DNA from: Caldilineaceae bacterium
Lineage (GTDB): Bacteria > Chloroflexota > Anaerolineae > Caldilineales > Caldilineaceae
Direction of reading: 5' to 3'
Length of the DNA: 64,000 nt
Assembly: GCA_022827195.1 (NCBI GenBank)
Contig: JAJDTL010000019.1
Coordinates: forward strand, 186,001 to 250,000
Positions 1 to 64,000 of this stretch are shown here, piece after piece. The position numbers and the translations under genes were made by a program. How positions within the stretch are numbered: the first letter of the stretch is position 1; each line of letters starts with the position of its first letter. Under the pieces are notes generated by a model. The model had not been told where the DNA came from and searched no databases. It worked only from the letters and a program-made list of their open reading frames with translations.

Positions 1-2
1 GG

Positions 3-872
3 CTACGCCTTGAGCGCGCCCGATGACAACCCCTTAATGAAGAGGTTACGCGTGAAAATGAAGAGAATAATAATCGGCAGCGAAGTAACCGTAAAGCCGG
101 CGAATACCAACCCCCACTGCGTCTGCTCCGTGTAGGCGCGCACCATGCTCCACACGCCGAGCGAGACCGTGTAGAGCTCCTCGTCGTTGATGACAACCGA
201 GGCCCAGATGATATCGTTCCACTGCCCCAGCACCAGCAAAATTGCCAGCGTAGCCATAATCGGCGTGGACAGGGGAAAAGCGAGCCAGCGGTATGTTTGC
301 AGCTCGCCCGCGCCGTCGATGCGCGCCGCCTCGAAGAGCTCCTCCGGCAGGCTCGCCATGAATGGCCGCAGCAAAAATACGCCGAACGCCGCACCGCCCG
401 CGGCATAGGGAAAAATCAAGGCCCAACGCGTGTTCGTCAGACCCAGCCGCAACACCAGCATGTACTGCGGAATCAGGCTGAGGACGAACGGTATCATCAT
501 CAGGCCGATAATCGCATAGAAGAGATACTCCTTGCCGGGAAAGGAAAAACGGGCAAAGATGTAGGATGTATAGCTTGCCAGCATTACCGCCATGCCGGTC
601 GCAACCGCGCTCACGATTATCGTATTCGTGATGTAGCCGGTCACCGCGCGGCCAATCCTGGAATAGTTGTCAAAGTGATAGGGCAGCATAATTCCCCAGG
701 GATTGGCATCGAACTGATGACCCGTCTTGCCGCCCTGGATGAGCAACATCCCGACCGGGACCAGTGACAGGAACAGCAGCACGGCCAGCGCCGCATTCGC
801 GGTCAGGTCGCCGCCGCGCACGAGTGCTATAGTCTTCGCGACGCGTTGCGTATTCGCGGTCACAGTGCTCAC
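3..872 (-). CDS. carbohydrate ABC transporter permease, MalG type
   Basis: This 289-residue inner-membrane protein is one half of a binding-protein-dependent sugar ABC importer channel. About six hydrophobic segments are visible. The cytoplasmic EAA loop reads FEAARIDGAGELQTYRWLAF around residues 180-200; this is the contact site for the ATPase subunit in the MalFG family. The likely start is GTG at 872, one base beyond the stop of the upstream MalF-type gene (874), so the two are co-transcribed and probably translationally coupled. No solute-binding protein or ATPase lies beside it; those may be to the left of the window. The substrate cannot be told from sequence; the nearby fucosidase and sugar genes make an oligosaccharide plausible. 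Confidence 0.9.
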   Translation of the reverse strand: MSTVTANTQRVAKTIALVRGGDLTANAALAVLLFLSLVPVGMLLIQGGKTGHQFDANPWGIMLPYHFDNYSRIGRAVTGYITNTIIVSAVATGMAVMLASYTSYIFARFSFPGKEYLFYAIIGLMMIPFVLSLIPQYMLVLRLGLTNTRWALIFPYAAGGAAFGVFLLRPFMASLPEELFEAARIDGAGELQTYRWLAFPLSTPIMATLAILLVLGQWNDIIWASVVINDEELYTVSLGVWSMVRAYTEQTQWGLVFAGFTVTSLPIIILFIFTRNLFIKGLSSGALKA

Positions 873-873
873 C

Positions 874-1842
874 TTACCCAGCGTCCGGCTCGTATTCTAC
901 GTCCGAGCGCACAAAACGCAGGTTCAGAAACGTTGCACCCAGCACCACCAAGAACAGAACGACCCCAATCGCCGAAGCATAGCCGAAACGGGAGTTGAAA
1001 AACGCTTCGCGATACATATAGTAGGCCGGCACCATCGTGGCGTTCCCCGGCCCGCCGCCCGTCAACGCAAACTGCAGCGTCAGCCCTTGCAGCGTATTGA
1101 TGATCGCCAGCACGACAACCAGCCGCACCGCGCCCAGAATCAACGGCAGATCAATGTGCCAGATCCTGCGAATCCCCCAACCGGCATCCAGGCGGTACGA
1201 ATCGAGGACTTCGCCAGGGATGTTGAGCAGGGCGGCCAGCAGGATCAGCAGCGACGCGCCATGGATCCACGGAAAGCCGAAAAACATCAGCGACAGCAGC
1301 GCAGTGTCGAAGCTGCCCAGCCAGTCAGTCTGCAGGAAATCGAGGCCAATCGCGGAGAGGAACGTGTTGATTAGACCGTAGCGGGCGTGATAGATGTAAC
1401 GCCAGGTCAGGATCACCACCATGGCCGGCACTAGTGTTGGAATCAGGAACATGGTGCGATAGAAATTGGCCGCGCGCTGGCTGCGAATGTAAAAGAGAAG
1501 TTCCGCCGCCAACAACGGCGGGAGCAGCCCGGTGAGCACATTCGCGACCAGCAGCTTGAGCACGTTGCCCGTCGACGTGAGAAAGAGCCGGTCCTGGAAC
1601 AGGTCGATGAAATTGTCCAACCCGATGACCCGGAGCTGCACGCCGTTGAAATTGCTGATCGAATAGTAGAGCGCCATCAGCGGCGGGTAGTAGGAGAAGA
1701 CGCCCAGCAGCACGAAGATCGGCACGAGGTACAGGTAGTACCGCTTTGCCTGCCACATCCTCCGCAGCAGCGAAGCCTCACCCGCGCTCTGCATTCGGAT
1801 GCTGCCCGCGCCAGCCTGTGGAGTGTGGGCGATATCGACCAT
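874..1842 (-). CDS. sugar ABC transporter permease, MalF/UgpA type
   Basis: The 322-residue product is the partner permease of the MalG-type gene that follows it. A hydrophilic N-terminus of about 35 residues is followed by six predicted membrane spans. The EAA loop is degenerate (LDSYRLDAGWGIRRIWHIDL), with Asp-Ala kept but the usual Glu-Ala-Ala replaced. ATG at 1842 is the only good start. Order MalF then MalG on one transcript is the family norm. The gene is first in the visible transcript, so its promoter should lie in 1843-2000. Substrate is unknown. Confidence 0.9.
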   Translation of the reverse strand: MVDIAHTPQAGAGSIRMQSAGEASLLRRMWQAKRYYLYLVPIFVLLGVFSYYPPLMALYYSISNFNGVQLRVIGLDNFIDLFQDRLFLTSTGNVLKLLVANVLTGLLPPLLAAELLFYIRSQRAANFYRTMFLIPTLVPAMVVILTWRYIYHARYGLINTFLSAIGLDFLQTDWLGSFDTALLSLMFFGFPWIHGASLLILLAALLNIPGEVLDSYRLDAGWGIRRIWHIDLPLILGAVRLVVVLAIINTLQGLTLQFALTGGGPGNATMVPAYYMYREAFFNSRFGYASAIGVVLFLVVLGATFLNLRFVRSDVEYEPDAG

Positions 1843-2195
1843 GTACTCTGCCTGTGGGCTGAAAAGGGGAGGCTATGAAGCCAAGACCAGCAACAGTATA
1901 TCATTGGCTCTTTTGCCCCGACAACACCCCGAAATAAGGGCGATTTGCCGCTTGAGGCTTCCTGCTAAGGGTGCTTTGCTTCTCTTCTACCTCAGCGGAA
2001 AAGTTGTAGAACCGGCCTCATTTTCCGGCCACCGGGACATGCGCCGCGGATCCGCTCGCTTCAGGCCGGACCTAAGGAGCGCAGGAATCAGGTACAAGCG
2101 AGGTCTTTCGGGGCTGCCCGCGCGGCCTGGTTGAGCCATCGTCGAAAGGTTTGCTATACTTATGGACACCTGTTTCGTTGGAGAAAGGACTCAGC
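1843..2195. other. intergenic region between divergent transcripts
   Basis: These 353 bases separate the leftward permease genes from the rightward zinc-ribbon gene. I see no convincing ORF, RNA fold or repeat. Promoters for both directions should lie here. A purine-rich Shine-Dalgarno (GAGAAAGGA, 2181-2189) belongs to the gene starting at 2196. Confidence 0.5.
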
Positions 2196-2582
2196 ATGAG
2201 CGAGGTCTATCGGGTCTGCCCCGGCTGCGGCCAGGATGTGGCGATGACCGCGCGCCACTGCAGCGCTTGCGGCTACAACACCGAAGACGGCTATCCGCTT
2301 GAGCGGCGCAACAATCTGCCGGAGGTGGTGACGAAGGTCGGGCTTCCGGTTGCAGTCGGTCTGGCGGGGCTGGCGCTGCGGGCCGGGCTGCAGCTGCTGC
2401 AGAATCAGCTGCCGGAGCTGGCATCGAACGCGCTGAACCGCAGCGCGCCGCGGCAACCCGCCCAACCCCGCAAAAGACGGGGTGGGCGCGTCATCCATAT
2501 CCGCTCAAAATGGGCTGTCGGGGATCGGAACGGCGTGTGGCGCTCCGGCGAAGAGGAGCACACGATCGAGGTCGACGAATAG
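2196..2582 (+). CDS. small zinc-ribbon protein with hydrophobic middle
   Basis: The 128-residue protein opens with a four-Cys zinc ribbon (CPGCG ... CSACG, residues about 8-27). A moderately hydrophobic stretch (about residues 45-75: LPVAVGLAGLALRAGLQLL) could be a membrane helix. A basic, Arg/Lys-rich segment follows, and the C-terminus is acidic (GEEEHTIEVDE). I chose ATG 2196 because a strong GAGAAAGGA Shine-Dalgarno lies 6 bases upstream; a longer frame back to 2151 has none. Function is unknown; similar ribbon-plus-helix proteins are common hypothetical proteins. It is alone on its strand. Confidence 0.6.
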   Translation: MSEVYRVCPGCGQDVAMTARHCSACGYNTEDGYPLERRNNLPEVVTKVGLPVAVGLAGLALRAGLQLLQNQLPELASNALNRSAPRQPAQPRKRRGGRVIHIRSKWAVGDRNGVWRSGEEEHTIEVDE

Positions 2583-2644
2583 GGACAGCGGTCGGCGGCA
2601 GGTGCAGCAGCTACGCAATCGCCGATTGCTTACGACCGCGGGGC

Positions 2645-2917
2645 TCAATACTCGTCGACGACCTGCCAGCCGGCTGCCGCGTTGCGCTGCCGCCGGGAGA
2701 GCCGCCAGCCCCAGCCCGTGACGCTGAATCCGACCGCAATGAATAACCCCGCCACCATATAGGCCAACAGCTCCGGCCACAGCAGGATCGCCAGACCGAA
2801 GAGGACCAATGACAGTCCCGGGGCGATGAGCAGCCAGCGGTTTAACCCGCCGGCCTGTTGGGACATTCGCTGCCCCGTGCGAAAGAAGCGCACTGCGCTT
2901 TGTTGTCCGGTAAACAT
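2645..2917 (-). CDS. small two-helix membrane protein
   Basis: This 90-residue hypothetical protein has two hydrophobic helices (about residues 27-45 and 49-68, the first around LLIAPGLSLVLFGLAILLW). A basic WRLSRRQR segment and a short polar tail follow. The hairpin topology suggests an inner-membrane protein with both ends in the cytoplasm. The start is ATG 2917. It sits 91 bases downstream of the YugP-type protease on the same strand and may share its transcript. I do not recognise a named family. Confidence 0.55.
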   Translation of the reverse strand: MFTGQQSAVRFFRTGQRMSQQAGGLNRWLLIAPGLSLVLFGLAILLWPELLAYMVAGLFIAVGFSVTGWGWRLSRRQRNAAAGWQVVDEY

Positions 2918-3008
2918 AGTTCAGGCTCCGTTCGAACGGCAGGCCGCGTCTGCAAGAAACCAGGCGCCGCCTGCCGCCTCATCTTCTCCCCCGCGGGAAT
3001 CGGCCCGC

Positions 3009-3704
3009 TCAGTCGCGGCGGGCAAACAGGATGAAAGCATAGTACAGCAGCGTCGTGATCGCCTGGATCGCGGCGGCCACGTAGGTCAACGCCGCGGCAT
3101 TCAGCACCGCGTTGACACCCTGCATCTCCTGCTGGCCGACGAAGCCCTGCGCCACAAGGACCTCCTTGGCCCGCGTGCTGGCGTTGAACTCGACCGGTAG
3201 CGTCACCAGGGTAAACACTGCGACCGCGGCGAACAGGATCAGGCCCAGCAATGAGACCGTGAACCCCAGCCCCGGCCCCAAAAACATGCCAATGATGAAG
3301 ATGATCGGGCCCAGCCAGCTACCGATCTGCACGCCGGGGACGATCGCGCTGCGCAGCGTGAGGGGGGCATAATTGGTGCTGTGCTGCAGCGCGTGGCCCG
3401 CCTCATGCGCGGCCACGCCGACCGCGGCCACACTGTTGCTCTGATAGACCTGCGGGCTCAGGCGCAGAGTTCTCGACCGCGGGTCATAGTGGTCGGAGAG
3501 GAAGCCGCGCGTCTCTTCAACGTTCACGTGCCCCAAGCCGTTTGCATCGAGGATGCGCCGCGCCACCTGCGCGCCGGACGTCCCACGCCCGGCCGGCACG
3601 CGCGAATACTTGTTGAACGCGGACTTGACCTTCATCTGCGCCCACAACCCCAACGCCAGTGCCGGCAGGCTGATGATAATGTACAGCGGATCGAAGAAAA
3701 ACAT
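3009..3704 (-). CDS. membrane zinc metallopeptidase, YugP family (PF04298)
   Basis: The 231-residue product is an integral-membrane zinc protease-like protein. An N-terminal helix (residues 3-22) is followed by a soluble domain with the zinc signature HEAGH (about residue 115) after VGVAAHEAG. Helices at about 150-180 and at the C-terminus (YVAAAIQAITTLLYYAFIL) anchor the rest. Length and layout match the family, whose physiological substrate is not established. ATG 3704 follows a GAGGTGAG Shine-Dalgarno. It is probably in one transcript with the small membrane protein downstream. Confidence 0.88.
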   Translation of the reverse strand: MFFFDPLYIIISLPALALGLWAQMKVKSAFNKYSRVPAGRGTSGAQVARRILDANGLGHVNVEETRGFLSDHYDPRSRTLRLSPQVYQSNSVAAVGVAAHEAGHALQHSTNYAPLTLRSAIVPGVQIGSWLGPIIFIIGMFLGPGLGFTVSLLGLILFAAVAVFTLVTLPVEFNASTRAKEVLVAQGFVGQQEMQGVNAVLNAAALTYVAAAIQAITTLLYYAFILFARRD

Positions 3705-3973
3705 ATCTCACCTCGTAAAGAGCATTCTATTGGCAGACATATCTCCGGCTTTGACCGATTCGTTCGTGATGAGACTGATCACAAGCCCGGCATCACTTTC
3801 CATGCCCGTACTATGAGCTTACACGCACCAGCACTGGCGTTCCTGACGCTGAACTGACGGCGTCCTGTCACCTTTCTGAAAAGAGCGCCTGGCGTCCTAG
3901 TCGTTCCATGCGCTGCCGCTCGATTGTGTGAGCGCCTATTATACCATTACGCATCCAGTTTAGCCGCAGTTTC

Positions 3974-5647
3974 TTACTTCTGCGTTAGCGTCGGGTTAGC
4001 TCTGCGTTTGCGCGCCAGCGCCCACAACTGACGCGTCTCCGCACCGCCGAGAAGGAAGCTGGCAAGCACATAGATAACCACGCCCAGCGCAGCCCCTGTG
4101 AACGCCGCAAACCACGCCGCGGGAATCCCGAAGATTGCGCCACTCTCCGGCAGAATCGTAAGCCAGAACAGGACCCCGCCCGCCATCACTGCGGCCGCCA
4201 AAGTCGAACGCCCGCCGCTCGTCAGCAGTTCACCCACGGGCAGGCCTGGCGTCACTTCTCCATCCGTGCCCTCTCCGCTGTCCTTGCGCACCTTACGCCC
4301 TAACAGTAGGAGGAGCAGCAGCATCTCTAGCCCGGTCGCGACGCTGTTGGCTAGCGCCAGCCCGCCGTAGCTCAGGCCGCCGATCAGCGCTAGGCTCAAC
4401 GCGATGTTCAGCACCATCGTCGCCACGCCGACGACCACCGGCGTCGCGGTGTCGTGCAGCGCGTAAAAGACCCTAACCACGATCTCGACCACGGCGTGGG
4501 CCACCAGCCCGAGCGCATAGAAGCGCAGCGCGTAGGCGACCGCCTGCGTGCTGTCGGCGTCAAAGCGGCCGCGCTGGAAGAGAAACTGGATGAGCGGCTC
4601 GTCGAGGATGAAGAGCAGGAACGCCGCCGGAATGGAGAGGAAAAGGACCAGGCGCAGCAGGCTGGTAAGCGTCTGCAGCAGCTGGGCGCGGCTGCCGGCA
4701 GCAACCTGGGCGGAAAAGGTGGGAAATGCTACGGTGGCGATGGCCTGGGCGAAGATGCCCTGCGGCAGCAGCATCAGCAGCCAGGCATAGTTGAGCGAGC
4801 TCAGGCTGCCGTCCGGCAGGCCGCTTGCCAGAACTGTGTTGATCAGAAAATTTATCTGGACAAAGAGCAGCCCCAGCGCGCGCGGCGCCATCAGCCGCGC
4901 CACCTCCCGCACCTGCGCCTCCTGCCAGTGGAAGCTGAAGCGGTAGTGGACGCCCTGGCGCAGGAGGGCAGGCAGCTGCACAAGCAGGTGGAGCAGGGCG
5001 CCAGCCGCGACACCGATGACGAGACCGTGGATGCCCACGTGTGGGGCGAGCAGCCACGCGCCGGCGATGATAGCGCAGTTGTAGAGCGCAGGCGCCACAG
5101 CCGGCATCAGAAAGTGCTGCACAGCGTTGAGCGCACCCATAATCAGCCCGCTGGCGCCGAAAACGACCGTGCTCGCCAGCATCCAGCGCATCAGCGACGC
5201 TGTCAACCGCTGCTGTTCGGCGGAGAAGCCCGGCGCGATCACCCGCGCGGTCAGCGGTTCGGCAAACAGCATCGCCAGCCCGCACAGAACGACGAGACAC
5301 AGCGTCAATAGATTCAGAATGCGGCTGAACAGCAGCCAGGCCTCACGGCTGCTGCCCTCCGTCCACGCGGCGGCAAAGGCGGGGATGAAGGCGCTGCCCA
5401 GCGCGCCGCCCGCCACGAGCTGAAAGAGCAGGTCAGGGATGCGGAACGCGGCCAGGTAGGCGTCCAACTCCGCACTGGTGCCGAAGCGGGCGCCGATGAT
5501 GATCTCCCGCAACAGACCGGTGCCCCGGCTCAGAATGAACAGCAGCATCACCAGCGTCGCCGCGCCGGCAATCCCTCTGCTGTCCAGCGCCCGTACGCCT
5601 TCTCCACCACCCGGGACCTGCCTGTCACGGATGTCCGGTTTCGTCAT
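3974..5647 (-). CDS. murJ: lipid II flippase MurJ
   Basis: The 557-residue polytopic membrane protein belongs to the MurJ/MviN branch of the MOP exporters, which flip lipid II across the inner membrane for peptidoglycan synthesis. Family features include the N-terminal LLREIIIGARFGTSAELDAY segment, then FRIPDLLFQLVAGGALGSAF and FIPAFAAAW. About 13-14 membrane spans are visible. I prefer ATG 5647, preceded by CAGGAG at 7 bases, over a start 69 bases further upstream that lacks a ribosome site. It stands alone on its strand, divergent from the nuclease-fold gene at 5793. Confidence 0.93.
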   Translation of the reverse strand: MTKPDIRDRQVPGGGEGVRALDSRGIAGAATLVMLLFILSRGTGLLREIIIGARFGTSAELDAYLAAFRIPDLLFQLVAGGALGSAFIPAFAAAWTEGSSREAWLLFSRILNLLTLCLVVLCGLAMLFAEPLTARVIAPGFSAEQQRLTASLMRWMLASTVVFGASGLIMGALNAVQHFLMPAVAPALYNCAIIAGAWLLAPHVGIHGLVIGVAAGALLHLLVQLPALLRQGVHYRFSFHWQEAQVREVARLMAPRALGLLFVQINFLINTVLASGLPDGSLSSLNYAWLLMLLPQGIFAQAIATVAFPTFSAQVAAGSRAQLLQTLTSLLRLVLFLSIPAAFLLFILDEPLIQFLFQRGRFDADSTQAVAYALRFYALGLVAHAVVEIVVRVFYALHDTATPVVVGVATMVLNIALSLALIGGLSYGGLALANSVATGLEMLLLLLLLGRKVRKDSGEGTDGEVTPGLPVGELLTSGGRSTLAAAVMAGGVLFWLTILPESGAIFGIPAAWFAAFTGAALGVVIYVLASFLLGGAETRQLWALARKRRANPTLTQK

Positions 5648-5792
5648 AGCGCTCCTGCCGCGATTGACCGTTTCCGCGCCCGGCGACTTTTGCCTTGCGG
5701 CAACGGTTCTGTACAATGTTCCAGCGATTTTCCTGCTGAGTCAATCAAGGAAAGGGTAATTTGCGCCGACTTTGCGCACAAGCAGAAATTCG

Positions 5793-6551
5793 ATGTCATC
5801 CTATCAATTTGTAAACGCATGGCGCGAGATTTTCGCCCGCGTATTCGATGACCCCCACCCGCAGTCCAACGTCAGTCCCGAATGGCTGATCAACCCTGCG
5901 ACGCGCCGCCGCCTCAAACTGGACTACCTCTTCCCCTCCGTCAATATCGCGGTGCGCTTCTCCGGCCTGACCGGAACGGGACGTCGCCGGCGCAGCGATG
6001 TGGAGCTACTTGAGGAGGAGCAGCGCGACCGGACTCGCGACGAACTTTGCCGCCGCAACGGCGTTCAGCTGGCCGTGATCGACCCATTCGACGAGCCCGT
6101 CAAGCAGATGGACCGCTTTCTGCGCGTACTGAGCCGCGCCAGCCGCCTGACCGCGCTCGATTCCCGCGCCGAACAGGAGAAGAGCGCGTCGATGGATACC
6201 CTCGCCGCGGCGCTGCAACGTGCCAACCGGCTGCGCATCTCTCTCTCCAAGGCCCCGGAACAGACGGTTGGCACGCTGGCGGAGGCCTGGCGCGACCGCG
6301 AAGCCAACATCGCCACCTCGTTGCAGCAGGCAGCCTCAACGCAACCGCCGCAGCCGACCCGCTCGCAGCTACGTACTCTCGATCAACTTGCCTGCGGACA
6401 GCGCATCGCCCACTCACATTTCGGCGCCGGCGTTATCACCGAAATCAGCGGCGCGGGCGGGGATAAGCGCGTCAAAATCCTCTTCGACGCCGACCAGGAA
6501 CGCACCTTTCTCGCCTCCCTCCTGGCCGATAAGATCGACCCGATTTCCTGA
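5793..6551 (+). CDS. nuclease-fold-like N-terminus with UvrD-type C-terminal Tudor-like domain
   Basis: The 252-residue protein has two recognisable parts. Residues about 25-110 resemble the small PD-(D/E)XK fold of Vsr/DUF559 proteins: LKLDYLFPSVNIAVRFSG gives a strand with Asp, then a second strand where the usual catalytic Glu-x-Asp is VRFSG, then RDRTRDELCRRNGVQLAVID. The active site therefore looks degenerate. Residues about 200-250 (GQRIAHSHFGAGVITEISG ... VKILFDADQERTF) match the Tudor-like RNA-polymerase-binding tail found at the end of UvrD/PcrA helicases. A charged helical linker joins them. ATG 5793 is preferred over TTG 5772. It may be a nucleic-acid-binding accessory factor; no enzyme activity is asserted. 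Confidence 0.55.
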   Translation: MSSYQFVNAWREIFARVFDDPHPQSNVSPEWLINPATRRRLKLDYLFPSVNIAVRFSGLTGTGRRRRSDVELLEEEQRDRTRDELCRRNGVQLAVIDPFDEPVKQMDRFLRVLSRASRLTALDSRAEQEKSASMDTLAAALQRANRLRISLSKAPEQTVGTLAEAWRDREANIATSLQQAASTQPPQPTRSQLRTLDQLACGQRIAHSHFGAGVITEISGAGGDKRVKILFDADQERTFLASLLADKIDPIS

Positions 6552-6561
6552 ACAGTGCAAA

Positions 6562-6590
6562 AACACCCTTAGCGCAAGCGCAAGGGTGTT
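6562..6590 (-). terminator. rho-independent terminator of the fmdB-like gene
   Basis: A perfect 9-base inverted repeat (AACACCCTT at 6562-6570 and AAGGGTGTT at 6582-6590) with an 11-base loop lies between two convergent genes. Read on the minus strand the stem is followed by a run of five T, as an intrinsic terminator needs; on the plus strand there is no T-run. Confidence 0.75.
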
Positions 6591-6641
6591 GACAAACCGG
6601 ACCTCTTCACTTTTCAGCCGCGCTGCAACTGGCCGCGAAAG

Positions 6642-7025
6642 CTATCCTTCCTCTTTGGCCGCGCTCCTGGTCCCGCTCGGCGAACCGCTCTTGGCCTCCG
6701 CTTTGGTTTCGCTTTTGGTCTCGCTTTTGGTCTCGCTCTTCGATTCGTTCTCGGTTGCCTCTTCCGCTGATTCTTCCGCCGACTTCTCCGCCGCTGCGCC
6801 GTTGCTGTCCGCCTTTTGCGCCGCAGCCTTCTTCTTTTCGTCCTCCTTCTTGCTGTCGGTGATATACCATCCACTTCCCTTGAAATGAATAGCCGGCTTG
6901 CTCAGAAGCCGCATGACCTCCACCGAGCCGCAGGTCGGACAAGCGGGCAAAACAGTGCTGGAAAATGAAACGATGCGCTCGAATTGATTCCCGCACTCTT
7001 CACAGGCAAGTTCATAAATAGGCAT
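6642..7025 (-). CDS. FmdB-family zinc ribbon protein with long charged tail
   Basis: The 127-residue product begins with the canonical FmdB/CxxC_CXXC_SSSS ribbon (MPIYELACEECG, then CPTCGS), residues 1-45, which is a putative regulatory zinc ribbon. The following segment reads LSKPAIHFKGSGWYITDSKK, also typical of the family. From residue 65 to the end the sequence is low-complexity Lys/Glu/Ala/Ser, including three SETK units from a 12-base tandem repeat. ATG 7025 fits the family start and has GGAGAG upstream; GTG 7034 is possible. The function of the family is poorly known. Confidence 0.85.
   Translation of the reverse strand: MPIYELACEECGNQFERIVSFSSTVLPACPTCGSVEVMRLLSKPAIHFKGSGWYITDSKKEDEKKKAAAQKADSNGAAAEKSAEESAEEATENESKSETKSETKSETKAEAKSGSPSGTRSAAKEEG
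6703..6738 (-). repeat. three 12-base tandem repeats inside the FmdB-like gene
   Basis: Units at 6703-6714, 6715-6726 and 6727-6738 differ at one base or two and encode Ser-Glu-Thr-Lys copies in the charged tail. Such a coding repeat can change length by slippage in whole codons. Confidence 0.8.
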
Positions 7026-7237
7026 CGAACACACTCTCTCCAGTCGTGACCATCTTTGCCAAATCTGCCTACATAACTATACTATCCGAAGCCCGCTCAC
7101 GTTCAATTGAATCGTGTTTTGCACGCCAAAATGCGCACCAACCAAGTATACCCTTTTCCAAAGACGTTGTCGAATGTGAATCGAATTACACCCACTGCAT
7201 CCAGTCAACGATACGGGCCATTTGACCAACGCTGCCG

Positions 7238-7750
7238 ATGTCATTTGACTTTGTCCACAGCGCGATCGAAAACGGCTACTACGAACCTGAAGGCGTCTAC
7301 CTGACAGCGCCATTTGAAGGCCAGCGCCGCCTCGTTCAGCAATGGGGCGCCCGGCCGGAGTACTACCGGCGCTTTCTTTCAGGCGACAAAGCGCTCTTCG
7401 GGCACGACGGCATCGATTTTGAGATGCCCCCGAACGAAAAGATCATCGCCGCGGACAGTGGAATCATCATCGCCATCGGTTACTGTACCGAACGGCACGG
7501 TCGCTTCGTCCGCATTGCCCACCCGTGGGGTGAATCCCTCTACACCCGATTCCATGAACTTACCGTCGATGCAGGGCAACACGTGAAGCGAGGAACTCTG
7601 CTCGGCTATTTCGATCGGGGGACTGAGCCGAATCTGAATTTCCATTTTGGCATTCGCATCGCCCCTTACCTCGTTACCGACGGATGGGGTGGCTACAGTG
7701 ATCCGCTGCCCCACTTGCCGCCAACAGCCATCTTGTTGAAGCCTGACTGA
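7238..7750 (+). CDS. M23/LytM-fold metallopeptidase-like protein
   Basis: The 170-residue protein carries a lysostaphin-type M23 fold. The zinc and catalytic residues are all visible: H56 and D60 in GHDGIDF, H106 in YTRFHEL, and H136 in NFHFGIRI. Family members cleave peptidoglycan cross-links or act as activators. Unusually there is no signal peptide or membrane segment, and the N-terminus reads as cytoplasmic (MSFDFVHSAIENGYYEPEGV). ATG 7238 is the only reasonable start. It stands alone, so the substrate could be non-cell-wall, or export could be non-classical. Confidence 0.75.
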   Translation: MSFDFVHSAIENGYYEPEGVYLTAPFEGQRRLVQQWGARPEYYRRFLSGDKALFGHDGIDFEMPPNEKIIAADSGIIIAIGYCTERHGRFVRIAHPWGESLYTRFHELTVDAGQHVKRGTLLGYFDRGTEPNLNFHFGIRIAPYLVTDGWGGYSDPLPHLPPTAILLKPD

Positions 7751-8262
7751 GTCTTGAGATTAAACAGAGACATTCCCATCATAGTTTTGATTTCATTTCG
7801 TATGTGATCGTAGGCGGTGGGGATATGGGGATACGCAAAAAGATGACACGATATGTGGTACTGCAGCGGAGATAGGCCTGTATGTTGTGGCCAGTTTGAC
7901 CGGAATGAGTATGCCCGATGGGGATAGTTCAGCGGGAAGATCGGGAAAGGGAAGGACGGGAGAATCCGCCGAATCGATGTTCGACACAAAATATGGGATC
8001 TGTCCCCAACTTGTACCCAGCCGGGTATAAGTTAACGGGATCGGGGATAAATCGTAAGCTGGAGTTACGAGGGCCATTTATCCACTTTTTTGCGAGTTAT
8101 CCCCGGTTTTATCCCCAATTATCCGACTTTTCCCCACTTATGGCCACTTTATCCTCAGACGAGTCTCGCCCAAAACGCTCTCTATTCAGTCAGGCGATGG
8201 TCTCTGACGCGGCGGGCGCACGCTGAATTCAGGATGTCTGCAAGCGCGAGGTAGATTCTATC
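7751..8262. promoter_or_regulatory. 512-base region with iterated TTATCC boxes upstream of rarA
   Basis: No gene was found here. The right half holds closely spaced boxes resembling the DnaA box TTATCCACA: starts at 8078, 8097, 8109, 8119, 8129, 8138 and 8149, with spacing of 19, 12, 10, 10, 9 and 11 bases. An opposite-strand copy (GGGGATAA) is at 8043-8050. Further GGGGATA words occur near 7819, 7828 and 7919. The array ends about 105 bases before the RarA start, so it may regulate that gene or bind DnaA. Confidence 0.5.
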
Positions 8263-10533
8263 GTGGTGCGCTATTCACAAGCCGGTCAACTTGCCAGCGA
8301 TCTGTTTGAGTCGGCCCGCAACGAACGCATCGAAGCCAACGCGCCGCTAGCCGCGCGCATGAGGCCGCGCACACTCGATGAGTTCATCGGCCAAGAAGCA
8401 ATTGTAGGGCCGGGACGACTCCTGCGCCGCGCGATTCAGGCGGACCAGTTGAGTAGCCTGATATTCTATGGTCCGCCCGGCACGGGCAAGACAACGCTTG
8501 CCCAGGTCATCGCCAACACGACGGCGGCGCATTTCAGCGCGCTCAACGCCGTTCTTGCCGGCGTCAAAGAGATTCGTGCAACGGTGACCGACGCCCAGGA
8601 ACGCTGGGCGTTGTACGATCAGGGGACCATCCTCTTCGTTGACGAGGTGCATCGCTTCAACAAGGCGCAGCAGGACGCGCTGCTGCCATGGGTAGAGAAC
8701 GGGACGGTTACCTTCATCGGCGCCACCACCGAAAATCCCTACTTTGAAGTCAACAAGGCGCTCGTCAGCCGCAGCCGAATCTTCCAGTTGAAGAGCCTGA
8801 CCGAACAGCATCTGCGCCTCATCATGCAGGCCGCGCTGAATACGCCCGGTCGCGGCTACGGCGACCGGCGCGTTCTGATCGAAGAAGAGGCGGCCGCTCA
8901 TCTCGTTTCCATCGCCAATGGGGACGCCCGCGCCGTGCTCAACGCGCTCGAGCTGGCGGTCGAAACGACAGACCCGGACCCGTCAGGCGAGGTGCGCATC
9001 AACCTCGCCATCGCCGAGGAGTCGATCCAGCGCCGCGCGGTGCTGTACGACAAGGAGGGGGACTATCACTTCGACACGATCAGCGCCTTCATCAAGAGCC
9101 TGCGCGGCAGCGACCCGGATGCGGCCCTTTACTGGCTGGCGAAGATGATCTACGCCGGCGAAGACCCCCGTTTCATCCTTCGCCGCATGCTGATCCTGGC
9201 GAGCGAGGACGTTGGCATGGCCGATCCCCGCGCCGTTCAGGTGGTCAACGCCTGTGCGCAGGCTTTTGACCGGGTCGGCCTGCCGGAGGGCAACTTCCCC
9301 CTGGCGCAGGCCGCTCTCTACCTGGCGACGGCGGAGAAGTCCAACTCGGTCATGGCCTTCTTTGATGCGCTCGACGCCGTCGGCAATGAACCCGATTCCG
9401 ACGTGCCCAGCCATCTGCGCGATGCCAACCGCGACAGCGAGGGCTTCGGGCACGGCGCCGGCTATCTCTATCCCCACGCCTACCGCGATCACTGGGTGGC
9501 GCAGCAGTATCTTCCCGCCGCGCTGCAGGGCAAGGTCTTCTACGAGCCGACCGGCCAGGGCTATGAAGCGGCTATCGCCGCCGCCGTCACGCGCCGCCGC
9601 GAGGCGCAGCTGGCGGCCATGTTGGAGGGCTCCGGCGCGCCGCCGGAAATATTGACATATGATGCGTCAGGGGGCGGGTCTGTCCGCGAGCGCTGGCTGC
9701 AGCGTACAGTGGCGCAGTCCGGTGAAGCAGCGGCCGCGCTGCGGGATCGCATTCTAGCCGGCGGCCCGCTTGAACGGCATAGCGTTGTGCTCGATCTGAA
9801 CGCCGGCAGCGGGCTGCTGACCTGGGAGGCGCAGCGCCGCTCGCCCGAAGGCGGCGTTTACGCCCTGGCGTTCAACGAGGACGACCGCCAGGCGCTGCAG
9901 GAGCAGACGCAAAATATGGAGGAGCCGGCGCGGCCGCTTCTGTTGCAGGGACGGATTGGAGAACTGGCCCAGTTGCTCGACGCTGATGCAGTGCGCTTTG
10001 ATGCCATCGTCGGGCGCAACGCTCTGATCAACTCAAGCGAAAAGGAAGCCGCGCTCAGGCAGTTGGCGGAACGGCTGGCGCCGCAAGGGTGGCTCTCGCT
10101 GGCGGAAACAGTCCCCAAACATACGCAGCGAATCTACGCCCTCGGAGACCGCTCCACGCTGCGGCCGGAGCTGGCTGAGAGGCTCATCGCGGCGGAAGAG
10201 GCGATCTACGCCGATAGCGCGGACGCACTGGTCAACTGGGACGAGGATACAATGGAGGCTGCCCTGTTTGCCGCCTTTCCCGCCCAGGCGCAGTCCGGCC
10301 GCGTCTCGATCGAGCGGATCGATGCCGACACCGACGTTCTGATCAGCGAAGGAATGGTCCGGCGCTGGTTCGGCCCTGCGCTGGGTGACCGCAGGTCCTA
10401 TGCCGAGCGGCTGGCTGAAGGGATGGGCCCTGAAGAGGTCGAGCAGATCGAGGGCTGGGTCAGAGGGCAGCTGTTGAACCGGACCGTACCCTGGCGCCGG
10501 CGTACGGTGTTGCTGCGCGTGGCGGGGGAGTAG
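8263..10533 (+). CDS. rarA: RarA/MgsA AAA+ ATPase fused to a methyltransferase-like domain
   Basis: The 756-residue protein starts as a normal replication-associated recombination protein A. Walker [10 protein letters not shown] is near residue 70, Walker [13 protein letters not shown] near 124 and sensor GATTENP near 160. The helical clamp-loader-like C-terminal part runs to about 430 ([19 protein letters not shown]). RarA acts at stalled forks. Ordinary family members stop near 440. Here about 310 more residues follow with a Rossmann methyltransferase look: motif [13 protein letters not shown], motif [12 protein letters not shown], and [10 protein letters not shown] in the acidic/NPP position. 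The start is GTG 8263 (GTG 8266 is also possible). The frame is uninterrupted across the junction. Confidence 0.85.
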
Positions 10534-10551
10534 GGTTGATTGGGGAGGGCG

Positions 10552-11073
10552 TCAAGATCGTGCGCGCCGGCCAGTGTGGAAGTCCAACTCTTGAATCAGC
10601 GCGAATGTGTTTATACAGCCTACGTTGAAATCAATGCATACGTCAGGCAGTTTTCGGTTGGCCCTTTGTTTTTTTGGACTGGAATGCTCAGTTGTTACAA
10701 CGGATCGATTGTGTCTATCCACAAGGGCGTAGGCGACGAGAAACGGATCGCGTTCTATCTTTTCTATCTCCACATCGGTCAAGTCGTTGGCGTATCCCTG
10801 CTCGGTGACGCGGCCAACCAGTTCCACGGCGACCTCTTCACCAAGCACCAACGTCTCGCTGTCTTCCTTCAGTCATTCGACCAACCGGCCTTCGTTGTCC
10901 TTTGAAGGGCGGGGAAAGATGACTTCCTCATAGATCTCATGAGGAACTTTAATCCGGTTGAGCCTCCCCATCTCCAGTAACCATTCCCAGAATTCCGGGA
11001 CCCTCGCGATAGGATAGTAGTCACGGTTGGCGTCAATTAGGACATTGGCGTCGAGAAGGTAAAGCAAGGACAC
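10552..11073 (-). pseudogene. DUF4411 PIN-domain toxin with one in-frame stop
   Basis: Two pieces in the same frame make one PIN-family ribonuclease. The N-terminal part (MSLLYLLDANVLIDANRDYY, then FWEWLL) ends in TGA at 10873-10875. Seven sense codons later the frame continues through GEEVAVELVGRVTEQGYAND, DPFLVAYALVD, VVTTE and the family tail VCIDFNVGCINTFALIQELD. The stop falls where the family normally has Trp (Glu-Trp-Leu-Lys), so TGG to TGA is the simplest event. Joined, the protein would be about 173 residues. It starts (GTG 11073) 6 bases after the XRE-ImmA gene, the usual partner of DUF4411. Sequencing error is possible; neighbouring genes use TGA as stop. Confidence 0.8.
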
Positions 11074-11079
11074 CGCCTA

Positions 11080-12270
11080 TCATGAACTGCCGGTGTCTAG
11101 CAACGGCTGTACTTGCCGGGGCTTGACGCCCAGGATCTGTGCTGCCTTGGAGGTCGAGAGCGCGTCTGCCGCCAACATCCGCCTTACTATCCCTATGATT
11201 CGAGTCCCGAGTCGATGGCGGCGCACCCTATTATGGTCGAGTATGGTTTCATTCTGGCGTGTCCGTTCACGACGCATTTCCCGATTTTGAAGCCACTCTT
11301 CACGAAATGAAATTCTCAGTTGGTTATATGTTTCCCAGGTGAGCAGATCAGATCGATATGCTTTGTAGGCAATCATGGCGCGGCTCACCTTTAGCTCCCT
11401 CGCAAGCGCACTGATTCGCTCCGTTATGCTACTGATTTGGCCGCTATGGCTGAGAGCAAGATGCCCCAATTCCTCTTCGAGCAGCAAGAACTCCCCAGCA
11501 ACATCGTTGCAGAATTTTTCTATCTCGTTCTCCGCGCTGACTGCGCTGATTCCGGTATGACCGAGCATCACATGCACCGTTTCGTGCAGTAGAGTGAACG
11601 ACCACGCCGGTTTGGCGTCCTGGTCGTTGATCACGATGAAGGGGGCCACTTCGTCCGCGATGGCGAAGCCCCGAAAGACCGTTGTATCAAGCGCAGTCTT
11701 GTAGTTCCCCAAATTCCCCTTGAGCAGAACGAAGATGCCTGCCTCCTCGGCGCTCTTGCGCAACAGAGCAAAAGCAGCTGAGGCGTCTCGCTGGGCGCGG
11801 TAGTCCGCCACATCAATACCCAGCAACGCACGCAAAGACTTCAAGACCGCCGCGCGGCCATCCTCTATTCGGTGGGAGCCGACGAAAGGAAGCGGTTCTG
11901 CTTCCTCTTCGTCCTCCATGATCACGCGAACCATGCTCTGACGCGCCCTGATATCCCGGATCAAGGCGTCCAGCAGCGCTTCTTCGGGTGTATCTTCACT
12001 TTGGGGGATGGTGCGGAAGTCCACTCCCCTGTCACCTTTCCGCGGTGGTTTGGAGAGGTAAAAGGAGAGCAGTGGACGACGGTACTGGGCGGCCATTCTT
12101 GTCAATTGGGACCGGGACGGCTCTTTCTGACCTCTCTCAATACGGGCAAGCTTCTCTACCGCGGAGGAGCGGGTACTGTCTTGAAAGCCTAGCTTTTTGG
12201 CCGCATCCTTCTTTGTAAGACCGGCCGTCTCGCGGGCCCAGACCATGATATCCGGATTGACCTTGGGCAT
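11080..12270 (-). CDS. XRE-family regulator with ImmA/IrrE metallopeptidase domain
   Basis: The 396-residue protein has an N-terminal helix-turn-helix (about residues 5-65: ARETAGLTKKDAAKKLGF ... LARIERGQKEPSRSQL) followed by SFYLSKPPRKGDRGVDFRT. An ImmA/IrrE zinc peptidase domain comes next, with the signature HETVHVMLGH near residue 235. A C-terminal region (ALSTSKAAQILGVKPRQVQP) looks like a second DNA-binding helix-turn-helix. It is the antitoxin or regulator of the PIN gene downstream, a pairing known for DUF4411. ATG 12270 fits the domain start; a longer frame to 12324 does not. Confidence 0.87.
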   Translation of the reverse strand: MPKVNPDIMVWARETAGLTKKDAAKKLGFQDSTRSSAVEKLARIERGQKEPSRSQLTRMAAQYRRPLLSFYLSKPPRKGDRGVDFRTIPQSEDTPEEALLDALIRDIRARQSMVRVIMEDEEEAEPLPFVGSHRIEDGRAAVLKSLRALLGIDVADYRAQRDASAAFALLRKSAEEAGIFVLLKGNLGNYKTALDTTVFRGFAIADEVAPFIVINDQDAKPAWSFTLLHETVHVMLGHTGISAVSAENEIEKFCNDVAGEFLLLEEELGHLALSHSGQISSITERISALARELKVSRAMIAYKAYRSDLLTWETYNQLRISFREEWLQNREMRRERTRQNETILDHNRVRRHRLGTRIIGIVRRMLAADALSTSKAAQILGVKPRQVQPLLDTGSS

Positions 12271-12340
12271 TGTCGCGATTCTCCCTCCCACCGCGTTGCG
12301 CTGCCGGTAATGCTTGCCGGGCACCGCTTACCACAAGAAC

Positions 12341-15277
12341 CTACGCCACTTGGCGCACGGGCGCACCGCCCTGCTTAGCGTCGCTCTTCATGTGGCAGAT
12401 CTTGTACTTCTTGCCGCTGCCGCACCAGCAGGGGTCGTTGCGCTTGGGGCGGTTGCTGGTGTTGCGCACCGTGCGCGGCTGCGAGATGTCTTGCCGGTTC
12501 GTCTGGATGTTGCGCGCGATCGGGGTTGGCAGCGCCGGCGCCTTGGCCACCTGCAGCGTCATCACCGTCTTCACAATGTCGGAGCGGATGTCGTTCATCA
12601 ACTCCTGGTACATCGCGAACGCCTCGCGCTTGTAGGCCACCAGCGGGTCGACCTGCGCTATCGCCTGCAGCCCGATCCCCTCCCGCAGCCGGTCCAAGTC
12701 GGTCAGGTGGCGCACCCAGCGGTGGTCCACCGCGCGCAGCATGATCTGCCGCTCGGCATCGCGCAGCATCTCCGCGTCGATCTCCTGCTCTTTCTGATCG
12801 TAGACTTGGTGGGCGATTTCGGTCGCCTGCTCTGCGATAGCGTCCGCGTCCAGCTCCTGCCACTCCGCAGTGTCGAAGTTCTGCGGGAAGGGAAAGACCG
12901 TGCGCAAGCCGAGGAGCAGCTCATCCGGATTCCATTCGTCTTCGAATCGATTTGCGGTGTGCTGCTCCACCTCCGCTTCGATTTCGTCGGTGATCAGCTC
13001 CTCGATGGCGGGCTTCAACGACGGCTCGCTCAGAAGACGCCGCCGCTGCATGTAGATCGTCTCGCGCTGCTCGTTGACGACTTCGTCATATTTGAGCACG
13101 TGCTTGCGTATGTCGAAGTTGTGGCCCTCGACGCGGGTCTGCGCGTTCTCGATCGCCTTGCTGATCATATTGTGTTTGATCGGCTGATCGTCCTCCAGGC
13201 CGAGCCGGTCCATTACGCCGGTCACGCGGTCGCCGCCAAAACGGCGCACAAGGTCGTCCTCCAGGCTGAGGAAGAAGCGGCTCGCGCCCGGGTCACCCAG
13301 GCGACCGGAACGGCCGCGCAGCTGGTTGTCGATGCGCCGCGCTTCGTGGCGTTCGGTGCCAACCACATAGAGACCGCCTCCGGCCTTCACCTGTTCCTGG
13401 TCCTGCTTCGTCTCGTCCCACCTCTGTTTCAGCACCGCGGCCCACGGCGTGTTATAGCTCTCCGTCGGGTCCTGGTCATTCTTGAGCAGCTCCAGGCAGT
13501 GGTTCCATGCCCGCTGAGGAATGCTCGTCAGATCGACACCATCTTTGCGCATCTGGTCGCGGGCGAGGCCCTCATAGTTGCCGCCCAGCAGGATATCGAC
13601 GCCGCGGCCGGCCATATTGGTCGCGATCGTGACCGCGCCGGGCCGCCCTGCCTGCGCGATGATCGTTGCCTCGCGCTCGTGGTTTTTGGCGTTGAGCACC
13701 TCATGCGGAATGCCGCGGCGCTTTAACATGCGGCTGACCAGCTCGCTCGTCTCGATCGCCACCGTCCCCACCAGTACCGGCTGCCCCTGCTCGTGCGCGC
13801 CGTTGATCTCATCTATCACGGCGCTGAATTTGGCCGCCTGGTTCTTGTAGATCAGATCCTCGTGGTCGGCGCGGATCGTCGGCAGATGGGTCGGGATCGC
13901 CACCACATCCAGGTTGTAGATGCTCTGGAACTCCTCCTCCTCCGTCTTGGCCGTGCCGGTCATGCCGGCCAGCTTGTTGTACATGCGGAAGAAGTTCTGG
14001 AAGGTGATCGTCGCCAGCGTCATCGACTCCTTCTTGACCCGCACGCCCTCCTTGGCCTCAATCGCCTGGTGCAGGCCCTCGCCGTAGCGCCGCCCCTCCA
14101 TCAGTCGCCCGGTGAACTCATCGACGATGATCACCTCGTTGCTGCGGATGATGTAGTCCTTGTCGCGGTGATAGAGCGCGTGGCCCCGCAGCGCATTGTC
14201 CAGATAGGGCAGCATCTCGAAATTGGCCGGATCGTACAGATTCTCCAGGACCAGCTTCTTCTCCACCGCGGCGATGCCCTCTTCCGTCAGCGTGGCAACC
14301 TTTTCCTTTTCATTGATCTCGTAGTCGGTCCCGGGGCGCATGCCGCGCACCAGCTGCGCGAACTGGCTGTAATAGCTGCTGCTCTCCTGCGACTCGCCTG
14401 AGATGATCAGCGGCGTGCGCGCTTCGTCGATGAGGATGTTGTCCACCTCATCCACAATCGCATAGTGCAGCTCCCGCTGCGACTGCCGCGTTTTGTCCAG
14501 CACCATGTTGTCGCGCAGATAGTCAAAACCGAACTCGTTGTTCGTGCCGTAGGTGATGTCGGCCTGGTAGGCCTCCTGCCGCGTGATCGGGCGCAGATTC
14601 TGGAAGCGGTCGTCCTCGGCAGGGAATTCGGGATCGTACAGGAAGCTGCCCCTGTCCGGGTTGCCCGCGCTGTTCTGGATCACCGCGGCCGACAACCCCA
14701 GCAACTGGTAGACCGGCCCCATCAGCTGCAAGCCGACCTTCGACAGATAGTCGTTCGGCGTGACAAGATGCGCGCCCCGCCCGGCCAGCGCGTTCAGATA
14801 GAGCGGCAGCGTCGCCACCAGCGTCTTGCCTTCCCCCGTTTTCATCTCCGCGATCTTGCTCGAATGCAGAACGCCCCCGCCGATAAGCTGCACGTCATAG
14901 TGGCGCAGGCCGATGGTGCGGCGAGCGGCCTCGCGCACCGCCGCGAACGCCTCCGGCAGAATCTCGTCGAGGATCTCCTGCTCCTGGTCGAGCAGCTCCT
15001 TGCGGATCCGTTCCACTTCGATGCGCGCAAAGCGTTGTTCATCCGTGCCTGCGACGGCCGCGTACTCGCCTTCGGCGGACGCCAGCGCATCCCGCAAGCC
15101 GGTCGTCTCGCTGATCAATCGCTCACGGAATGTCAGCGTCATCTGCTTGAACTGGTCGTTCTCCATGCGAGCGAACCGCTCTTCCAGTCCGTTGATCTCC
15201 TCAACCAGCGGCTGCAGCCGCTTCAACTCTTTCTCGTTCGGGTCGCCGACAACTTTGGTCAGAAATCTCTTTAACAT
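12341..15277 (-). CDS. secA: preprotein translocase ATPase SecA
   Basis: The 978-residue motor ATPase drives Sec-dependent protein export through SecYEG. Visible are MLKRFLTKVVGDPNEKELKR at the N-terminus, Walker A MKTGEGKTLVA, the DEVD box in AIVDEVDNILIDEARTPLI, and TNMAGRGVDILLGGNY with GRSGRLGDPGASRFFLSLED in the second motor domain. The C-terminal SEC-C zinc motif is CWCGSGKKYKICH. ATG 15277 matches the family start; upstream in-frame sequence is unrelated. It is transcribed alone, against the LysM gene. Confidence 0.97.
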   Translation of the reverse strand: MLKRFLTKVVGDPNEKELKRLQPLVEEINGLEERFARMENDQFKQMTLTFRERLISETTGLRDALASAEGEYAAVAGTDEQRFARIEVERIRKELLDQEQEILDEILPEAFAAVREAARRTIGLRHYDVQLIGGGVLHSSKIAEMKTGEGKTLVATLPLYLNALAGRGAHLVTPNDYLSKVGLQLMGPVYQLLGLSAAVIQNSAGNPDRGSFLYDPEFPAEDDRFQNLRPITRQEAYQADITYGTNNEFGFDYLRDNMVLDKTRQSQRELHYAIVDEVDNILIDEARTPLIISGESQESSSYYSQFAQLVRGMRPGTDYEINEKEKVATLTEEGIAAVEKKLVLENLYDPANFEMLPYLDNALRGHALYHRDKDYIIRSNEVIIVDEFTGRLMEGRRYGEGLHQAIEAKEGVRVKKESMTLATITFQNFFRMYNKLAGMTGTAKTEEEEFQSIYNLDVVAIPTHLPTIRADHEDLIYKNQAAKFSAVIDEINGAHEQGQPVLVGTVAIETSELVSRMLKRRGIPHEVLNAKNHEREATIIAQAGRPGAVTIATNMAGRGVDILLGGNYEGLARDQMRKDGVDLTSIPQRAWNHCLELLKNDQDPTESYNTPWAAVLKQRWDETKQDQEQVKAGGGLYVVGTERHEARRIDNQLRGRSGRLGDPGASRFFLSLEDDLVRRFGGDRVTGVMDRLGLEDDQPIKHNMISKAIENAQTRVEGHNFDIRKHVLKYDEVVNEQRETIYMQRRRLLSEPSLKPAIEELITDEIEAEVEQHTANRFEDEWNPDELLLGLRTVFPFPQNFDTAEWQELDADAIAEQATEIAHQVYDQKEQEIDAEMLRDAERQIMLRAVDHRWVRHLTDLDRLREGIGLQAIAQVDPLVAYKREAFAMYQELMNDIRSDIVKTVMTLQVAKAPALPTPIARNIQTNRQDISQPRTVRNTSNRPKRNDPCWCGSGKKYKICHMKSDAKQGGAPVRQVA

Positions 15278-15615
15278 GCTGTATCCCTCTGCCTGTCCCT
15301 TGCCGCGGCTGCTCTCCACGCCTTGGCAAAGGCGGCAAACCAATCGACTGCGGCGTCTTGCCCTAGCGCGCAAAACACACAAACGCGGCGCGCCGATTTG
15401 AACGCCGATTCTCCTGTCAATCTTCTAATTCCAGTCCACAAACCTCAGTCTATTTTACCATGCGCGCGGAAACCGACAATGTAGCGCGAATACCATAAGG
15501 AAAATACAGGTGCGCTGCATCCTTCCAACGATCTGTGCTACAATGTGAATCGTGGCCCGTGTATCGTGAAGAGGGCAGTTACGAACCACGAGCCACTTGT
15601 GTAAGCCACAGGCCA
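15278..15615. other. intergenic region between secA and the LysM-LTD gene
   Basis: This 338-base gap holds the divergent promoters of secA and the LysM gene. Between 15554 and 15615 there is a GTGGCCCGTG / CCACGAGCCACTTG / CCACAGGCCA word mix like the degenerate CCACTGGCC-type repeats seen in other gaps of this window. I see no RNA gene. Confidence 0.4.
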
Positions 15616-16368
15616 ATGAACCGTCGCTCTCTCGTCTTTCTCGTTCTCGTCAACGCCCTTGTCAGCCTGGCGATCGCCGTCACTGTCGTCTGGATTGCCG
15701 AACAGCGCCGGCCCAGCAGGGCGGAACTGGTCTTGCCCTCCACGCCGGCGCCTGCCGTGTTGCTGGTCGCAACGCCCACACCCGCGGGCGCGCAAGCAGC
15801 CCCCGACAGCGATGACAACTCGACCGCGACCCCTATCCCGGCCCCCACGCAGGAACCGGTGGGTGAGACCGAGATCTACGTCGTAGAGAGAGGGGACAGC
15901 CTTTCAGCCATCGCCGCTCGTTTCGGTCTCTCCCTCAACAGGCTGATGGAGATCAACGATCTGACCGACCCCGACTTTGTCTTTGTCGGCCAGCGCCTCG
16001 TCATTCCGGTCGCGCCGGCCCGGGTGGAAGCCCCGGCCGCCGCGCTTCCGCAGCAGGGTCTCCAGCTGCGCATCGAGAACGCCGGCGATCTGGCCGCAGA
16101 GTCGGTGCAGGTCGTCAACGACACCAATGCCGCCGTCGATCTGCAGGGATGGACCCTCAGCCGTGACGGCGGGCCAATCTACACCTTCGGCAGCGCTCTG
16201 CTCTTCCCTGGCAGCGGCATCAATCTCCATACAGCCGCCGGACAGAACAACAGCGTCAGCCGCTACTGGGGCCGTGACGCCCCCGCTTGGCAGACCGGCT
16301 CCACCGTTGCCCTGCGCAATTCCGGCGGTGAACTGGTAGCGCAGATTACAGTCCCCGCCCGCGAGTGA
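15616..16368 (+). CDS. membrane-anchored LysM and lamin-tail (LTD) domain protein
   Basis: The 250-residue protein starts with a membrane anchor (residues 4-27, LVFLVLVNALVSLAIAVTVV). A Pro/Thr/Ala-rich linker, a LysM domain (about 90-135: YVVERGDSLSAIAARFGLSL ... GQRLVIPV) and a C-terminal lamin-tail domain (about 150-248: VQVVNDTNAAVDLQGWTLS ... YWGRDAPAWQTGSTVALRN) follow. LysM binds glycan strands of the cell wall; bacterial LTD domains occur on secreted proteins and are thought to mediate binding. ATG 15616 gives the anchor the right spacing. It is probably an outward-facing envelope protein, first of a rightward set reaching tsaD. Confidence 0.8.
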   Translation: MNRRSLVFLVLVNALVSLAIAVTVVWIAEQRRPSRAELVLPSTPAPAVLLVATPTPAGAQAAPDSDDNSTATPIPAPTQEPVGETEIYVVERGDSLSAIAARFGLSLNRLMEINDLTDPDFVFVGQRLVIPVAPARVEAPAAALPQQGLQLRIENAGDLAAESVQVVNDTNAAVDLQGWTLSRDGGPIYTFGSALLFPGSGINLHTAAGQNNSVSRYWGRDAPAWQTGSTVALRNSGGELVAQITVPARE

Positions 16369-16400
16369 ACTGAGACTAGCGCGAAAGGAAATCACCTTCC

Positions 16401-17072
16401 ATGGCAGCCATTGAACCACCCGATAAGCAAGGAAAGGGGAAGTCCCAGAAGCGTCGCTATTTTCGCCGCCGCAAGCGTCGGGGAAGCAGCGCCCAGACTG
16501 CCGACTACGCCAACGAGCAGAACGACGGTCGCGACGATGAGAGGCGCGCACCGCGCGCCCGTCCCAAGAATCAGAACAGCAAGCGCAGCGACAACCGGCG
16601 CCGTTCTTCCCGCCGCCGCAACAGCACCGCGCGCGCGGCCGCGAAGATCGAAAATTTCGCTGCAGAGGAGGCGCTGCCCCCGACCGATGTCTATATCTAT
16701 ACCCATGTCATCCGACCCGCATATAAGGATGCCGGCAGCGGCGACTACCATGCTGACCACTCCTTGAACCTTTCCGGCGCGACCGTCGGCGCGGCTCTGC
16801 CCGTCGGCATGGACTACCTGCTGGAAAGCATCGGACAGCAGCTGGATGAATGGTTCAGCCGGCCTGCCGGCGCAATAAAGCCTGACAACAACGCCGCCGA
16901 GACAGACGGGCCGGGCACAGTGCCGGACATGGTGCTGGACATGGTGCCGGACGCCGACAGCGACGACGAGACCGGGCCGCCCCTCGACCAGCCGGAAAGG
17001 GCGGACGGGAGCCGCGCTGCTGACGGGGATGATTCCCCTGAGGGCGCAACGCTCTCAGGGCCAAAGGATTGA
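16401..17072 (+). CDS. hypothetical disordered protein with basic N-terminus
   Basis: The 223-residue product is not a family I recognise. Residues 1-75 are very basic (QKRRYFRRRKRRG, RRRNSTARAAAK). A short ordered-looking core follows (about 85-145: LPPTDVYIYTHVIRPAYKD, ATVGAALPVGMDYLLESIG). The C-terminal third is acidic and low in complexity (PDNNAAETDGPG to the end). It has no signal peptide. The basic head could bind nucleic acid or ribosomes. It ends 3 bases before asnS, so the two are co-transcribed, which supports a translation-linked or RNA-binding role as inference only. Confidence 0.6.
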   Translation: MAAIEPPDKQGKGKSQKRRYFRRRKRRGSSAQTADYANEQNDGRDDERRAPRARPKNQNSKRSDNRRRSSRRRNSTARAAAKIENFAAEEALPPTDVYIYTHVIRPAYKDAGSGDYHADHSLNLSGATVGAALPVGMDYLLESIGQQLDEWFSRPAGAIKPDNNAAETDGPGTVPDMVLDMVPDADSDDETGPPLDQPERADGSRAADGDDSPEGATLSGPKD

Positions 17073-17075
17073 CCT

Positions 17076-18455
17076 GTGAACGAGAACTCCTCATCGAACG
17101 AAGCGGCTGCCCCTCCCCCGGTCATCACAATCCGCCAGATGTCCGCGCACGTGGGCGAGGAGGTGACACTCGAGGGCTGGCTTTACGGCAAAACGGGCAA
17201 AGGCCGCCTCCAGTTCCTGCAGGTGCGCGACGGCGCCGGCATCTGCCAGGCCGTCGTCTTCAAAGGAAACGTCAGCGCGGAGACCTTCGAGCTCGCCCGG
17301 CAACTCACCCAGGAGAGCAGTCTGCGCGTTACCGGTGTCGTCAAAGCCGACACGCGCGCGCCCGGCATCCCCGGCGGCTATGAACTCGACGCGTCCGGCC
17401 TCGAACTGGTCCAGCTCGCTGCCGAGTACCCGATCCAGCCTAAAGAGCATGGCGTCGAGTTTCTCGTCAAAAATCGTCATCTCTGGATTCGCTCCAGCCG
17501 CCAATGGGCCGTATTGCGCGTGCGCGCCACCGTTGTTCGCGCCATCCGCGACTGGCTCGACAGCAACGGCTTCCTCAACGTCGACACACCAATCCTCACG
17601 CCCAACGCCGCCGAGGGCACCACCACGCTCTTCGAGATCGATTTCCACGGCGAACCGGCCTACCTGGCCCAGACCGGCCAGCTCTATAACGAGGCCAATA
17701 TCCTCGCCTTCGGCAAAGTCTACTGCTTCGGCCCGACTTTCCGCGCCGAAAAAAGCAAGACGCGCCGTCATCTGCAAGAGTTCTGGATGGTCGAGCCGGA
17801 GATTGCCTTCTGCGACCTGGGCGGGCTGATGGAGATCGAGGAACAGTTCGTCAGCCACATCGTCCAGCGTTGCCTGGAGCAGAACGGCGAAGAGCTGGCG
17901 CTGCTCGAGCGGGACACCTCCTACCTGGAGCGGGTGACGCCCAGCTTCCCTCGTATCCATTACGACGAAGCCGTCGCCATCGTCAACCGCGCCGCCGCCG
18001 CCGGCGAACTGGTGCCCGGCTACGACGACAAAGTGCCCCATATCGAGTGGGGTGCCGACTTCGGCAGCCCGCACGAGACCTATATCGCCGCCCAGTTCGA
18101 CAAGCCGGTCTTCGTGCATCACTACCCGACACAGGTGAAGGCCTTCTACATGGAACCCGATCCGGAGCGGCCCGAGGTCTGCCGCAGCGTCGACCTGCTG
18201 GCGCCCGAAGGCTACGGTGAGATCACCGGCGGCAGCGAGCGCATGGCCGACGTCGACAAGCTTGTCGCCGGCATCGAAGCCCACGACCTGCCGATGGACG
18301 CCTACGACTGGTATATCGACCTGCGCAAATATGGCAGCGTCGTGCACAGTGGCTTCGGCCTCGGCCTCGAGCGCACCGTCGCCTGGATCTGCGGCACCGC
18401 ACACCTGCGCGAGGTTATCGCCTTCCCACGTACGCTCGGCTCGATGCGCCCCTGA
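17076..18455 (+). CDS. asnS: asparagine--tRNA ligase
   Basis: The 459-residue class IIb synthetase charges tRNA-Asn. The N-terminal OB fold ([20 protein letters not shown]) is followed by motif 1 around [18 protein letters not shown], motif 2 [19 protein letters not shown] and motif 3 [13 protein letters not shown]. The AsnRS-type sequence GTTTLFEID-like (here [18 protein letters not shown]) separates it from AspRS. The likely start is GTG 17076, 3 bases after the preceding gene. Presence of AsnRS means the GatCAB complex, represented here by gatB, is probably needed mainly for Gln-tRNA. Confidence 0.95.
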
Positions 18456-18518
18456 CTGCGTTGATCAGTGAATCGTGGATAGTGGTTAGCAGCTGCCGTC
18501 CACTTTCCACAATCCACT

Positions 18519-19628
18519 ATGATCTATTTTGCGATTCTCCTGACCGCCCTGGTCCTCACCGTCATCTTTACGCCAATCTCCGCCCGGCTCGGCCACCGGC
18601 TGGGACTGGTTGACCGTCCCGGCGCGCGCCGCAAACACACCGGCATCGTGCCGCGCACGGGCGGGCTTGCCATTGCCGCCGCCTTCACCGTCACCCTGCT
18701 CGCACTTCTCGTTCTCATGTCGGGCGCGCTGCCGGACCTCACCACCTCCTGGCTGCCGCCCCAGAATGATCCCAAAGAGGGCCGCCGTTTCCTCGCCCTC
18801 CTGGTTGGCGGCGCATTCTGCGCTTTCTTCGGCTTTCTCGATGACCGCTACGAATTCTCCTCGCTGCCCCAATACGCCATCCAGACCGCCGCCGCCCTCA
18901 TCGCCATCACCGGCCTCATCTTCATCAAACACGTCAACAATCCGTTTACAAGCGGCTCTCTCTTTGGCCCGGATGGGTTTCCCTGGTGGCTGATTGGCCC
19001 GCTCACGATCTTCTGGTTCGTCGGCATGATGAATACGGTCAATTTCCTCGACGGCCTCAACGGGCTTGTCGCCGGTGTCACCGTTATCTTCTGCGCCATC
19101 CTGGCCATTCACATGATCTTCGTGATCCAGCCGCCCCAGCTGAGCGTGGCCGTGCTGCCGGTGGCACTGCTCGGTGTCGGCCTGGGTTTCCTGTTCTTTA
19201 ATTTCGGCCCCGCGCGCGTCTTCATGGGCAGCAGCGGCAGCTACTTTCTCGGCTTTGTCCTCGCCGCATTGGGCATCATCGGCGGCGCCAGGCTGGCCAC
19301 CGTCTTGCTGATCCTCGGCCTGCCGATCCTCGATGTCGCCTGGCTGATCTACAGCCGCCTGCGCCGCGGCGTGCCGCCCAGCCAGGGAGGTCGCGATCAT
19401 CTGCATCTGCGCCTGCGCGACAACGGCCTCGCCGAGCGTACCATCGTCGTCGCCTACTGGGCCTTCTGCGCACTCTTCGGCGGCCTCACCCTGCTGCTCG
19501 ACGACCGCATCTACAAGCTGGTCGCCCTGATTGGGCTGGGCGTCATCGGTCTGCTCGTCCTGATCTGGGCCGCCCGCACCGCCCCAAAAGACGAGGCAGT
19601 CTCACCTGCCAGGCAGAGCGGCAGATGA
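18519..19628 (+). CDS. undecaprenyl-phosphate sugar-1-phosphate transferase, WecA/TagO type
   Basis: The 369-residue polytopic enzyme belongs to the MraY/WecA family. It transfers a sugar-1-phosphate (GlcNAc-1-P in WecA/TagO) from UDP-sugar to undecaprenyl phosphate at the inner membrane for envelope glycans. Signatures are [15 protein letters not shown], the catalytic Asp motif [17 protein letters not shown], and the C-terminal HLHLRL. About ten membrane spans are visible. It overlaps tsaD by 4 bases (ATGA at 19625), a sign of translational coupling. The sugar specificity is inferred. Confidence 0.9.
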
Positions 19629-20782
19629 ACCCCGAGCGCGCAGCAGCCCCGCTCGCATCCCGCATCCTCGCAATCGAAACCAGCTGCGACGAGACCGCGG
19701 CCGCGGTCATCGCTGATGGACGACATATCCTCAGCAACCGCGTTGCCAGCCAGATCGAACTTCACCGCCGTTTCGGCGGCGTCTACCCCGAGGTCGCCAG
19801 CCGTCAGCACGTGCTCGCCATCCAGACCGTCGTCGAGGAGGCCCTCGCCGATGCCGACGTAGCCCACGTGCGCCAGCTCGACGCCATCGCCGTCACGCAA
19901 GGACCGGGCCTGGCCGGCAGCCTCCTCGTCGGCGTCAATTTCGCCAAGGGGCTAGCTTTCGCCGCCGGCCTGCCGCTTATCGCCGTCAACCACCTCGAAG
20001 GCCACGTCTATAGCAACTGGCTCCACACCGGCGAAGGCGCGGCCGCGTCCGACATCTTCCCCGCGCTGATCCTGATCGTCTCCGGCGGCCACACCGAGCT
20101 GGTGCTCATGGAAGGCCACTGCCGCTACCGGCTCCTGGGCGCCACGCTCGATGATGCAGCCGGGGAGGCCTTCGACAAGGTGGCCCGCCTGCTCGAATTG
20201 GGCTATCCGGGCGGACCCGCCATCCAGAAGGCCGCGCAATCCGGCGACGCCCATCGCTTCCATCTTCCCCGCCCGCTCTCGCGGCCTGCCCCGCGCGCTG
20301 GGGACCATGCCGCCGAGCCGGCCTCCTACCTTCCCGTTCGCGGCGAGCACCGCTTTAATTTCAGCTTTTCCGGCCTCAAAACAGCCGTTCTCAACCTGTT
20401 GCGGCAACTCGAACAGGACGAAGCCGCGCCGTGCCCGGCGCAGACAGCGGCTGATATTGCTGCCGCATTTCAGATGGCGGTGGTGGATGTGTTGGTGGCC
20501 AAAACAGCGGCTGCCGCCGCCGAGTTCGCCGTCAGGCAGGTCTGCATCTGCGGCGGGGTCGGCGCCAATCGCCTCCTCCGCCGCAACGCCGAACAGCAGT
20601 TCGCGAAGATGGGCCTGCCGCTGCGCTGTCCGCCCCTCTTTCTCTGCACCGACAACGCCGCCATGATCGGCGCCGCGGCCTACCACCGCGGCGCGCAAAA
20701 CCGGACCTTCGAGCATATACATGCGCGCGACGGCCTGGCCCTTGATGTATATGCGAATTTGCCCTTGGCGGATTTCCTGTAG
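19625..20782 (+). CDS. tsaD: tRNA threonylcarbamoyladenosine transferase TsaD
   Basis: The 385-residue enzyme finishes synthesis of t6A at position 37 of ANN-decoding tRNAs. [15 protein letters not shown] opens the ASKHA fold. The metal ligands are in [11 protein letters not shown], and [19 protein letters not shown] and [11 protein letters not shown] follow. The C-terminal [12 protein letters not shown] is also standard. It is longer than the usual 340 or so residues because of an insertion around residues 215-240 ([18 protein letters not shown]) before the FSFSGLK motif. It overlaps the upstream transferase gene by 4 bases. Confidence 0.96.
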
Positions 20783-20821
20783 CTGCTTACAAGTGAGGGG
20801 GGGTATGCCGGCGCCCGGTCT

Positions 20822-22288
20822 CTAATCGCCTGCCGGCGAGTTGGCCGCCTGCGAAGCGGGACGTGCGTGCGCCTCCTCGTCCAATTCCGTCACTGAAGGC
20901 AGGGCGCCCTCAGGGACTTTCTCGGCTGCATTCGCAACCACGACCCGGCGATAGACCCCGGCGCGCTGCGGCTGGGCCACCGCGCGGCGTTCACTGAATG
21001 GTGGATAGTTGAGCAGTTTGGCGTGCGTGTAGCCGCCGATCAGCCGTAGGCTGGCGATTACCGGCGCCGCCAGAAACGCGCCCAAAATCCCGCCCACGCT
21101 GGCGCCCACAACCACGCCGCAGACCACCACGACGGGGTGCAGATGAACGCTCGTGCCGATCACGCGCGGCACGAGCAGTTGATGCTCAAGCTGTTGAATT
21201 ACGAAGTAGACGCCGATCACCAGCAGCGCGAAGTTCAGATTGCTTAACTCGAGCGTCGAACTCCCCTGCGCCAGCGCGATAATCACCGCCGGGATCATCG
21301 CCAGAATCGGCCCGATGTTGGGCAGGATCTCCAGCGCGCCGGCCAGAATCGCAAGAATCAACGCGCCGCGCATCCCCATGAGGCTCAGCGAAGCATAGGT
21401 CGCCACACCGATCGATACCGAGAGGATCAGTTGCCCCCGGAAAAAGGCGTTCCAGATGCCGCGCAGCCGCCGCATCAGCTCCACACCCTCCGAATAGTAC
21501 TCGACCGGGAACAACCCCTCCACATAACGCTGGATGCGGGGTGCGTCCTTCGTCAGATAGAGACTGATAAAGAATAGAAGGAGCAGAAAAATTACCGTAC
21601 TGACGATGCTGCCCACGACCGTCAAAGTCATCGTCGCCGTGCTGCTCACGACATTCGTCGCCGTGCTCAGGAGCTGGTTTATATAGTCCAGGATCTGCTG
21701 CGCGCCCGGCAGGAACTGTTCCACCGCAATCTCATTGGCCAGCGTCTGCTGAATCTGCCCCACCACCCCCTCAAACGTGATCTCGAGACCGAGAATCTCC
21801 GCATTGGTTGGCAGTTCCGCAACCGACTCCTGTAGAAAGAGCAGAGTGTTTTCAGCCGCCTTTGGCACATCAAAATAGAACTCGGTCAACTGCGACAACA
21901 GGACCGGCACCAGCAGGACCGGCGCCAGTATCAACAGGACGAGGAAGAGCAGGTAGAGGACGATGGTGCTCACGGCGCGGGGAATGCGCACACGCTCGCA
22001 CAGATCGACAATCGGGATCAGGAAGTAGGAGACCAGCCCCGCCACAATCACAATCGGGAGCACCGGGCGGCTGATCCAGAAGATCAGCGTGCCGACGACC
22101 AGCAGAACGATCAGGACCGTTCTCTTGGTCGCCGTGTCCCATTCGGTGTTCGTTGTCCGAGGCGCGCTTGAGCCTTGCGCAGCCGCCTCTGCCGCCGGCA
22201 ATTGGTGCGTTTCGTCTGAGGTGCGGGAAGGACCGGCGCGCTGCTCAGAGGCTACATCCGGCCCTTCCGCTGCGGATGGCGCTGACAT
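20822..22288 (-). CDS. AI-2E family transporter (PF01594)
   Basis: The 488-residue membrane protein has the family layout: a disordered N-terminus of about 45 residues, then paired helices (ILIVLLVVGTLIFWISRPVL-like region at 55-90). A soluble insert follows (about 130-210), then a cluster of C-terminal helices with GALEILPNIGPILAMIPAVI and VPRVIGTSVHLHPVVV. Members are trimeric-to-pentameric exporters or antiporters; the name comes from E. coli TqsA. The substrate is unknown here. Both termini are extended compared with the core of about 350. It converges with tsaD and no terminator is evident between them. Confidence 0.88.
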   Translation of the reverse strand: MSAPSAAEGPDVASEQRAGPSRTSDETHQLPAAEAAAQGSSAPRTTNTEWDTATKRTVLIVLLVVGTLIFWISRPVLPIVIVAGLVSYFLIPIVDLCERVRIPRAVSTIVLYLLFLVLLILAPVLLVPVLLSQLTEFYFDVPKAAENTLLFLQESVAELPTNAEILGLEITFEGVVGQIQQTLANEIAVEQFLPGAQQILDYINQLLSTATNVVSSTATMTLTVVGSIVSTVIFLLLLFFISLYLTKDAPRIQRYVEGLFPVEYYSEGVELMRRLRGIWNAFFRGQLILSVSIGVATYASLSLMGMRGALILAILAGALEILPNIGPILAMIPAVIIALAQGSSTLELSNLNFALLVIGVYFVIQQLEHQLLVPRVIGTSVHLHPVVVVCGVVVGASVGGILGAFLAAPVIASLRLIGGYTHAKLLNYPPFSERRAVAQPQRAGVYRRVVVANAAEKVPEGALPSVTELDEEAHARPASQAANSPAGD

Positions 22289-22421
22289 AGATCAGTGGAT
22301 GGTGGACAGTGGTACGTCCATGAATCAGGCGCGATTCAGACATCACCGCGCGCTGCCATTCTACAGGAGAGAACACAGCCGGCTCCCGAAAGTTGCGCGC
22401 TGCCCGCGCCGGATACCGCTT

Positions 22422-23885
22422 TCAGTCCAGCCCCAGCGACGCGAATTTCCAGGCCGCCACAGGCGTAAACCGCGCCGGGTCCAACGCAATTGCCGGACCA
22501 AACGGCGCCGCTGTCACGCTGCCCACCGCAACCGACCCGTCCTCGACCGCCAGCGTTGGAAACTGTCTGCCATCCGCGGTCGCGTGCGGGCGATAGAGGT
22601 CGCCGTGAGCGGTCAGCATCTGCGCCTGCACTTCCTGCGGCAGCATCGACAGCCCCGCGAAGTAATGATGCCCGTTGCGCTCCGCATGCTCGATCCCCAG
22701 CGTCGCCAGCACCGCCAAGTCCTCCAACAGCGCCACCGGCCCCAGATTGCACAGGTCTTCGCCGCTGATGATCGGCAACGCGCCCGGCGCCTGCCGCCGG
22801 CGGTGGCGGATGAGGCAGGTGTTGGCGATGCCTTTGAAGATGCCTTTGCAGTTCTTGTGGCTCGTGCCCACGTAGCCGCTCTCCAGCGCGGCGGGCGCGC
22901 TCGAAAGCGCCCCGTCCGATTCATCTATGATGATTGGCGGCCGCTCGCTCCAGCCGCGCAGCGCCGCGCCCACCTCCGCGCTGAGCGCGATATCGCGCTG
23001 GAATGGCTGCTCGACGAAAAGGAGCCGCTTCAAAAAGCCGCGCAGCGCGGGGTCCGCGTTCAGCCTTTCCCACAGCGCGCGAAAATCTGCCGCGTCGTGG
23101 TAGGTCTCGTTGCCGTCAAGTGTGTGGCGGTAGTCAACATTGCGCGCATCCAGCAACGCCGCGATCCGCTGCAACCGCTCCCTGTCCGCGTCGATCTCGC
23201 CGCCGATCTTGATCTTGAAGTGGGTCAACCCGTAGGCGCGGATCGACGCGTCCAACGACTGCGGCAGGCCATCGTCGACCCGGTCCGCGGGCGCGATCTC
23301 ATCATCGGTGAGTGGGTCGATCAGGCCGATGGTATGCCGCACGATGATACGCGCCAGCGGTCTCTCGGGCAGCAGATCGGCCGCGCTTTGCCCGCCCAAC
23401 TCCGGCCGCAGCGCCTCCAGGCGCATGCCCAGGCTGTTCGTGTGCACTGCCGCGGCGAAGGTCGTGGCCGTCGCCCGGCAGAAACCGTCGATGATCGCCC
23501 GCTCGACCAGCGAGACGCCGAACGCCCACAGCAGGGGCGGATAGTCGGTCCCCGCGGCCCAGGCCTCCTGCGCCGCGTAGATGGCCTGCCACAGCTCGAA
23601 GACCGCCGCCGCCGGGCCCGCCTCCTTGGCGTGGCGGCAGGCCGCCTGCACAACGTCGAGCATCTCCGCGATGTCCTGCTCCGTCGACGAGTCCGGTACC
23701 TTTGTAAACCATTTTGGCGCCAGGCCGTCCGCCGCGATGCCGTCCGCCTCCCTGCCGTCCACGTCGACCCGCGCCCGCACAAAAAGGTGCGGCAGCGCCG
23801 TCATGGTCACGATGCCGTAGCGGAACGGCATCCGGTTGCGCATGTTTAGAATGTGCAGGTCAAAGTCGAGCAGGCGAATCGGCAT
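22422..23885 (-). CDS. enolase-superfamily (mandelate racemase/MLE-like) enzyme
   Basis: The 487-residue protein is a large member of the enolase superfamily, which abstract a proton alpha to a carboxylate. Visible are the capping N-terminus, the KxK-type pair in THFKIKIGG, a metal Asp in HTLDGNETY, a Glu in LFVEQPFQRD, and Asp/Glu in IIIDESDGA. GYVGTSHKNCKGIFKG supplies the late barrel strand. It is about 100 residues longer than typical mandelate racemases. The substrate is unknown. It is the last gene in a leftward set with the isomerase and Gfo/Idh genes, 132 bases away. Confidence 0.82.
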   Translation of the reverse strand: MPIRLLDFDLHILNMRNRMPFRYGIVTMTALPHLFVRARVDVDGREADGIAADGLAPKWFTKVPDSSTEQDIAEMLDVVQAACRHAKEAGPAAAVFELWQAIYAAQEAWAAGTDYPPLLWAFGVSLVERAIIDGFCRATATTFAAAVHTNSLGMRLEALRPELGGQSAADLLPERPLARIIVRHTIGLIDPLTDDEIAPADRVDDGLPQSLDASIRAYGLTHFKIKIGGEIDADRERLQRIAALLDARNVDYRHTLDGNETYHDAADFRALWERLNADPALRGFLKRLLFVEQPFQRDIALSAEVGAALRGWSERPPIIIDESDGALSSAPAALESGYVGTSHKNCKGIFKGIANTCLIRHRRRQAPGALPIISGEDLCNLGPVALLEDLAVLATLGIEHAERNGHHYFAGLSMLPQEVQAQMLTAHGDLYRPHATADGRQFPTLAVEDGSVAVGSVTAAPFGPAIALDPARFTPVAAWKFASLGLD

Positions 23886-24017
23886 CTTTCCTCATCTCCG
23901 GTCTCTGTGAAAACACAGTTTTTCGTAGACAGTTGTTCGTTTTCAGTGACGGCATAGCAGATCGTTCCGGGCATTCGTCGGGAAACAAGAGTTGCTGACC
24001 GGAATCATGAATCGTCA

Positions 24018-24818
24018 TCAAGCAAGCGCACGCTCATAGCCGCGCAGCGTCGCGATCTCCCGCGGCAGGTGCACCTCCGGCAGCTGCCAGTCGATCCACT
24101 CGCCGCTGAGATAGCCGTCGTAGCCGTCGCCGTGCAGCAGTTGCAGCACCTCCCGGTGATCGACCTCGCCCGTGCCGAAAGGTGTGTAGTCCAGCCGGTC
24201 TACGGCCAGGAACATGTCGTGCATATGCACGTGGCGGATCCATGGCCGCAGCGTACGGTAGGAGTCTGCCAGCGTCCAGCCCGCTTGCCGCAGCGGGTGC
24301 GCCGCATCCCAGTTCACGCCAATCGCTGCATGGTCCACCCGCTCCATCACCGCCGCCACATCGGCGGGATTGCACCAGTCGTCATGCGTCTCCATACAGA
24401 CGGCCACGCCGCGCGCGCCGGCCCGTTCCGCCAACTGTTTGAGCGCGTCCGTCACACCGTCAGCGGCCGCTTCCCGGCTGATGCCGGCAGGGATCCGTCC
24501 TCCGAAGACGCGCAGCGCCGGCGCGCCGATATCGGCGGCCAGGTCGATGTACCGAAGCGACTCCTCTACCTCCGCCTCCCGGGTCGCAGGGTCGGCAAAG
24601 CGGGCGCCCGACGCCAGGCAGCAGATGGCGACGCCCGCCTCAGCCGCCTGCGCGCGGAACGATGCCCGCTCCTCCGCCGACGCCTCCAGCTCCACCCCGT
24701 GGTTCTGGCCGCCGGCCGCCCGCGGCTCGACGCCGTCGTAGCCGTACTGCACCGCCAGCGCCAGCATCTCCCCGAACGTCGCCTGCGGGCAGGAAAAACT
24801 CATAAAAGCATAGTTCAT
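24018..24818 (-). CDS. sugar phosphate isomerase/epimerase (xylose isomerase-like TIM barrel)
   Basis: The 266-residue protein has the AP-endonuclease-2/xylose-isomerase-like TIM barrel. It contains MSFSCPQATFGEMLALA, GYDGVEPR, CMETHDDWCNP (metal Glu and His), INWDAAHPLRQAGW (metal Asp and His), HVHMHDMF and LSGEWIDW (final Glu). ATG 24818 has a GGGAGAT ribosome site 7 bases upstream; a longer frame to 25064 runs over the upstream gene and is rejected. Family members isomerise ketoses or act on inositol derivatives. Pairing with the Gfo/Idh gene 62 bases upstream suggests sugar or inositol catabolism. Confidence 0.88.
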   Translation of the reverse strand: MNYAFMSFSCPQATFGEMLALAVQYGYDGVEPRAAGGQNHGVELEASAEERASFRAQAAEAGVAICCLASGARFADPATREAEVEESLRYIDLAADIGAPALRVFGGRIPAGISREAAADGVTDALKQLAERAGARGVAVCMETHDDWCNPADVAAVMERVDHAAIGVNWDAAHPLRQAGWTLADSYRTLRPWIRHVHMHDMFLAVDRLDYTPFGTGEVDHREVLQLLHGDGYDGYLSGEWIDWQLPEVHLPREIATLRGYERALA

Positions 24819-24880
24819 CGCTGCAATCTCCCCTTTTGTTGCTTCATCTCTGACCGTCAGATCGGCGGCGCGCGGCCGCA

Positions 24881-25942
24881 TCACAGCGCAGAAATCTCCA
24901 CCGCCTCGCCTCTCTCCGCCGACCGGTATAGCGCATCGGTGATCCGTTGCACCAGCAGGGCCTGCGTCAACGTCGTCTTCGGCGGGCGCCCCGTGCGCAC
25001 AGCCGTCGCGAAATCCTCCAGCAGCGCGCGGCTGACCTCTCCGAAAGATTCCTCGCCCGCCCACAGCGTCCGCCGGACCGTGCCCTGGGTGGCGCTACTC
25101 TCAAAATAGAGGATCTCCTTCTCCTCCGCCGGCGTCATCCACAACCGCAGCGAACCGGCATCGCCGATCACTTCCCACGAATCCTCCGCCTGCGCCGCCG
25201 TGCATTCACCCCGCTCATAGGTGAGCGCAATCCCGTCCGCGCAGCGTACCAGCCCCGTGATGTGCGTCTCCGCATCCGATTCCGGCGCGACCGTGTCGGC
25301 GAAAATCGCCGGCACCTGCCAGCTCTGCGCCAGCGCCGTCTCCGGTTGCAGACGCCAGCCGCAGATGCCCAGCAGATAGTCCAGGTCGTAGCAGCCCCAG
25401 TTGGCCAGAATGCCGCCGCCGTTCAGCTCGCGGCTCAGCCGCCACGCCGGCGCCGGGTCCTCCGGCGCGGGACGCGCCGGCGTGATTGCCCGGCAACGCA
25501 GCAGACGAAGCGCACCCAGCTTGCCCTGACCGATCCAGTCCGCGGCCACCTGCGCCGATTCCATAAACTGGAACCGCGAGGAACAGCAGGCCGCAACCCG
25601 CTCCCCCTGCGCCGCGATCAACTGCTTCACCTCGGCCGCGCTGCGCGCCACCGGCTTCTCTGTCAACAGATGTTTGCCCGCCCGCAGCGCCTCCAACCCC
25701 AACTCGATGCGAAAAGAGGCCGGCAGCGCCAGCACCACGGCCTCGACCCGGGCATCGGCCAGCAAGGCCGCGCCATCGTTGTAGACCGTCTCCACCCCGT
25801 GCGCCGCGGCCGTCTTCTCCGCCAATTCGCGCTGCACGTCGGCCACCGCAACAAGCTCGATCTGCTCGGACTCAGCAGCAGCCCGCGCGTGGACCGAGCC
25901 GATCACCCCGCAGCCGATAATGCCGAGTTGTAACCGTCCCAT
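24881..25942 (-). CDS. Gfo/Idh/MocA-family oxidoreductase
   Basis: The 353-residue NAD(P)-dependent dehydrogenase has the Rossmann start LGIIGCGVIGSVHARAA, the DALVLALPA-like strand (VEAVVLALPASFR), and the family hallmark LLTEKPVARS with the catalytic-site Lys. A C-terminal alpha/beta domain follows, with LNGGGILANWGCYDLD. Members oxidise or epimerise sugars, sugar acids and inositols. ATG 25942 fits the domain start better than 25966. It is first in the leftward run isomerase then enolase-superfamily gene. The exact substrate is not predictable. Confidence 0.88.
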   Translation of the reverse strand: MGRLQLGIIGCGVIGSVHARAAAESEQIELVAVADVQRELAEKTAAAHGVETVYNDGAALLADARVEAVVLALPASFRIELGLEALRAGKHLLTEKPVARSAAEVKQLIAAQGERVAACCSSRFQFMESAQVAADWIGQGKLGALRLLRCRAITPARPAPEDPAPAWRLSRELNGGGILANWGCYDLDYLLGICGWRLQPETALAQSWQVPAIFADTVAPESDAETHITGLVRCADGIALTYERGECTAAQAEDSWEVIGDAGSLRLWMTPAEEKEILYFESSATQGTVRRTLWAGEESFGEVSRALLEDFATAVRTGRPPKTTLTQALLVQRITDALYRSAERGEAVEISAL

Positions 25943-26010
25943 CGGGCGCACTCTCCCATGATACAATGAAAGCTGATCGCATCCGCCATCTCAAGCGAAG
26001 GAAGCCGCAG

Positions 26011-26769
26011 ATGGACAACCCCTCCCCTTCTTGGCAAAGAATCTACGCCGACGAAGAGTTCAGCTGGCTCTGGCCGCCCGCCTACGAACCGGGTTCGACA
26101 CCGCCCGAACTGGAGTCGATCCTCTCCCTTTTGCAACCGCAAAACGGTGCGCGCTTCCTTGACCTCGCCTGCGGTCTCGGCTGGCTCACCATCCCGATGG
26201 CGCTGCGCGGCTTCCACGTGACCGGCTACGACCTCAGCGACGCCATGCTTACACGCGCCCAGGAGTCAGCCGCGCATGCGAAAGCCGAGATCCAGTGGGT
26301 GCGCGGCGACATGCGCAGCCTGCCGGCGGACTGGACGGCCACTTTCGATTTCGTCACCCTCACCCTCAGCGAATTCGGATGCTTTCACGACGAGTCGGAC
26401 AATCAGTGTGTGCTCGCCGAAGCGGCGCGTGTCCTCAAACAAGGCGGCCGCTTTCTCCTCGACATCGTCGTCAACCGCGACGAGCTGGTCTTTCGTGGAG
26501 ACCGCACCGAATGTTTTGACGCCGGCGGCTACTTCATCTCGGACAGGGGCAGCCTCGATCTCCTCAGCGGCATCTACACGCGCGTATTCCAATGGTATCG
26601 ACAGGGACAGCGCCGCCAAACGACCTGGCAGATCCGCGCCTACACCGCGCCCGAGGTGACGCGTATGTTGCAGCGGGCCGGTTTCCGCAGCTCGACCCCA
26701 TACCGCAACTACGCCGGCGACAGGCTCACGCGCGATAGCGCCAGCCTGGTGTTTCTGGCGCAGAAATAG
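26011..26769 (+). CDS. class I SAM-dependent methyltransferase
   Basis: The 252-residue protein has the class I fold: motif I FLDLACGLGWLTIPMA (about residue 45), motif II VTGYDLSDAML, EIQWVRGDMRSLP, FDFVTLTLSEFGCF and LKQGGRFLLDI. The acceptor is unknown. ATG 26011 is preferred because GAAGGAAG lies 7 bases upstream; an in-frame ATG at 25966 overlaps the divergent gene. The gene is alone on its strand between leftward clusters. Confidence 0.85.
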   Translation: MDNPSPSWQRIYADEEFSWLWPPAYEPGSTPPELESILSLLQPQNGARFLDLACGLGWLTIPMALRGFHVTGYDLSDAMLTRAQESAAHAKAEIQWVRGDMRSLPADWTATFDFVTLTLSEFGCFHDESDNQCVLAEAARVLKQGGRFLLDIVVNRDELVFRGDRTECFDAGGYFISDRGSLDLLSGIYTRVFQWYRQGQRRQTTWQIRAYTAPEVTRMLQRAGFRSSTPYRNYAGDRLTRDSASLVFLAQK

Positions 26770-26808
26770 CCCGACCCCCAAGACGCTTCCCTTGCTCGCG
26801 TCCGTTTC

Positions 26809-28146
26809 TTATCCCAGCCCCAGCGCCGGGCCAAGAACCGCCGTCGTCATGCCTGCATGGTTCTCGCGGCCATGACCGCGCGCGATTGCGCTGACCGAGC
26901 GCGCCGAGCAGCCGTGGTCGCGGCCGTCCGGGAACGCCTCCCGCGCCAGCAGGAAGTAGGTGCGCGCCAGGTCCAGCGCCCGCGTTTGCAGCGCGCCGTC
27001 GCCGCCAATCTCCGCGGCCACCGCCAGCGTGATCGGATTGTGGCGCCGCGCATGGCCGTCTTCGAGCCAGCGCGGCGCATCCGAGCGTTTGCCCACGCCA
27101 GACGCCCGCCGTGCAGGCCGCTTGAAGGCCGTGTCCAGCGTGATCTCGTTGATGTCAAATGGGTCCAGCCCGCTCACGGCCGCCGCCACTGCCCCGTCGT
27201 AGCGGGTATCGCCCGTCCAGCCCCGATAGGCCCGCACCGCATCCGCGGCCGCGCCTGCATCCGCGTCGCCCAACTGCGCTGCCAGCGGCTGCAGCACACG
27301 TTCCGCCGCCCGCCGAAAGCGTGTCTCGCCCGTCTCCCGCCACAGGCGCAAGAAGGTGTTGATCGCGTCCGAACCAAGCAGATTCTCCGCCCGGTCGACC
27401 TCCGACTGCAGGTCGGGCGCCTCTCCCATGAACGAGTAATAGAGCGCCTCATCTTCTTCGTCGAATTCGTACAGGACACCGTCTGTTGTCAACGCAATCG
27501 GCAGCGTGTCCGCGGCCAGGATCGCATCCGCCCACGCCCCCGCATGGGCCGCCGCCAACTCGATGTAGCGGCCCCCGGCCGTCTCGGTAACCGGGTTCGA
27601 CGCCGCCAGCAGACAGATGTTGACGCAGCGCAGATGGTCCGGCGAATTCAGCGCCATGCCCGGCTCTGTACGCAGCCCGTCCGCGCCGAAAAAGAGCGAA
27701 CTGAAACGCCGCCGCTCCCAATCGAACCAATCCGGCGCCCCGTCTGACCAGTTGCCCATGTGCTCGGCCGCGTCATCCAGCTGCCGCGCCGTCTCCCCCT
27801 CCTGCGGCAGGACCCGCTGCAGCGCGCCCAGGAACAACTCATAATGCTCCGTGCCGTGGTGCGCCTCCTGCATGCGCCAGTAGCCGTGCCGCCACTGCTG
27901 CGTTGCGGTGAAATGGTCGCGAATGCGGTCGCGTTTCTGCTGCAAAAAGCGGAGGATTCGTTCGTCGGGGCAGGCGTGCAGCAGAGGTTCCCAGCCGGTC
28001 GTGTAGGTGCCCTGATCATGCACATCGGTGGCCGGCTCTTCCGCGTAGCGCTCGATGGCTTCGTACGCCCACCCGCGCAGATCACCCAGGAATCGCCGGC
28101 ACGCGTGCGCCAGGTCGTCCGAAGGTTCGATGCATCGACTGTACAC
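26809..28146 (-). CDS. hypothetical, mostly helical protein following the fucosidase gene
   Basis: The 445-residue protein is not a family I can name. It has no signal peptide or membrane span and is rich in Ala, Arg, Trp and acidic residues. Predicted helices run all along it, with pieces such as FLRLWRETGETRFRRAAERV and AVRAYRGWTGDTRYDGAVAA. These recall (alpha/alpha) toroid proteins of carbohydrate metabolism, but this is only a resemblance. It starts at GTG 28146, two bases after the fucosidase stop, so it is tightly coupled to it. A role in glycan or glycoside handling is the best inference. Confidence 0.6.
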   Translation of the reverse strand: MYSRCIEPSDDLAHACRRFLGDLRGWAYEAIERYAEEPATDVHDQGTYTTGWEPLLHACPDERILRFLQQKRDRIRDHFTATQQWRHGYWRMQEAHHGTEHYELFLGALQRVLPQEGETARQLDDAAEHMGNWSDGAPDWFDWERRRFSSLFFGADGLRTEPGMALNSPDHLRCVNICLLAASNPVTETAGGRYIELAAAHAGAWADAILAADTLPIALTTDGVLYEFDEEDEALYYSFMGEAPDLQSEVDRAENLLGSDAINTFLRLWRETGETRFRRAAERVLQPLAAQLGDADAGAAADAVRAYRGWTGDTRYDGAVAAAVSGLDPFDINEITLDTAFKRPARRASGVGKRSDAPRWLEDGHARRHNPITLAVAAEIGGDGALQTRALDLARTYFLLAREAFPDGRDHGCSARSVSAIARGHGRENHAGMTTAVLGPALGLG

Positions 28147-28148
28147 CG

Positions 28149-29552
28149 TTACGAGTCCAGTTCAATCTTGAAGGTGTAAGCGTGATCGCACGGGCGCTTC
28201 TTCGGCGTGCTCACGCGCAGACCGTCCCCCTCCTGCTGCCACGCGACCGGCTCCGCGCTGCCCAGCATCGAAACGCCGCGCACGCGTCCGCCCACGGCCG
28301 AGCCGCTCCCCAGCGAGGTGATGACCGCCTCGTCGCCCGGCCAGCCCAGAACGACCGCATAGAGCGCGTCGCCCTTCTGCGTGAAGCGCATGTCCCTGGC
28401 CGTGAACGGCTGGTTCCTGCGCTCCGACATATGGCCCGCCTCCACGGCCGTATCGCCCTCACCGAACCGCTCCCAGTGACGTGTGCCGTAGATCGCCTCG
28501 CCGTTCACGTCCAGCCACGCGCCCAGGTCCAGCAGCATCTGTGTCGCCTCCGCCGGAATGACGCCGTCCGCGCGCGGGCCGACGTTCAGCAGCAGGTTGC
28601 CATTCTTGCTGACAATGTCGACCAAGTCATGGACGATCGTCGTCGCGCTCTTGAACTCGTCATCCTCGATGTAACTCCACGACTTGTAGCTGACCGAGGT
28701 GTCCGTCTGCCAGTAGTGCGGGCGGATGTCGTCCAGCTTGCCCCGCTCCACGTCATAGACCGCGACGCCGTCGGGGAGCTTGTCCTTGTACTGCAGAACA
28801 GGCTCGATGCCCCACTCCAGCGCCCGGTTGTAGTAGTAGGCGGCGACCTGCGGTCGGTAGGGTTCGAACTCGTCGAAATGCCAGCCGAAATCGAACCAGA
28901 GCACATCGGGGCGGAAATAGTCGATCATTTCAAGCGTGCGCGCGTACCAGTTCTGAATGAAGTCCCAGCTGGCGGGCGCCTCCTCCGCGTGCGGCGGGCT
29001 GTAGAGGTCCTCCAGGCCGGGATGCGTCGTATCGAAGTCGTCCGCATAGGTGTAGTAGCGCCAGTTGAACGCGCGGTGGCTCGAAACGCCGAACTTCAGC
29101 CCCGCGCCGCGCGTCTCCCGCTCCAACTCCTTGCACACATCCCGCTTCGGGCCCATCTGCGCCGCGTTCCAGCGCGTATGCGTGCTCGCGAACATCGGGA
29201 AGCCGTCATGATGCTCAGCCACCGGCACGATGTAGCGCGCGCCCGCTTTGCGGAACAGCTCGACCCACTGCGCCGGGTCCCAGTTTTCCGCCTTGAACAG
29301 CGGGATAAAGTCTTTGTAGCCGAATTTGGACGGATGCCCCCACGTCTGTGTGTGGTGCTCGAAGTAGTTCGGCCCCTTGCGCGAGACCTCGTCGCGGTAC
29401 ATGAAGCGGGGATACCATTCGTTGTCGAACGCCGGCACGGCATAGACGCCCCAGTGGATGAAGATGCCCAGCTTATCGTCCATAAACCATTGCGGCACTG
29501 CGTAGTTCTGCAGCGACGCCCAGGTCGGTTCGTAGCGGAAATCGGCGGTCAT
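28149..29552 (-). CDS. alpha-L-fucosidase, GH29
   Basis: The 467-residue enzyme hydrolyses terminal alpha-L-fucose by a retaining mechanism. Family stretches include WFMDDKLGIFIHWGVYAVPA, YFEHHTQTWGHPSKFGYKDF, YIVPVAEHHDGFPMF, and the nucleophile Asp in RPDVLWFDFGW. A beta-sandwich C-terminus with GNLLLNVGPRADGVIPAE follows. No signal peptide is seen, so it is probably cytoplasmic and works on imported oligosaccharides. An 18-base perfect palindrome lies 20 bases before the start. The next gene is two bases downstream. Confidence 0.94.
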   Translation of the reverse strand: MTADFRYEPTWASLQNYAVPQWFMDDKLGIFIHWGVYAVPAFDNEWYPRFMYRDEVSRKGPNYFEHHTQTWGHPSKFGYKDFIPLFKAENWDPAQWVELFRKAGARYIVPVAEHHDGFPMFASTHTRWNAAQMGPKRDVCKELERETRGAGLKFGVSSHRAFNWRYYTYADDFDTTHPGLEDLYSPPHAEEAPASWDFIQNWYARTLEMIDYFRPDVLWFDFGWHFDEFEPYRPQVAAYYYNRALEWGIEPVLQYKDKLPDGVAVYDVERGKLDDIRPHYWQTDTSVSYKSWSYIEDDEFKSATTIVHDLVDIVSKNGNLLLNVGPRADGVIPAEATQMLLDLGAWLDVNGEAIYGTRHWERFGEGDTAVEAGHMSERRNQPFTARDMRFTQKGDALYAVVLGWPGDEAVITSLGSGSAVGGRVRGVSMLGSAEPVAWQQEGDGLRVSTPKKRPCDHAYTFKIELDS

Positions 29553-29572
29553 TGCATGACTCCATCGTGGTT

Positions 29573-29590
29573 CGTTTGCGCGCGCAAACG
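29573..29590. promoter_or_regulatory. 18-base perfect palindrome upstream of the fucosidase gene
   Basis: CGTTTGCGCGCGCAAACG is fully self-complementary and ends 20 bases before the fucosidase ATG (29552, minus strand). Size and symmetry fit an operator for a dimeric repressor such as a LacI-family sugar regulator; no such regulator gene is in the window. Confidence 0.5.
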
Positions 29591-29724
29591 CGTAGCTTAT
29601 TGTGGTCGTCTTGGCTTCAGCTCAGTGCAATACAAACGTGGAGATCTTCCAAGGGAGTATAGAGGGGTACTCCGGTCGTGTCCAATCTTGGCGGGGTGGA
29701 TCTGTGCCCGCCGCCGGTCATTCG

Positions 29725-30147
29725 TCAATCGCACAGATCGCAGGGCAAAAGTTGACGGGCCAGCAGGATGCCGAGCAGCGCGCACACGAGGCTGATGCCG
29801 TTGTTGGCGAGGATATTGGCAAGAGCGGCCCAGGCGCGTCCATTCTGCCACAAAGCCATGCTCTCGACCGCGAAGGTAGAAAACGTGGTGAAAGAGCCGA
29901 GAAAGCCGACCGTCATCATCAGGCGCAGCTGCGGCGACAATGCCAGGTAGTGGGAACCGACCGCCACCAGAAAGCCGAGCAGCAGGCTGCCCGAGACATT
30001 GACGGCCAGTGTGCCGTAGGGGAACTCCGCCCCCAACTTCGCCGCCAGCCACAGGCTGACAAAGTAGCGTGCATTCGCTCCCAGCACAGCGCCCAGCCCG
30101 ATCCAGACAACCTGCCCCGCTATCGTCCTGAACCCGTCAACCGTCAT
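29725..30147 (-). CDS. crcB: fluoride ion exporter CrcB/Fluc
   Basis: The 140-residue protein is a small four-helix membrane channel that exports fluoride. Typical pieces are GLGAVLGANARYFVSLW, PYGTLAVNVSGSLLLGFLV, and TVGFLGSFTTFSTFAVES with the Phe-box. ATG 30147 lies 41 bases after the M1 peptidase stop, probably in the same transcript. The gap is too short for a fluoride riboswitch. A 172-base stretch separates its 3' end from the fucosidase start. Confidence 0.93.
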   Translation of the reverse strand: MTVDGFRTIAGQVVWIGLGAVLGANARYFVSLWLAAKLGAEFPYGTLAVNVSGSLLLGFLVAVGSHYLALSPQLRLMMTVGFLGSFTTFSTFAVESMALWQNGRAWAALANILANNGISLVCALLGILLARQLLPCDLCD

Positions 30148-30188
30148 GCCCCTTCCCGTTCAGGCAAGCCGTCGCGCCCGCCTTCTGG

Positions 30189-31766
30189 TCACCTCTCCTG
30201 CGGCGCCGCAACATCCGCCGCCCTTGCCGTCAGCGGGCCAATCCACTCGGTGTAGAGGACATCCGCGACCTGTGGGTTGATCTGCCGCAACTCCGCCAAA
30301 AGCGTCTGCGGCGTTACAATCCCGTACTGATTGTTCGCCAGGTAGTTCTCCAAAAACTGCTTGAACGCCCGCTCGCCCAGACTGCGACGGACCGTGGAAA
30401 AGAAGAGCGCCCCCTTGGCGTAGACCACGCCCTCGTATTGAATCGAGTCGGCAAACGCCATCACCGGCTGATTGAGCGCCGCATCCTCTTCGCGGCTGAT
30501 CAGCCCGTCGACCACGATCTGCCAGCGCCGCGACTCCAGGATATCGGCCGCGCCCGCGCCGTGCACCGCCTCGTAGTAGATGCGGCTCGAATACTCCGCC
30601 AGCCCTTCGTCAACCCACGGCTGGTTGACCGGATCGTTGTGGACCAGCTGATACCACCACTGATGCGCCACTTCGTGGACCGCGCGAATCTCCAACTGGT
30701 CCCGGTAACGGTCGTACAGCTGCACGCCCAGCAGAAAGGACTGCGGATACTCCATCCCCCGGAAGTTGATCGGCGCGGCCGCCACCCGCAGCTCGGCATA
30801 GGGATAGGGCCCGAACCAGTCGCTGTACACCCGCAGCGCGGCTGCCGTGTGCTGCAGAACGGCCCGCCCCGCCTCCTCATGCTCCGGCAGCCAGTAGCTC
30901 GTCACGCGCGTGCCGTAGGCCTCCAGGCTGTCCGACTGAAACCGGTCGCTGAGATGGATGAAAAACTCGCGCGACCTATCCGTCTCCCACCGGTGCTGTA
31001 CCCGCCCCTCGCTGACCGTTGTCGAGGTGATCAGCCTGCCGCTCGTCACCGCGATCTGCTCGCTCGGCACAGTGCCGGTAACGACGAATTGGGAGATATA
31101 GTTGAACGCGGCATCCCCGCGGCTGGTGCCCCTCTCCAGCCACCAGCGCCCGGTCGCCGCGGTCGGCCCCGGCTGGTAGACCGCCAGCGAGGGGTAGAAG
31201 AGCGGCAGGCTCACAAAGTCCTGGCTGTAGCCGAACAGACGGTAGGCCGCGCTCGTGTCCGCGGCCCAGTGCGGGATCTCCAGCCGCCAGCTCAGGTAGA
31301 CGGTCGTCGCCTGCCCCCGCAGCAGCGCACGCGGCAACTCCACGCGTACAGCAGTATTCTGTTCCAGATAGATGAACGGCGCGGTACGGCCCTCGACCGC
31401 CGCGTTCTGAATGCTGAACTCGGCGCCGTAATGCGGCAGCGCCGGATAGAGCCGGAAGATCAGATAGGTCCAGGGGTCCGCGCTGTTGTTGGGCACGCGG
31501 ATGTTGGCCGTGCCCTGCAGAGAGGACAGATCGTCGCTCAGGGTGAACTCGATCTCATAATGGGGCATCGCCTTGGCAGTCGCCTGCGACCCGTCCTCCG
31601 CCACCGTTGAAGAGCCAATTCCGCTGCAGGCTGCCAGCACGAGTATCAGTAGCAGCAGGCCGATGCCCACCGCGCTAATAGAAGCGTGAAGCTTTCTTCC
31701 TTTTCTGCTCTTTGCTCTCTCCTGTGCGTTAGGGGGCATAATAGGCAACATCTGCTGCTGATTCAT
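30189..31766 (-). CDS. M1-family metallopeptidase lipoprotein
   Basis: The 525-residue protein has a lipoprotein signal: basic N-terminus, hydrophobic stretch, and lipobox LVLAAC near residue 46. A gluzincin domain of the M1 aminopeptidase type follows, with the zinc motif HEVAHQWWYQLV and the third ligand Glu in WVDEGLAEYSS. The N-terminal part (residues 60-250) has the beta-sandwich of M1 enzymes. It is shorter than full aminopeptidase N (no ERAP1-like C-terminal domain). It would be anchored outside the cell and trim peptides or proteins. It is co-directional with crcB. Confidence 0.87.
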   Translation of the reverse strand: MNQQQMLPIMPPNAQERAKSRKGRKLHASISAVGIGLLLLILVLAACSGIGSSTVAEDGSQATAKAMPHYEIEFTLSDDLSSLQGTANIRVPNNSADPWTYLIFRLYPALPHYGAEFSIQNAAVEGRTAPFIYLEQNTAVRVELPRALLRGQATTVYLSWRLEIPHWAADTSAAYRLFGYSQDFVSLPLFYPSLAVYQPGPTAATGRWWLERGTSRGDAAFNYISQFVVTGTVPSEQIAVTSGRLITSTTVSEGRVQHRWETDRSREFFIHLSDRFQSDSLEAYGTRVTSYWLPEHEEAGRAVLQHTAAALRVYSDWFGPYPYAELRVAAAPINFRGMEYPQSFLLGVQLYDRYRDQLEIRAVHEVAHQWWYQLVHNDPVNQPWVDEGLAEYSSRIYYEAVHGAGAADILESRRWQIVVDGLISREEDAALNQPVMAFADSIQYEGVVYAKGALFFSTVRRSLGERAFKQFLENYLANNQYGIVTPQTLLAELRQINPQVADVLYTEWIGPLTARAADVAAPQER

Positions 31767-31853
31767 AGCAACGACAAGAGTTGTAACATAAGCTACGCAG
31801 CAGGAGGTGAAATGCGTGGCGTCAACTCAGCAGGCGAAATGTGATTGAACAAC

Positions 31854-32442
31854 TCACGCCCGCCACCTCCGAAACGTGTCCCGCAAATCCTCGACGAAAT
31901 GCTGCAAAGCATCGTCCAACCGCGCGGCGCGAACAATGTCCATATTTTGCACGATTTCCTCGGCATACTCGATGCCTCCGAGAGAGGGTGTGCGCCCCGC
32001 GTCGCGAATCGCTTCGATCAAGCGTTCCTTGTAGCGTTCGCGGCTGCATTTCTTGTCCGGAGCCTGACAGCCGCGCCCCAACACCGCCTTGAAGGCCGCC
32101 CCGTCTAACAGCAGCCAGCGCTCAACATGTGGATCAGGGACGGCAAAAATTGTCGGTGTTGGTATGTTCAGGCGGTCAATCTCTTTTCTGCGGTCATTGA
32201 ATCCTTTACAGTTGGCATCGGTGGCAACGATGATCAGGTCTGGACTGGGAGTGCCCTGTCGCTTCAGGTCTCGTATGTAATCTCTAAGGCCGACGATGAC
32301 TTTGCCATGACCGCCCACTGCATTGCGCCAGTCGAGTTCTACCTCGACCGCGCATTCTATGGCGATCCTCTGCACGAGCGATCCGATTACCTTTTCGTGG
32401 GCATCGTCCTCGACAAAGAGAGCGATTCTAAAGTAGTTCCCT
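31854..32442 (-). pseudogene. TOPRIM-like partner protein, 5' end removed by IS630
   Basis: About 195 intact codons remain: FRIALFVEDDAHEKVIGSLV at the start, then SPDLIIVATDANCKGFND and PDPHVERWLL. The pattern strand-Glu, strand-Asp resembles small TOPRIM-like proteins (DUF4276/RloB kind) that pair with AAA ATPases. The ancestral start was probably the GTG at 33628-33630, one base beyond the ATPase stop, because GTGAGTTCA followed by the residue frame here reads on in phase. The IS630 element now separates them by 1.2 kb. A TTG inside the IS end could still start a shortened product. The TOPRIM assignment is moderate: the second Asp of DxD appears as Asn. Confidence 0.5.
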
Positions 32443-33624
32443 AATGAAACCAAGAGCCTTGCTTTTGGTGGGCAAGATGTGATAGAAGGATCGGACCGAC
32501 TTCCATAACAAGTGATGGAGGGGAACGATGGTTCGACCTGATTTGGCGAAATGGGGCCAGTCGCTGTCCGATTTGCGCAGCTTGTCGGTGGAGGCTGAAC
32601 ATGGGCGCAGTCGCGAGCGTTTTCTGGCATTGTTCATGATTGCGAGTGGACAGACGACGGCCTGTAGCTGGGCACGCGAGGTTGGACGCACGAAGGAAAC
32701 GGTCCTCAAATGGGTGCATGACTATAATCGGTTGGGTCCGGAGGGGGTGTTCTATCGTCATACGGGTGGACGTCGCCCTTTTTTAGCTGCAAGCAGGTCA
32801 GGCAGCTCGTAAAGGTTGTATTGGAAAGCGAGCCGGTCGACCACGGGTTGCCTGGTCACAATTGGACGTTGAAAAAGCTGCGGCGCTGGCTCAAGCAGGT
32901 CATGGATTGCGATCTGGCCCGCAGTTCGCTGCATAGAATCTTGTGCGCGGCACGGTTGGGTTGGAAGCGATGTCAAAAGCTGCCCAAGAAAGCCGACCCG
33001 CATAAACGAGCTGCCTTTATGCAACGGTTCCACCAACTGTATGAAGGGGTATGGCGCTTGCAGACACGTCTGATCTATATCGATGAAGCACACATCCATC
33101 GCGACATGGACATCGGCTACACCTGGGCGCTAAAAGGCAAACCGGCTTGGCGCCTGAGTGACTCGGCGCCGCTGGCACACCGCATCAACTGGTACGGCGC
33201 CTACGACTTCGCCGCAGGCCGCTGCATGATTTGGAATGAAGGCTCCTGCAACAAAGAACATACGATTCAGTTCTTGCAGCGCCTGGCTGCATGGCTGGGC
33301 GATGAGACCGGTGAAGCCGTGATCATTTGGGACGGCGCCAGTTGGCATCGGGCCAAATGCGTACAGAAGGCTGCGGTCAAACTCGGCTTCACGCTCATCG
33401 CTTTGCCACCTTACAGTCCCGACCTGAATCCGATCGAGGGTCTCTGGAAGTGGATGCGAGAAGAGGTGACACGCAACTACTGCCATCCTTCCATGCGACA
33501 CCTATTCGACGCCTGCAAAGCCTTCGTCGACCGCATCAATACCGACCCAACAACCCTTGTCTATCGCCTCTGGCCCAAATTTCAACTCGACCCAGAGTAC
33601 GAAAAACTCTTGGTATCAAATTGA
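32443..33624. mobile_element. IS630-family insertion sequence
   Basis: A 1.2 kb element carries one transposase over two frames. The ends share the imperfect inverted repeat TGAAACCAAGAG (32445-32456) and CTCTTGGTATCA (33607-33618). IS630 elements insert at TA; I could not see a clean TA duplication, so the outer borders are uncertain by a few bases. It interrupts the junction between the AAA ATPase gene and its TOPRIM-like partner. Confidence 0.8.
32528..33624 (+). CDS. IS630 transposase, two frames joined by probable -1 frameshift
   Basis: The first frame (32528-32812) encodes the helix-turn-helix part (ASGQTTACSWAREVGRTKET, VLKWVHDYNRLG). The second frame, minus one, encodes the DDE catalytic core: LIYIDEAHIH (first Asp), VIIWDGASWHRA (second Asp), PDLNPIEGLWKWMRE (Glu). 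At 32779-32785 lies T TTT TTA, in the right phase for -1 slippage. Shifting there gives GGRRPFFSCKQVRQLV and continues without a gap, for a product near 365 residues, normal for IS630. A small hairpin (AGCTGC/GCAGCT, 32785-32807) follows. Confidence 0.8.
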
Positions 33625-33631
33625 ACTCACT

Positions 33632-34942
33632 TTAGGAATCAAAATCCCCTCTCAGTATGCGTACCGACATGGGAAGATCCTCCTGCTCGTCATTGAGTGC
33701 ACTATCGATATCACGGCCGCGCCCCAATGGCCCCCAATTAACGGCAAAGGGTTCAATGTAAGTTCGACGATCCTGGCGGCGCACCACATAAAGGCAGTCG
33801 TCTGCCAGCATATCAGGCAGAATCGGGGAGTGCGTTGTGAGGATGTGCTGGGTTTGACCGAGAAATTTCCGTGTTTTTAGCAATTCCGCGATTAACTGGA
33901 TCCGCCGCGGGTGGACACCATTCTCCGGTTCTTCAAATCCGACCAGCGCAGGGGGTTCCTCAATTCCAATCAAGGCCAATAGACCGAGCATCCGCAGTGT
34001 TCCTTCCGAGAGGACGCGCGCCGGCATTGACACTCCACCTTCCCTCAGGCGCAACTCGACTTCGCCGAGCCCGCTGACTTCAGTTTCAATGCCGTTGAAA
34101 TTGGGCACTAGGGTATGCAGCGCCTTTTCGACCCCTTCAAACTGATTAGCGTCAAGCGCTTTCATCGTGTTGAGAAAGGCCGCGAGTTCCTCCCCCATCA
34201 GCCCCAGATGACGCACTTCCTTGACCGGATTGGCCGCGCGCATGCGTTCACGCGGCTCGAAGTAGAAAAACAGCCAGTTTTCAAGTTCGCGTCGCGCCGC
34301 CACCAGATGTGGATAGTGCGGAGGATAGTGCGGCATCGAGAGGATACTGCGGTCCAAGAATCGATCGTAGCTGGTGGGGCGCGACTGCCCCTCCAATCGC
34401 AAGCAAATCTTTTCGCCCTGTCCCTCGATGAAGGGCTTGCGGTTCGCGTTCGGTTCTCCCTTGGCGTTCAAGGCGGCCAAGTATTCGTCGATCACGCGTA
34501 GAACACCCGATTGGGGCAGCATTTCCACCTCGATGCGGTAGCGCAGATTCTGTTCGCGGACAGGGAGAGGCTTGTTGCCCTCCTCGGGCTCGTCCTTGTT
34601 GGCCGGGCGGCGCATTTCCTGTATCTGGCGGTTGACGGCGGTTATGATTGCGTCCGACAGGCGCAAATCAGCCTCGATAGAGAAGCACAGCCTCTCCTGT
34701 TCAAGCAGCCCTTTGATCCCCCTTTCCCCGATAGTAAAGGACTCAAGCGGCTTGCCCCGGTAGGGGGGATCAAACGCCTCCTTCAGCGTCCGGCTCGTCC
34801 CCAATTTCGACAGTAGTTGCAGCGCGTCCAAAAAATTGCTCTTGCCCGCGGCATTCGGTCCAAATAAAACAACAAGCGGGAGCAGATGCACTTCAAGGTC
34901 TTCAAGAGACTTGTAACCACGAATATGTATACGCTTCAGCAT
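33632..34942 (-). CDS. AAA-family ATPase, OLD/RecF-like, probable defence component
   Basis: The 436-residue protein is an ABC/SMC-type ATPase of the AAA_15/AAA_21 group. MLKRIHIRGYKSLEDLEVHL leads into Walker A LFGPNAAGKSNFLDAL (about residues 28-43). The signature is VLSEGTLRMLGLLALIG, Walker B ALVGFEEPENGVHPRR, and the His switch ILTTHSPILPDML. No TOPRIM domain follows within the protein. Such ATPases act in phage defence when paired with a separate nuclease or TOPRIM gene. The next gene on the strand is TOPRIM-like, now cut off by IS630. ATG 34942 is the start. Confidence 0.82.
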   Translation of the reverse strand: MLKRIHIRGYKSLEDLEVHLLPLVVLFGPNAAGKSNFLDALQLLSKLGTSRTLKEAFDPPYRGKPLESFTIGERGIKGLLEQERLCFSIEADLRLSDAIITAVNRQIQEMRRPANKDEPEEGNKPLPVREQNLRYRIEVEMLPQSGVLRVIDEYLAALNAKGEPNANRKPFIEGQGEKICLRLEGQSRPTSYDRFLDRSILSMPHYPPHYPHLVAARRELENWLFFYFEPRERMRAANPVKEVRHLGLMGEELAAFLNTMKALDANQFEGVEKALHTLVPNFNGIETEVSGLGEVELRLREGGVSMPARVLSEGTLRMLGLLALIGIEEPPALVGFEEPENGVHPRRIQLIAELLKTRKFLGQTQHILTTHSPILPDMLADDCLYVVRRQDRRTYIEPFAVNWGPLGRGRDIDSALNDEQEDLPMSVRILRGDFDS

Positions 34943-35183
34943 GGTGGAGTCTCCATAAAGCGGTCCTATGACGAACTGCCTGTTGCTGAATTCAACCTCT
35001 TGTTTCTTTCAAAGGGCGAACAGTCGATGCCAGCAACGCTTTTGTCCGGATCGGCACGATTCTGAGTGGTATTTCCGTGTCCTGTGTTCCTCCTATAATA
35101 GCATAATCGGGTTGTACAAGGTAAAATATGCACGGATGTGCTAGAATGGCAATCTGACACCAACGCGAATCAAGGTTTATACA

Positions 35184-35702
35184 ATGTCTTTATCGATCAC
35201 ACGCTGTCACTTCCCCATCGGCGCCATCGAAATCCACGCCACCGACGCGGCCGTAACCGCAGTCGAATATGTCGAGGAACGGCCAGCCGACGATGCCATC
35301 CGCCAGGAGCACTGCGCAGCCTCCGCGAGCGCGCATCCTCTCCTCGAAGAGGCGCAGCGTCAGCTGGCCGCCTATTTTGCCGGTTCACTGCGCTGCTTCG
35401 ACCTGCCTCTGGCCCTCGAAGGCACGCCCTTTCAGCGCCAGGTCTGGCAGCAGCTTCGCAGCGTCGGGTACGGGGAGACGGCGAGTTACGGCGCGATCGC
35501 CGCGGCTATCGACAACCCCAAGGCCGTGCGCGCCGTCGGCGCGGCCAACGGGCGCAATCCGGTCGCGATCATCGTGCCCTGTCACCGCGTCATCGGCAGC
35601 GGCCGGCAGCGCAGCGGAGGGCGGGTCAAGCTCACCGGCTACGGCGGCGGCCTCTGGCGGAAGGAGTGGCTGCTGCGGCACGAGGGGGTGCTGCTGGTGT
35701 GA
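35184..35702 (+). CDS. ogt: methylated-DNA--protein-cysteine S-methyltransferase
   Basis: The 172-residue suicide enzyme removes O6-methylguanine damage by transferring the methyl group to its own Cys. The active site [10 protein letters not shown] is present, with [20 protein letters not shown], the Arg-finger segment [15 protein letters not shown], and [15 protein letters not shown] at the end. ATG 35184 is the start. It lies between, and converges with, the exonuclease-helicase fusion, 21 bases apart. A repair role next to a repair-type helicase may be chance. Confidence 0.94.
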
Positions 35703-35723
35703 GAGTGGCCGCTGGGATTGAGA

Positions 35724-38700
35724 TTACGAACTGGGCTCGAACACCAACTCCGGCACTACGACTTCCCAAGTATCGCACTTGAGACCGCTCTGGTACTGCG
35801 GCTCTGAATATTCTCGATTCCAGGTAGCGATGGCCAAGATGCTGGCAGAAGCGCATCGCGTTCCCGCCGGGGGTTCGAAACTGCCGGCTAGCTGTCCGAC
35901 GACCGTGCCGTTGCGGTCCAGTAGTTCCCACCGACTCGCTCCGGCCTGCACTTGTAGTGGATCGCCCGGGGAAAGCGCGGCGATGGCGCTGTGCAGGGGA
36001 TGGTTGGAATGCCTGTACCCCGCGTAGCTCAGAAAGACGTCGCGCAGGCTGAGCTGCCTATACTGCCGGCTGAGTTCCGGCGGCGCCGCCGGGAGTGTGA
36101 CAGGCGGCCGGCGGCGCAGCACAGAGGGGCTATTCCGCAAGGCTTCCTGGAATGGGTGACCGCCAGGTGAGCCCGCCAGGGTGAGGGTCAGCCGCGCGCG
36201 GCTCATTGCCACGTAGTACAGCCGGCGCGGGGCATCCGCATCCTCGCCGCGGCCGACGCGATCCCACCTCCCGTCCAGCACAACCACGTGGTCGAACTCC
36301 AGGCCCTTCGCGCGGTGGGCGGTCAGGAGCAGCAAACCGCGCTGACGGCGGCGTAGGTCACGCCCCCACTCGGCCAGCCATTCGATGAACCGGTCTGCCG
36401 CTGTCTCCGCGCCTCCGGTCTCCAACTCGTACGCGGCTATCGCTTCCTGCAACAGTTCAGTCCAAGGAGTTGGGGACAGTCTGTCCGCCCGGCCCTTCAG
36501 ATCCTCACTGTTCACCAAGCGGGAGTCTCGTTCGCGCAGCCATTTCACGAGCGCCTGCGTCTCGCGCAGATGCCAGACGGTTGAGGACTCTTCGTTTGCC
36601 ATCTGCACCGGAATCCCTTCAAGTTCGCAAAGGCTGCGCACCGGATCCAGGTAGCGCCATGCGCGGGCCACCACCGCGCAGACAGACCAGTCCCAGGCTG
36701 GAGAGAGATCGGACAGTCGCTTCAGCTCGGCGATAACCGCCTGCGCCTGCGTGATGGGCGTGTCGCCGACCGGCAGTATCTGAACTCGACCTTGGGCGAC
36801 CGGGTCTACTTCAGTCCACACGCCACCGGGCGGGTCCTTCCTGCGCGCCTGATCAATCTGGATTGGCTGCTCTCTCTTCATCCGTTGCCGCGCTGGCTTG
36901 ATCACCCTATTGGCGGCCTCGATAATATGGCCGGTGGAACGGAAGTTGTCGGTCAGGAAGAATGACCTTGCGCTGTAGTCTTCTTCGAAGCGGCGGATAA
37001 ACTTGACCGACGCGCCGCTGAAGGCATAGATGTTCTGATCATCGTCGCCCACCGCGAAAAGGCTCAGCCTATCGTCTTCTTCAGCAAGAGTTCGGCCGGA
37101 CAGCGCGGAGATCAGTCCGTATTCATCCGGGCCAATGTCCTGGTACTCGTCCACCAGTATCCAGCGGAAGCCTGCCAGCAGGCGCGTCCGCATTTCGTCC
37201 GCCTCATCGGGGGGCAGTCCTTCCCCGCGTAGCAGTGAGGTAGCCTGGCGAAGAATCGTCTTGAACTCTTCCTCATCAAGCCGGTTCGCCCGCCCCGAAA
37301 AGCTGGCCCCCGTCAAGAGCATTGCGAGCGCGTGGCAGGTCAGCACGATCACTCCGCGAGCATCATCGCCGATCAGATCCGCCAGGCGGCGGCGGATTTC
37401 GACAGCGGCGTGCCGGTTGTAGGCGAGGGCCAGGATGCTGCGCGGGTTCTCACGCCTGACGCGTACCAGATAAGCGATACGATGCACCAATACCCGCGTC
37501 TTGCCCGAGCCGGGGCCTGCGAGCACCAGCACGTTCGTCTTTTCCCGGTCATCTACCACGATGTCGCGCTGATTGCGATTTCTCAGGCTTCTGACGACGG
37601 TGTCCCATGACTCAGGCGTGGTTTGCCGCGAGATTTCTCTGTCCCGTTCCGGTAGCCATCGCTGCAGGAACTCCTCCTTGGGGAGGCTGAAGTAGTCCAG
37701 TGACAGGCGCACGGCATCGGAAAAGGATTCCAACCCCTGCTGGGCATATTCCATCATTACGTGTATCTGTAGCACCTGTTCATCATAATAGAACCTGAGG
37801 GGCTGGAAATCAGCATCGGCGAAGCGGCGCCTCTCTTTACTCAGTCGAATGGTCATAGCCGGGCGAAAGACCGCCAAACCCTTGTTCAGCCGAATGACCT
37901 CCTGTTCGTGCAGCCAGAGCAGGGCACGATCCCTAAGTTTTTCGTGGTGTGTGACCCTGCCCTGTATGATGATGTCGGACTTGAGCGACGACAGCAGGTT
38001 GCCCAGCGTCGTCTCGGCAAGCAAGTCCGTGCCTCTGCTACCCCGCGGTAGGCTCGCGAGCAGATGATCTAGCAATCGTTTGGCGGCATCGCGGCGCAAC
38101 GCCGCAGTTTTTTCCAAGTCGCTCCACTCGCGCTGCAACGTCACATGGAGGGTATCTCGATCTTGCCCCCGTATCCCCAGGCTTCCCCCACGTCCACCCT
38201 CTCCTCGCCCGTCGGCGGCGATGCTGCGGACAATACGCCTCACGCGTTCCGGCAAAGCGTAGGCATGACCGTCATCCTTAAGCTTTTGGGTAGCAAGGCG
38301 GAGATGTAGGGGGTGGGTATCGCCCTTGCTCATATCGGGGGCCATCTCTTGCATAATGGCAATGAGCGTCTGCTCCAGTCCGGCCGCCTCTTGAAAGCGC
38401 CGCTGTGAGGAGTTTTTCACCCCTGTGTGGACGAAGGCGGTTAGCACTGTGTCGTTGCTGGCGACGCCCCATTTCTCCAGGTCATCCAGCGCTTTCCGCA
38501 CTCTCTCCGGGGACAGGCCTGTTACGGCCATCAGATCGTCGGTTGTGATGCCTTCATCCGCGTCTGATTCGATTAGTGTCTCCGCGATGGTTATGAGTTG
38601 ACGGCGGTAGGCATGTCCGATGGAGGCCCTTTCGAGCTTGGCGCGCGCTTCCTCTTTTGAGTTCACTCTCAGGGAGGAAGGAAACACCTTCACGCTGTTT

Positions 38701-40856
38701 TCGTCCCGGGTCAGAAGCACAGCCTCCTCCAGCCAGGCAACTGCGGTTCGCACGCGCGTGTCGTCGGTGGTGGAATCGCGCTCGAAATCCCCTTCCTCAT
38801 CCTCTCTCAGAATTTCACCGGCAGTAGCTATAACGTCGTCTTCTCTGCGTTTCTTGCGGTCCAGATTCCACAGCGCCTTCAGGACGCCGTTGATCTCACG
38901 CCGCGTGAGCCGCGAACGGGCTGACATGCCGAACTGTCGCTCCACATCGTCCTGTGTGTAGAGCAAAACGCAGCGGGCTTTCTCCCGGTCGCGGCCGGCC
39001 CTGCCCGCCTCCTGTAGATAGTTCTCAAGGGAGCCGGGAATGTAAGCATGGATTACGAGCCGGACATCCTCCTTGTCAATGCCCATACCGAAAGCGTTGG
39101 TGGCGGCGATGACCCGCAGTTCGCCTCCGATAAAGCTCTCCTGAACGTTTTTCTTGGTTTCAGGCGGCCTGCCTGCATGGTAGTAGTCCGCCTTCATGCC
39201 TTTTTCCTGCAGAAACTCTGCCAGTTCTTCGGTCTGCCGCCTCGTCGTGCAATAGACGATTGCGCCATCCTTCTTATGTGTCGGCAGATCGGCCATCAGG
39301 ATCTCGTAGACGTGAGCATGTTTTTCCGCGTTGCTGGTCTTGACGACGATGAATTCCAGGTTCGTCCGCTGGGCGCCGCCGTCGAAGACTTTCAGTGTGA
39401 TGCCCAGCTCCTCCTGGAAGTAATCCACGATTTCGGCCTTCACGTCGGGTTTGGCGGTCGCGGTCAGGCATAACAGTTGCGGTACCGGTTCATCTCCCGC
39501 GTTTTCACGGATGAAGCGTCCCACATAGCGGTAATCGGGTCGGAAGTCGTGTCCCCACTTCGACAGACAGTGGGCCTCGTCCAACACCCAGGCGCCGATC
39601 TCCCGTTGATCCAGCACGCGGCGTATCGAGCCACTGCGAAGCTGTTCCGGCGCAATAAGCAGGATGCTGGCATCCCCCATCCGCACCCGCTCCAACGCAT
39701 CCGCGCGTTCAGGCATCGACAAAAGACCGTTGACAGTGACGCAGGAGCCGATGCCTTTCTTCTCCAACCCGGCTACCTGGTCGGCCATGAGGGCCACCAG
39801 AGGAGAGATCACCACCGTCAACGCGCCGGTCTTGTCGTAGCGCGACAGGGCCGGAAGCTGATAGCAGACCGATTTGCCGGTACCCGTTGGCAGGATTGCC
39901 AGGAGATGCTCTCCCGCCATCGCCGCCTCGACGACGGACTGCTGCATAGGACACCCCTCCTCGTCCTCCGGCTCCGGTCGGAATTCGTCAAATCCGAACC
40001 AGCGAGTGAGTTCCTTTCGGGCGTTGTGGCGTTCCCGGCACCAGTCGCAGTTGGGATAACCACAGGCGGTGTCGCGCAGTTTGCGCACCAGCCGCCCCGC
40101 CTCGGGAAACTGATGCCGTACCCAGGGGGGCATCACCGAATTGCCCCCAGACACCGACAGCCACGCCAACGCATAGGCCATTGGCCAGCCGCGTTGGGCT
40201 GTATTGGCAATAATCTCATGGGCGTGAGTCCGACAGGCCGTACCATCCAGGTATCCATATATCGCAGCATGCGCTTCGTCGTCCGACGGCCTGCTCGCCT
40301 GCCGCAGAAAAGCGAAAACCCGGTCGAACCCGGCGCCATCCTCGACCGTGGTCAGCCAGTGCCAGGCTGTCAACAGGTCGGGCGGCGCATCTTTCAGCGC
40401 CTTCCGCTGGTTGTCGAACACCTCCAGCGCAAGTCTGGCATCCAATTCCGGGTCGTTGATACGACCGCGTATGAGTTGTCCATCCTGATAATGCTTGACC
40501 AGGTGGTGATAGGGGTTGCGGGGAAAGGCCAGCGGATTGAGCCAGAGTGTATCCACCGCCGGCAGCCGCAAGAGCCGCAAACGGGGATTCGCGGCTTGTA
40601 GATGGGGGATATCAAAATCGATCAGATTGTGGCCCAGCAGAAAGTCCGCGTCACCGGCAAGTTCGTCCAGTTCGGCCAATGCCGAAATCAAGCCGCCGGC
40701 GCCGTTATCGGGATAGACCAGGGCCCGACCGGTGTCCAGACGCACCGCAGCGAACTTGAAGATGCGGTCGTTCCGGCCGACTTCAAGATCCAGCGAGAGA
40801 CAACGAAACGAGAGACGGTTGAATTGGTCAAGCGGGCCTGTGATGCTGTTTGTCAT
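35724..40856 (-). CDS. triple fusion: DEDD exonuclease, RecQ helicase, UvrD-like helicase
   Basis: The 1,710-residue protein joins three DNA enzymes. Residues 15-160 are a DnaQ-like 3'-5' exonuclease (D23/E25 in SLDLEVG, then LLGHNLIDFDIPHL, and ELDARLAL). A Cys cluster (CGYPNCDWCRERH, about 265-277) follows. Residues 300-640 form a RecQ SF2 helicase with Walker A ILPTGTGKSVCYQL and DEAH at 426-429. A winged-helix-like middle runs to about 1,080. Residues 1,095-1,620 form an SF1 UvrD-type helicase (VLAGPGSGKTRVLVHR, ILVDEYQDIGPDEY, GDDDQNIYAFSGAS, TAHRAKGLEFDHVV, YYVAMSRARLTLTL). ATG 40856 is used; a TTG at 40907 is also open. All core motifs look intact. Confidence 0.9.
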   Translation of the reverse strand: MTNSITGPLDQFNRLSFRCLSLDLEVGRNDRIFKFAAVRLDTGRALVYPDNGAGGLISALAELDELAGDADFLLGHNLIDFDIPHLQAANPRLRLLRLPAVDTLWLNPLAFPRNPYHHLVKHYQDGQLIRGRINDPELDARLALEVFDNQRKALKDAPPDLLTAWHWLTTVEDGAGFDRVFAFLRQASRPSDDEAHAAIYGYLDGTACRTHAHEIIANTAQRGWPMAYALAWLSVSGGNSVMPPWVRHQFPEAGRLVRKLRDTACGYPNCDWCRERHNARKELTRWFGFDEFRPEPEDEEGCPMQQSVVEAAMAGEHLLAILPTGTGKSVCYQLPALSRYDKTGALTVVISPLVALMADQVAGLEKKGIGSCVTVNGLLSMPERADALERVRMGDASILLIAPEQLRSGSIRRVLDQREIGAWVLDEAHCLSKWGHDFRPDYRYVGRFIRENAGDEPVPQLLCLTATAKPDVKAEIVDYFQEELGITLKVFDGGAQRTNLEFIVVKTSNAEKHAHVYEILMADLPTHKKDGAIVYCTTRRQTEELAEFLQEKGMKADYYHAGRPPETKKNVQESFIGGELRVIAATNAFGMGIDKEDVRLVIHAYIPGSLENYLQEAGRAGRDREKARCVLLYTQDDVERQFGMSARSRLTRREINGVLKALWNLDRKKRREDDVIATAGEILREDEEGDFERDSTTDDTRVRTAVAWLEEAVLLTRDENSVKVFPSSLRVNSKEEARAKLERASIGHAYRRQLITIAETLIESDADEGITTDDLMAVTGLSPERVRKALDDLEKWGVASNDTVLTAFVHTGVKNSSQRRFQEAAGLEQTLIAIMQEMAPDMSKGDTHPLHLRLATQKLKDDGHAYALPERVRRIVRSIAADGRGEGGRGGSLGIRGQDRDTLHVTLQREWSDLEKTAALRRDAAKRLLDHLLASLPRGSRGTDLLAETTLGNLLSSLKSDIIIQGRVTHHEKLRDRALLWLHEQEVIRLNKGLAVFRPAMTIRLSKERRRFADADFQPLRFYYDEQVLQIHVMMEYAQQGLESFSDAVRLSLDYFSLPKEEFLQRWLPERDREISRQTTPESWDTVVRSLRNRNQRDIVVDDREKTNVLVLAGPGSGKTRVLVHRIAYLVRVRRENPRSILALAYNRHAAVEIRRRLADLIGDDARGVIVLTCHALAMLLTGASFSGRANRLDEEEFKTILRQATSLLRGEGLPPDEADEMRTRLLAGFRWILVDEYQDIGPDEYGLISALSGRTLAEEDDRLSLFAVGDDDQNIYAFSGASVKFIRRFEEDYSARSFFLTDNFRSTGHIIEAANRVIKPARQRMKREQPIQIDQARRKDPPGGVWTEVDPVAQGRVQILPVGDTPITQAQAVIAELKRLSDLSPAWDWSVCAVVARAWRYLDPVRSLCELEGIPVQMANEESSTVWHLRETQALVKWLRERDSRLVNSEDLKGRADRLSPTPWTELLQEAIAAYELETGGAETAADRFIEWLAEWGRDLRRRQRGLLLLTAHRAKGLEFDHVVVLDGRWDRVGRGEDADAPRRLYYVAMSRARLTLTLAGSPGGHPFQEALRNSPSVLRRRPPVTLPAAPPELSRQYRQLSLRDVFLSYAGYRHSNHPLHSAIAALSPGDPLQVQAGASRWELLDRNGTVVGQLAGSFEPPAGTRCASASILAIATWNREYSEPQYQSGLKCDTWEVVVPELVFEPSS

Positions 40857-41023
40857 TGTCCCGTAGGGCAGCAAGGATTCGCCGCAGGGGGATGATAGCG
40901 TCGGCAACTCTAATGTGAACCTTTTGAGGGGTCAAGTAAGTCGCAGGGTTGCGCCTTTGCAAAGTTGGCGTCTCGCCCGTATTTGAGATTTCCGAATACC
41001 CCTACTCCTATCAGGAAAATCCA

Positions 41024-41968
41024 TTAGCTCTCTCGCCACGCCGCCGCCGCACCCTCCACCCGCGCCGCATCCCAGCCGCCGTTCGCCACCACCAGCCGGT
41101 AGCGCAACGGCAGCGTTTCGCCGGCCTCGAACGCGTAGACCTCATCGAACATGAAGGCAAAACTGGCGCACGCATACGGCGTCTGGCGGATGAACCACTT
41201 GTTGGGATAGCGCAGATTGGCCGGATGATCGAGAAAAGCGAGCGTTGATGTATTGCCGCTGCCGTCGTGGCGGCCCGTGTACGCCAGCCACACCGCGGCC
41301 TGGCCCATCGCCTCCGCGCCTTCGTGCCCCGCCGCGGTGATTACTTCACCGTTGTCGAACGAGCGCGGCCCGCGCCAGAACAGCCCGCCGTAGCCTGCCA
41401 GCGGACGGCCCTCCGTCGTCGGCGAGCCGATGTGCAGCGTCTCGCCCCTGACGTTGCGCAGGCTCGTCGTGAAGTCGAGCGCCCAATAGCCCGCGTCCGC
41501 GTCGAGTTCGGTTACCGAGATTTCCCGCGTCTCGTCGAGCCAGTGCTCGCCCGCCTGCGTGATCCACGACAGCTTTTCCCTCGCCGCGAACCGCTCGTCC
41601 GCCACCTCGATCGAATCCCAGCCGTCATGGCGCTGGCTGCCGTTGTTGGGCAGCTGCACGTAACCCTGCCCGTGACGGTAGCTGGCCCCGCCCCAGAAGT
41701 TCTGGCCGTCCAGGTGCGCGATCGTCATCTGGATGCCCTTGTGCCACACGTGGTCATGCGGGCGGTAGTTCGTGACCAGGTCCCCTGCCAGCGTGTTGAC
41801 CGGGTGGAAAAACGGCTTGGGCGACTCGGCCTGCGGCATATCCGGCTCGTAGATGTAGCGGAACAACGTAACCGCGTCCCACTTCAGTTCCAGCGAAGCA
41901 AACCCCGGTGTACGGTGACCCGAGCGCGCCGCCTCTTCGTTGCGCGTATGGATAAGCGATAAACTCAT
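41024..41968 (-). CDS. DUF6807 (PmoA-like) family protein
   Basis: The 314-residue protein matches the DUF6807/PF14100 family, whose Pfam nickname is PmoA although it is not methane monooxygenase. Hallmarks are FFHPVNTLAGDLVTNYRPHD, HDHVWHKGIQM, FWGGASYRHGQGYV and GYGGLFWRGPRSF. Members are beta-rich, often beside dehydrogenases of the Gfo/Idh type, and are thought to act in carbohydrate metabolism. No signal peptide is present. ATG 41968 is the start. It has no obvious operon partner here. Confidence 0.8.
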   Translation of the reverse strand: MSLSLIHTRNEEAARSGHRTPGFASLELKWDAVTLFRYIYEPDMPQAESPKPFFHPVNTLAGDLVTNYRPHDHVWHKGIQMTIAHLDGQNFWGGASYRHGQGYVQLPNNGSQRHDGWDSIEVADERFAAREKLSWITQAGEHWLDETREISVTELDADAGYWALDFTTSLRNVRGETLHIGSPTTEGRPLAGYGGLFWRGPRSFDNGEVITAAGHEGAEAMGQAAVWLAYTGRHDGSGNTSTLAFLDHPANLRYPNKWFIRQTPYACASFAFMFDEVYAFEAGETLPLRYRLVVANGGWDAARVEGAAAAWRES

Positions 41969-42041
41969 ACGATTCCGTTCTCTGGTGTGTGAGGTCGGTC
42001 AAACCGTGTGGATTTCAACCGCAAGAGGACCGCGGCTTCGG

Positions 42042-42068
42042 CAGAAACTAAAAACTGAAAACCAGAAA

Positions 42069-42077
<9 letters not shown>
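42042..42077. repeat. 15-base direct repeat at the gatB 3' end
   Basis: CAGAAACTAAAAACT occurs at 42042-42056 and again at 42063-42077, the second copy overlapping the gatB stop. It is A-rich against a G+C-rich background and looks like one of several short word repeats found in gaps of this window. Confidence 0.7.
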
Positions 42078-43544
<1,467 letters not shown>

Positions 43545-43716
43545 TTGCCCGCATCCTCCCTTGCAGCGGTCTGCAGACCATGCCGCGTCTCTTCTGCCCA
43601 ATCATACCCCGCCCAGCGCCAATTCCGAAACAAAAGAGCACCCCACCCCTCTTCCGGTCGGGACCGCCGCGCGCCTTTGACAGATCGCTTCCCACCGCCT
43701 GATAATACTTTGTCAT

Positions 43717-46626
43717 GTGCGTCCGAGATCCTCTCTCCGATCCAACCATTCGACGATTTGCGAAGATGGGTGGGTGGGGCAAACCGTCGAATTCAGGGTA
43801 AACCCATTGAACAGCGCGTCGATCCCATTCCGTTCCCGGCCAAGGGGACGATTCCGTCTGGCGACCTTCCTCTCGCTCCTGCTCCTGCTCGCCCTGCTTC
43901 TGACCGCATGCCGCGACAGGCGCGCTACCCCCGTTGCCGTTGCCACCGACGCCGCCCAACCCGCGCCGGTCGCCGCGACAAGCGCAGCCGCGACCCTCCC
44001 GGCGCCAACCGCACGCGCCGCGGCGCCGACCTCCGAACAGCCGTCATCGCCGGCGTCATCGCCAACATCACCGCCAGCTAGCCCCACCCCCCGCCCGCCC
44101 GCGACCGCAGAGCCGCCCGCGCCGGCATCCCCGCTCGAACAGGCCGCCTACCTTCACAGCATCGGCGAATACGGCCAGGAGCAGCGCCTGCTCAACACGC
44201 TACTGGCCGATCCCCAGACATCGTTTGGCCGGCAGCAGGAGACGCCCGCCGCCTCCCTTGAGCAGCAGCGCAGCGCTATCCTCTACCGGCTCGCCCTCTC
44301 CTATCTGGCCAGTGAACAGCCCGCCCGGGCCCTGAACGCACTGGACCAGTTCCGGCTTCTGGGCGAATTCCTGCCGGTGGACGACAGCAGCGCATCGCCT
44401 TCCGCCCACGAGATAGCGCTTTTCACGATCAACAGCGACTTCCTGCGCGCCGAAGCGCTGGCAGGTGTCGGTCGCAGCGCCGAAGCCGTCATCGCCTACC
44501 GCACGTTCCTGGAGGAGCGTCCGCAGGTCGCCGGCATTGTCGAGGAGATCATCGCCGATACCTGGCTCGCAGTCGGCGAGCGTTCGCAGGCCGCCAACGC
44601 ACTGCGCGAAGCCGCCAATTACGCTCCAACCGCTCGCGAAAAGGTCCGCCTTCTCGAACGGCTGGCCGGCGTTCTCGAGGGCATGGGCCGCTGGGACGAG
44701 GCTGCCGCCGTCTATGACCAGATCATCGCCGCGGCCGGCTCCGACCAGGGAGACACTGACCTGACCGCAGCAGAACTGGACCAGCCGGACCCCGACTTCG
44801 ACGATATTATTGGCTACAGGGAGTGGCCCATTTTCCTGGTCAGCTATCTCTACCGCGCCGGCATCGCCTATGCTGCCGCCGGCGATGAGGACGCCGCCAT
44901 CGCGCACTGGAGAATGGCGCTGGCCGAAGAGCCGGCCAGCGATGCCGCCTACCTCTCCCTCGTCCAACTCGTGAACAGAGACGCGCCGGTCGATCTCTTC
45001 CTGCGCGGCGAAATCGACCTGTTCGCCAAAGCCTACATTCCGGCCATCTTTGCTTTTGAACGTTTTCTTGCAGAGTCGCCGGACGACGCCCGCGCCGGGG
45101 AGGCCTGGCTGGGAATCGCCCGCGCCCAGATTGGGTTAGGGCAGTGGACCGCCGCCCGTCTCTCCCTCGACCAGGTGCTGGAGAACTACCCGGACTGCGC
45201 CTGCCTCGGCAGCGCCTGGCTGGCGCGCGCCCAGCTCGCGACGGCCGAGGGCGCGCCCGCAGCCGGACGCCGCATCTACCGCACCTTCGCCCGCGAACGC
45301 CCCGACGACCCGCTCGCCCCGCAGGCCCTCTGGCTGAGCGCGCTCTCAGCAATCGAAGCCGACGCCCACCTCGATGTCAGCGCCGCGCACCATGTGGACG
45401 TCCCCGTCGAGCCATTCGACGAGGCCGTCGCCGACCTGCTTCGCCTCACGGACGCCTTCCCAGACAGCCAGCAGGCCGCCGCTTCGCTCTCCGTCGCCGG
45501 CATCGGCGCATTCGCCCACGGGCGCTATGCGCAGGCCGCCAACAACTTCGCCCGTCTGCGCAGCCATTACCCCGACGCGCAGCCCTACGCCGCCGCCTAC
45601 TGGCTGGGCCGAGCCCGCCATGCCCTGGGTGAGGTCGACACAGCCCGCGCACTCTGGCAGGAGCTCGCTGCCAGCGCGCCCGAGACCTATTACGGTGTGC
45701 TGGCGGGACTGGAAGCTGGCGCCGCGCTGCCGGGCCGAGCCTTCGTTCCCCGCATGGGCGCGTATGCTGCAGGCGCGCCCGCGCTGCCCGGCGACGACGG
45801 CAGCCGCGCCTTTGCCGAAGACTGGCTCCGTACCCTTGACGACACTCCGCAAGACCTGCCCGCCGATGCGCCGGACGCCGTCGAAGGCGACGCACAGTGG
45901 GACCTGCCGCAAGCCGTCGCCGACGACCACGACTTTGCCGGCGGCGAGCTGCTCATACAGACGGGCCGCCGCGCCGAAGGCTTGAGGCTGCTCGAACAGG
46001 CCTACTGGCGTTACCGCGACGACCCGACCGCGCTCTATCCCCTAATGCTGCGGTTCGACGCCCTCGGCGCCAATCGCCTCTCGATCAGCGCCGCCTATCA
46101 TCTGATTAAACTCAGCCCCACCGGGAAGGTAGCCGGCGCGCCCATCTTTCTCCAGCGCATCGCCTATCCCAGGCACTACGCTTCCCTGGTAGAGAGCGAG
46201 GCCGCTGCCGTCGAAATCGATCCTCTCCTCCTCTACAGCCTCATCTTTCAGGAGAGCCTTTTCGAGCCGCCCGCCCGCTCCTTTGCCGGCGCGCAGGGCC
46301 TCACCCAGATCATCCCCAGCACTGGCGCGGAGATCGCACAGCGCCTCAACTACCCCAACTATTCGGTCGACCGCCTCAGCCTTCCCTCCGTCAATATCCG
46401 TTTCGGCGCATACTACCTGCGCTGGGTGCGCGACTTCGCCCACAACAACGACGTCGCCGCCCTCGTCGGCTACAACGCCGGACCCGGCAACGCCAACGTC
46501 TGGTTCGGCCGCACCGCGCCCGACGAAGCTCTCTTCATCGAGCTGCTCCCCTACGACGAGACGCGTCTCTACCTCCAGCGCATCCTCACCCACTATTACC
46601 ACTACGCCCGCATTTACACGCGCTGA
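43717..46626 (+). CDS. lytic transglycosylase lipoprotein with TPR-type solenoid (Slt-like)
   Basis: The product, up to 969 residues, has a lipoprotein signal ending in LALLLTAC near residue 66. A Pro/Ala/Thr-rich linker and a long helical TPR-like region (about 130-800) follow. The C-terminal SLT domain has the catalytic Glu in LIFQESLFEPPA, then AQGLTQIIPSTGAEIA and LVGYNAGPGNANVWFG. It cleaves glycan strands of peptidoglycan. GTG 43717 is the furthest start; the signal peptide would allow a later GTG or TTG around 43770-43810. Architecture resembles Slt70 with an added lipid anchor. Confidence 0.88.
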   Translation: MRPRSSLRSNHSTICEDGWVGQTVEFRVNPLNSASIPFRSRPRGRFRLATFLSLLLLLALLLTACRDRRATPVAVATDAAQPAPVAATSAAATLPAPTARAAAPTSEQPSSPASSPTSPPASPTPRPPATAEPPAPASPLEQAAYLHSIGEYGQEQRLLNTLLADPQTSFGRQQETPAASLEQQRSAILYRLALSYLASEQPARALNALDQFRLLGEFLPVDDSSASPSAHEIALFTINSDFLRAEALAGVGRSAEAVIAYRTFLEERPQVAGIVEEIIADTWLAVGERSQAANALREAANYAPTAREKVRLLERLAGVLEGMGRWDEAAAVYDQIIAAAGSDQGDTDLTAAELDQPDPDFDDIIGYREWPIFLVSYLYRAGIAYAAAGDEDAAIAHWRMALAEEPASDAAYLSLVQLVNRDAPVDLFLRGEIDLFAKAYIPAIFAFERFLAESPDDARAGEAWLGIARAQIGLGQWTAARLSLDQVLENYPDCACLGSAWLARAQLATAEGAPAAGRRIYRTFARERPDDPLAPQALWLSALSAIEADAHLDVSAAHHVDVPVEPFDEAVADLLRLTDAFPDSQQAAASLSVAGIGAFAHGRYAQAANNFARLRSHYPDAQPYAAAYWLGRARHALGEVDTARALWQELAASAPETYYGVLAGLEAGAALPGRAFVPRMGAYAAGAPALPGDDGSRAFAEDWLRTLDDTPQDLPADAPDAVEGDAQWDLPQAVADDHDFAGGELLIQTGRRAEGLRLLEQAYWRYRDDPTALYPLMLRFDALGANRLSISAAYHLIKLSPTGKVAGAPIFLQRIAYPRHYASLVESEAAAVEIDPLLLYSLIFQESLFEPPARSFAGAQGLTQIIPSTGAEIAQRLNYPNYSVDRLSLPSVNIRFGAYYLRWVRDFAHNNDVAALVGYNAGPGNANVWFGRTAPDEALFIELLPYDETRLYLQRILTHYYHYARIYTR

Positions 46627-46630
46627 AACA

Positions 46631-46676
46631 GGCCAGGGCCCCGATCCGGCCCGCTGGCCGCGAATCAAGTTTTTTC
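46631..46676 (+). terminator. probable intrinsic terminator after the transglycosylase gene
   Basis: An imperfect G+C-rich hairpin (GGCCAG with CTGGCC as outer stem, 46631-46659, GGGCC/GGCCC inside) begins 4 bases after the stop codon. A run of six T follows ten bases later. The T-run is a little far, so efficiency is uncertain. Confidence 0.5.
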
Positions 46677-46684
46677 TACTGGAA

Positions 46685-47030
46685 TCAACGTCCCGCCAAA
46701 CCGGTGAACTGCGCACCTTGCACGAACTGGCGCTGGGCGAAGAAGAAAATGAGGATGACCGGCAAGATGGTGATCATCGAGGCCGCCATCACGAGGTGCC
46801 AGAAGTTGCCGAAGCGCCCCTCGAACCAGAGGAGGCCGAGGGGAAGGGTGTACATATGGCTTTCTGAGATGTAGATCAGCGGTTCCATGAAGGCGTTATA
46901 GTGCTGCAGGGAGGCAAAGATGGTGATGGTAGCGACGGCCGGGCCGCCGAGGGGAGCGATCACTTGCCAGAGGATGCGGAAGTTGGAGGCGCTGTCGATC
47001 TTGGCGGCCTCGTCCAATTGAAATCTCGCC
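46685..47030 (-). pseudogene. 3' fragment of a MalG-type ABC permease
   Basis: Only the last 115 or so codons of a sugar ABC permease remain. They begin at the EAA loop (FQLDEAAKIDSASNFRILWQ) and include three hydrophobic segments and the end FAQRQFVQGAQFTGLAGR. The first half, with its membrane spans, is missing, and the break lies about 4 bases from the hicB-like stop at 47034. It is not a copy of the complete MalG gene at the left edge, whose sequence differs. It is a decayed remnant joined to a toxin-antitoxin remnant. Confidence 0.8.
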
Positions 47031-47033
47031 TTT

Positions 47034-47252
47034 TCACAGTTGTACGATGACAGGCTCTCGAATCATATCTTTCATCTCGGCAATCGATTCTTCCGCGAGG
47101 ACGCGATTTGCTTCCAGCGTCATTTCGATGGCCTCCTACAGATTTTCTCCGGCCTCTTCCAGAGTATTCCCTTGCGTATTCGCTCCGGGCAACTCTTCGA
47201 CGAACCCGATGTAACCCTCAGGAACGTCCTTGAAGACGGCAGTAAACTTCAA
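47034..47252 (-). pseudogene. HicB-family antitoxin with in-frame TAG
   Basis: The 73-codon frame encodes a HicB-like partial RNase-H fold: FTAVFKDVPEGYIGFVEELP and GANTQGNTLEEAGENL. Then TAG at 47136-47138, and on in phase with EAIEMTLEANRVLAEESIAE. The stop replaces a residue normally Arg, Lys or Gln. I place the start at TTG 47252 because AGGAGG lies 7 bases upstream. No hicA toxin gene is beside it; its downstream neighbour is a permease fragment. It looks like a dead remnant. Confidence 0.75.
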
Positions 47253-47307
47253 ACCGGACACCTCCTGTCCCATCGCCTCAGCACACGCATCACCTAGTTG
47301 CGCGCAC

Positions 47308-48234
47308 TCAACTCCCCTCTTCCTTCGTCGGCCACTGGCAGCCGCCCTCGCGGTCCGGGCGGATGTGGGAGAATGATACGTCTTCAATGCCCTTCCAGGC
47401 GTAGGGATCGCGGCCCGCGATCATCACGATGTCGCGAAAATCGGCGCTGGCAACGCCGCGCGCGCCTGTGCCGTCAAACCGCCAGGGCAGCAGGGACTCC
47501 GCGCTCATGTAATGGTTGACGAGCGCACGGCGGTACCCGCTGGCCGCCAGGTTGGGCAGCGAGCGGTGCAGCAGGTAACCGTTGAAGAAGACGATGCTGC
47601 CGGCCGTCACCTCGATGGGAACGGCGTCGGCGTCGCTGTAAGGGAAGTCGAAGGCCTCCTCCACACAGTCGAAGCGCTCGTCGTCATGCTCCCTGTTAGG
47701 CCAGATGAGGCCGTTCGCGTGGGAGCCGGGAATGACCCACAGACAGCCGTTTTCGACCGTGGCGTCATCCAGCGCGATCCAGGCCGCATTCAGCGAGCGG
47801 TCGCGCGTGGGGATGAACGCCTCGTCTTGGTGCCAGGCCTGGCCCGGCTTGCCCGCCGGCTTGATGAACAGCATCGACTGCATGCACTTGACGTTCGGCC
47901 CGATGACGCGCGTGAACACATCCTTGATCGAAGGATGCGCCAGGCAGTCGAACATTACGTCCGAGATCTTGTGCGGGAAGTGGACGCAGAGCGTGCGCTG
48001 GATAACCTCGTCGTCGCTGTCATCGCGTCCCACCGGCGGCAGCCCCGCCACGTCGCCCATCTCCCCGCGGCAAATGCGTACCGTCTCGTCGTTCAGGGCC
48101 TGGACCTCCCCAGGCGAGAGCGCGTCAGGCAGCGCCAGATAGCCGTTCTCATGCAGGAAAGCCGCGTGTTCGGCGGTCACTTCGGGCCGCGTGTGCGTCT
48201 GTGCGGGCGGCTCCACGGTTGGTGTCACTGACAT
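47308..48234 (-). CDS. phytanoyl-CoA dioxygenase (PhyH) family protein
   Basis: The 308-residue protein is an Fe(II)/2-oxoglutarate dioxygenase. The iron ligands are in GQAWHQDEAFIP (His, Asp) and YLLHRSLPN (distal His), with Arg for 2-oxoglutarate in SGYRRALVNHY. The N-terminus (FLHENGYLALPDALSPGEVQ) is the usual PhyH start. ATG 48234 has GGGAGAG upstream; the frame to 48309 is longer but unsupported. Bacterial members hydroxylate diverse small molecules; the substrate is unknown. It stands alone. Confidence 0.88.
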   Translation of the reverse strand: MSVTPTVEPPAQTHTRPEVTAEHAAFLHENGYLALPDALSPGEVQALNDETVRICRGEMGDVAGLPPVGRDDSDDEVIQRTLCVHFPHKISDVMFDCLAHPSIKDVFTRVIGPNVKCMQSMLFIKPAGKPGQAWHQDEAFIPTRDRSLNAAWIALDDATVENGCLWVIPGSHANGLIWPNREHDDERFDCVEEAFDFPYSDADAVPIEVTAGSIVFFNGYLLHRSLPNLAASGYRRALVNHYMSAESLLPWRFDGTGARGVASADFRDIVMIAGRDPYAWKGIEDVSFSHIRPDREGGCQWPTKEEGS

Positions 48235-48786
48235 GGGACTCTCCCTTCGTCTGGAAGGCGGCTTCCGGCCTTCGGCAAAAATGCCTGGGTTGCCACCTTG
48301 AGTTGTCACGAAAGGCGGGAACCAAAGTGTCGAAAATTGTATTGTAGGGCCGAAAGCGTTGTCAAAATACAGGGCAGGTCTGCACGGTCGGAAACGCTGT
48401 CACGGTTATACTGGCCAGTGAAGCTTTTATCCGTCTGAAGATATCCCGTCGCGGCGCACAAGGCGGCTATCTCTCTGAATCGAGAGTTGGCGCGGCTGCG
48501 GCCTGCAGATGGCCTGTAGTGAAGATGCCGCGGGCATATGCGCTCTGTACGCTGCGCTACAGCAGGGGGCTCCGGTGTTGTGATATTCTGCGATCGACAT
48601 TGCAAGCAGGACCGGCGGTTCGAAGCGGGTCTGATTTTCTGACGGGACCGCGAGGGTTACTGTTTCGTGCGTCCAGGCGAGATGCCTGCGGTCCAAGTGC
48701 GAACCCTATGCAAGAACCTTGGCTCCGGAAGGGATCCACGAGTCAGGGGTCTGTAGCAAAGGGCAAGAACACAGAGGAGTTTTTCA
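48235..48786. other. 552-base gap between divergent phyH and gdhA genes
   Basis: No ORF with family support is seen. The gap should hold promoters for both neighbours. A TATACT-like box lies near 48408, but no good -35 is paired with it. A clear GAGGAG ribosome site (48774-48779) serves gdhA. No RNA structure was recognised. Confidence 0.4.
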
Positions 48787-50259
48787 ATGACGACAAACCG
48801 ATCCAACGCGAATCCTCCGGCGCAGGAAGCGGGCGGTCCGCATAAGCTGTCCGGCTCACACTCCACAGCACACGGGCCAGGCGCAAGAACCCCTGCTCTG
48901 GCAACTGTCGAACCTCCCCATTCCCCTGTGAACGGTGACTTTCAACAGCATCTTTCTTCGAACTCCCATCCATCAGATTCGGAATCAGAGCCCGCGCCGC
49001 CACCTGCCATCCAGCGCGCCAGCGCATACTCCGTGGCCCAGGAACAGCTGGCCCGCGTCGCCAAGGTCATGCATCTTGACGATGATATGCGTGAATACCT
49101 GACAATGCCGCGCCGGGAACTGATTGTTCACTTTCCGGTGGTGATGGATGACAACACGATACGCATCTTCACCGGATTCCGGGTGCATCACAACACCGCA
49201 TTGGGGCCGACAAAAGGCGGCATCCGTTACCATCCGGATGTGACTCTGGACGAATCGCGTGCGCTGGCCATGTGGATGACGTGGAAATGCGCGTTGATGG
49301 ATCTGCCCTATGGCGGCGCCAAAGGCGGTGTCATCGTCGACCCCAAAAGACTCTCGGAAAGGGAGCTGCAGGCGATGACCCGGCGCTACACCACAGAGAT
49401 CAGTCTCTTCATCGGGCCGGAGATGGACATTCCCGCGCCGGATGTGGGCACAGATGCGAAAGTGATGGCCTGGATCATGGACACTTTTTCCATGCATAGA
49501 GGCTATTCTGTGCCGGCTGTGACGACCGGAAAGCCTCTGGCAATAGGCGGCTCTGCCGGCCGGGAGTATGCCACCGGCCTGGGCATCACTTACGTAACCA
49601 GGGCAATGCTGCGCCGGCGCCTGGGCCTTCATCTGGAAGACACGTCGGTTGCCATACAGGGGTTCGGCAATGTCGGCGGGTGGACCGCACGCGCTATGCA
49701 TGAACGGGGCGCGAAGGTCGTAGCCGTTAGCGACGAGAAGGGAGCGGTGTACGACAGTCGAGGGCTGGACCCACGCCATTTGAGGCGTTACGCTGACGAA
49801 ACGGGCACGGTCGCCGGTTATCCGCACGCGGACTCTTTGACAAACGGGGAGCTGCTGGAACTGAATGTAGATGTGCTCATTCCTGCAGCGTTGGAGGGGC
49901 AGATCACCAAAGAGAACGCGGACAGGATCCAGGCCCGGGTCGTCGCCGAGGGCGCAAACGGGCCGACCACGCCGGAGGCCGACCGCATTCTGGAAGACAA
50001 GGGTGTCCTGATCATCCCGGATATTCTCTGCAACGCCGGCGGTGTTGTGGTCAGTTACTTCGAATGGGTGCAGGATTTGCAGGCCTTTTCCTGGGATGAG
50101 AGCGAGATCCGGCACCAGATGAAACGCAAGCTGTTGGATAGCCTGGACAACGTATTGGCGATCACCCTTCAGACCGACAGCGACCTGAGGACGGCAGCCT
50201 ACACAATCGCCATTCAGCGGATTGTGGATGCGGTAAAGTGCCGGGGTATCTATCCGTAA
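48787..50259 (+). CDS. gdhA: Glu/Leu/Phe/Val dehydrogenase (glutamate dehydrogenase type)
   Basis: The 490-residue enzyme interconverts an amino acid and its 2-oxo acid with NAD(P). [15 protein letters not shown] and the catalytic Lys in [14 protein letters not shown] mark domain [20 protein letters not shown] is the Rossmann motif, and [19 protein letters not shown] is typical for GDH. The first 75 residues are a Ser/Pro/His-rich extension absent from most relatives. ATG 48787 has a GAGGAG Shine-Dalgarno. Glutamate specificity is likely but not proven. Confidence 0.9.
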
Positions 50260-50446
50260 CCGGCAATGCAGTCCCGCGGCCGGATCGCCGTTCCTTGCTC
50301 CGGCATTGGAAGAAGATCACCCAAAAACCGGAATATGACTGGGGCCGGGCTGCCGGATTTGGGGAGTGATGTGGACGCGGGCAACGTTTCCTCGGGTCCG
50401 GCGGCGTCATCGGCCGCAAGAGCGGGCGAGACCAGCCACACGTCCC

Positions 50447-50632
50447 CTACCGGCACAGTTCCCCAATCAGCCGCGTATACACCTCCACTGCTTCACGCAG
50501 CTGCGCCACCGCGATCCACTCGCCCACAGTGTGCGCCTGGGCGATGCTGCCCGGGCCCGGCGCCAGCGCCTCCATGTACTCCTGGTAGCGCCCGGCCTCG
50601 GTGCCGTAGGGGACGATGAGCGCGCGCGGCGC
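50447..50632 (-). pseudogene. duplicated 3' tail of the M20 (argE-like) gene
   Basis: Sixty-one sense codons and the stop match the C-terminus of the complete M20 gene at 55586-56698: IVPYGTEAG, then GPGSIAQAHTVGEWIAVAQL and REAVEVYTRLIGELCR. The frame is open, but the rest of the gene is missing. Similarity continues past the stop to about 50391 (pairing with 55530). The two copies differ at roughly 15% of bases, so the duplication is not recent. It forms the left edge of the accessory island. Confidence 0.85.
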
Positions 50633-50721
50633 GCAAGTCGGCGGTGAAAGTCAGGCCAGTGGGAAACTGGCTATGACCGCGACTCCTGCGTTGAAGATAG
50701 AGGGAGTTCTTCGCGTGGGAC

Positions 50722-51081
50722 TCAGTGACGGCCCTGAACACGCCAGGAGCTCTGGGCAATGTCCCGCATAACGACTAGCAAACCGGGCCATTCCGAATCG
50801 GGAAAACGGGTTAATGCTTGCATGATGCGCGCGTGGATTTTGCGCCGGTTTGGTTGTCGCAGTTGTATGACAAGAACGCCGTGATGTTGCCTCATCCGGT
50901 AGTGCGTAAATCCCTTGTCAGTGGTAATCAATATACGTTCTTCTTGCTGTGCCATGTCCCACAGAGCGTCATCCTGCATTCCTTCATCTACAGTGCCGCG
51001 AATGTCGTGAACGTCATGTCCCAAGGAGCGAAGTTCTGTGACGGTCATGAGGGGGATGTTTTCATCAACAAAGATTCTCAT
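50722..51081 (-). CDS. DUF5615 PIN-like toxin
   Basis: The 119-residue protein matches DUF5615, a PIN-like family of presumed RNases: MRIFVDENIPLMTVTELRSL, GHDVHDI, RILITTDKGFTHYR and GVLVIQLRQPNRRKIH. Asp in VDEN and in TTDKGF are the expected acidic site residues. Its ATG overlaps the DUF433 stop by 4 bases (ATGA), the standard arrangement of this module. The toxin role is inferred from the pairing; biochemical proof for the family is limited. Confidence 0.82.
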   Translation of the reverse strand: MRIFVDENIPLMTVTELRSLGHDVHDIRGTVDEGMQDDALWDMAQQEERILITTDKGFTHYRMRQHHGVLVIQLRQPNRRKIHARIMQALTRFPDSEWPGLLVVMRDIAQSSWRVQGRH

Positions 51082-51314
51082 CCGCTGTCGACCAGCGCCT
51101 CAAGAGGGGTCACCTGCTCTTCGGCCAAGGACGCTACGTAGTCAAAACAGGCAAGGATATCTTCGCACGTTATAGAGGGATATTCCTGGAGGAGCTCTTC
51201 GACGCTGTCTCCACATGCAAGCATTCGCAAGATCTGATGCACAGGAATGCGCGTGCCCTGGATGCAGGCCTGCCCGTGACACACTTGTGGATTGATGGTT
51301 ATCCGGTTGTTCAT
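51078..51314 (-). CDS. DUF433 antitoxin-like protein
   Basis: The 78-residue protein is a DUF433 member (VapB45-like winged helix): ITINPQVCHGQACIQGTRIP, then VHQILRMLACGDSVEELLQE and YPSITCEDILACFDYVASLA. It lies upstream of, and overlaps by 4 bases, the DUF5615 gene. The two form a predicted toxin-antitoxin operon. ATG 51314 has AAAGGG at 9 bases; ATG at 51323 and 51335 are also open. An inverted repeat 110 bases upstream may serve control. Confidence 0.82.
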   Translation of the reverse strand: MNNRITINPQVCHGQACIQGTRIPVHQILRMLACGDSVEELLQEYPSITCEDILACFDYVASLAEEQVTPLEALVDSG

Positions 51315-51423
51315 TACTTTCATCCCTTTGGGCATTCATACACATTTCGCACAGACTGGCGGTATGGCCCGATTCCCTGTATCTGCCTTCTCCGGCAAAT
51401 CGATTGGTTAGGGCATTATATAC

Positions 51424-51460
51424 ATGACTTCGCAGCCGGACAATTGGCGGGCGAAGTCAT
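51424..51460. promoter_or_regulatory. 10-base inverted repeat upstream of DUF433/DUF5615
   Basis: ATGACTTCGC (51424-51433) and GCGAAGTCAT (51451-51460) form a perfect inverted repeat with a 17-base spacer, 110 bases upstream of the DUF433 start. It could be an operator for autoregulation or a hairpin. No T-run follows, so a terminator is unlikely. Confidence 0.4.
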
Positions 51461-51626
51461 GGTCCTGGTGTCAATGCCTATGCCTGTGCCTTCGCCAACT
51501 CCGGTGTCGCCGGTGAGAGAGGCCTTGACGATCTGCGATGACGATAGAAGTGGGGTGGCCGTGAGGGTGGGTGGAGCTATGTTGGCCCAAATCGTTGGAC
51601 CACGAAATGGGGAAAATAAGGTGCAT

Positions 51627-51731
51627 TCAGGCGAATGCGGCCGGCTCTGAACAGAGCACGAAGTGCTCTTCCGCCGGCGTGCGATAGTTGAGACTCTGAT
51701 GGGGTCCCTTGTGGCTGTAGAAGCTGTTTCT
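51627..51731 (-). pseudogene. C-terminal remnant of IS3 orfB integrase
   Basis: The frame SFYSHKGPHQSLNYRTPAEE is the classic tail of IS3-family DDE transposases, followed by a TGA at 51627-51629. It directly abuts the end of orfA, showing a deletion of the catalytic core. Confidence 0.8.
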
Positions 51732-52024
51732 CACAGCCCGAAGCGGGCAACTTGCTCTTTCAGCCATTCAAGTTCCACCTTGAGCCGCCCGATCTGTTCA
51801 TGAAGTCTTGCTTCCTGTGCCTCCTGTTCCCGCTGCTTGCGTTCGCTTTTGCTGGCGAAGACACTGGGCCCGTCTTCCAGCAGTTGCCGTTTCCAGGCTC
51901 CTATCAGGTTGGCATGAATCTCGTGTTCCCTCGCCAACTGACCTATCGTCTTGCTGCCTTCGACCGCTTCCAGCACAATCCGAAGCTTGTAGGCCGCCGA
52001 GTGTCGCCGCCGTTTCTTGACCAC
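51731..52024 (-). CDS. IS3-family transposase OrfA
   Basis: The 97-residue protein is the HTH_Tnp_1/OrfA part of an IS3 transposase. MVKKRRRHSAAYKLRIVLEA and the helix-turn-helix KTIGQLAREHEIHANLIGAW are followed by a leucine-rich coiled coil (LHEQIGRLKVELEWLKEQVA). The start is GTG 52024 behind a TGGAGGGG ribosome site inside the IS end. Without orfB it is non-functional for transposition but could act as a repressor or bind IS ends. Confidence 0.85.
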   Translation of the reverse strand: MVKKRRRHSAAYKLRIVLEAVEGSKTIGQLAREHEIHANLIGAWKRQLLEDGPSVFASKSERKQREQEAQEARLHEQIGRLKVELEWLKEQVARFGL

Positions 52025-52113
52025 CGTTCTACCCCTCCACAGGCTCGGTGATTTGCTCCAATATACACCTCAGCTTGTGGTCCGGATTCTGGGGCCGAGC
52101 TCAGCGTTCAATT

Positions 52114-52728
52114 CTACCGGACGTGCCTGACACGAATTTCGCGCTCTGGCAAGGGAGTGAACGCCACGTTCTCGATCCCGCTTTTCTCAAAAACCGTCTT
52201 CACCTTGTCCACGACGACGCGAACACCCCCCACCCAGAACATATCGCTGCCATCCCATTGATCCTCATCAAAGAAGAGTCCCTTGTATACGTCGTAGCTC
52301 TTGCCGCGGGGCGCTGGCGGCGGCTTCGTTATCACCGCGCTGCGGCTGAAATCAGCGTCGCAGACCCCGCCTGTAACGACAAGGCCGTGGTAGTCCGCCA
52401 ACAACTCGCCTTCCGGGTCGAAAACTTCCACAGGGTACGTCGACCACCCGCTGACTTCGCTCTCGCTCAGGATGCGTATTACACGTCCTGACACACAGAC
52501 AGGCGTCACAAGCTGCGTCCACAGAATATTGGTCGCTTTCGAACCTTGAGCGGCGTCAAACTGGATCGGCCTTTTTGTCTGCGACTCGCCCCGTGAAAGC
52601 GCATTCAAATCAACGCCCTGAGCTTCAGCACCGCCAGGGAGGCGGCTGCGAAGACGATAAGGCTCAGCTGCCATTGGATCAGCCAGCAAAGAGAGTGATT
52701 CGTACATGAGTTTTCCGGAAGAAGTCAT
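52114..52728 (-). CDS. Imm11-like (DUF1629) immunity protein
   Basis: The 204-residue protein matches the Imm11/DUF1629 immunity class: LLADYHGLVVTGGVCDADFS, SAVITKPPPAPRGK, YDVYKGLFFDEDQWDGSDMF and VKTVFEKSGIENVAFTPLPE. It has no signal peptide and is therefore cytoplasmic, as expected for protection from a nuclease toxin. It starts 54 bases downstream of the toxin gene on the same strand, the standard toxin-then-immunity order. The 21-residue C-terminus is nearly repeated in a remnant at 55106-55174. The family call is from memory of its motifs. Confidence 0.75.
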   Translation of the reverse strand: MTSSGKLMYESLSLLADPMAAEPYRLRSRLPGGAEAQGVDLNALSRGESQTKRPIQFDAAQGSKATNILWTQLVTPVCVSGRVIRILSESEVSGWSTYPVEVFDPEGELLADYHGLVVTGGVCDADFSRSAVITKPPPAPRGKSYDVYKGLFFDEDQWDGSDMFWVGGVRVVVDKVKTVFEKSGIENVAFTPLPEREIRVRHVR

Positions 52729-52782
52729 GATTTCCTCAATGTTGGTCGCCGAGAAGCATGGAAGCCGCTCCCCCCTCTGCGG

Positions 52783-54894
52783 TCACTCGGCAAGCTCGAA
52801 TAGAACTTTGTAACCGTATTCCTCGGAGAGTTCCCGAGCTTCTTCCAAGACCTGCAGCCTGGTTGCGTCAGGTGTCCTTTCGAAAAAATCAGCCCAGGCA
52901 CTGCTGTATGCGCTACTCCAGGCCCTGTGCTCATCCGGATTTACCCAGACCATCAACCTAGGGTCATGGACAGTTTCAATTCCGTGTCTAAGAAACTGTT
53001 CTTCGAATTCCCGCGGCAAAATGTGATGGGCCTCCAAGCCACTGGCTGCTTCTTCGCTGCTTCCTGTAAACCTGCGCAAAGACTCGCGATAATTGGTACT
53101 CGTGAACTTTGAGATGTTCATTGAGTCAGCCAGCTCTTGTGCCGTTGTTGCACCTTCTCCTGCCATTGTGCGGAACTCTTTGAAGCGGGGATGCACAAGG
53201 CCGGACACCAGCCTGAGACGCACGGAAGCGGGTGAATCGGGCAGAAAATCGACTAAGCCTCTCTTTACCAGTGGCAAATAATTGTCTACCTGCTTTGCGG
53301 CAACCCTGGCGCTCCTTACAGAGAGAGGCACAAGGGGAATAATGGCGATTGCGACCAGAACCTGCTCCAATTGGGTGAGGCACTCGCCGGTGTAGGGGTC
53401 CTTACCAATGAGGAAAGCGACGCCGTCGACAATATCGCCCCCAACTGGCACAAAGGCTATTGCGATGCCTGCGCCGTCGGTGACAATAACTTCCAGATTT
53501 ACATCTTGACCTTCGAACGGAGTGCCTTCCGGCCAATTCAGATGACCATCGCCGTCGGTGTCTTCGAATCCCAGTCCGCGCAAGAACCGTTCAGCGCGAT
53601 GAACGACGAGATCGAATATTCCATCTGCCGCAGGTAGCTCATCCTTCAAATCCCTCAATTCCAACCACAGATCCTTAGCTTGTTCGAAGCTCAGTTCGGG
53701 CAATGCTCCTCTCAGCTCTTGCAATTCAAACCAGAGTTCTCTGGCCTCGTCAAAACCCAACGACGGAACTTCAAGCCGCAGTTCTTTAATCTGTTGCAAA
53801 ACCCGCTCCAGTTCGGGGAAATCTGGAGGAGATGAATCTTCACTGAGCCGCTGAATCTGTACCCATATGGCTCTTGCCTCATCATCACTGACTTCCGGCA
53901 CACCTATTTGAACGGCTCGCAGCTGGCTCAGAAAGTCCTGTGCATTCCCAACATCTACGCTAGGAAACTCGATCTGCATTGCCTGTATGTGTTTCCATGC
54001 CGCCCTCGCGTCATTGAAACTCAGGTCAGGGAAGTCTACTTGCAAGCCTCTGATCTTCTGCCAAAGCTCCCACGCTTTTCCAAAGTTAGGGTCGGGCATT
54101 TCTGACTGAAGAATTCGAATCTGTTGTAGCCAGACCGCCTGTACCTCGTCAAAACTCAGGTCAGGCATTTCAACGCGCATGTCTCCGATCTGGCCCATTG
54201 CTTTCCGCGCTTCCTCAAAGCTCAAATCGGGTAATTCGGCCTGCAGCTCGCGTATCTGTTCCCAAATTTCCTTTGCTTCCTCAAAACCAAGGCCAGACAT
54301 CTCTAGCCGCATTGCACGAATTTCGCGCCAGACTTTCTTTGCCTCGCCGATACTCAGGTCCGGCATTTCCTTTAGAAGACTCAGGATTTGCTCCCATGCT
54401 TCCCGGGCTTCCGTCAGGCTGAGCTCAGGCATTTCCAAACGAAGTGCACGAAGTTGACGCCAATACTCTGTTATTGTGCCCCACAAGCCAGCTTGCTCCT
54501 GGCCGTTACTTGAATTCGATGCAGGGCCATCGGACTCGGTGCCCCTCCCCACAGTATCTTCCGCGCTCCGTCCATTATCCGCGCTGGGTTTCGGATTCTT
54601 GTCGGTAGCTACTGGTCCCTGGTCCGCTGTTTCTTGCCCTTCGTTAGCCGCCCCCTCCGTTCCGTCCTGCATCTCGCCAGAGAACGAACTACCCACCCCG
54701 GCGTCTTCCAAATGCGCCAGTAAATCGCCTATCTTTTCGTTCCCAATTGCCAATACCGAATCCGGACACGGGGTCAGACGACCGCTCCCAAAGGAGGCTT
54801 GCACCGGCTGAACGAATGTATTGAGAATCAAGGCCACCGCCACAGGCACTGACAGCGCAGCCAAAGCGGGCTTGTTCTTTCTTTTGCTCGCCAT
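52783..54894 (-). CDS. secreted polymorphic toxin with 22-residue helical repeats and HNH/AHH-like nuclease
   Basis: The 703-residue protein has a signal peptide (residues 1-33, basic KRKNK then ALAALSVPVAVALIL, cut near VQA). A disordered Gly/Glu/Ser linker (70-135) follows. Residues 145-421 form about thirteen repeats of 22 residues, consensus like WEQIRELQAELPDLSFEEAR. Then come a Ca-binding-type loop DTDGDGHLNWPE (445-456), and a hydrophobic pretoxin-TG-like region (470-530) with GKDPYTGECL. The C-terminal toxin domain has EAHHILPREF (His 623/624) and DEHRAW (His 656), the pattern of AHH/HNH endonucleases. ATG 54894 is the start. It is followed by the immunity gene and should act on neighbouring cells. 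Confidence 0.82.
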   Translation of the reverse strand: MASKRKNKPALAALSVPVAVALILNTFVQPVQASFGSGRLTPCPDSVLAIGNEKIGDLLAHLEDAGVGSSFSGEMQDGTEGAANEGQETADQGPVATDKNPKPSADNGRSAEDTVGRGTESDGPASNSSNGQEQAGLWGTITEYWRQLRALRLEMPELSLTEAREAWEQILSLLKEMPDLSIGEAKKVWREIRAMRLEMSGLGFEEAKEIWEQIRELQAELPDLSFEEARKAMGQIGDMRVEMPDLSFDEVQAVWLQQIRILQSEMPDPNFGKAWELWQKIRGLQVDFPDLSFNDARAAWKHIQAMQIEFPSVDVGNAQDFLSQLRAVQIGVPEVSDDEARAIWVQIQRLSEDSSPPDFPELERVLQQIKELRLEVPSLGFDEARELWFELQELRGALPELSFEQAKDLWLELRDLKDELPAADGIFDLVVHRAERFLRGLGFEDTDGDGHLNWPEGTPFEGQDVNLEVIVTDGAGIAIAFVPVGGDIVDGVAFLIGKDPYTGECLTQLEQVLVAIAIIPLVPLSVRSARVAAKQVDNYLPLVKRGLVDFLPDSPASVRLRLVSGLVHPRFKEFRTMAGEGATTAQELADSMNISKFTSTNYRESLRRFTGSSEEAASGLEAHHILPREFEEQFLRHGIETVHDPRLMVWVNPDEHRAWSSAYSSAWADFFERTPDATRLQVLEEARELSEEYGYKVLFELAE

Positions 54895-55105
54895 TGATCT
54901 GGTTTTCCTATTGTTGAAAGATCGTCTCTACGAAAACCGCGCACGTGGATCGAGGATCGCCAGCGAAGTGCTGAAAATTGGACTCGTTCTGCTCGTCGTC
55001 AGGGTTAACTCCCCGTCTTTTCATGAGAAGCCCGACTTGGCTGGCCGCAGTTTCCACTCCGGTCTACCGTTTAATTCGCACTAATCCGCCAGTAGGCGCT
55101 CAACC

Positions 55106-55174
55106 TTACCTAACGTGCCTGACACGCACTTCGCGCTCTGGCGGAGGCTTGAACGCCACGTTCTCGGCCCCGTT
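55106..55174 (-). pseudogene. 3' remnant of a second Imm11-like immunity gene
   Basis: The frame GAENVAFKPPPEREVRVRHV and stop TAA (55106-55108) match the last 21 residues of the intact immunity protein at about 17 of 21 positions. Its 5' side joins directly to a solo IS3 end (55175). An ATG in that IS end (55205-55207) makes an open frame of 33 residues, probably meaningless. It shows that another toxin-immunity cassette once stood here. Confidence 0.75.
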
Positions 55175-55249
55175 CTGCCCCTCCACAGGCTCGGTGAATT
55201 GCTCCATTATACACCTCAGCTTGTGGTCCAGCTTTTGGGGCCAAGCTCA
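55175..55249 (-). repeat. solo IS3 left end, copy 2
   Basis: These 75 bases match the left end of the IS3 remnant (52029-52103) with about 7 mismatches. They include the terminal TGAGCTTGGCCCC and the ribosome-site region. No transposase follows. Confidence 0.8.
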
Positions 55250-55464
55250 CAGTGGAACGGGGGGCCGCCAGGTCTTATGAGGACAAGGAGGGGAAACGAT
55301 ATTACGGGCGAGGAAGGTACCTAAAGGCAGTCGCTCCGCAGTGCCCTTTTTGCAAACGCAATTGCCTTGGGCCCGAAGAGGAGCGCCAAACAATCCCTAT
55401 GAGTTGCTCCGGTTTGTTCACCGAAAAGGTCAATGTCGAGGAAATACCGCCCTTGGTCATCCGC
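55250..55464. other. gap between solo IS3 ends
   Basis: About 215 bases with no gene I can support. A 74-codon open frame on the plus strand (55252-55476) has four Cys but no homology I recognise and runs into the IS3 end copy 3. The stretch 54895-55105 upstream of the toxin gene likewise holds only the presumed toxin promoter. Confidence 0.4.
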
Positions 55465-55527
55465 GGGCTGGGGTGAGCTGTTCCACTATATGCCCAAGTT
55501 CGTGGTCCGGCTTTTAGGCCAAGCTCA
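55465..55527 (-). repeat. degenerate solo IS3 left end, copy 3
   Basis: A more diverged copy of the same IS3 end (terminal TGAGCTTGGCC at 55527, GGACCACGAA inside). It lies directly beside the 3' flank of the complete M20 gene, at the right border of the island. Confidence 0.6.
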
Positions 55528-55585
55528 TCCTCGGGTCTGGCGTTGCTATAGGCCGCAAGAGCGGGCGCCACTAGCCACACGTCCC

Positions 55586-56698
55586 CTACCGGCACAGCTC
55601 CCCAATCAGCCGCGTATACACTTCCACCGCTTCACGCAGCTGCGCCACTGCAATCCACTCGCCCACCGTGTGCGCCTGGGCGATGCTGCCCGGGCCCAGC
55701 ACAAGCGCATCCATGTAGTCCTGGTAGCATTCTGCCTCGGTGCCGTAGGGCACGGTGATCGCCCGCGGCGCGCCCGTCGCCCGGCAGGCCGTCTGCGCCA
55801 GCGGGCCGTCGGCGCTGGCGAAAAAGGGGCCAACGCTCCTGTGCTGCACCTCCAGGCCGTGCGCCTCAGCGCGATCCAGCACCATCTGCACTGCCTCTTC
55901 GAAGCATGCGTCCGGCATCGCCCGGATGCTCAGGCGCGCCACCGTGCGCGCCGCGGTCACGTTGGTCGCGGTATCGCCGTCGCTGATCACCATGTTAAAA
56001 CCGTTTGTCGGCGGGTCGAAAAGCGGGTTCTGGAAACGTTCTTCGCTCTTGAAGACCGGCGCCAGCTCGGCCATCTCCGCCAGGAACGGCGCGATCCGGA
56101 AGTTGGCCGATGTGCCCCTGTCGGTACTGGAGTGCGCCGCGACGCCGAGCGCCGTCACGGTTATGCCGGCGCCGCCCTTGTGCGCGTAGACCGGCTGCAG
56201 CTCCGACGGCTCACACACGATGCAGTACTGCGGCCAGCCGCCCGTCAACGTCTGCGAGCGCTCCACAATGTCATGCGCGCCGACGTGCGCCCGTTCCTCG
56301 TCCGCCGTAACGCCGATAACCAGCGGACGTTTCAGATCGCCCGCATCGAACCGGCACGCCGCCGCAACCGACGCCGCCAGCGGTCCCTTCATATCGGCCG
56401 CGCCCCGGCCCACCAGCCGCCCATCCACCACCTCCGGCGCGAACGGCTCCCAGCCCGCGTCGCCCGGCACCGTGTCCGAATGGCTGAACAGCCCCAGCCC
56501 GCCCGCGCCCGCGCCCTTCTTCGCCACCAGGCTCACCTTCTCCACGTCGAACTCGTCAATGTAGGCGCATTCTTCCACCGCGAAGCCGCCCGCCTCCAGC
56601 ACGCCGCGCAGATAATCGGAGATCGCCCGGTTGCTCGTCGGCGTCTCCGACGGCATCGCGATCAGTTCGCTCGCAAACTCGACTACGTCGATGTCCAT
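55586..56698 (-). CDS. M20-family deacylase/peptidase, ArgE/DapE-like
   Basis: The 370-residue zinc enzyme hydrolyses an N-acyl or peptide bond. The metal ligands are LGLFSHSDTVPGD (His, Asp), the bridging Asp in GRGAADMKGPLAA, the Glu pair in GVTADEERAHVG, and the final His in SIAQAHTVGEW. The dimerisation domain lies at about 175-290. It resembles acetylornithine deacetylase, but specificity cannot be fixed. Its 3' end is duplicated 5 kb to the left. ATG 56698 is the start. Confidence 0.87.
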   Translation of the reverse strand: MDIDVVEFASELIAMPSETPTSNRAISDYLRGVLEAGGFAVEECAYIDEFDVEKVSLVAKKGAGAGGLGLFSHSDTVPGDAGWEPFAPEVVDGRLVGRGAADMKGPLAASVAAACRFDAGDLKRPLVIGVTADEERAHVGAHDIVERSQTLTGGWPQYCIVCEPSELQPVYAHKGGAGITVTALGVAAHSSTDRGTSANFRIAPFLAEMAELAPVFKSEERFQNPLFDPPTNGFNMVISDGDTATNVTAARTVARLSIRAMPDACFEEAVQMVLDRAEAHGLEVQHRSVGPFFASADGPLAQTACRATGAPRAITVPYGTEAECYQDYMDALVLGPGSIAQAHTVGEWIAVAQLREAVEVYTRLIGELCR

Positions 56699-56753
56699 GA
56701 CTATCCTTTTTCACGCCCGACTTTGGGGCCAAGCATAGCAAATGGCTCAGGAG

Positions 56754-57122
56754 CTAACTCGTTGAGTCATATCTTGCCATGAGTTCTATGACTCTTTGTA
56801 GTTCAGGTATGTTTTCCTTGCAAGCATTGAAGATAATCTCGTGATCCAAGACATCGTAGTGATGGGAGATTATGTCGCGTAAGCGCATGATTTTGCCCCA
56901 TTCGATTTCAGGGTATCTATGCAGTAGTTCCGGGTCAAGGCTCGCGAGACTTTTCACATTCTCGCCGACTATCTGCAGCCGCATCGCAACTGCATCCAAA
57001 GTCAAAAGGTCGTCAGCGTCCGATAGCAGTTGATCTGCCGATTGTATACCGACAAATCGGCGCTGAATGAGGAGGAGCGACGCTCGGATATTCTCCAAGC
57101 TATCGCGGACGGCCTCATTCAT
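56754..57122 (-). CDS. hepT: HepT-like toxin (DUF86)
   Basis: The 122-residue all-helical protein is a HepT/DUF86 HEPN-type RNase toxin. The active motif R-x4-H-x-Y is seen in RDIISHHYDVL (about residues 81-91). Other family pieces are LLTLDAVAMRLQIVGE and IEWGKIMRLRD. Its start overlaps the mntA stop by 4 bases (57119-57122). In the known system MntA inactivates HepT by adding AMP to the Tyr. The pair is complete here. Confidence 0.87.
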   Translation of the reverse strand: MNEAVRDSLENIRASLLLIQRRFVGIQSADQLLSDADDLLTLDAVAMRLQIVGENVKSLASLDPELLHRYPEIEWGKIMRLRDIISHHYDVLDHEIIFNACKENIPELQRVIELMARYDSTS

Positions 57123-57412
57123 ACGAACAACGCCTCCCTTTCGATTCGTCGCATAAAGGGAGTGTCTATCTTTTTGCTGAGCCGCCGGATATCCACTTCG
57201 CTTCCCAGAACCTGCTCCATATAGATGTATAGCCCGGCCAGGGCGTCGAACTTCGGCTCCTTCAGTTCCACCACAAGATCGATGTCACTCTGTTCGGTCT
57301 GCCTGCCTTGCGCATACGACCCGTAAAGCCCGATCCGCCGTACGCCGAAGCGACGCTCGAGTTCAGGCTTCCTATGATCTAGAATAGAGAGAATCTCTCT
57401 CGCTGATCTCAT
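57119..57412 (-). CDS. mntA: MntA-like nucleotidyltransferase antitoxin
   Basis: The 97-residue minimal nucleotidyltransferase has the signature GLYGSYAQGRQTEQSDIDLV, with G-S-x-A and the Asp pair, and a third acidic strand near DIRRLSKK. In characterised HepT/MntA systems it AMPylates the toxin. ATG 57412 gives the usual length; a frame to 57454 is longer without family support. It is first in the operon with hepT. Confidence 0.86.
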   Translation of the reverse strand: MRSAREILSILDHRKPELERRFGVRRIGLYGSYAQGRQTEQSDIDLVVELKEPKFDALAGLYIYMEQVLGSEVDIRRLSKKIDTPFMRRIEREALFV

Positions 57413-57501
57413 CGTTCCACCCCAGGTGTACCCGTACAGCGGCACAGTCATCATCGCCGGCTAGGGATTTCCCCTATCCCCTACTCTCTGTTCATTATCC
57501 C

Positions 57502-58590
57502 CTATCGCAGTTTCCCCCGCCCGCTGATCGACCACACCGTCTCCACAACGCCCTTGCGCACCCCGTACAGCGCATCGTGCAGGAAGACCGTCGCGTCGCC
57601 GTAGCCGACGATGAAATCCAGCACGTCGCCCACCTCTACGCTCTCGTTCGGCGCCGACAGCGTGATCACCCCGTGCTCCGCCGAGGGCGAGATGTTGACC
57701 ACGTTTTCCAGCGCCACCGGCAGCGGCTGACGCTCCGCGCCCGGCAGCGTCTTGAACCCCGCGTCGGTGACGATCCGGTCCGGCGCCGGGCGGCTCGTCA
57801 CCACCACCTGCCCGAACAGCGCCGGGTCCGTCGGCACGCCCCACATCTGGTAGGTGGCGTCGCCGAAGATCGCGCCCCCGGCCTGGATTTCCGTCACCTC
57901 CGGCTGGTGCATCGTCACGTTCATCGTGCCGCTGCCGCCGCAGCTCACGATCCCCACCGGCAGCCCCGCCTCCCGGCACGATTCCACCGAACCGGCCAGC
58001 TGCCCAATCGAATGCTTGATCGCCTCCGCCCGCTCCTCCGCATCCTCCACCGACAGCGTATGCCCCTCCCACGCCATCAGCCCCGCAAGCCGCAGCCCGT
58101 CCTGCTCGTGGACCTTCCCCGCCAGCGCCACCGCCGCACTGCCCGGTGCAACGCCGGCGCGGTTCATCCCCACATTCAGCTCGACCAGGACAGGAATCTC
58201 GACGTCGATCTCCAGCGCGGCCGCGCTCAGCTCATCCAGCGTCGCCGTGTTGTCGACCGCGATCTTCACATCCGCGTGCCGCTGCAGCGCGGCCAGCCGC
58301 GCGTACTTCTGCGGCCCCACCACCTGGTTGGCAATGAGAATGTCGGTCACGCCCGCCGCAGCCATCACCTCGGCCTCGCCCACCTTGGCGCACGTCACTC
58401 CGATCGCGCCGGCATTGATCATCTTATGCGCGATCGCCGGTATCTTGATCCCCTTCGTATGCGGCCGCCAGTTCACCCCCGCCGCCCGGAAATTCCCCAT
58501 CAGCAACGCGATGTTCGCATCCAGAATATCAAGGTCCACCCACAGCGTCGGCGTATCCAGCAGCTCCTTCGCCCGTCCGATCTCAGTCAT
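57502..58590 (-). CDS. DSD1-family PLP enzyme, D-threonine aldolase/D-serine dehydratase-like
   Basis: The 362-residue enzyme is a fold-III alanine-racemase-like PLP protein. TPTLWVDLDILDANI opens the barrel. The PLP Lys is in WRPHTKGIKIP, the phosphate site around VSCGGSGTMN, and the zinc-type residues near the end (SAEHGVITL with His). Family members cleave D-threonine or dehydrate D-serine. The neighbouring SDR gene, 103 bases upstream on the same strand, may act in the same route. ATG 58590 is the start. Confidence 0.86.
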   Translation of the reverse strand: MTEIGRAKELLDTPTLWVDLDILDANIALLMGNFRAAGVNWRPHTKGIKIPAIAHKMINAGAIGVTCAKVGEAEVMAAAGVTDILIANQVVGPQKYARLAALQRHADVKIAVDNTATLDELSAAALEIDVEIPVLVELNVGMNRAGVAPGSAAVALAGKVHEQDGLRLAGLMAWEGHTLSVEDAEERAEAIKHSIGQLAGSVESCREAGLPVGIVSCGGSGTMNVTMHQPEVTEIQAGGAIFGDATYQMWGVPTDPALFGQVVVTSRPAPDRIVTDAGFKTLPGAERQPLPVALENVVNISPSAEHGVITLSAPNESVEVGDVLDFIVGYGDATVFLHDALYGVRKGVVETVWSISGRGKLR

Positions 58591-58639
58591 GAAAATGCCT
58601 CACATTTCTATTATTCCGCGTTGGTTGTTTCTGGTTCTC

Positions 58640-58692
58640 CCTGGCCAGTGCAGTCCACTTTCCACCAGCCACTGGCAACCGGCCACTGACCT
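58640..58692. repeat. CCACTGGCC-type degenerate word repeat
   Basis: A run of CCAGTGCAGTCCACTTTCCACCAGCCACTGG-like words fills the gap before the SDR stop. Similar runs occur near 18479-18520, 22293-22312, 59666-59692 and 63668-63716. Confidence 0.5.
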
Positions 58693-58693
58693 C

Positions 58694-59491
58694 CTACCAC
58701 GCCGTCCAGCCGCCGTCCACCAAAATATTCTGCCCGGTGATGTAGCTGCTGCCCTCGCTCGCCAGCAGCACCACGATCCCCTTCAACTCCTCCGGCTCGC
58801 CCATGCGCTTCATCGGCACCCGCTCAGCCAGCCTTTCAACAAACGCCGGCTCCGCTTCCCGCACATTCTGTGACGGAAACGGCCCTGGGCTGATCGCATT
58901 CACCCGCACGCCGTCCTGCGCCCAGTAGGCCGCCAGGTGACGCGTGAGGTGGATCAGCCCGCCCTTCAGCCCGTGATAGTTTGGCGGGCTGTTCATATCG
59001 AAACCGGTGTACGCCTCCGGGTAGCTCGCAACCACCCCGTACATGCTCGCGATGTTGATGATCGAACCGCCCGCGCCGCGCCCGCGCAGATGGCGCACCA
59101 CCTCGCGCGCCAGCAGAAAATAGCCGGTCACACCGGTGTGATAGGCCCGGTTGAAATCCGCCGCGCTCGCCGTGTCGATGCTCGGCGCAGTGCCGCCGTA
59201 CGCGTTGTTCACCAGCACGTCCACCTGCCCCAGCCGTGCAACCACCGCCTCCACAAACGCCGGGAGCGCCTCGCTCTCGTCCTGCGCCAGCCCGAAACCG
59301 GCATGGCCGCCGCCGGGCAACGTTGCGGCAAAGGCCTCCGCCCGCGCCCCATCGCGGCTCGTCACCGCCACCGTCGCACCCGCCTCCGCCAGCCCGCGGC
59401 TCATCGCCGCGCCCAGCCAGCCGGCTGCGCCGGTTACAATCGCCACCTTTCCGCTCAGGTCCAGCAGCTCGGAAACCGTCTGTTCAGCCAT
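58694..59491 (-). CDS. short-chain dehydrogenase/reductase
   Basis: The 265-residue SDR oxidoreductase has the Rossmann motif VAIVTGAAGWLGAAMSRGLA, VDVLVNNAYGG, a Ser in INIASMYGVV, and the catalytic pair in NYHGLKGGLIHL (Tyr, Lys). VNAISPGPFPSQNV and SSYITGQNILVDGGWTAW complete the fold. The substrate is unknown, though the C-terminus resembles sugar or gluconate-type SDRs. ATG 59491 follows GGGAGA. It probably shares a transcript with the DSD1 gene downstream. Confidence 0.9.
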   Translation of the reverse strand: MAEQTVSELLDLSGKVAIVTGAAGWLGAAMSRGLAEAGATVAVTSRDGARAEAFAATLPGGGHAGFGLAQDESEALPAFVEAVVARLGQVDVLVNNAYGGTAPSIDTASAADFNRAYHTGVTGYFLLAREVVRHLRGRGAGGSIINIASMYGVVASYPEAYTGFDMNSPPNYHGLKGGLIHLTRHLAAYWAQDGVRVNAISPGPFPSQNVREAEPAFVERLAERVPMKRMGEPEELKGIVVLLASEGSSYITGQNILVDGGWTAW

Positions 59492-59706
59492 CAATCTCCC
59501 CTGTCCGTAACTGGTTACCGCCGCGAATGCGCCTGGCGGCCTTCAGCCATGAGAAAGTCTCTCACTGTGATCATAATGACAACCGCAATCCTGACCAAAA
59601 TAACGCACTTCGCCGATTTTTTCCACTAGGCGAAAGGCGGTAAACTAAATTGGTTTACAGGTTGTACCAGCCACCGGCCACCGGCCGCTACCCGGAGGAT
59701 TTCTCG

Positions 59707-61752
59707 ATGTTGTTGCACGCGCTGCCGCTTCGCCTTATGCAGACAGTTGCCGACACGCCCGCGATCACTTTCGCCCTCGTAATCGCCCTGCTCGGCCTCA
59801 TCTATCTCCTCGTGCAGACGCGCCGCGTCCTCGCTATGGACAACGGCAACCAGGTCATGCAGGAGATCGCCGCCGCCATCCAGGAAGGCGCAGCCGCATT
59901 CCTCAACCGCGAGTACACCTTCCTCGGCGGGTTCGTCGTCGTCGTCGCCGTCATCATCGCCGTCTTCCTCGCCTGGCAGACCGCGCTCAGCTTCGTCCTT
60001 GGCGCCATCGCCTCCGGCGCGGCCGGCTACCTCGGCATGTTCATTGCCGTGCGCGCCAACGTCCGCACCACCGCCGCCGCCAGCAAAAGCCTCGATGACG
60101 GCCTGCGCGTCGCCTTCAGCAGCGGCTCGATCATGGGCATGGCCGTCGTCAGCTTCAGCCTGCTCGGCATGACCATCCTCTATTTCCTTTTTGATGGCGA
60201 CATGCGCTACATCACCGGCTTCGGCTTCGGCGCCAGCTCGATCGCCCTCTTCGCCCGTGTCGGCGGCGGCATCTACACCAAGGCCGCCGACGTCGGCGCC
60301 GACCTTGTCGGCAAGGTCGAGCAGGGCATCCCCGAGGACGACCCGCGCAACCCCGCGGTCATCGCCGACAACGTGGGCGACAACGTCGGCGATGTCGCCG
60401 GCATGGGCGCCGACCTCTTCGAGAGCTACAGCGGCTCGATCATCGCCGCGGCCACGCTCGGCGCGGTCGTCGCCAACGGCGCCGGCATCATCCTGCCCTT
60501 CCTCGTCGCCGGCGTCGGCGTCATCGCTGCCCTCATCGGCACCTTCCTCGTGCGCGCTCAGGAGGGCGCGTCGCAGGAGGACCTGCTCGGCGTGCTGCGC
60601 CGCGCCATCTACAGCGCCTCCGTGCTCGTCCTTGTCCTCACCGCCGGCGTGGTCCTCTATACCGGCGTCAGCTGGAGCCTTTTCGCCGTCGTCCTCGTCG
60701 GCCTCGTCGCCGGCAATGGCATCGGCTGGTTCACCGAATATTTCACCAGCTACACCGAAAAGCCGACCCAAGGCATCGCCCAGAAGGCCGAGACCGGCTC
60801 CGCCACTCTCATCATCGAAGGGCTGGCCGTCGGCATGAACAGCACCCTCCCGCCCGTCCTGATCGTCGCCGTCGCCATCATGCTTGCGCTCTGGCTCGGC
60901 GGCGACAACGGCCTCTTCGCCGTCGCTCTCGCCGGCGTCGGCATGCTCAGCACACTCGGCATCACGCTCGCCACCGACGCCTACGGACCCGTCGCCGACA
61001 ACGCCGGCGGCATCGCCGAGATGAGCGACCTGCCCGACGAAGTGCGCGACCGCACCGACGCGCTCGACAGCCTCGGCAACACCACCGCAGCCACCGGCAA
61101 GGGCTTCGCCATCGGCTCGGCCGTCCTCACCGCGCTCGCGCTCATGGCCGCCTACGTCCAGGCCGCCAACATCGACTCGCTCGACCTGCTGGACTCCTCG
61201 ATGATTCCCGGCATGCTGGTCGGCGCCATGCTGCCCTACCTCTTCGCCTCGTTGACGATGACGGCGGTGGGCAAGGCCGCCTATGAAATCGTGCTGGAAG
61301 TACGGCGACAGTTCGCCGAGATCCCCGGCATCATGGAGCGCACGACCAAGCCGGACTACAAGGCCTGCGTCGCCATCAGCACGCAGAGCGCGCTGCGCGA
61401 GATGATCATCCCCGGCGCGCTCGCGGTTGTCGTGCCGCTGCTCATCGGCTTTCTCCTCGGCGCGCAGGCCCTCGCCGGCATGTTGATCGGCGCCATCGTC
61501 TCCGGCTTCATGCTCGCCGTGATGATGGCCAACTCCGGCGGCGCCTGGGACAACGCCAAAAAGTGGATCGAGACCGGCGTCATGGGCGGCAAAGGCTCCG
61601 ACGCGCACAAGGCCGCGGTCGTCGGCGACACCGTCGGCGACCCCTTCAAGGACACCAGCGGTCCCTCCCTCAACATCCTGATCAAGCTGATGAGTATCGT
61701 CAGCCTCGTCTTTGCCAGCGAGTTCGGCGCCGGCCTGCTGAGTTTTTTCTGA
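59707..61752 (+). CDS. hppA: membrane-bound proton/sodium-translocating pyrophosphatase
   Basis: The 681-residue polytopic enzyme couples PPi hydrolysis to ion pumping. The PPi site is [11 protein letters not shown] with [20 protein letters not shown], and the second acidic cluster [20 protein letters not shown]. About 16 membrane spans are seen. The segment [15 protein letters not shown] has Ala where the K+-independent class has Lys, so this is the K+-dependent class; whether it pumps H+ or Na+ is not decided. ATG 59707 follows GGAGG at 8 bases. A strong terminator is 10 bases downstream. Confidence 0.96.
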
Positions 61753-61762
61753 GTCAAAACAG

Positions 61763-61793
61763 AAAGCCGGCGGATAGGAAGGCCGCCGGCTTT
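61763..61793. terminator. bidirectional intrinsic terminator
   Basis: A perfect 11-base stem (AAAGCCGGCGG at 61763-61773, CCGCCGGCTTT at 61783-61793) with a 9-base loop lies between hppA and the convergent small gene. Each strand ends the stem in a short T-run, so it can serve both. Confidence 0.85.
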
Positions 61794-61820
61794 CAAACCT
61801 CTTGCAACCCGTTCTCTTCG

Positions 61821-62087
61821 CTACAGCAGGAACTGCACCAGCAGCGCCACGCCCAGCAGAATCAGCCCGCCGGCCAGCAGCGCCATTCCGCCCTTCTGCA
61901 GCCACAGCGCCCGCGCAGTAACCCGTCCATGTGCCGCGTGCTCCTGTTCGCCCCAATCCAGCAGCTGCGGGCGTTCATGCGCCGCCTTCTGCACACGCGC
62001 CAGCCACCACGCGCGCTGACAAAAGCTCCAGGCTGCGATATCGCTGGCACGGACGTAGGAACGGTCTTTGGGCATCAGGCGTGTCAA
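61821..62087 (-). CDS. small protein with Cas4-like N-terminus and membrane helix
   Basis: The 88-residue protein begins SYVRASDIAAWSFCQRAWWL, the kind of N-terminal start seen in Cas4/RecB-type PD-(D/E)XK nucleases (a strand, then a Cys and Arg-Trp-rich helix). The nuclease core is absent. A charged middle (GEQEHAAHGRVTARALWLQK) and one C-terminal membrane helix (MALLAGGLILLGVALLVQFL) follow. Start ATG 62087 is likely. It may be a stand-alone truncated descendant. Function is unknown. Confidence 0.6.
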   Translation of the reverse strand: MTRLMPKDRSYVRASDIAAWSFCQRAWWLARVQKAAHERPQLLDWGEQEHAAHGRVTARALWLQKGGMALLAGGLILLGVALLVQFLL

Positions 62088-62336
62088 ACCCTTCGTTTCT
62101 AAGTGTCGGTCCCCTATGATACCATGCCTCTTCAGGCAGCCTGCTCGCCGGGGTCACGCGCGCGGTCTCGGCACGGGGAAGCGCTTGATATCACAAGCGA
62201 ATTGCGATTCATACAGTTGAATCTTCCCGGATATTGCGGTAAAGGGGACAGTTACAGTTGGACTTCGATCAGTTCGGTCTTTCGCTGGCCCATTCGGAGG
62301 AAACGCCTGAATCTCGCATAGACAAGGAGGAGTACC

Positions 62337-62750
62337 GTGAGGAAAGCACTGGGAATCGCACTGCAGCTCCTGGCTATGGTGGTCTGGGTCCTGTTCATTG
62401 CCACACAGCTGTACGACCCCCAATTGGAGGGCGCGGGTCTGGTAATCTGGCGCGTGCTGGATCCGATAATGGTCTTGGGTGTGCTCGTAGCGGTATTTGT
62501 TGCCTTCGACAGGAAGCGACGCCATGATAGCTCTGCCGCTACCGGCCTGACCAGGGACTACTTCGAAGCGAATGTCATTTTGTACGGAGGAATTGCCCTG
62601 CTCCATGCCCTTCTCTGGAATTGGATCGGCTTCCAATTTTCCGACCCGGCGACGACGCCTCTATGGCTCTGGGCTATCATTGCTATCTCTCTCCCCCTGC
62701 TCCTGGGTCCCACCGGGCGGCGCCTGATCGTGGGTAGTTCACCAGCATGA
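62337..62750 (+). CDS. hypothetical four-helix membrane protein
   Basis: The 137-residue protein has about four hydrophobic helices (LGIALQLLAMVVWVLFIAT, VLDPIMVLGVLVAVFVAF, LYGGIALLHALLWNWIGF, PLWLWAIIAISLPLLLG) and a basic loop FDRKRRHD after the second. The start is GTG 62337 with a strong AAGGAGG 7 bases upstream. No family is recognised. It stands alone, 249 bases from the convergent small gene. Confidence 0.65.
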   Translation: MRKALGIALQLLAMVVWVLFIATQLYDPQLEGAGLVIWRVLDPIMVLGVLVAVFVAFDRKRRHDSSAATGLTRDYFEANVILYGGIALLHALLWNWIGFQFSDPATTPLWLWAIIAISLPLLLGPTGRRLIVGSSPA

Positions 62751-62979
62751 TCCTGAGGTGAATTCACCTTGCCGCTTGCTTTTTCGCGCGCAAATCGCGC
62801 AGCGGCAGCGCATTTGAAATCTGCGTGGTCTGCGCTTTGGGCGACCCTGAAGGGAACACTAGGCCTGCCATCTCTCTGCGCAATACGCAACGTGAGAAAA
62901 AGCTGGCTCGCAAAGAAAACCCACTGGAGCTTTCTGTAATACCATCGTAGAGAGGGTGCTCGGCTTCTGAAATCTCAAG

Positions 62980-63624
62980 CTATCCGAGCCGCTCCTCCAC
63001 CCGCCGCAGCGCCGCCTGCATCTTCTCCTGCCGCACCGCCGTCGTCAGGTCGCCGCGTGTCCGCTCCAATACACCCCGCAGCACGTCCGTCTGCCGCCGC
63101 AGCCCCTTGGTGATTGCGTCGGGAAAGTCGACCGTAACCATCAGCGAGTAGATCTCGTCCATCCTCTCCAGGTAGGTCGCCGCCGCCTCGACCCGGTCCT
63201 GCCGCATCAGGTCTAGCGCAAAACGGCGCATCTCCGTGGCCGCCTCGGTCAGCCCCTTCAGATAGGTCGCTCCGGTCACGCCCAGTTCCTCCGGCGTCAC
63301 CAGCGGGTCGCCGGTGATAAAGCCGTACAGCAGATGCGCCTCCACCAGCTCCTTCAGCGCGTCCTGCGTAGAGCCGCTATGGTACAGATCGGGGTGAGCA
63401 GCCAGCGGCTCGACCATCGCCCGCGCGTCCTGACGCGCCGCCGCCAGCATCCTCTCCGCCCCGTCCAGCTCATGCCGGTGCATCGCCCGGATACTGTGCG
63501 CGCAGTCCCGGATCAGGCTGCGGCTGCGCGCAAGCATGTCGTCGCGCACCCCGCTGAACGCCTCCATCTCCCGCGTGATCGCATCGACCACCCCCGCCAG
63601 CGCCTCTCCCGCTCGATCTGCCAT
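62980..63624 (-). CDS. bacterial translin-family protein
   Basis: The 214-residue all-helical protein matches translin (PF01997), whose eukaryotic members form octamers that bind RNA or single-stranded DNA. Matching pieces are ALKELVEAHLLYGFI, EELGVTGATYLKGLTEAATE, MRRFALDLMRQDRVE, and the strongly conserved DEIYSLMVTVDFPDAITKGL with RRQTDVLRGVLERTRGDLT. Bacterial homologues are uncommon and uncharacterised. ATG 63624 has AGGA upstream; GTG 63639 is also open. It is followed by word repeats and the serine hydrolase gene lies upstream. Confidence 0.82.
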   Translation of the reverse strand: MADRAGEALAGVVDAITREMEAFSGVRDDMLARSRSLIRDCAHSIRAMHRHELDGAERMLAAARQDARAMVEPLAAHPDLYHSGSTQDALKELVEAHLLYGFITGDPLVTPEELGVTGATYLKGLTEAATEMRRFALDLMRQDRVEAAATYLERMDEIYSLMVTVDFPDAITKGLRRQTDVLRGVLERTRGDLTTAVRQEKMQAALRRVEERLG

Positions 63625-63662
63625 GAACACAGTCCTCACAATAACCTACTCGCTGAACTATG

Positions 63663-63716
63663 AAGTTACCGGCCACTGACCACCGGCCACTGCCTACTGC
63701 CCACTGCCTTTTCACT
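63663..63716. repeat. GGCCACTGACC-type word repeat
   Basis: The gap between the translin and serine hydrolase genes is made of near-repeats: CGGCCACTGACCA, CGGCCACTGCCTA, CTGCCCACTGCC and CACTGGCC. The same words occur in several other gaps of the window. Confidence 0.6.
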
Positions 63717-64000
63717 GGCCGCTCAGCGCGGCACGGCTGCTGTACGAATTCACCGGCACATAGTTCGGCGGCGGCGACAGGGTCAGCAGCGGCGGCGCCT
63801 CAATCCCCTCCTGCACCGACTTGAAGGCATAGAAGTTCCACACAATGCGGCTGACCGCCTTCATCGTGCGGTTGCTGATATGCCAGTTCATCCAGCCCGG
63901 GCTCCACAGATAGACCGCCAGCACATACGGACCGCTCGGCCCCCAGATGAGCGCCAGGTCGCTGTGCGCCTCATTCACAAATCCGTGCTTGTGGATGATC
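63712..64000 (-). CDS. serine hydrolase / class A beta-lactamase-like, C-terminal part (cut by window edge)
   Basis: Only the last 95 or so codons are inside the window. The frame starts with IIHKHGFVNEAHSDLALIWG, where KHG stands at the place of the KTG box of serine beta-lactamases and the strand ALIWGPSGPYVLAVYLWSP follows. The end is a helix (MKAVSRIVWNFYAF) and a Pro-rich tail. The active-site Ser-x-x-Lys motif would be to the right of the window. Some relatives are peptidoglycan-related hydrolases rather than lactamases. Confidence 0.7.
   Translation of the reverse strand, partial: IIHKHGFVNEAHSDLALIWGPSGPYVLAVYLWSPGWMNWHISNRTMKAVSRIVWNFYAFKSVQEGIEAPPLLTLSPPPNYVPVNSYSSRAALSGQ

Follow-up and report, generated by a model that had tools for sequence, protein, structure and literature searches.

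A gene in the 64,000-nucleotide stretch of Caldilineaceae DNA analysed here (the window; C10:186001-250000 of a 5.2 Mb genome in 54 contigs) encodes a 252-aa protein in which a tail of the UvrD/PcrA Tudor type follows a predicted nuclease-like domain that has lost its catalytic pair (Table 1). Our best reading, which we hold tentatively and with a little less than even confidence, is that the protein is a non-catalytic nucleic-acid-binding adaptor that docks on UvrB and/or RNA polymerase (RNAP) through a UvrD hook. In this picture a helical stretch followed by a variable linker would connect a dead Vsr-like nucleic-acid-binding domain to the Tudor hook. The hook would dock on the hairpin used by UvrD, on UvrB and possibly on the RNA polymerase beta subunit too, and the dead nuclease domain would hold on to DNA or RNA in the vicinity, leaving it uncut. 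Such a clamp on DNA or RNA would be placed at sites of excision repair or stalled transcription, where the protein would share the docking site with UvrD or compete for it.

We prefer this reading because the tail is homologous to that of UvrD, the hook contacts are kept, the motif in UvrB is exact and the E-x-D pair is lost within a nuclease fold. It also draws on a parallel in FASTKD4, invariant basic residues, purifying selection, a second UvrD-type tail and the modular nature of the tail. The mild charge of the N-terminal domain, the K-to-R and L-to-F changes in the tail, the lack of a constant repair neighbour and the weak Foldseek support speak against it. Sequence and prediction support the two-domain anatomy, the loss of the catalytic pair, the retention of the hook positions, selection, coexistence with UvrD in most family genomes and the UvrB motif; from these we infer every binding event and the role in repair.

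Table 1. Features of the 252-aa gene and its surroundings (window positions; A1, alignment of 51 family rows)
Feature	Position	Strand	Basis or remark
Whole gene: degenerate Vsr-like domain (predicted), helical middle, linker, UvrD-type Tudor tail	5793..6551	+	ATG at 5793, 252 codons, stop 6549-6551; ORF analysis
N-terminal domain, residues 1-127, predicted PD-(D/E)XK/Vsr-like fold	5793..6173	+	AlphaFold2, VIA-align
D44 (LKLD), retained first catalytic Asp position	5922..5924	+	51/51 rows; aligned with DUF559 D
R55-F56-S57 in place of E-x-D of DUF559-type nucleases	5955..5963	+	hhalign register
Middle part, residues 128-198, AExWRDRE motif and variable linker	6174..6386	+	A1 conservation
UvrD/PcrA-type Tudor tail, residues 199-252 (Pfam stretch 202-242)	6387..6548	+	profile matches
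H207, equivalent of PcrA H681 (RNAP contact)	6411..6413	+	H in 51/51
R237 and F239, equivalents of PcrA K712 and L714	6501..6509	+	A1 counts
Hairpin 3' of stop, between convergent genes	6562..6590	+	-18 kcal/mol, z -2.39
MurJ-like gene, divergent, upstream	3974-5716	-	by eye
FmdB-like zinc-ribbon gene, convergent, downstream	6642-7034	-	by eye

The UvrD-type tail and its candidate partners

The C-terminus is a tail of the UvrD/PcrA type, as the original prediction had claimed. Scanned as a protein, the window sequence matches PF21196 (PcrA_UvrD_tudor) with E 6.4e-5 and 23.2 bits, against a cut-off of 23.9. In the genome search the same profile scores 26.2 bits at the 252-aa gene, over the cut-off, and all 51 rows of alignment A1 match it at E<=1 (best 5.9e-9). 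A1 was built from 55 family sequences, with the near-duplicates L016, L019, L023 and L024 left out; L012 and L064 lie on the same contig, leaving 50 distinct rows. As its rows were collected through their similarity to the window protein, its invariant columns describe that family and not distant relatives. The family profile in turn finds the solved UvrD tails 6yi2 (9.3e-8), 7egs (1.1e-7) and 4c2t (2.6e-7). The sequence profile thereby rules out a lack of resemblance between residues 200-250 and the UvrD tail, which had been named as the refuting outcome; the full-length AlphaFold2 model is poor (pLDDT 46), renders the tail badly and was kept out of the fold search.

Mutating H681, W684, K712 or L714 of PcrA (G. 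stearothermophilus numbering) severely reduces RNAP binding (PMC5397179). We mapped these positions by hand from UvrD alignments and the PcrA sequence, in numbering that agrees with PMC5397179. In A1, the 252-aa family keeps the four contacts, in kind only: position 210 is F in 47, Y in three and L in one of the 51 rows, position 237 is R in 49 and K in two, and position 239 is F in 48 and L in three. The third contact is Lys in 10/10 UvrD tails from genomes that also carry the 252-aa gene, which makes Lys-to-Arg at 237 a constant difference from the UvrD tails examined. The constant K-to-R change and the L-to-F change could mean that this tail has a different ligand. The tail of E. coli UvrD has weak affinity for DNA, and that of PcrA has none (PMC7585439).

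The tail is not part of a helicase here. The SF1 motor profile PF00580 has seven matches in the genome, none of them at the 252-aa gene. Two PF21196 matches occur in 26 of the 37 same-family genomes, one in nine and none in two. Where there are two, the second lies in a frame of >700 codons in 22 genomes; in the other four the frame is shorter and perhaps truncated. The 252-aa protein thus appears to coexist with UvrD in most genomes of the family.

The PcrA tail binds a hairpin of the form [VIL]-D-x-x-T-G-E-[VIL]-[VILT] in both RpoB and UvrB, so that RNAP and UvrB are competitors for PcrA (PMC8318588). The genome's own UvrB carries the strict motif, IDTLTGEIL, at frame position 245. Its own RpoB lacks the strict helicase-interaction motif; the nearest stretches are VDALTGRIL, with Glu replaced by Arg, and TDTDSDEIL. 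Both hairpins sit in a lineage-specific insert after GFIETPYRRV (locus L192), and in the window's genus this insert mostly holds VDALTGR-type and degenerate DPxSGE-type hairpins. UvrB was read at 30 loci, the best of those from 60 matching genomes; 25/30 carry the strict motif and 30/30 its Glu. Among RpoB sequences (50 of 58 genomes with a match) it is strict in 5/50, each time in the insert after GFIETPY, with the limit that RpoB loci other than the genome's own mostly lack part of the C-terminal end, where a motif would be missed.

This evidence bears on a narrower alternative: that the tail binds RNA polymerase beta specifically, and that the protein is a transcription factor recruiting or blocking UvrD at the stalled polymerase. 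All four PcrA positions with severe loss of RNAP binding are kept in kind, the RpoB insert offers motif-like hairpins, and the CarD/Mfd RID profile (PF02559) is weakly matched by 8/51 rows (best 0.0015), against 51/51 for the UvrD tail; the window protein itself has no PF02559 match at E<=10. Set against this are the genome's own RpoB, with no strict motif, and the Glu position of the RpoB hairpin, which varies among relatives whereas that of UvrB is constant in the 30 loci. We regard an RNAP-specific tail as possible, if unlikely. Since the motif is exact in the genome's own UvrB and its strict form is absent from RpoB, UvrB has at least as good a claim to be the partner as RNAP. The polymerase-binding tail of the original prediction accordingly stands as far as the kept contact positions go, but less firmly as to the partner: binding of RNAP by the tail is possible, and UvrB looks the cleaner candidate. 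Docking on UvrB need not matter in itself, because the C-terminal extension of UvrD binds UvrB and yet is reported to be dispensable for excision repair (PMC2997466). UvrB may also keep the motif for other reasons.

The N-terminal nuclease-like domain

The two-domain anatomy proposed from the letters alone holds up at this end too. Fold prediction of both parts had been suggested as a check, and it was confident for residues 1-127 but poor for the tail. Predicted alone by AlphaFold2 from an input of three sequences, residues 1-127 reach a pLDDT of 85.3 and a pTM of 0.78, with two of five models confident. The predicted elements are H3-17, E24-27, E43-47, E52-56, H69-88, E92-96 and H102-126. 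Helix, strands, helix, strand, helix is the order of the PD-(D/E)XK fold. VIA-align places the model closest to I-Bth0305I (3r3p; Z 8.9 over 95 residues) and Vsr (1cw0; Z 7.9 over 105 residues), followed at Z 6.3-7.2 by mitoribosomal chains, Bax1, TnsA, Can2, AbaSI and Hjc; a best Z of 7-8 is often reached even by models that resemble no known structure clearly. The Foldseek result by itself is weak, with AbaSI best at E 0.11, Vsr at E 1.1 and nothing under 0.1. Given this weakness and the commonplace Z values, we consider the PD-(D/E)XK/Vsr-like fold of residues 1-127 probable rather than proven.

At the level of sequence families, the window protein matches no Pfam nuclease family at E<=10, and neither DUF559 (PF04480) nor DUF2726 (PF10881) has a match in the genome at E<=0.001. 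DUF2726 is matched by 2/51 rows of A1 (best 0.14). Plain membership of DUF559 or DUF2726 was therefore rejected as below threshold. Profile alignment by hhalign against 16 DUF559 sequences nonetheless runs in register over 85 columns (E 0.027, probability 1.8%), placing LKLD on the nuclease D and VRFxG on VELDG, followed by the next helix and strand. Of 150 column shuffles one scored higher, and the eight best shuffles covered at most 48 columns each. With a second set of DUF559 sequences, five more distant ones, the alignment failed (10 columns, E 0.42). Against DUF2726 the alignment covers 38 columns only, the last helix and strand (E 0.011; 1/150 shuffles higher).

The register shows what became of the catalytic residues. 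The acidic pair had been described as replaced, which is half of the picture: R55 occupies its place in 51/51 rows, F56 is invariant and residue 57 is acidic in only 2/51, but the conservation of D44 means that one acidic residue survives. No His of the domain is conserved, the best column having H in 24/51 rows. With R55 in every row and no conserved His, neither the usual set (D, E-x-K/D) nor that of Vsr (D with His) is complete; D44 alone is kept. All rows have lost the set in the same manner; this speaks for a non-catalytic role under selection, and from the sequences we infer that the domain has no nuclease activity.

The domain could still be a nuclease, delivered by the tail, with a rearranged site formed by D44 with E12 or E71, Arg standing where the second acidic residue would be. 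The PD-(D/E)XK fold has known cases in which the active site has moved. E12 is as constant as D44 (51/51) and E71 nearly so (49/51). The replaced E-x-D, the invariant R55 and the absence of a conserved His weigh against such an enzyme, and we judge it improbable.

The basic residues R39, K42, R55, R78 and R82 are invariant. The net charge of the domain is only mildly positive (mean +1.6, range -5 to +8, own +4) and so does not demand nucleic-acid binding. This modest charge would suit a protein-protein module, for instance a dimeriser or a binder of UvrD or UvrA, with the protein occupying docking sites and regulating the access of UvrD; the tail by itself would be enough for competition. Such a module fits poorly with the invariant arginines that surround the former active site, and with selection: in four pairs, dN/dS is 0.04-0.15 for the N-terminal domain and 0.13-0.31 for the tail, and the domain is the most constrained part in 3/4 pairs, not in the fourth. 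A pure protein-protein role is, in our estimate, doubtful, and the non-catalytic nucleic-acid-binding adaptor is the reading we retain.

Between the two domains lie a conserved AExWRDRE motif and a variable linker, with E164 in 46/51, W166 in 50/51, D168 in 50/51 and R169 in 51/51 rows. Helices in this middle part are seen only in the low-confidence full-length model.

Genomic setting, distribution and selection

The relatives start at or near the place of the window's ATG. The gene stands alone between its divergent MurJ-like and convergent FmdB-like neighbours. The hairpin behind its stop codon was equalled by 2/200 shuffles and has no T run; it is a possible terminator. No cluster of neighbouring genes is present in more than 19 of the 41 regions that were compared: the upstream MurJ-like cluster reaches 19/41, all within the family, the flanking genes of the window are common mainly to family members, and no repair gene is a constant neighbour. 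An operon partner was rejected, as no neighbour is constant across these regions. A mobile or defence gene was rejected as well, since plasmid and phage records gave no match to the 252-aa family and PADLOC gave none for the window protein. PADLOC matches in relatives are weak; the model TmtA is weakly matched by 26/51 family rows (best 1.1e-4) and not by the window protein, and these matches perhaps arise through the UvrD-type tail.

Three further proteins of the window deserve mention. The FmdB-like protein has SETKSETK-type repeats at its C-terminus. In a 1727-aa protein at 35724-40907 (-), a DEAD/Helicase_C (SF2) part is fused with an SF1 helicase part of the UvrD type. At 8263-10533 (+) lies what is, by eye, a RarA/MgsA-like AAA ATPase whose long C-terminal extension resembles a methyltransferase.

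A near-full-length copy is present in 39/61 nearest genomes, namely in 34/37 of the same family (own included) and 5/24 of other families; one more genome has a 36-residue fragment only. The three same-family genomes without a full-length copy are G010, G031 and G036, two of them of one genus. The G010 assembly, of the same genus, is 95% complete, and its match lies only in the tail of an 848-codon frame. Among 199 genomes of the class, 52 have a near-full-length match, five a partial or split one, ten a match in the tail only and 132 none; nine of the ten tail-only matches lie in frames of 606-1011 codons and one in a 96-codon frame. Among 301 sampled genomes of the phylum, the whole profile is matched only in G000 and G050, both of the same class, and no other has a best E below 8.2e-11. 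Of the remaining matches, none among those listed starts before profile position 80; the start is mostly at 150-190, and most lie in frames of 700-1000 codons. These late starts and large frames indicate that the C-terminus is common to UvrD-sized proteins and the N-terminal domain is not. A 93%-identical copy lies on a contig of an uncultured Caldilineaceae bacterium. Beyond Chloroflexota, coverage consisted of a pattern scan, which detects close relatives only.

Over the four pairs, dN/dS of 0.13-0.15 indicates purifying selection. Chance resemblance or a decaying gene, which the PF21196 score just below the curated cut-off in the scan of the protein alone might suggest, is rejected on conservation in 39 of the 61 near genomes and a dN/dS of about 0.14, and is also at odds with the family profile's E of 1e-7 to UvrD tails; we regard it as scarcely credible.

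Comparison with known systems

If the adaptor reading is right, a second protein would use the docking site of UvrD in these bacteria, and access of UvrD to UvrB or RNA polymerase would be set by competition. The protein would be a natural dissection of Tudor tail function, free of the attached helicase, and a case in bacteria where a nuclease fold has become a module that no longer cuts. It would also bear on the dispute over UvrD in transcription-coupled repair (PMC8318588).

The tail itself appears on other proteins. In Mycobacterium, the Y-family polymerase DinX ends in a Tudor domain of the UvrD type, for which its authors propose RNAP binding (PMC6511836). DinX and the window protein are thus both non-helicase proteins with such a tail. 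They differ in that DinX is a polymerase and not a dead nuclease; the window protein has no Pfam match to Y-family polymerases at E<=10. A second nuclease-fold protein with a UvrD-type tail is encoded in L284:1025-1939 (+) (G041:C28), a 305-aa frame with a PolB-exo2/RNase_H_2-like domain (PF10108 and PF13482, 3.9e-6 and 3.6e-5; tail 1.7e-9). It lies directly downstream of a 719-codon frame with a UvrD-type tail, which is probably UvrD. The occurrence of the tail on DinX and on this exonuclease-like protein of G041 suggests that it is modular.

The original prediction spoke of a new kind of factor. The precedent of DinX takes away the novelty of the tail on a non-helicase repair protein; what appears new is its pairing with a dead Vsr-like fold, undescribed in the titles and abstracts searched, in a collection without most of the subscription journals. 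A bolder hypothesis, which we consider rather unlikely, is that the tail is a transferable recruitment tag for repair, carried by UvrD, DinX, the L284 protein and, in most family genomes, by a non-cutting Vsr-like reader. This reader would dock on UvrB or RNA polymerase, mark lesions or R-loops and compete with UvrD. If true, it would be a factor in transcription and excision repair that has no enzyme activity.

Comparing the window protein with the C-terminal Tudor domain of PcrA/UvrD (PF21196; 5DMA, 6yi2, 7egs) reveals likeness over about 41-51 residues and the same kinds of contact: His, aromatic, basic and hydrophobic. Whereas PcrA and UvrD carry a helicase motor, the 252-aa protein does not, and it has Arg instead of Lys and Phe at the L714 position. 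With the catalytic domains of Vsr and I-Bth0305I it shares the predicted fold and the first Asp; the other catalytic residues are gone, and identity in the structural alignments is 7-10%. DUF559 aligns in register along D..E-x-D-G and the next helix and strand, with R-F-x in place of E-x-D, and the 252-aa family falls below the Pfam thresholds of both DUF559 and DUF2726.

A published parallel to the N-terminal domain comes from the RAP/FASTK proteins. FASTKD4 has a Vsr/I-Bth0305I-like cavity in which the Asp is kept, and its authors conclude that it binds RNA directly without cleavage, judging nuclease activity absent (PMC11879112). The likeness to the window protein lies in the predicted Vsr-like fold with an Asp kept. 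The RAP profile is neither among the three Pfam families of the window protein nor among the 25 of 49 families listed for A1. RAP/FASTK proteins also differ in being mitochondrial, in their other accessory domains and in having no UvrD tail.
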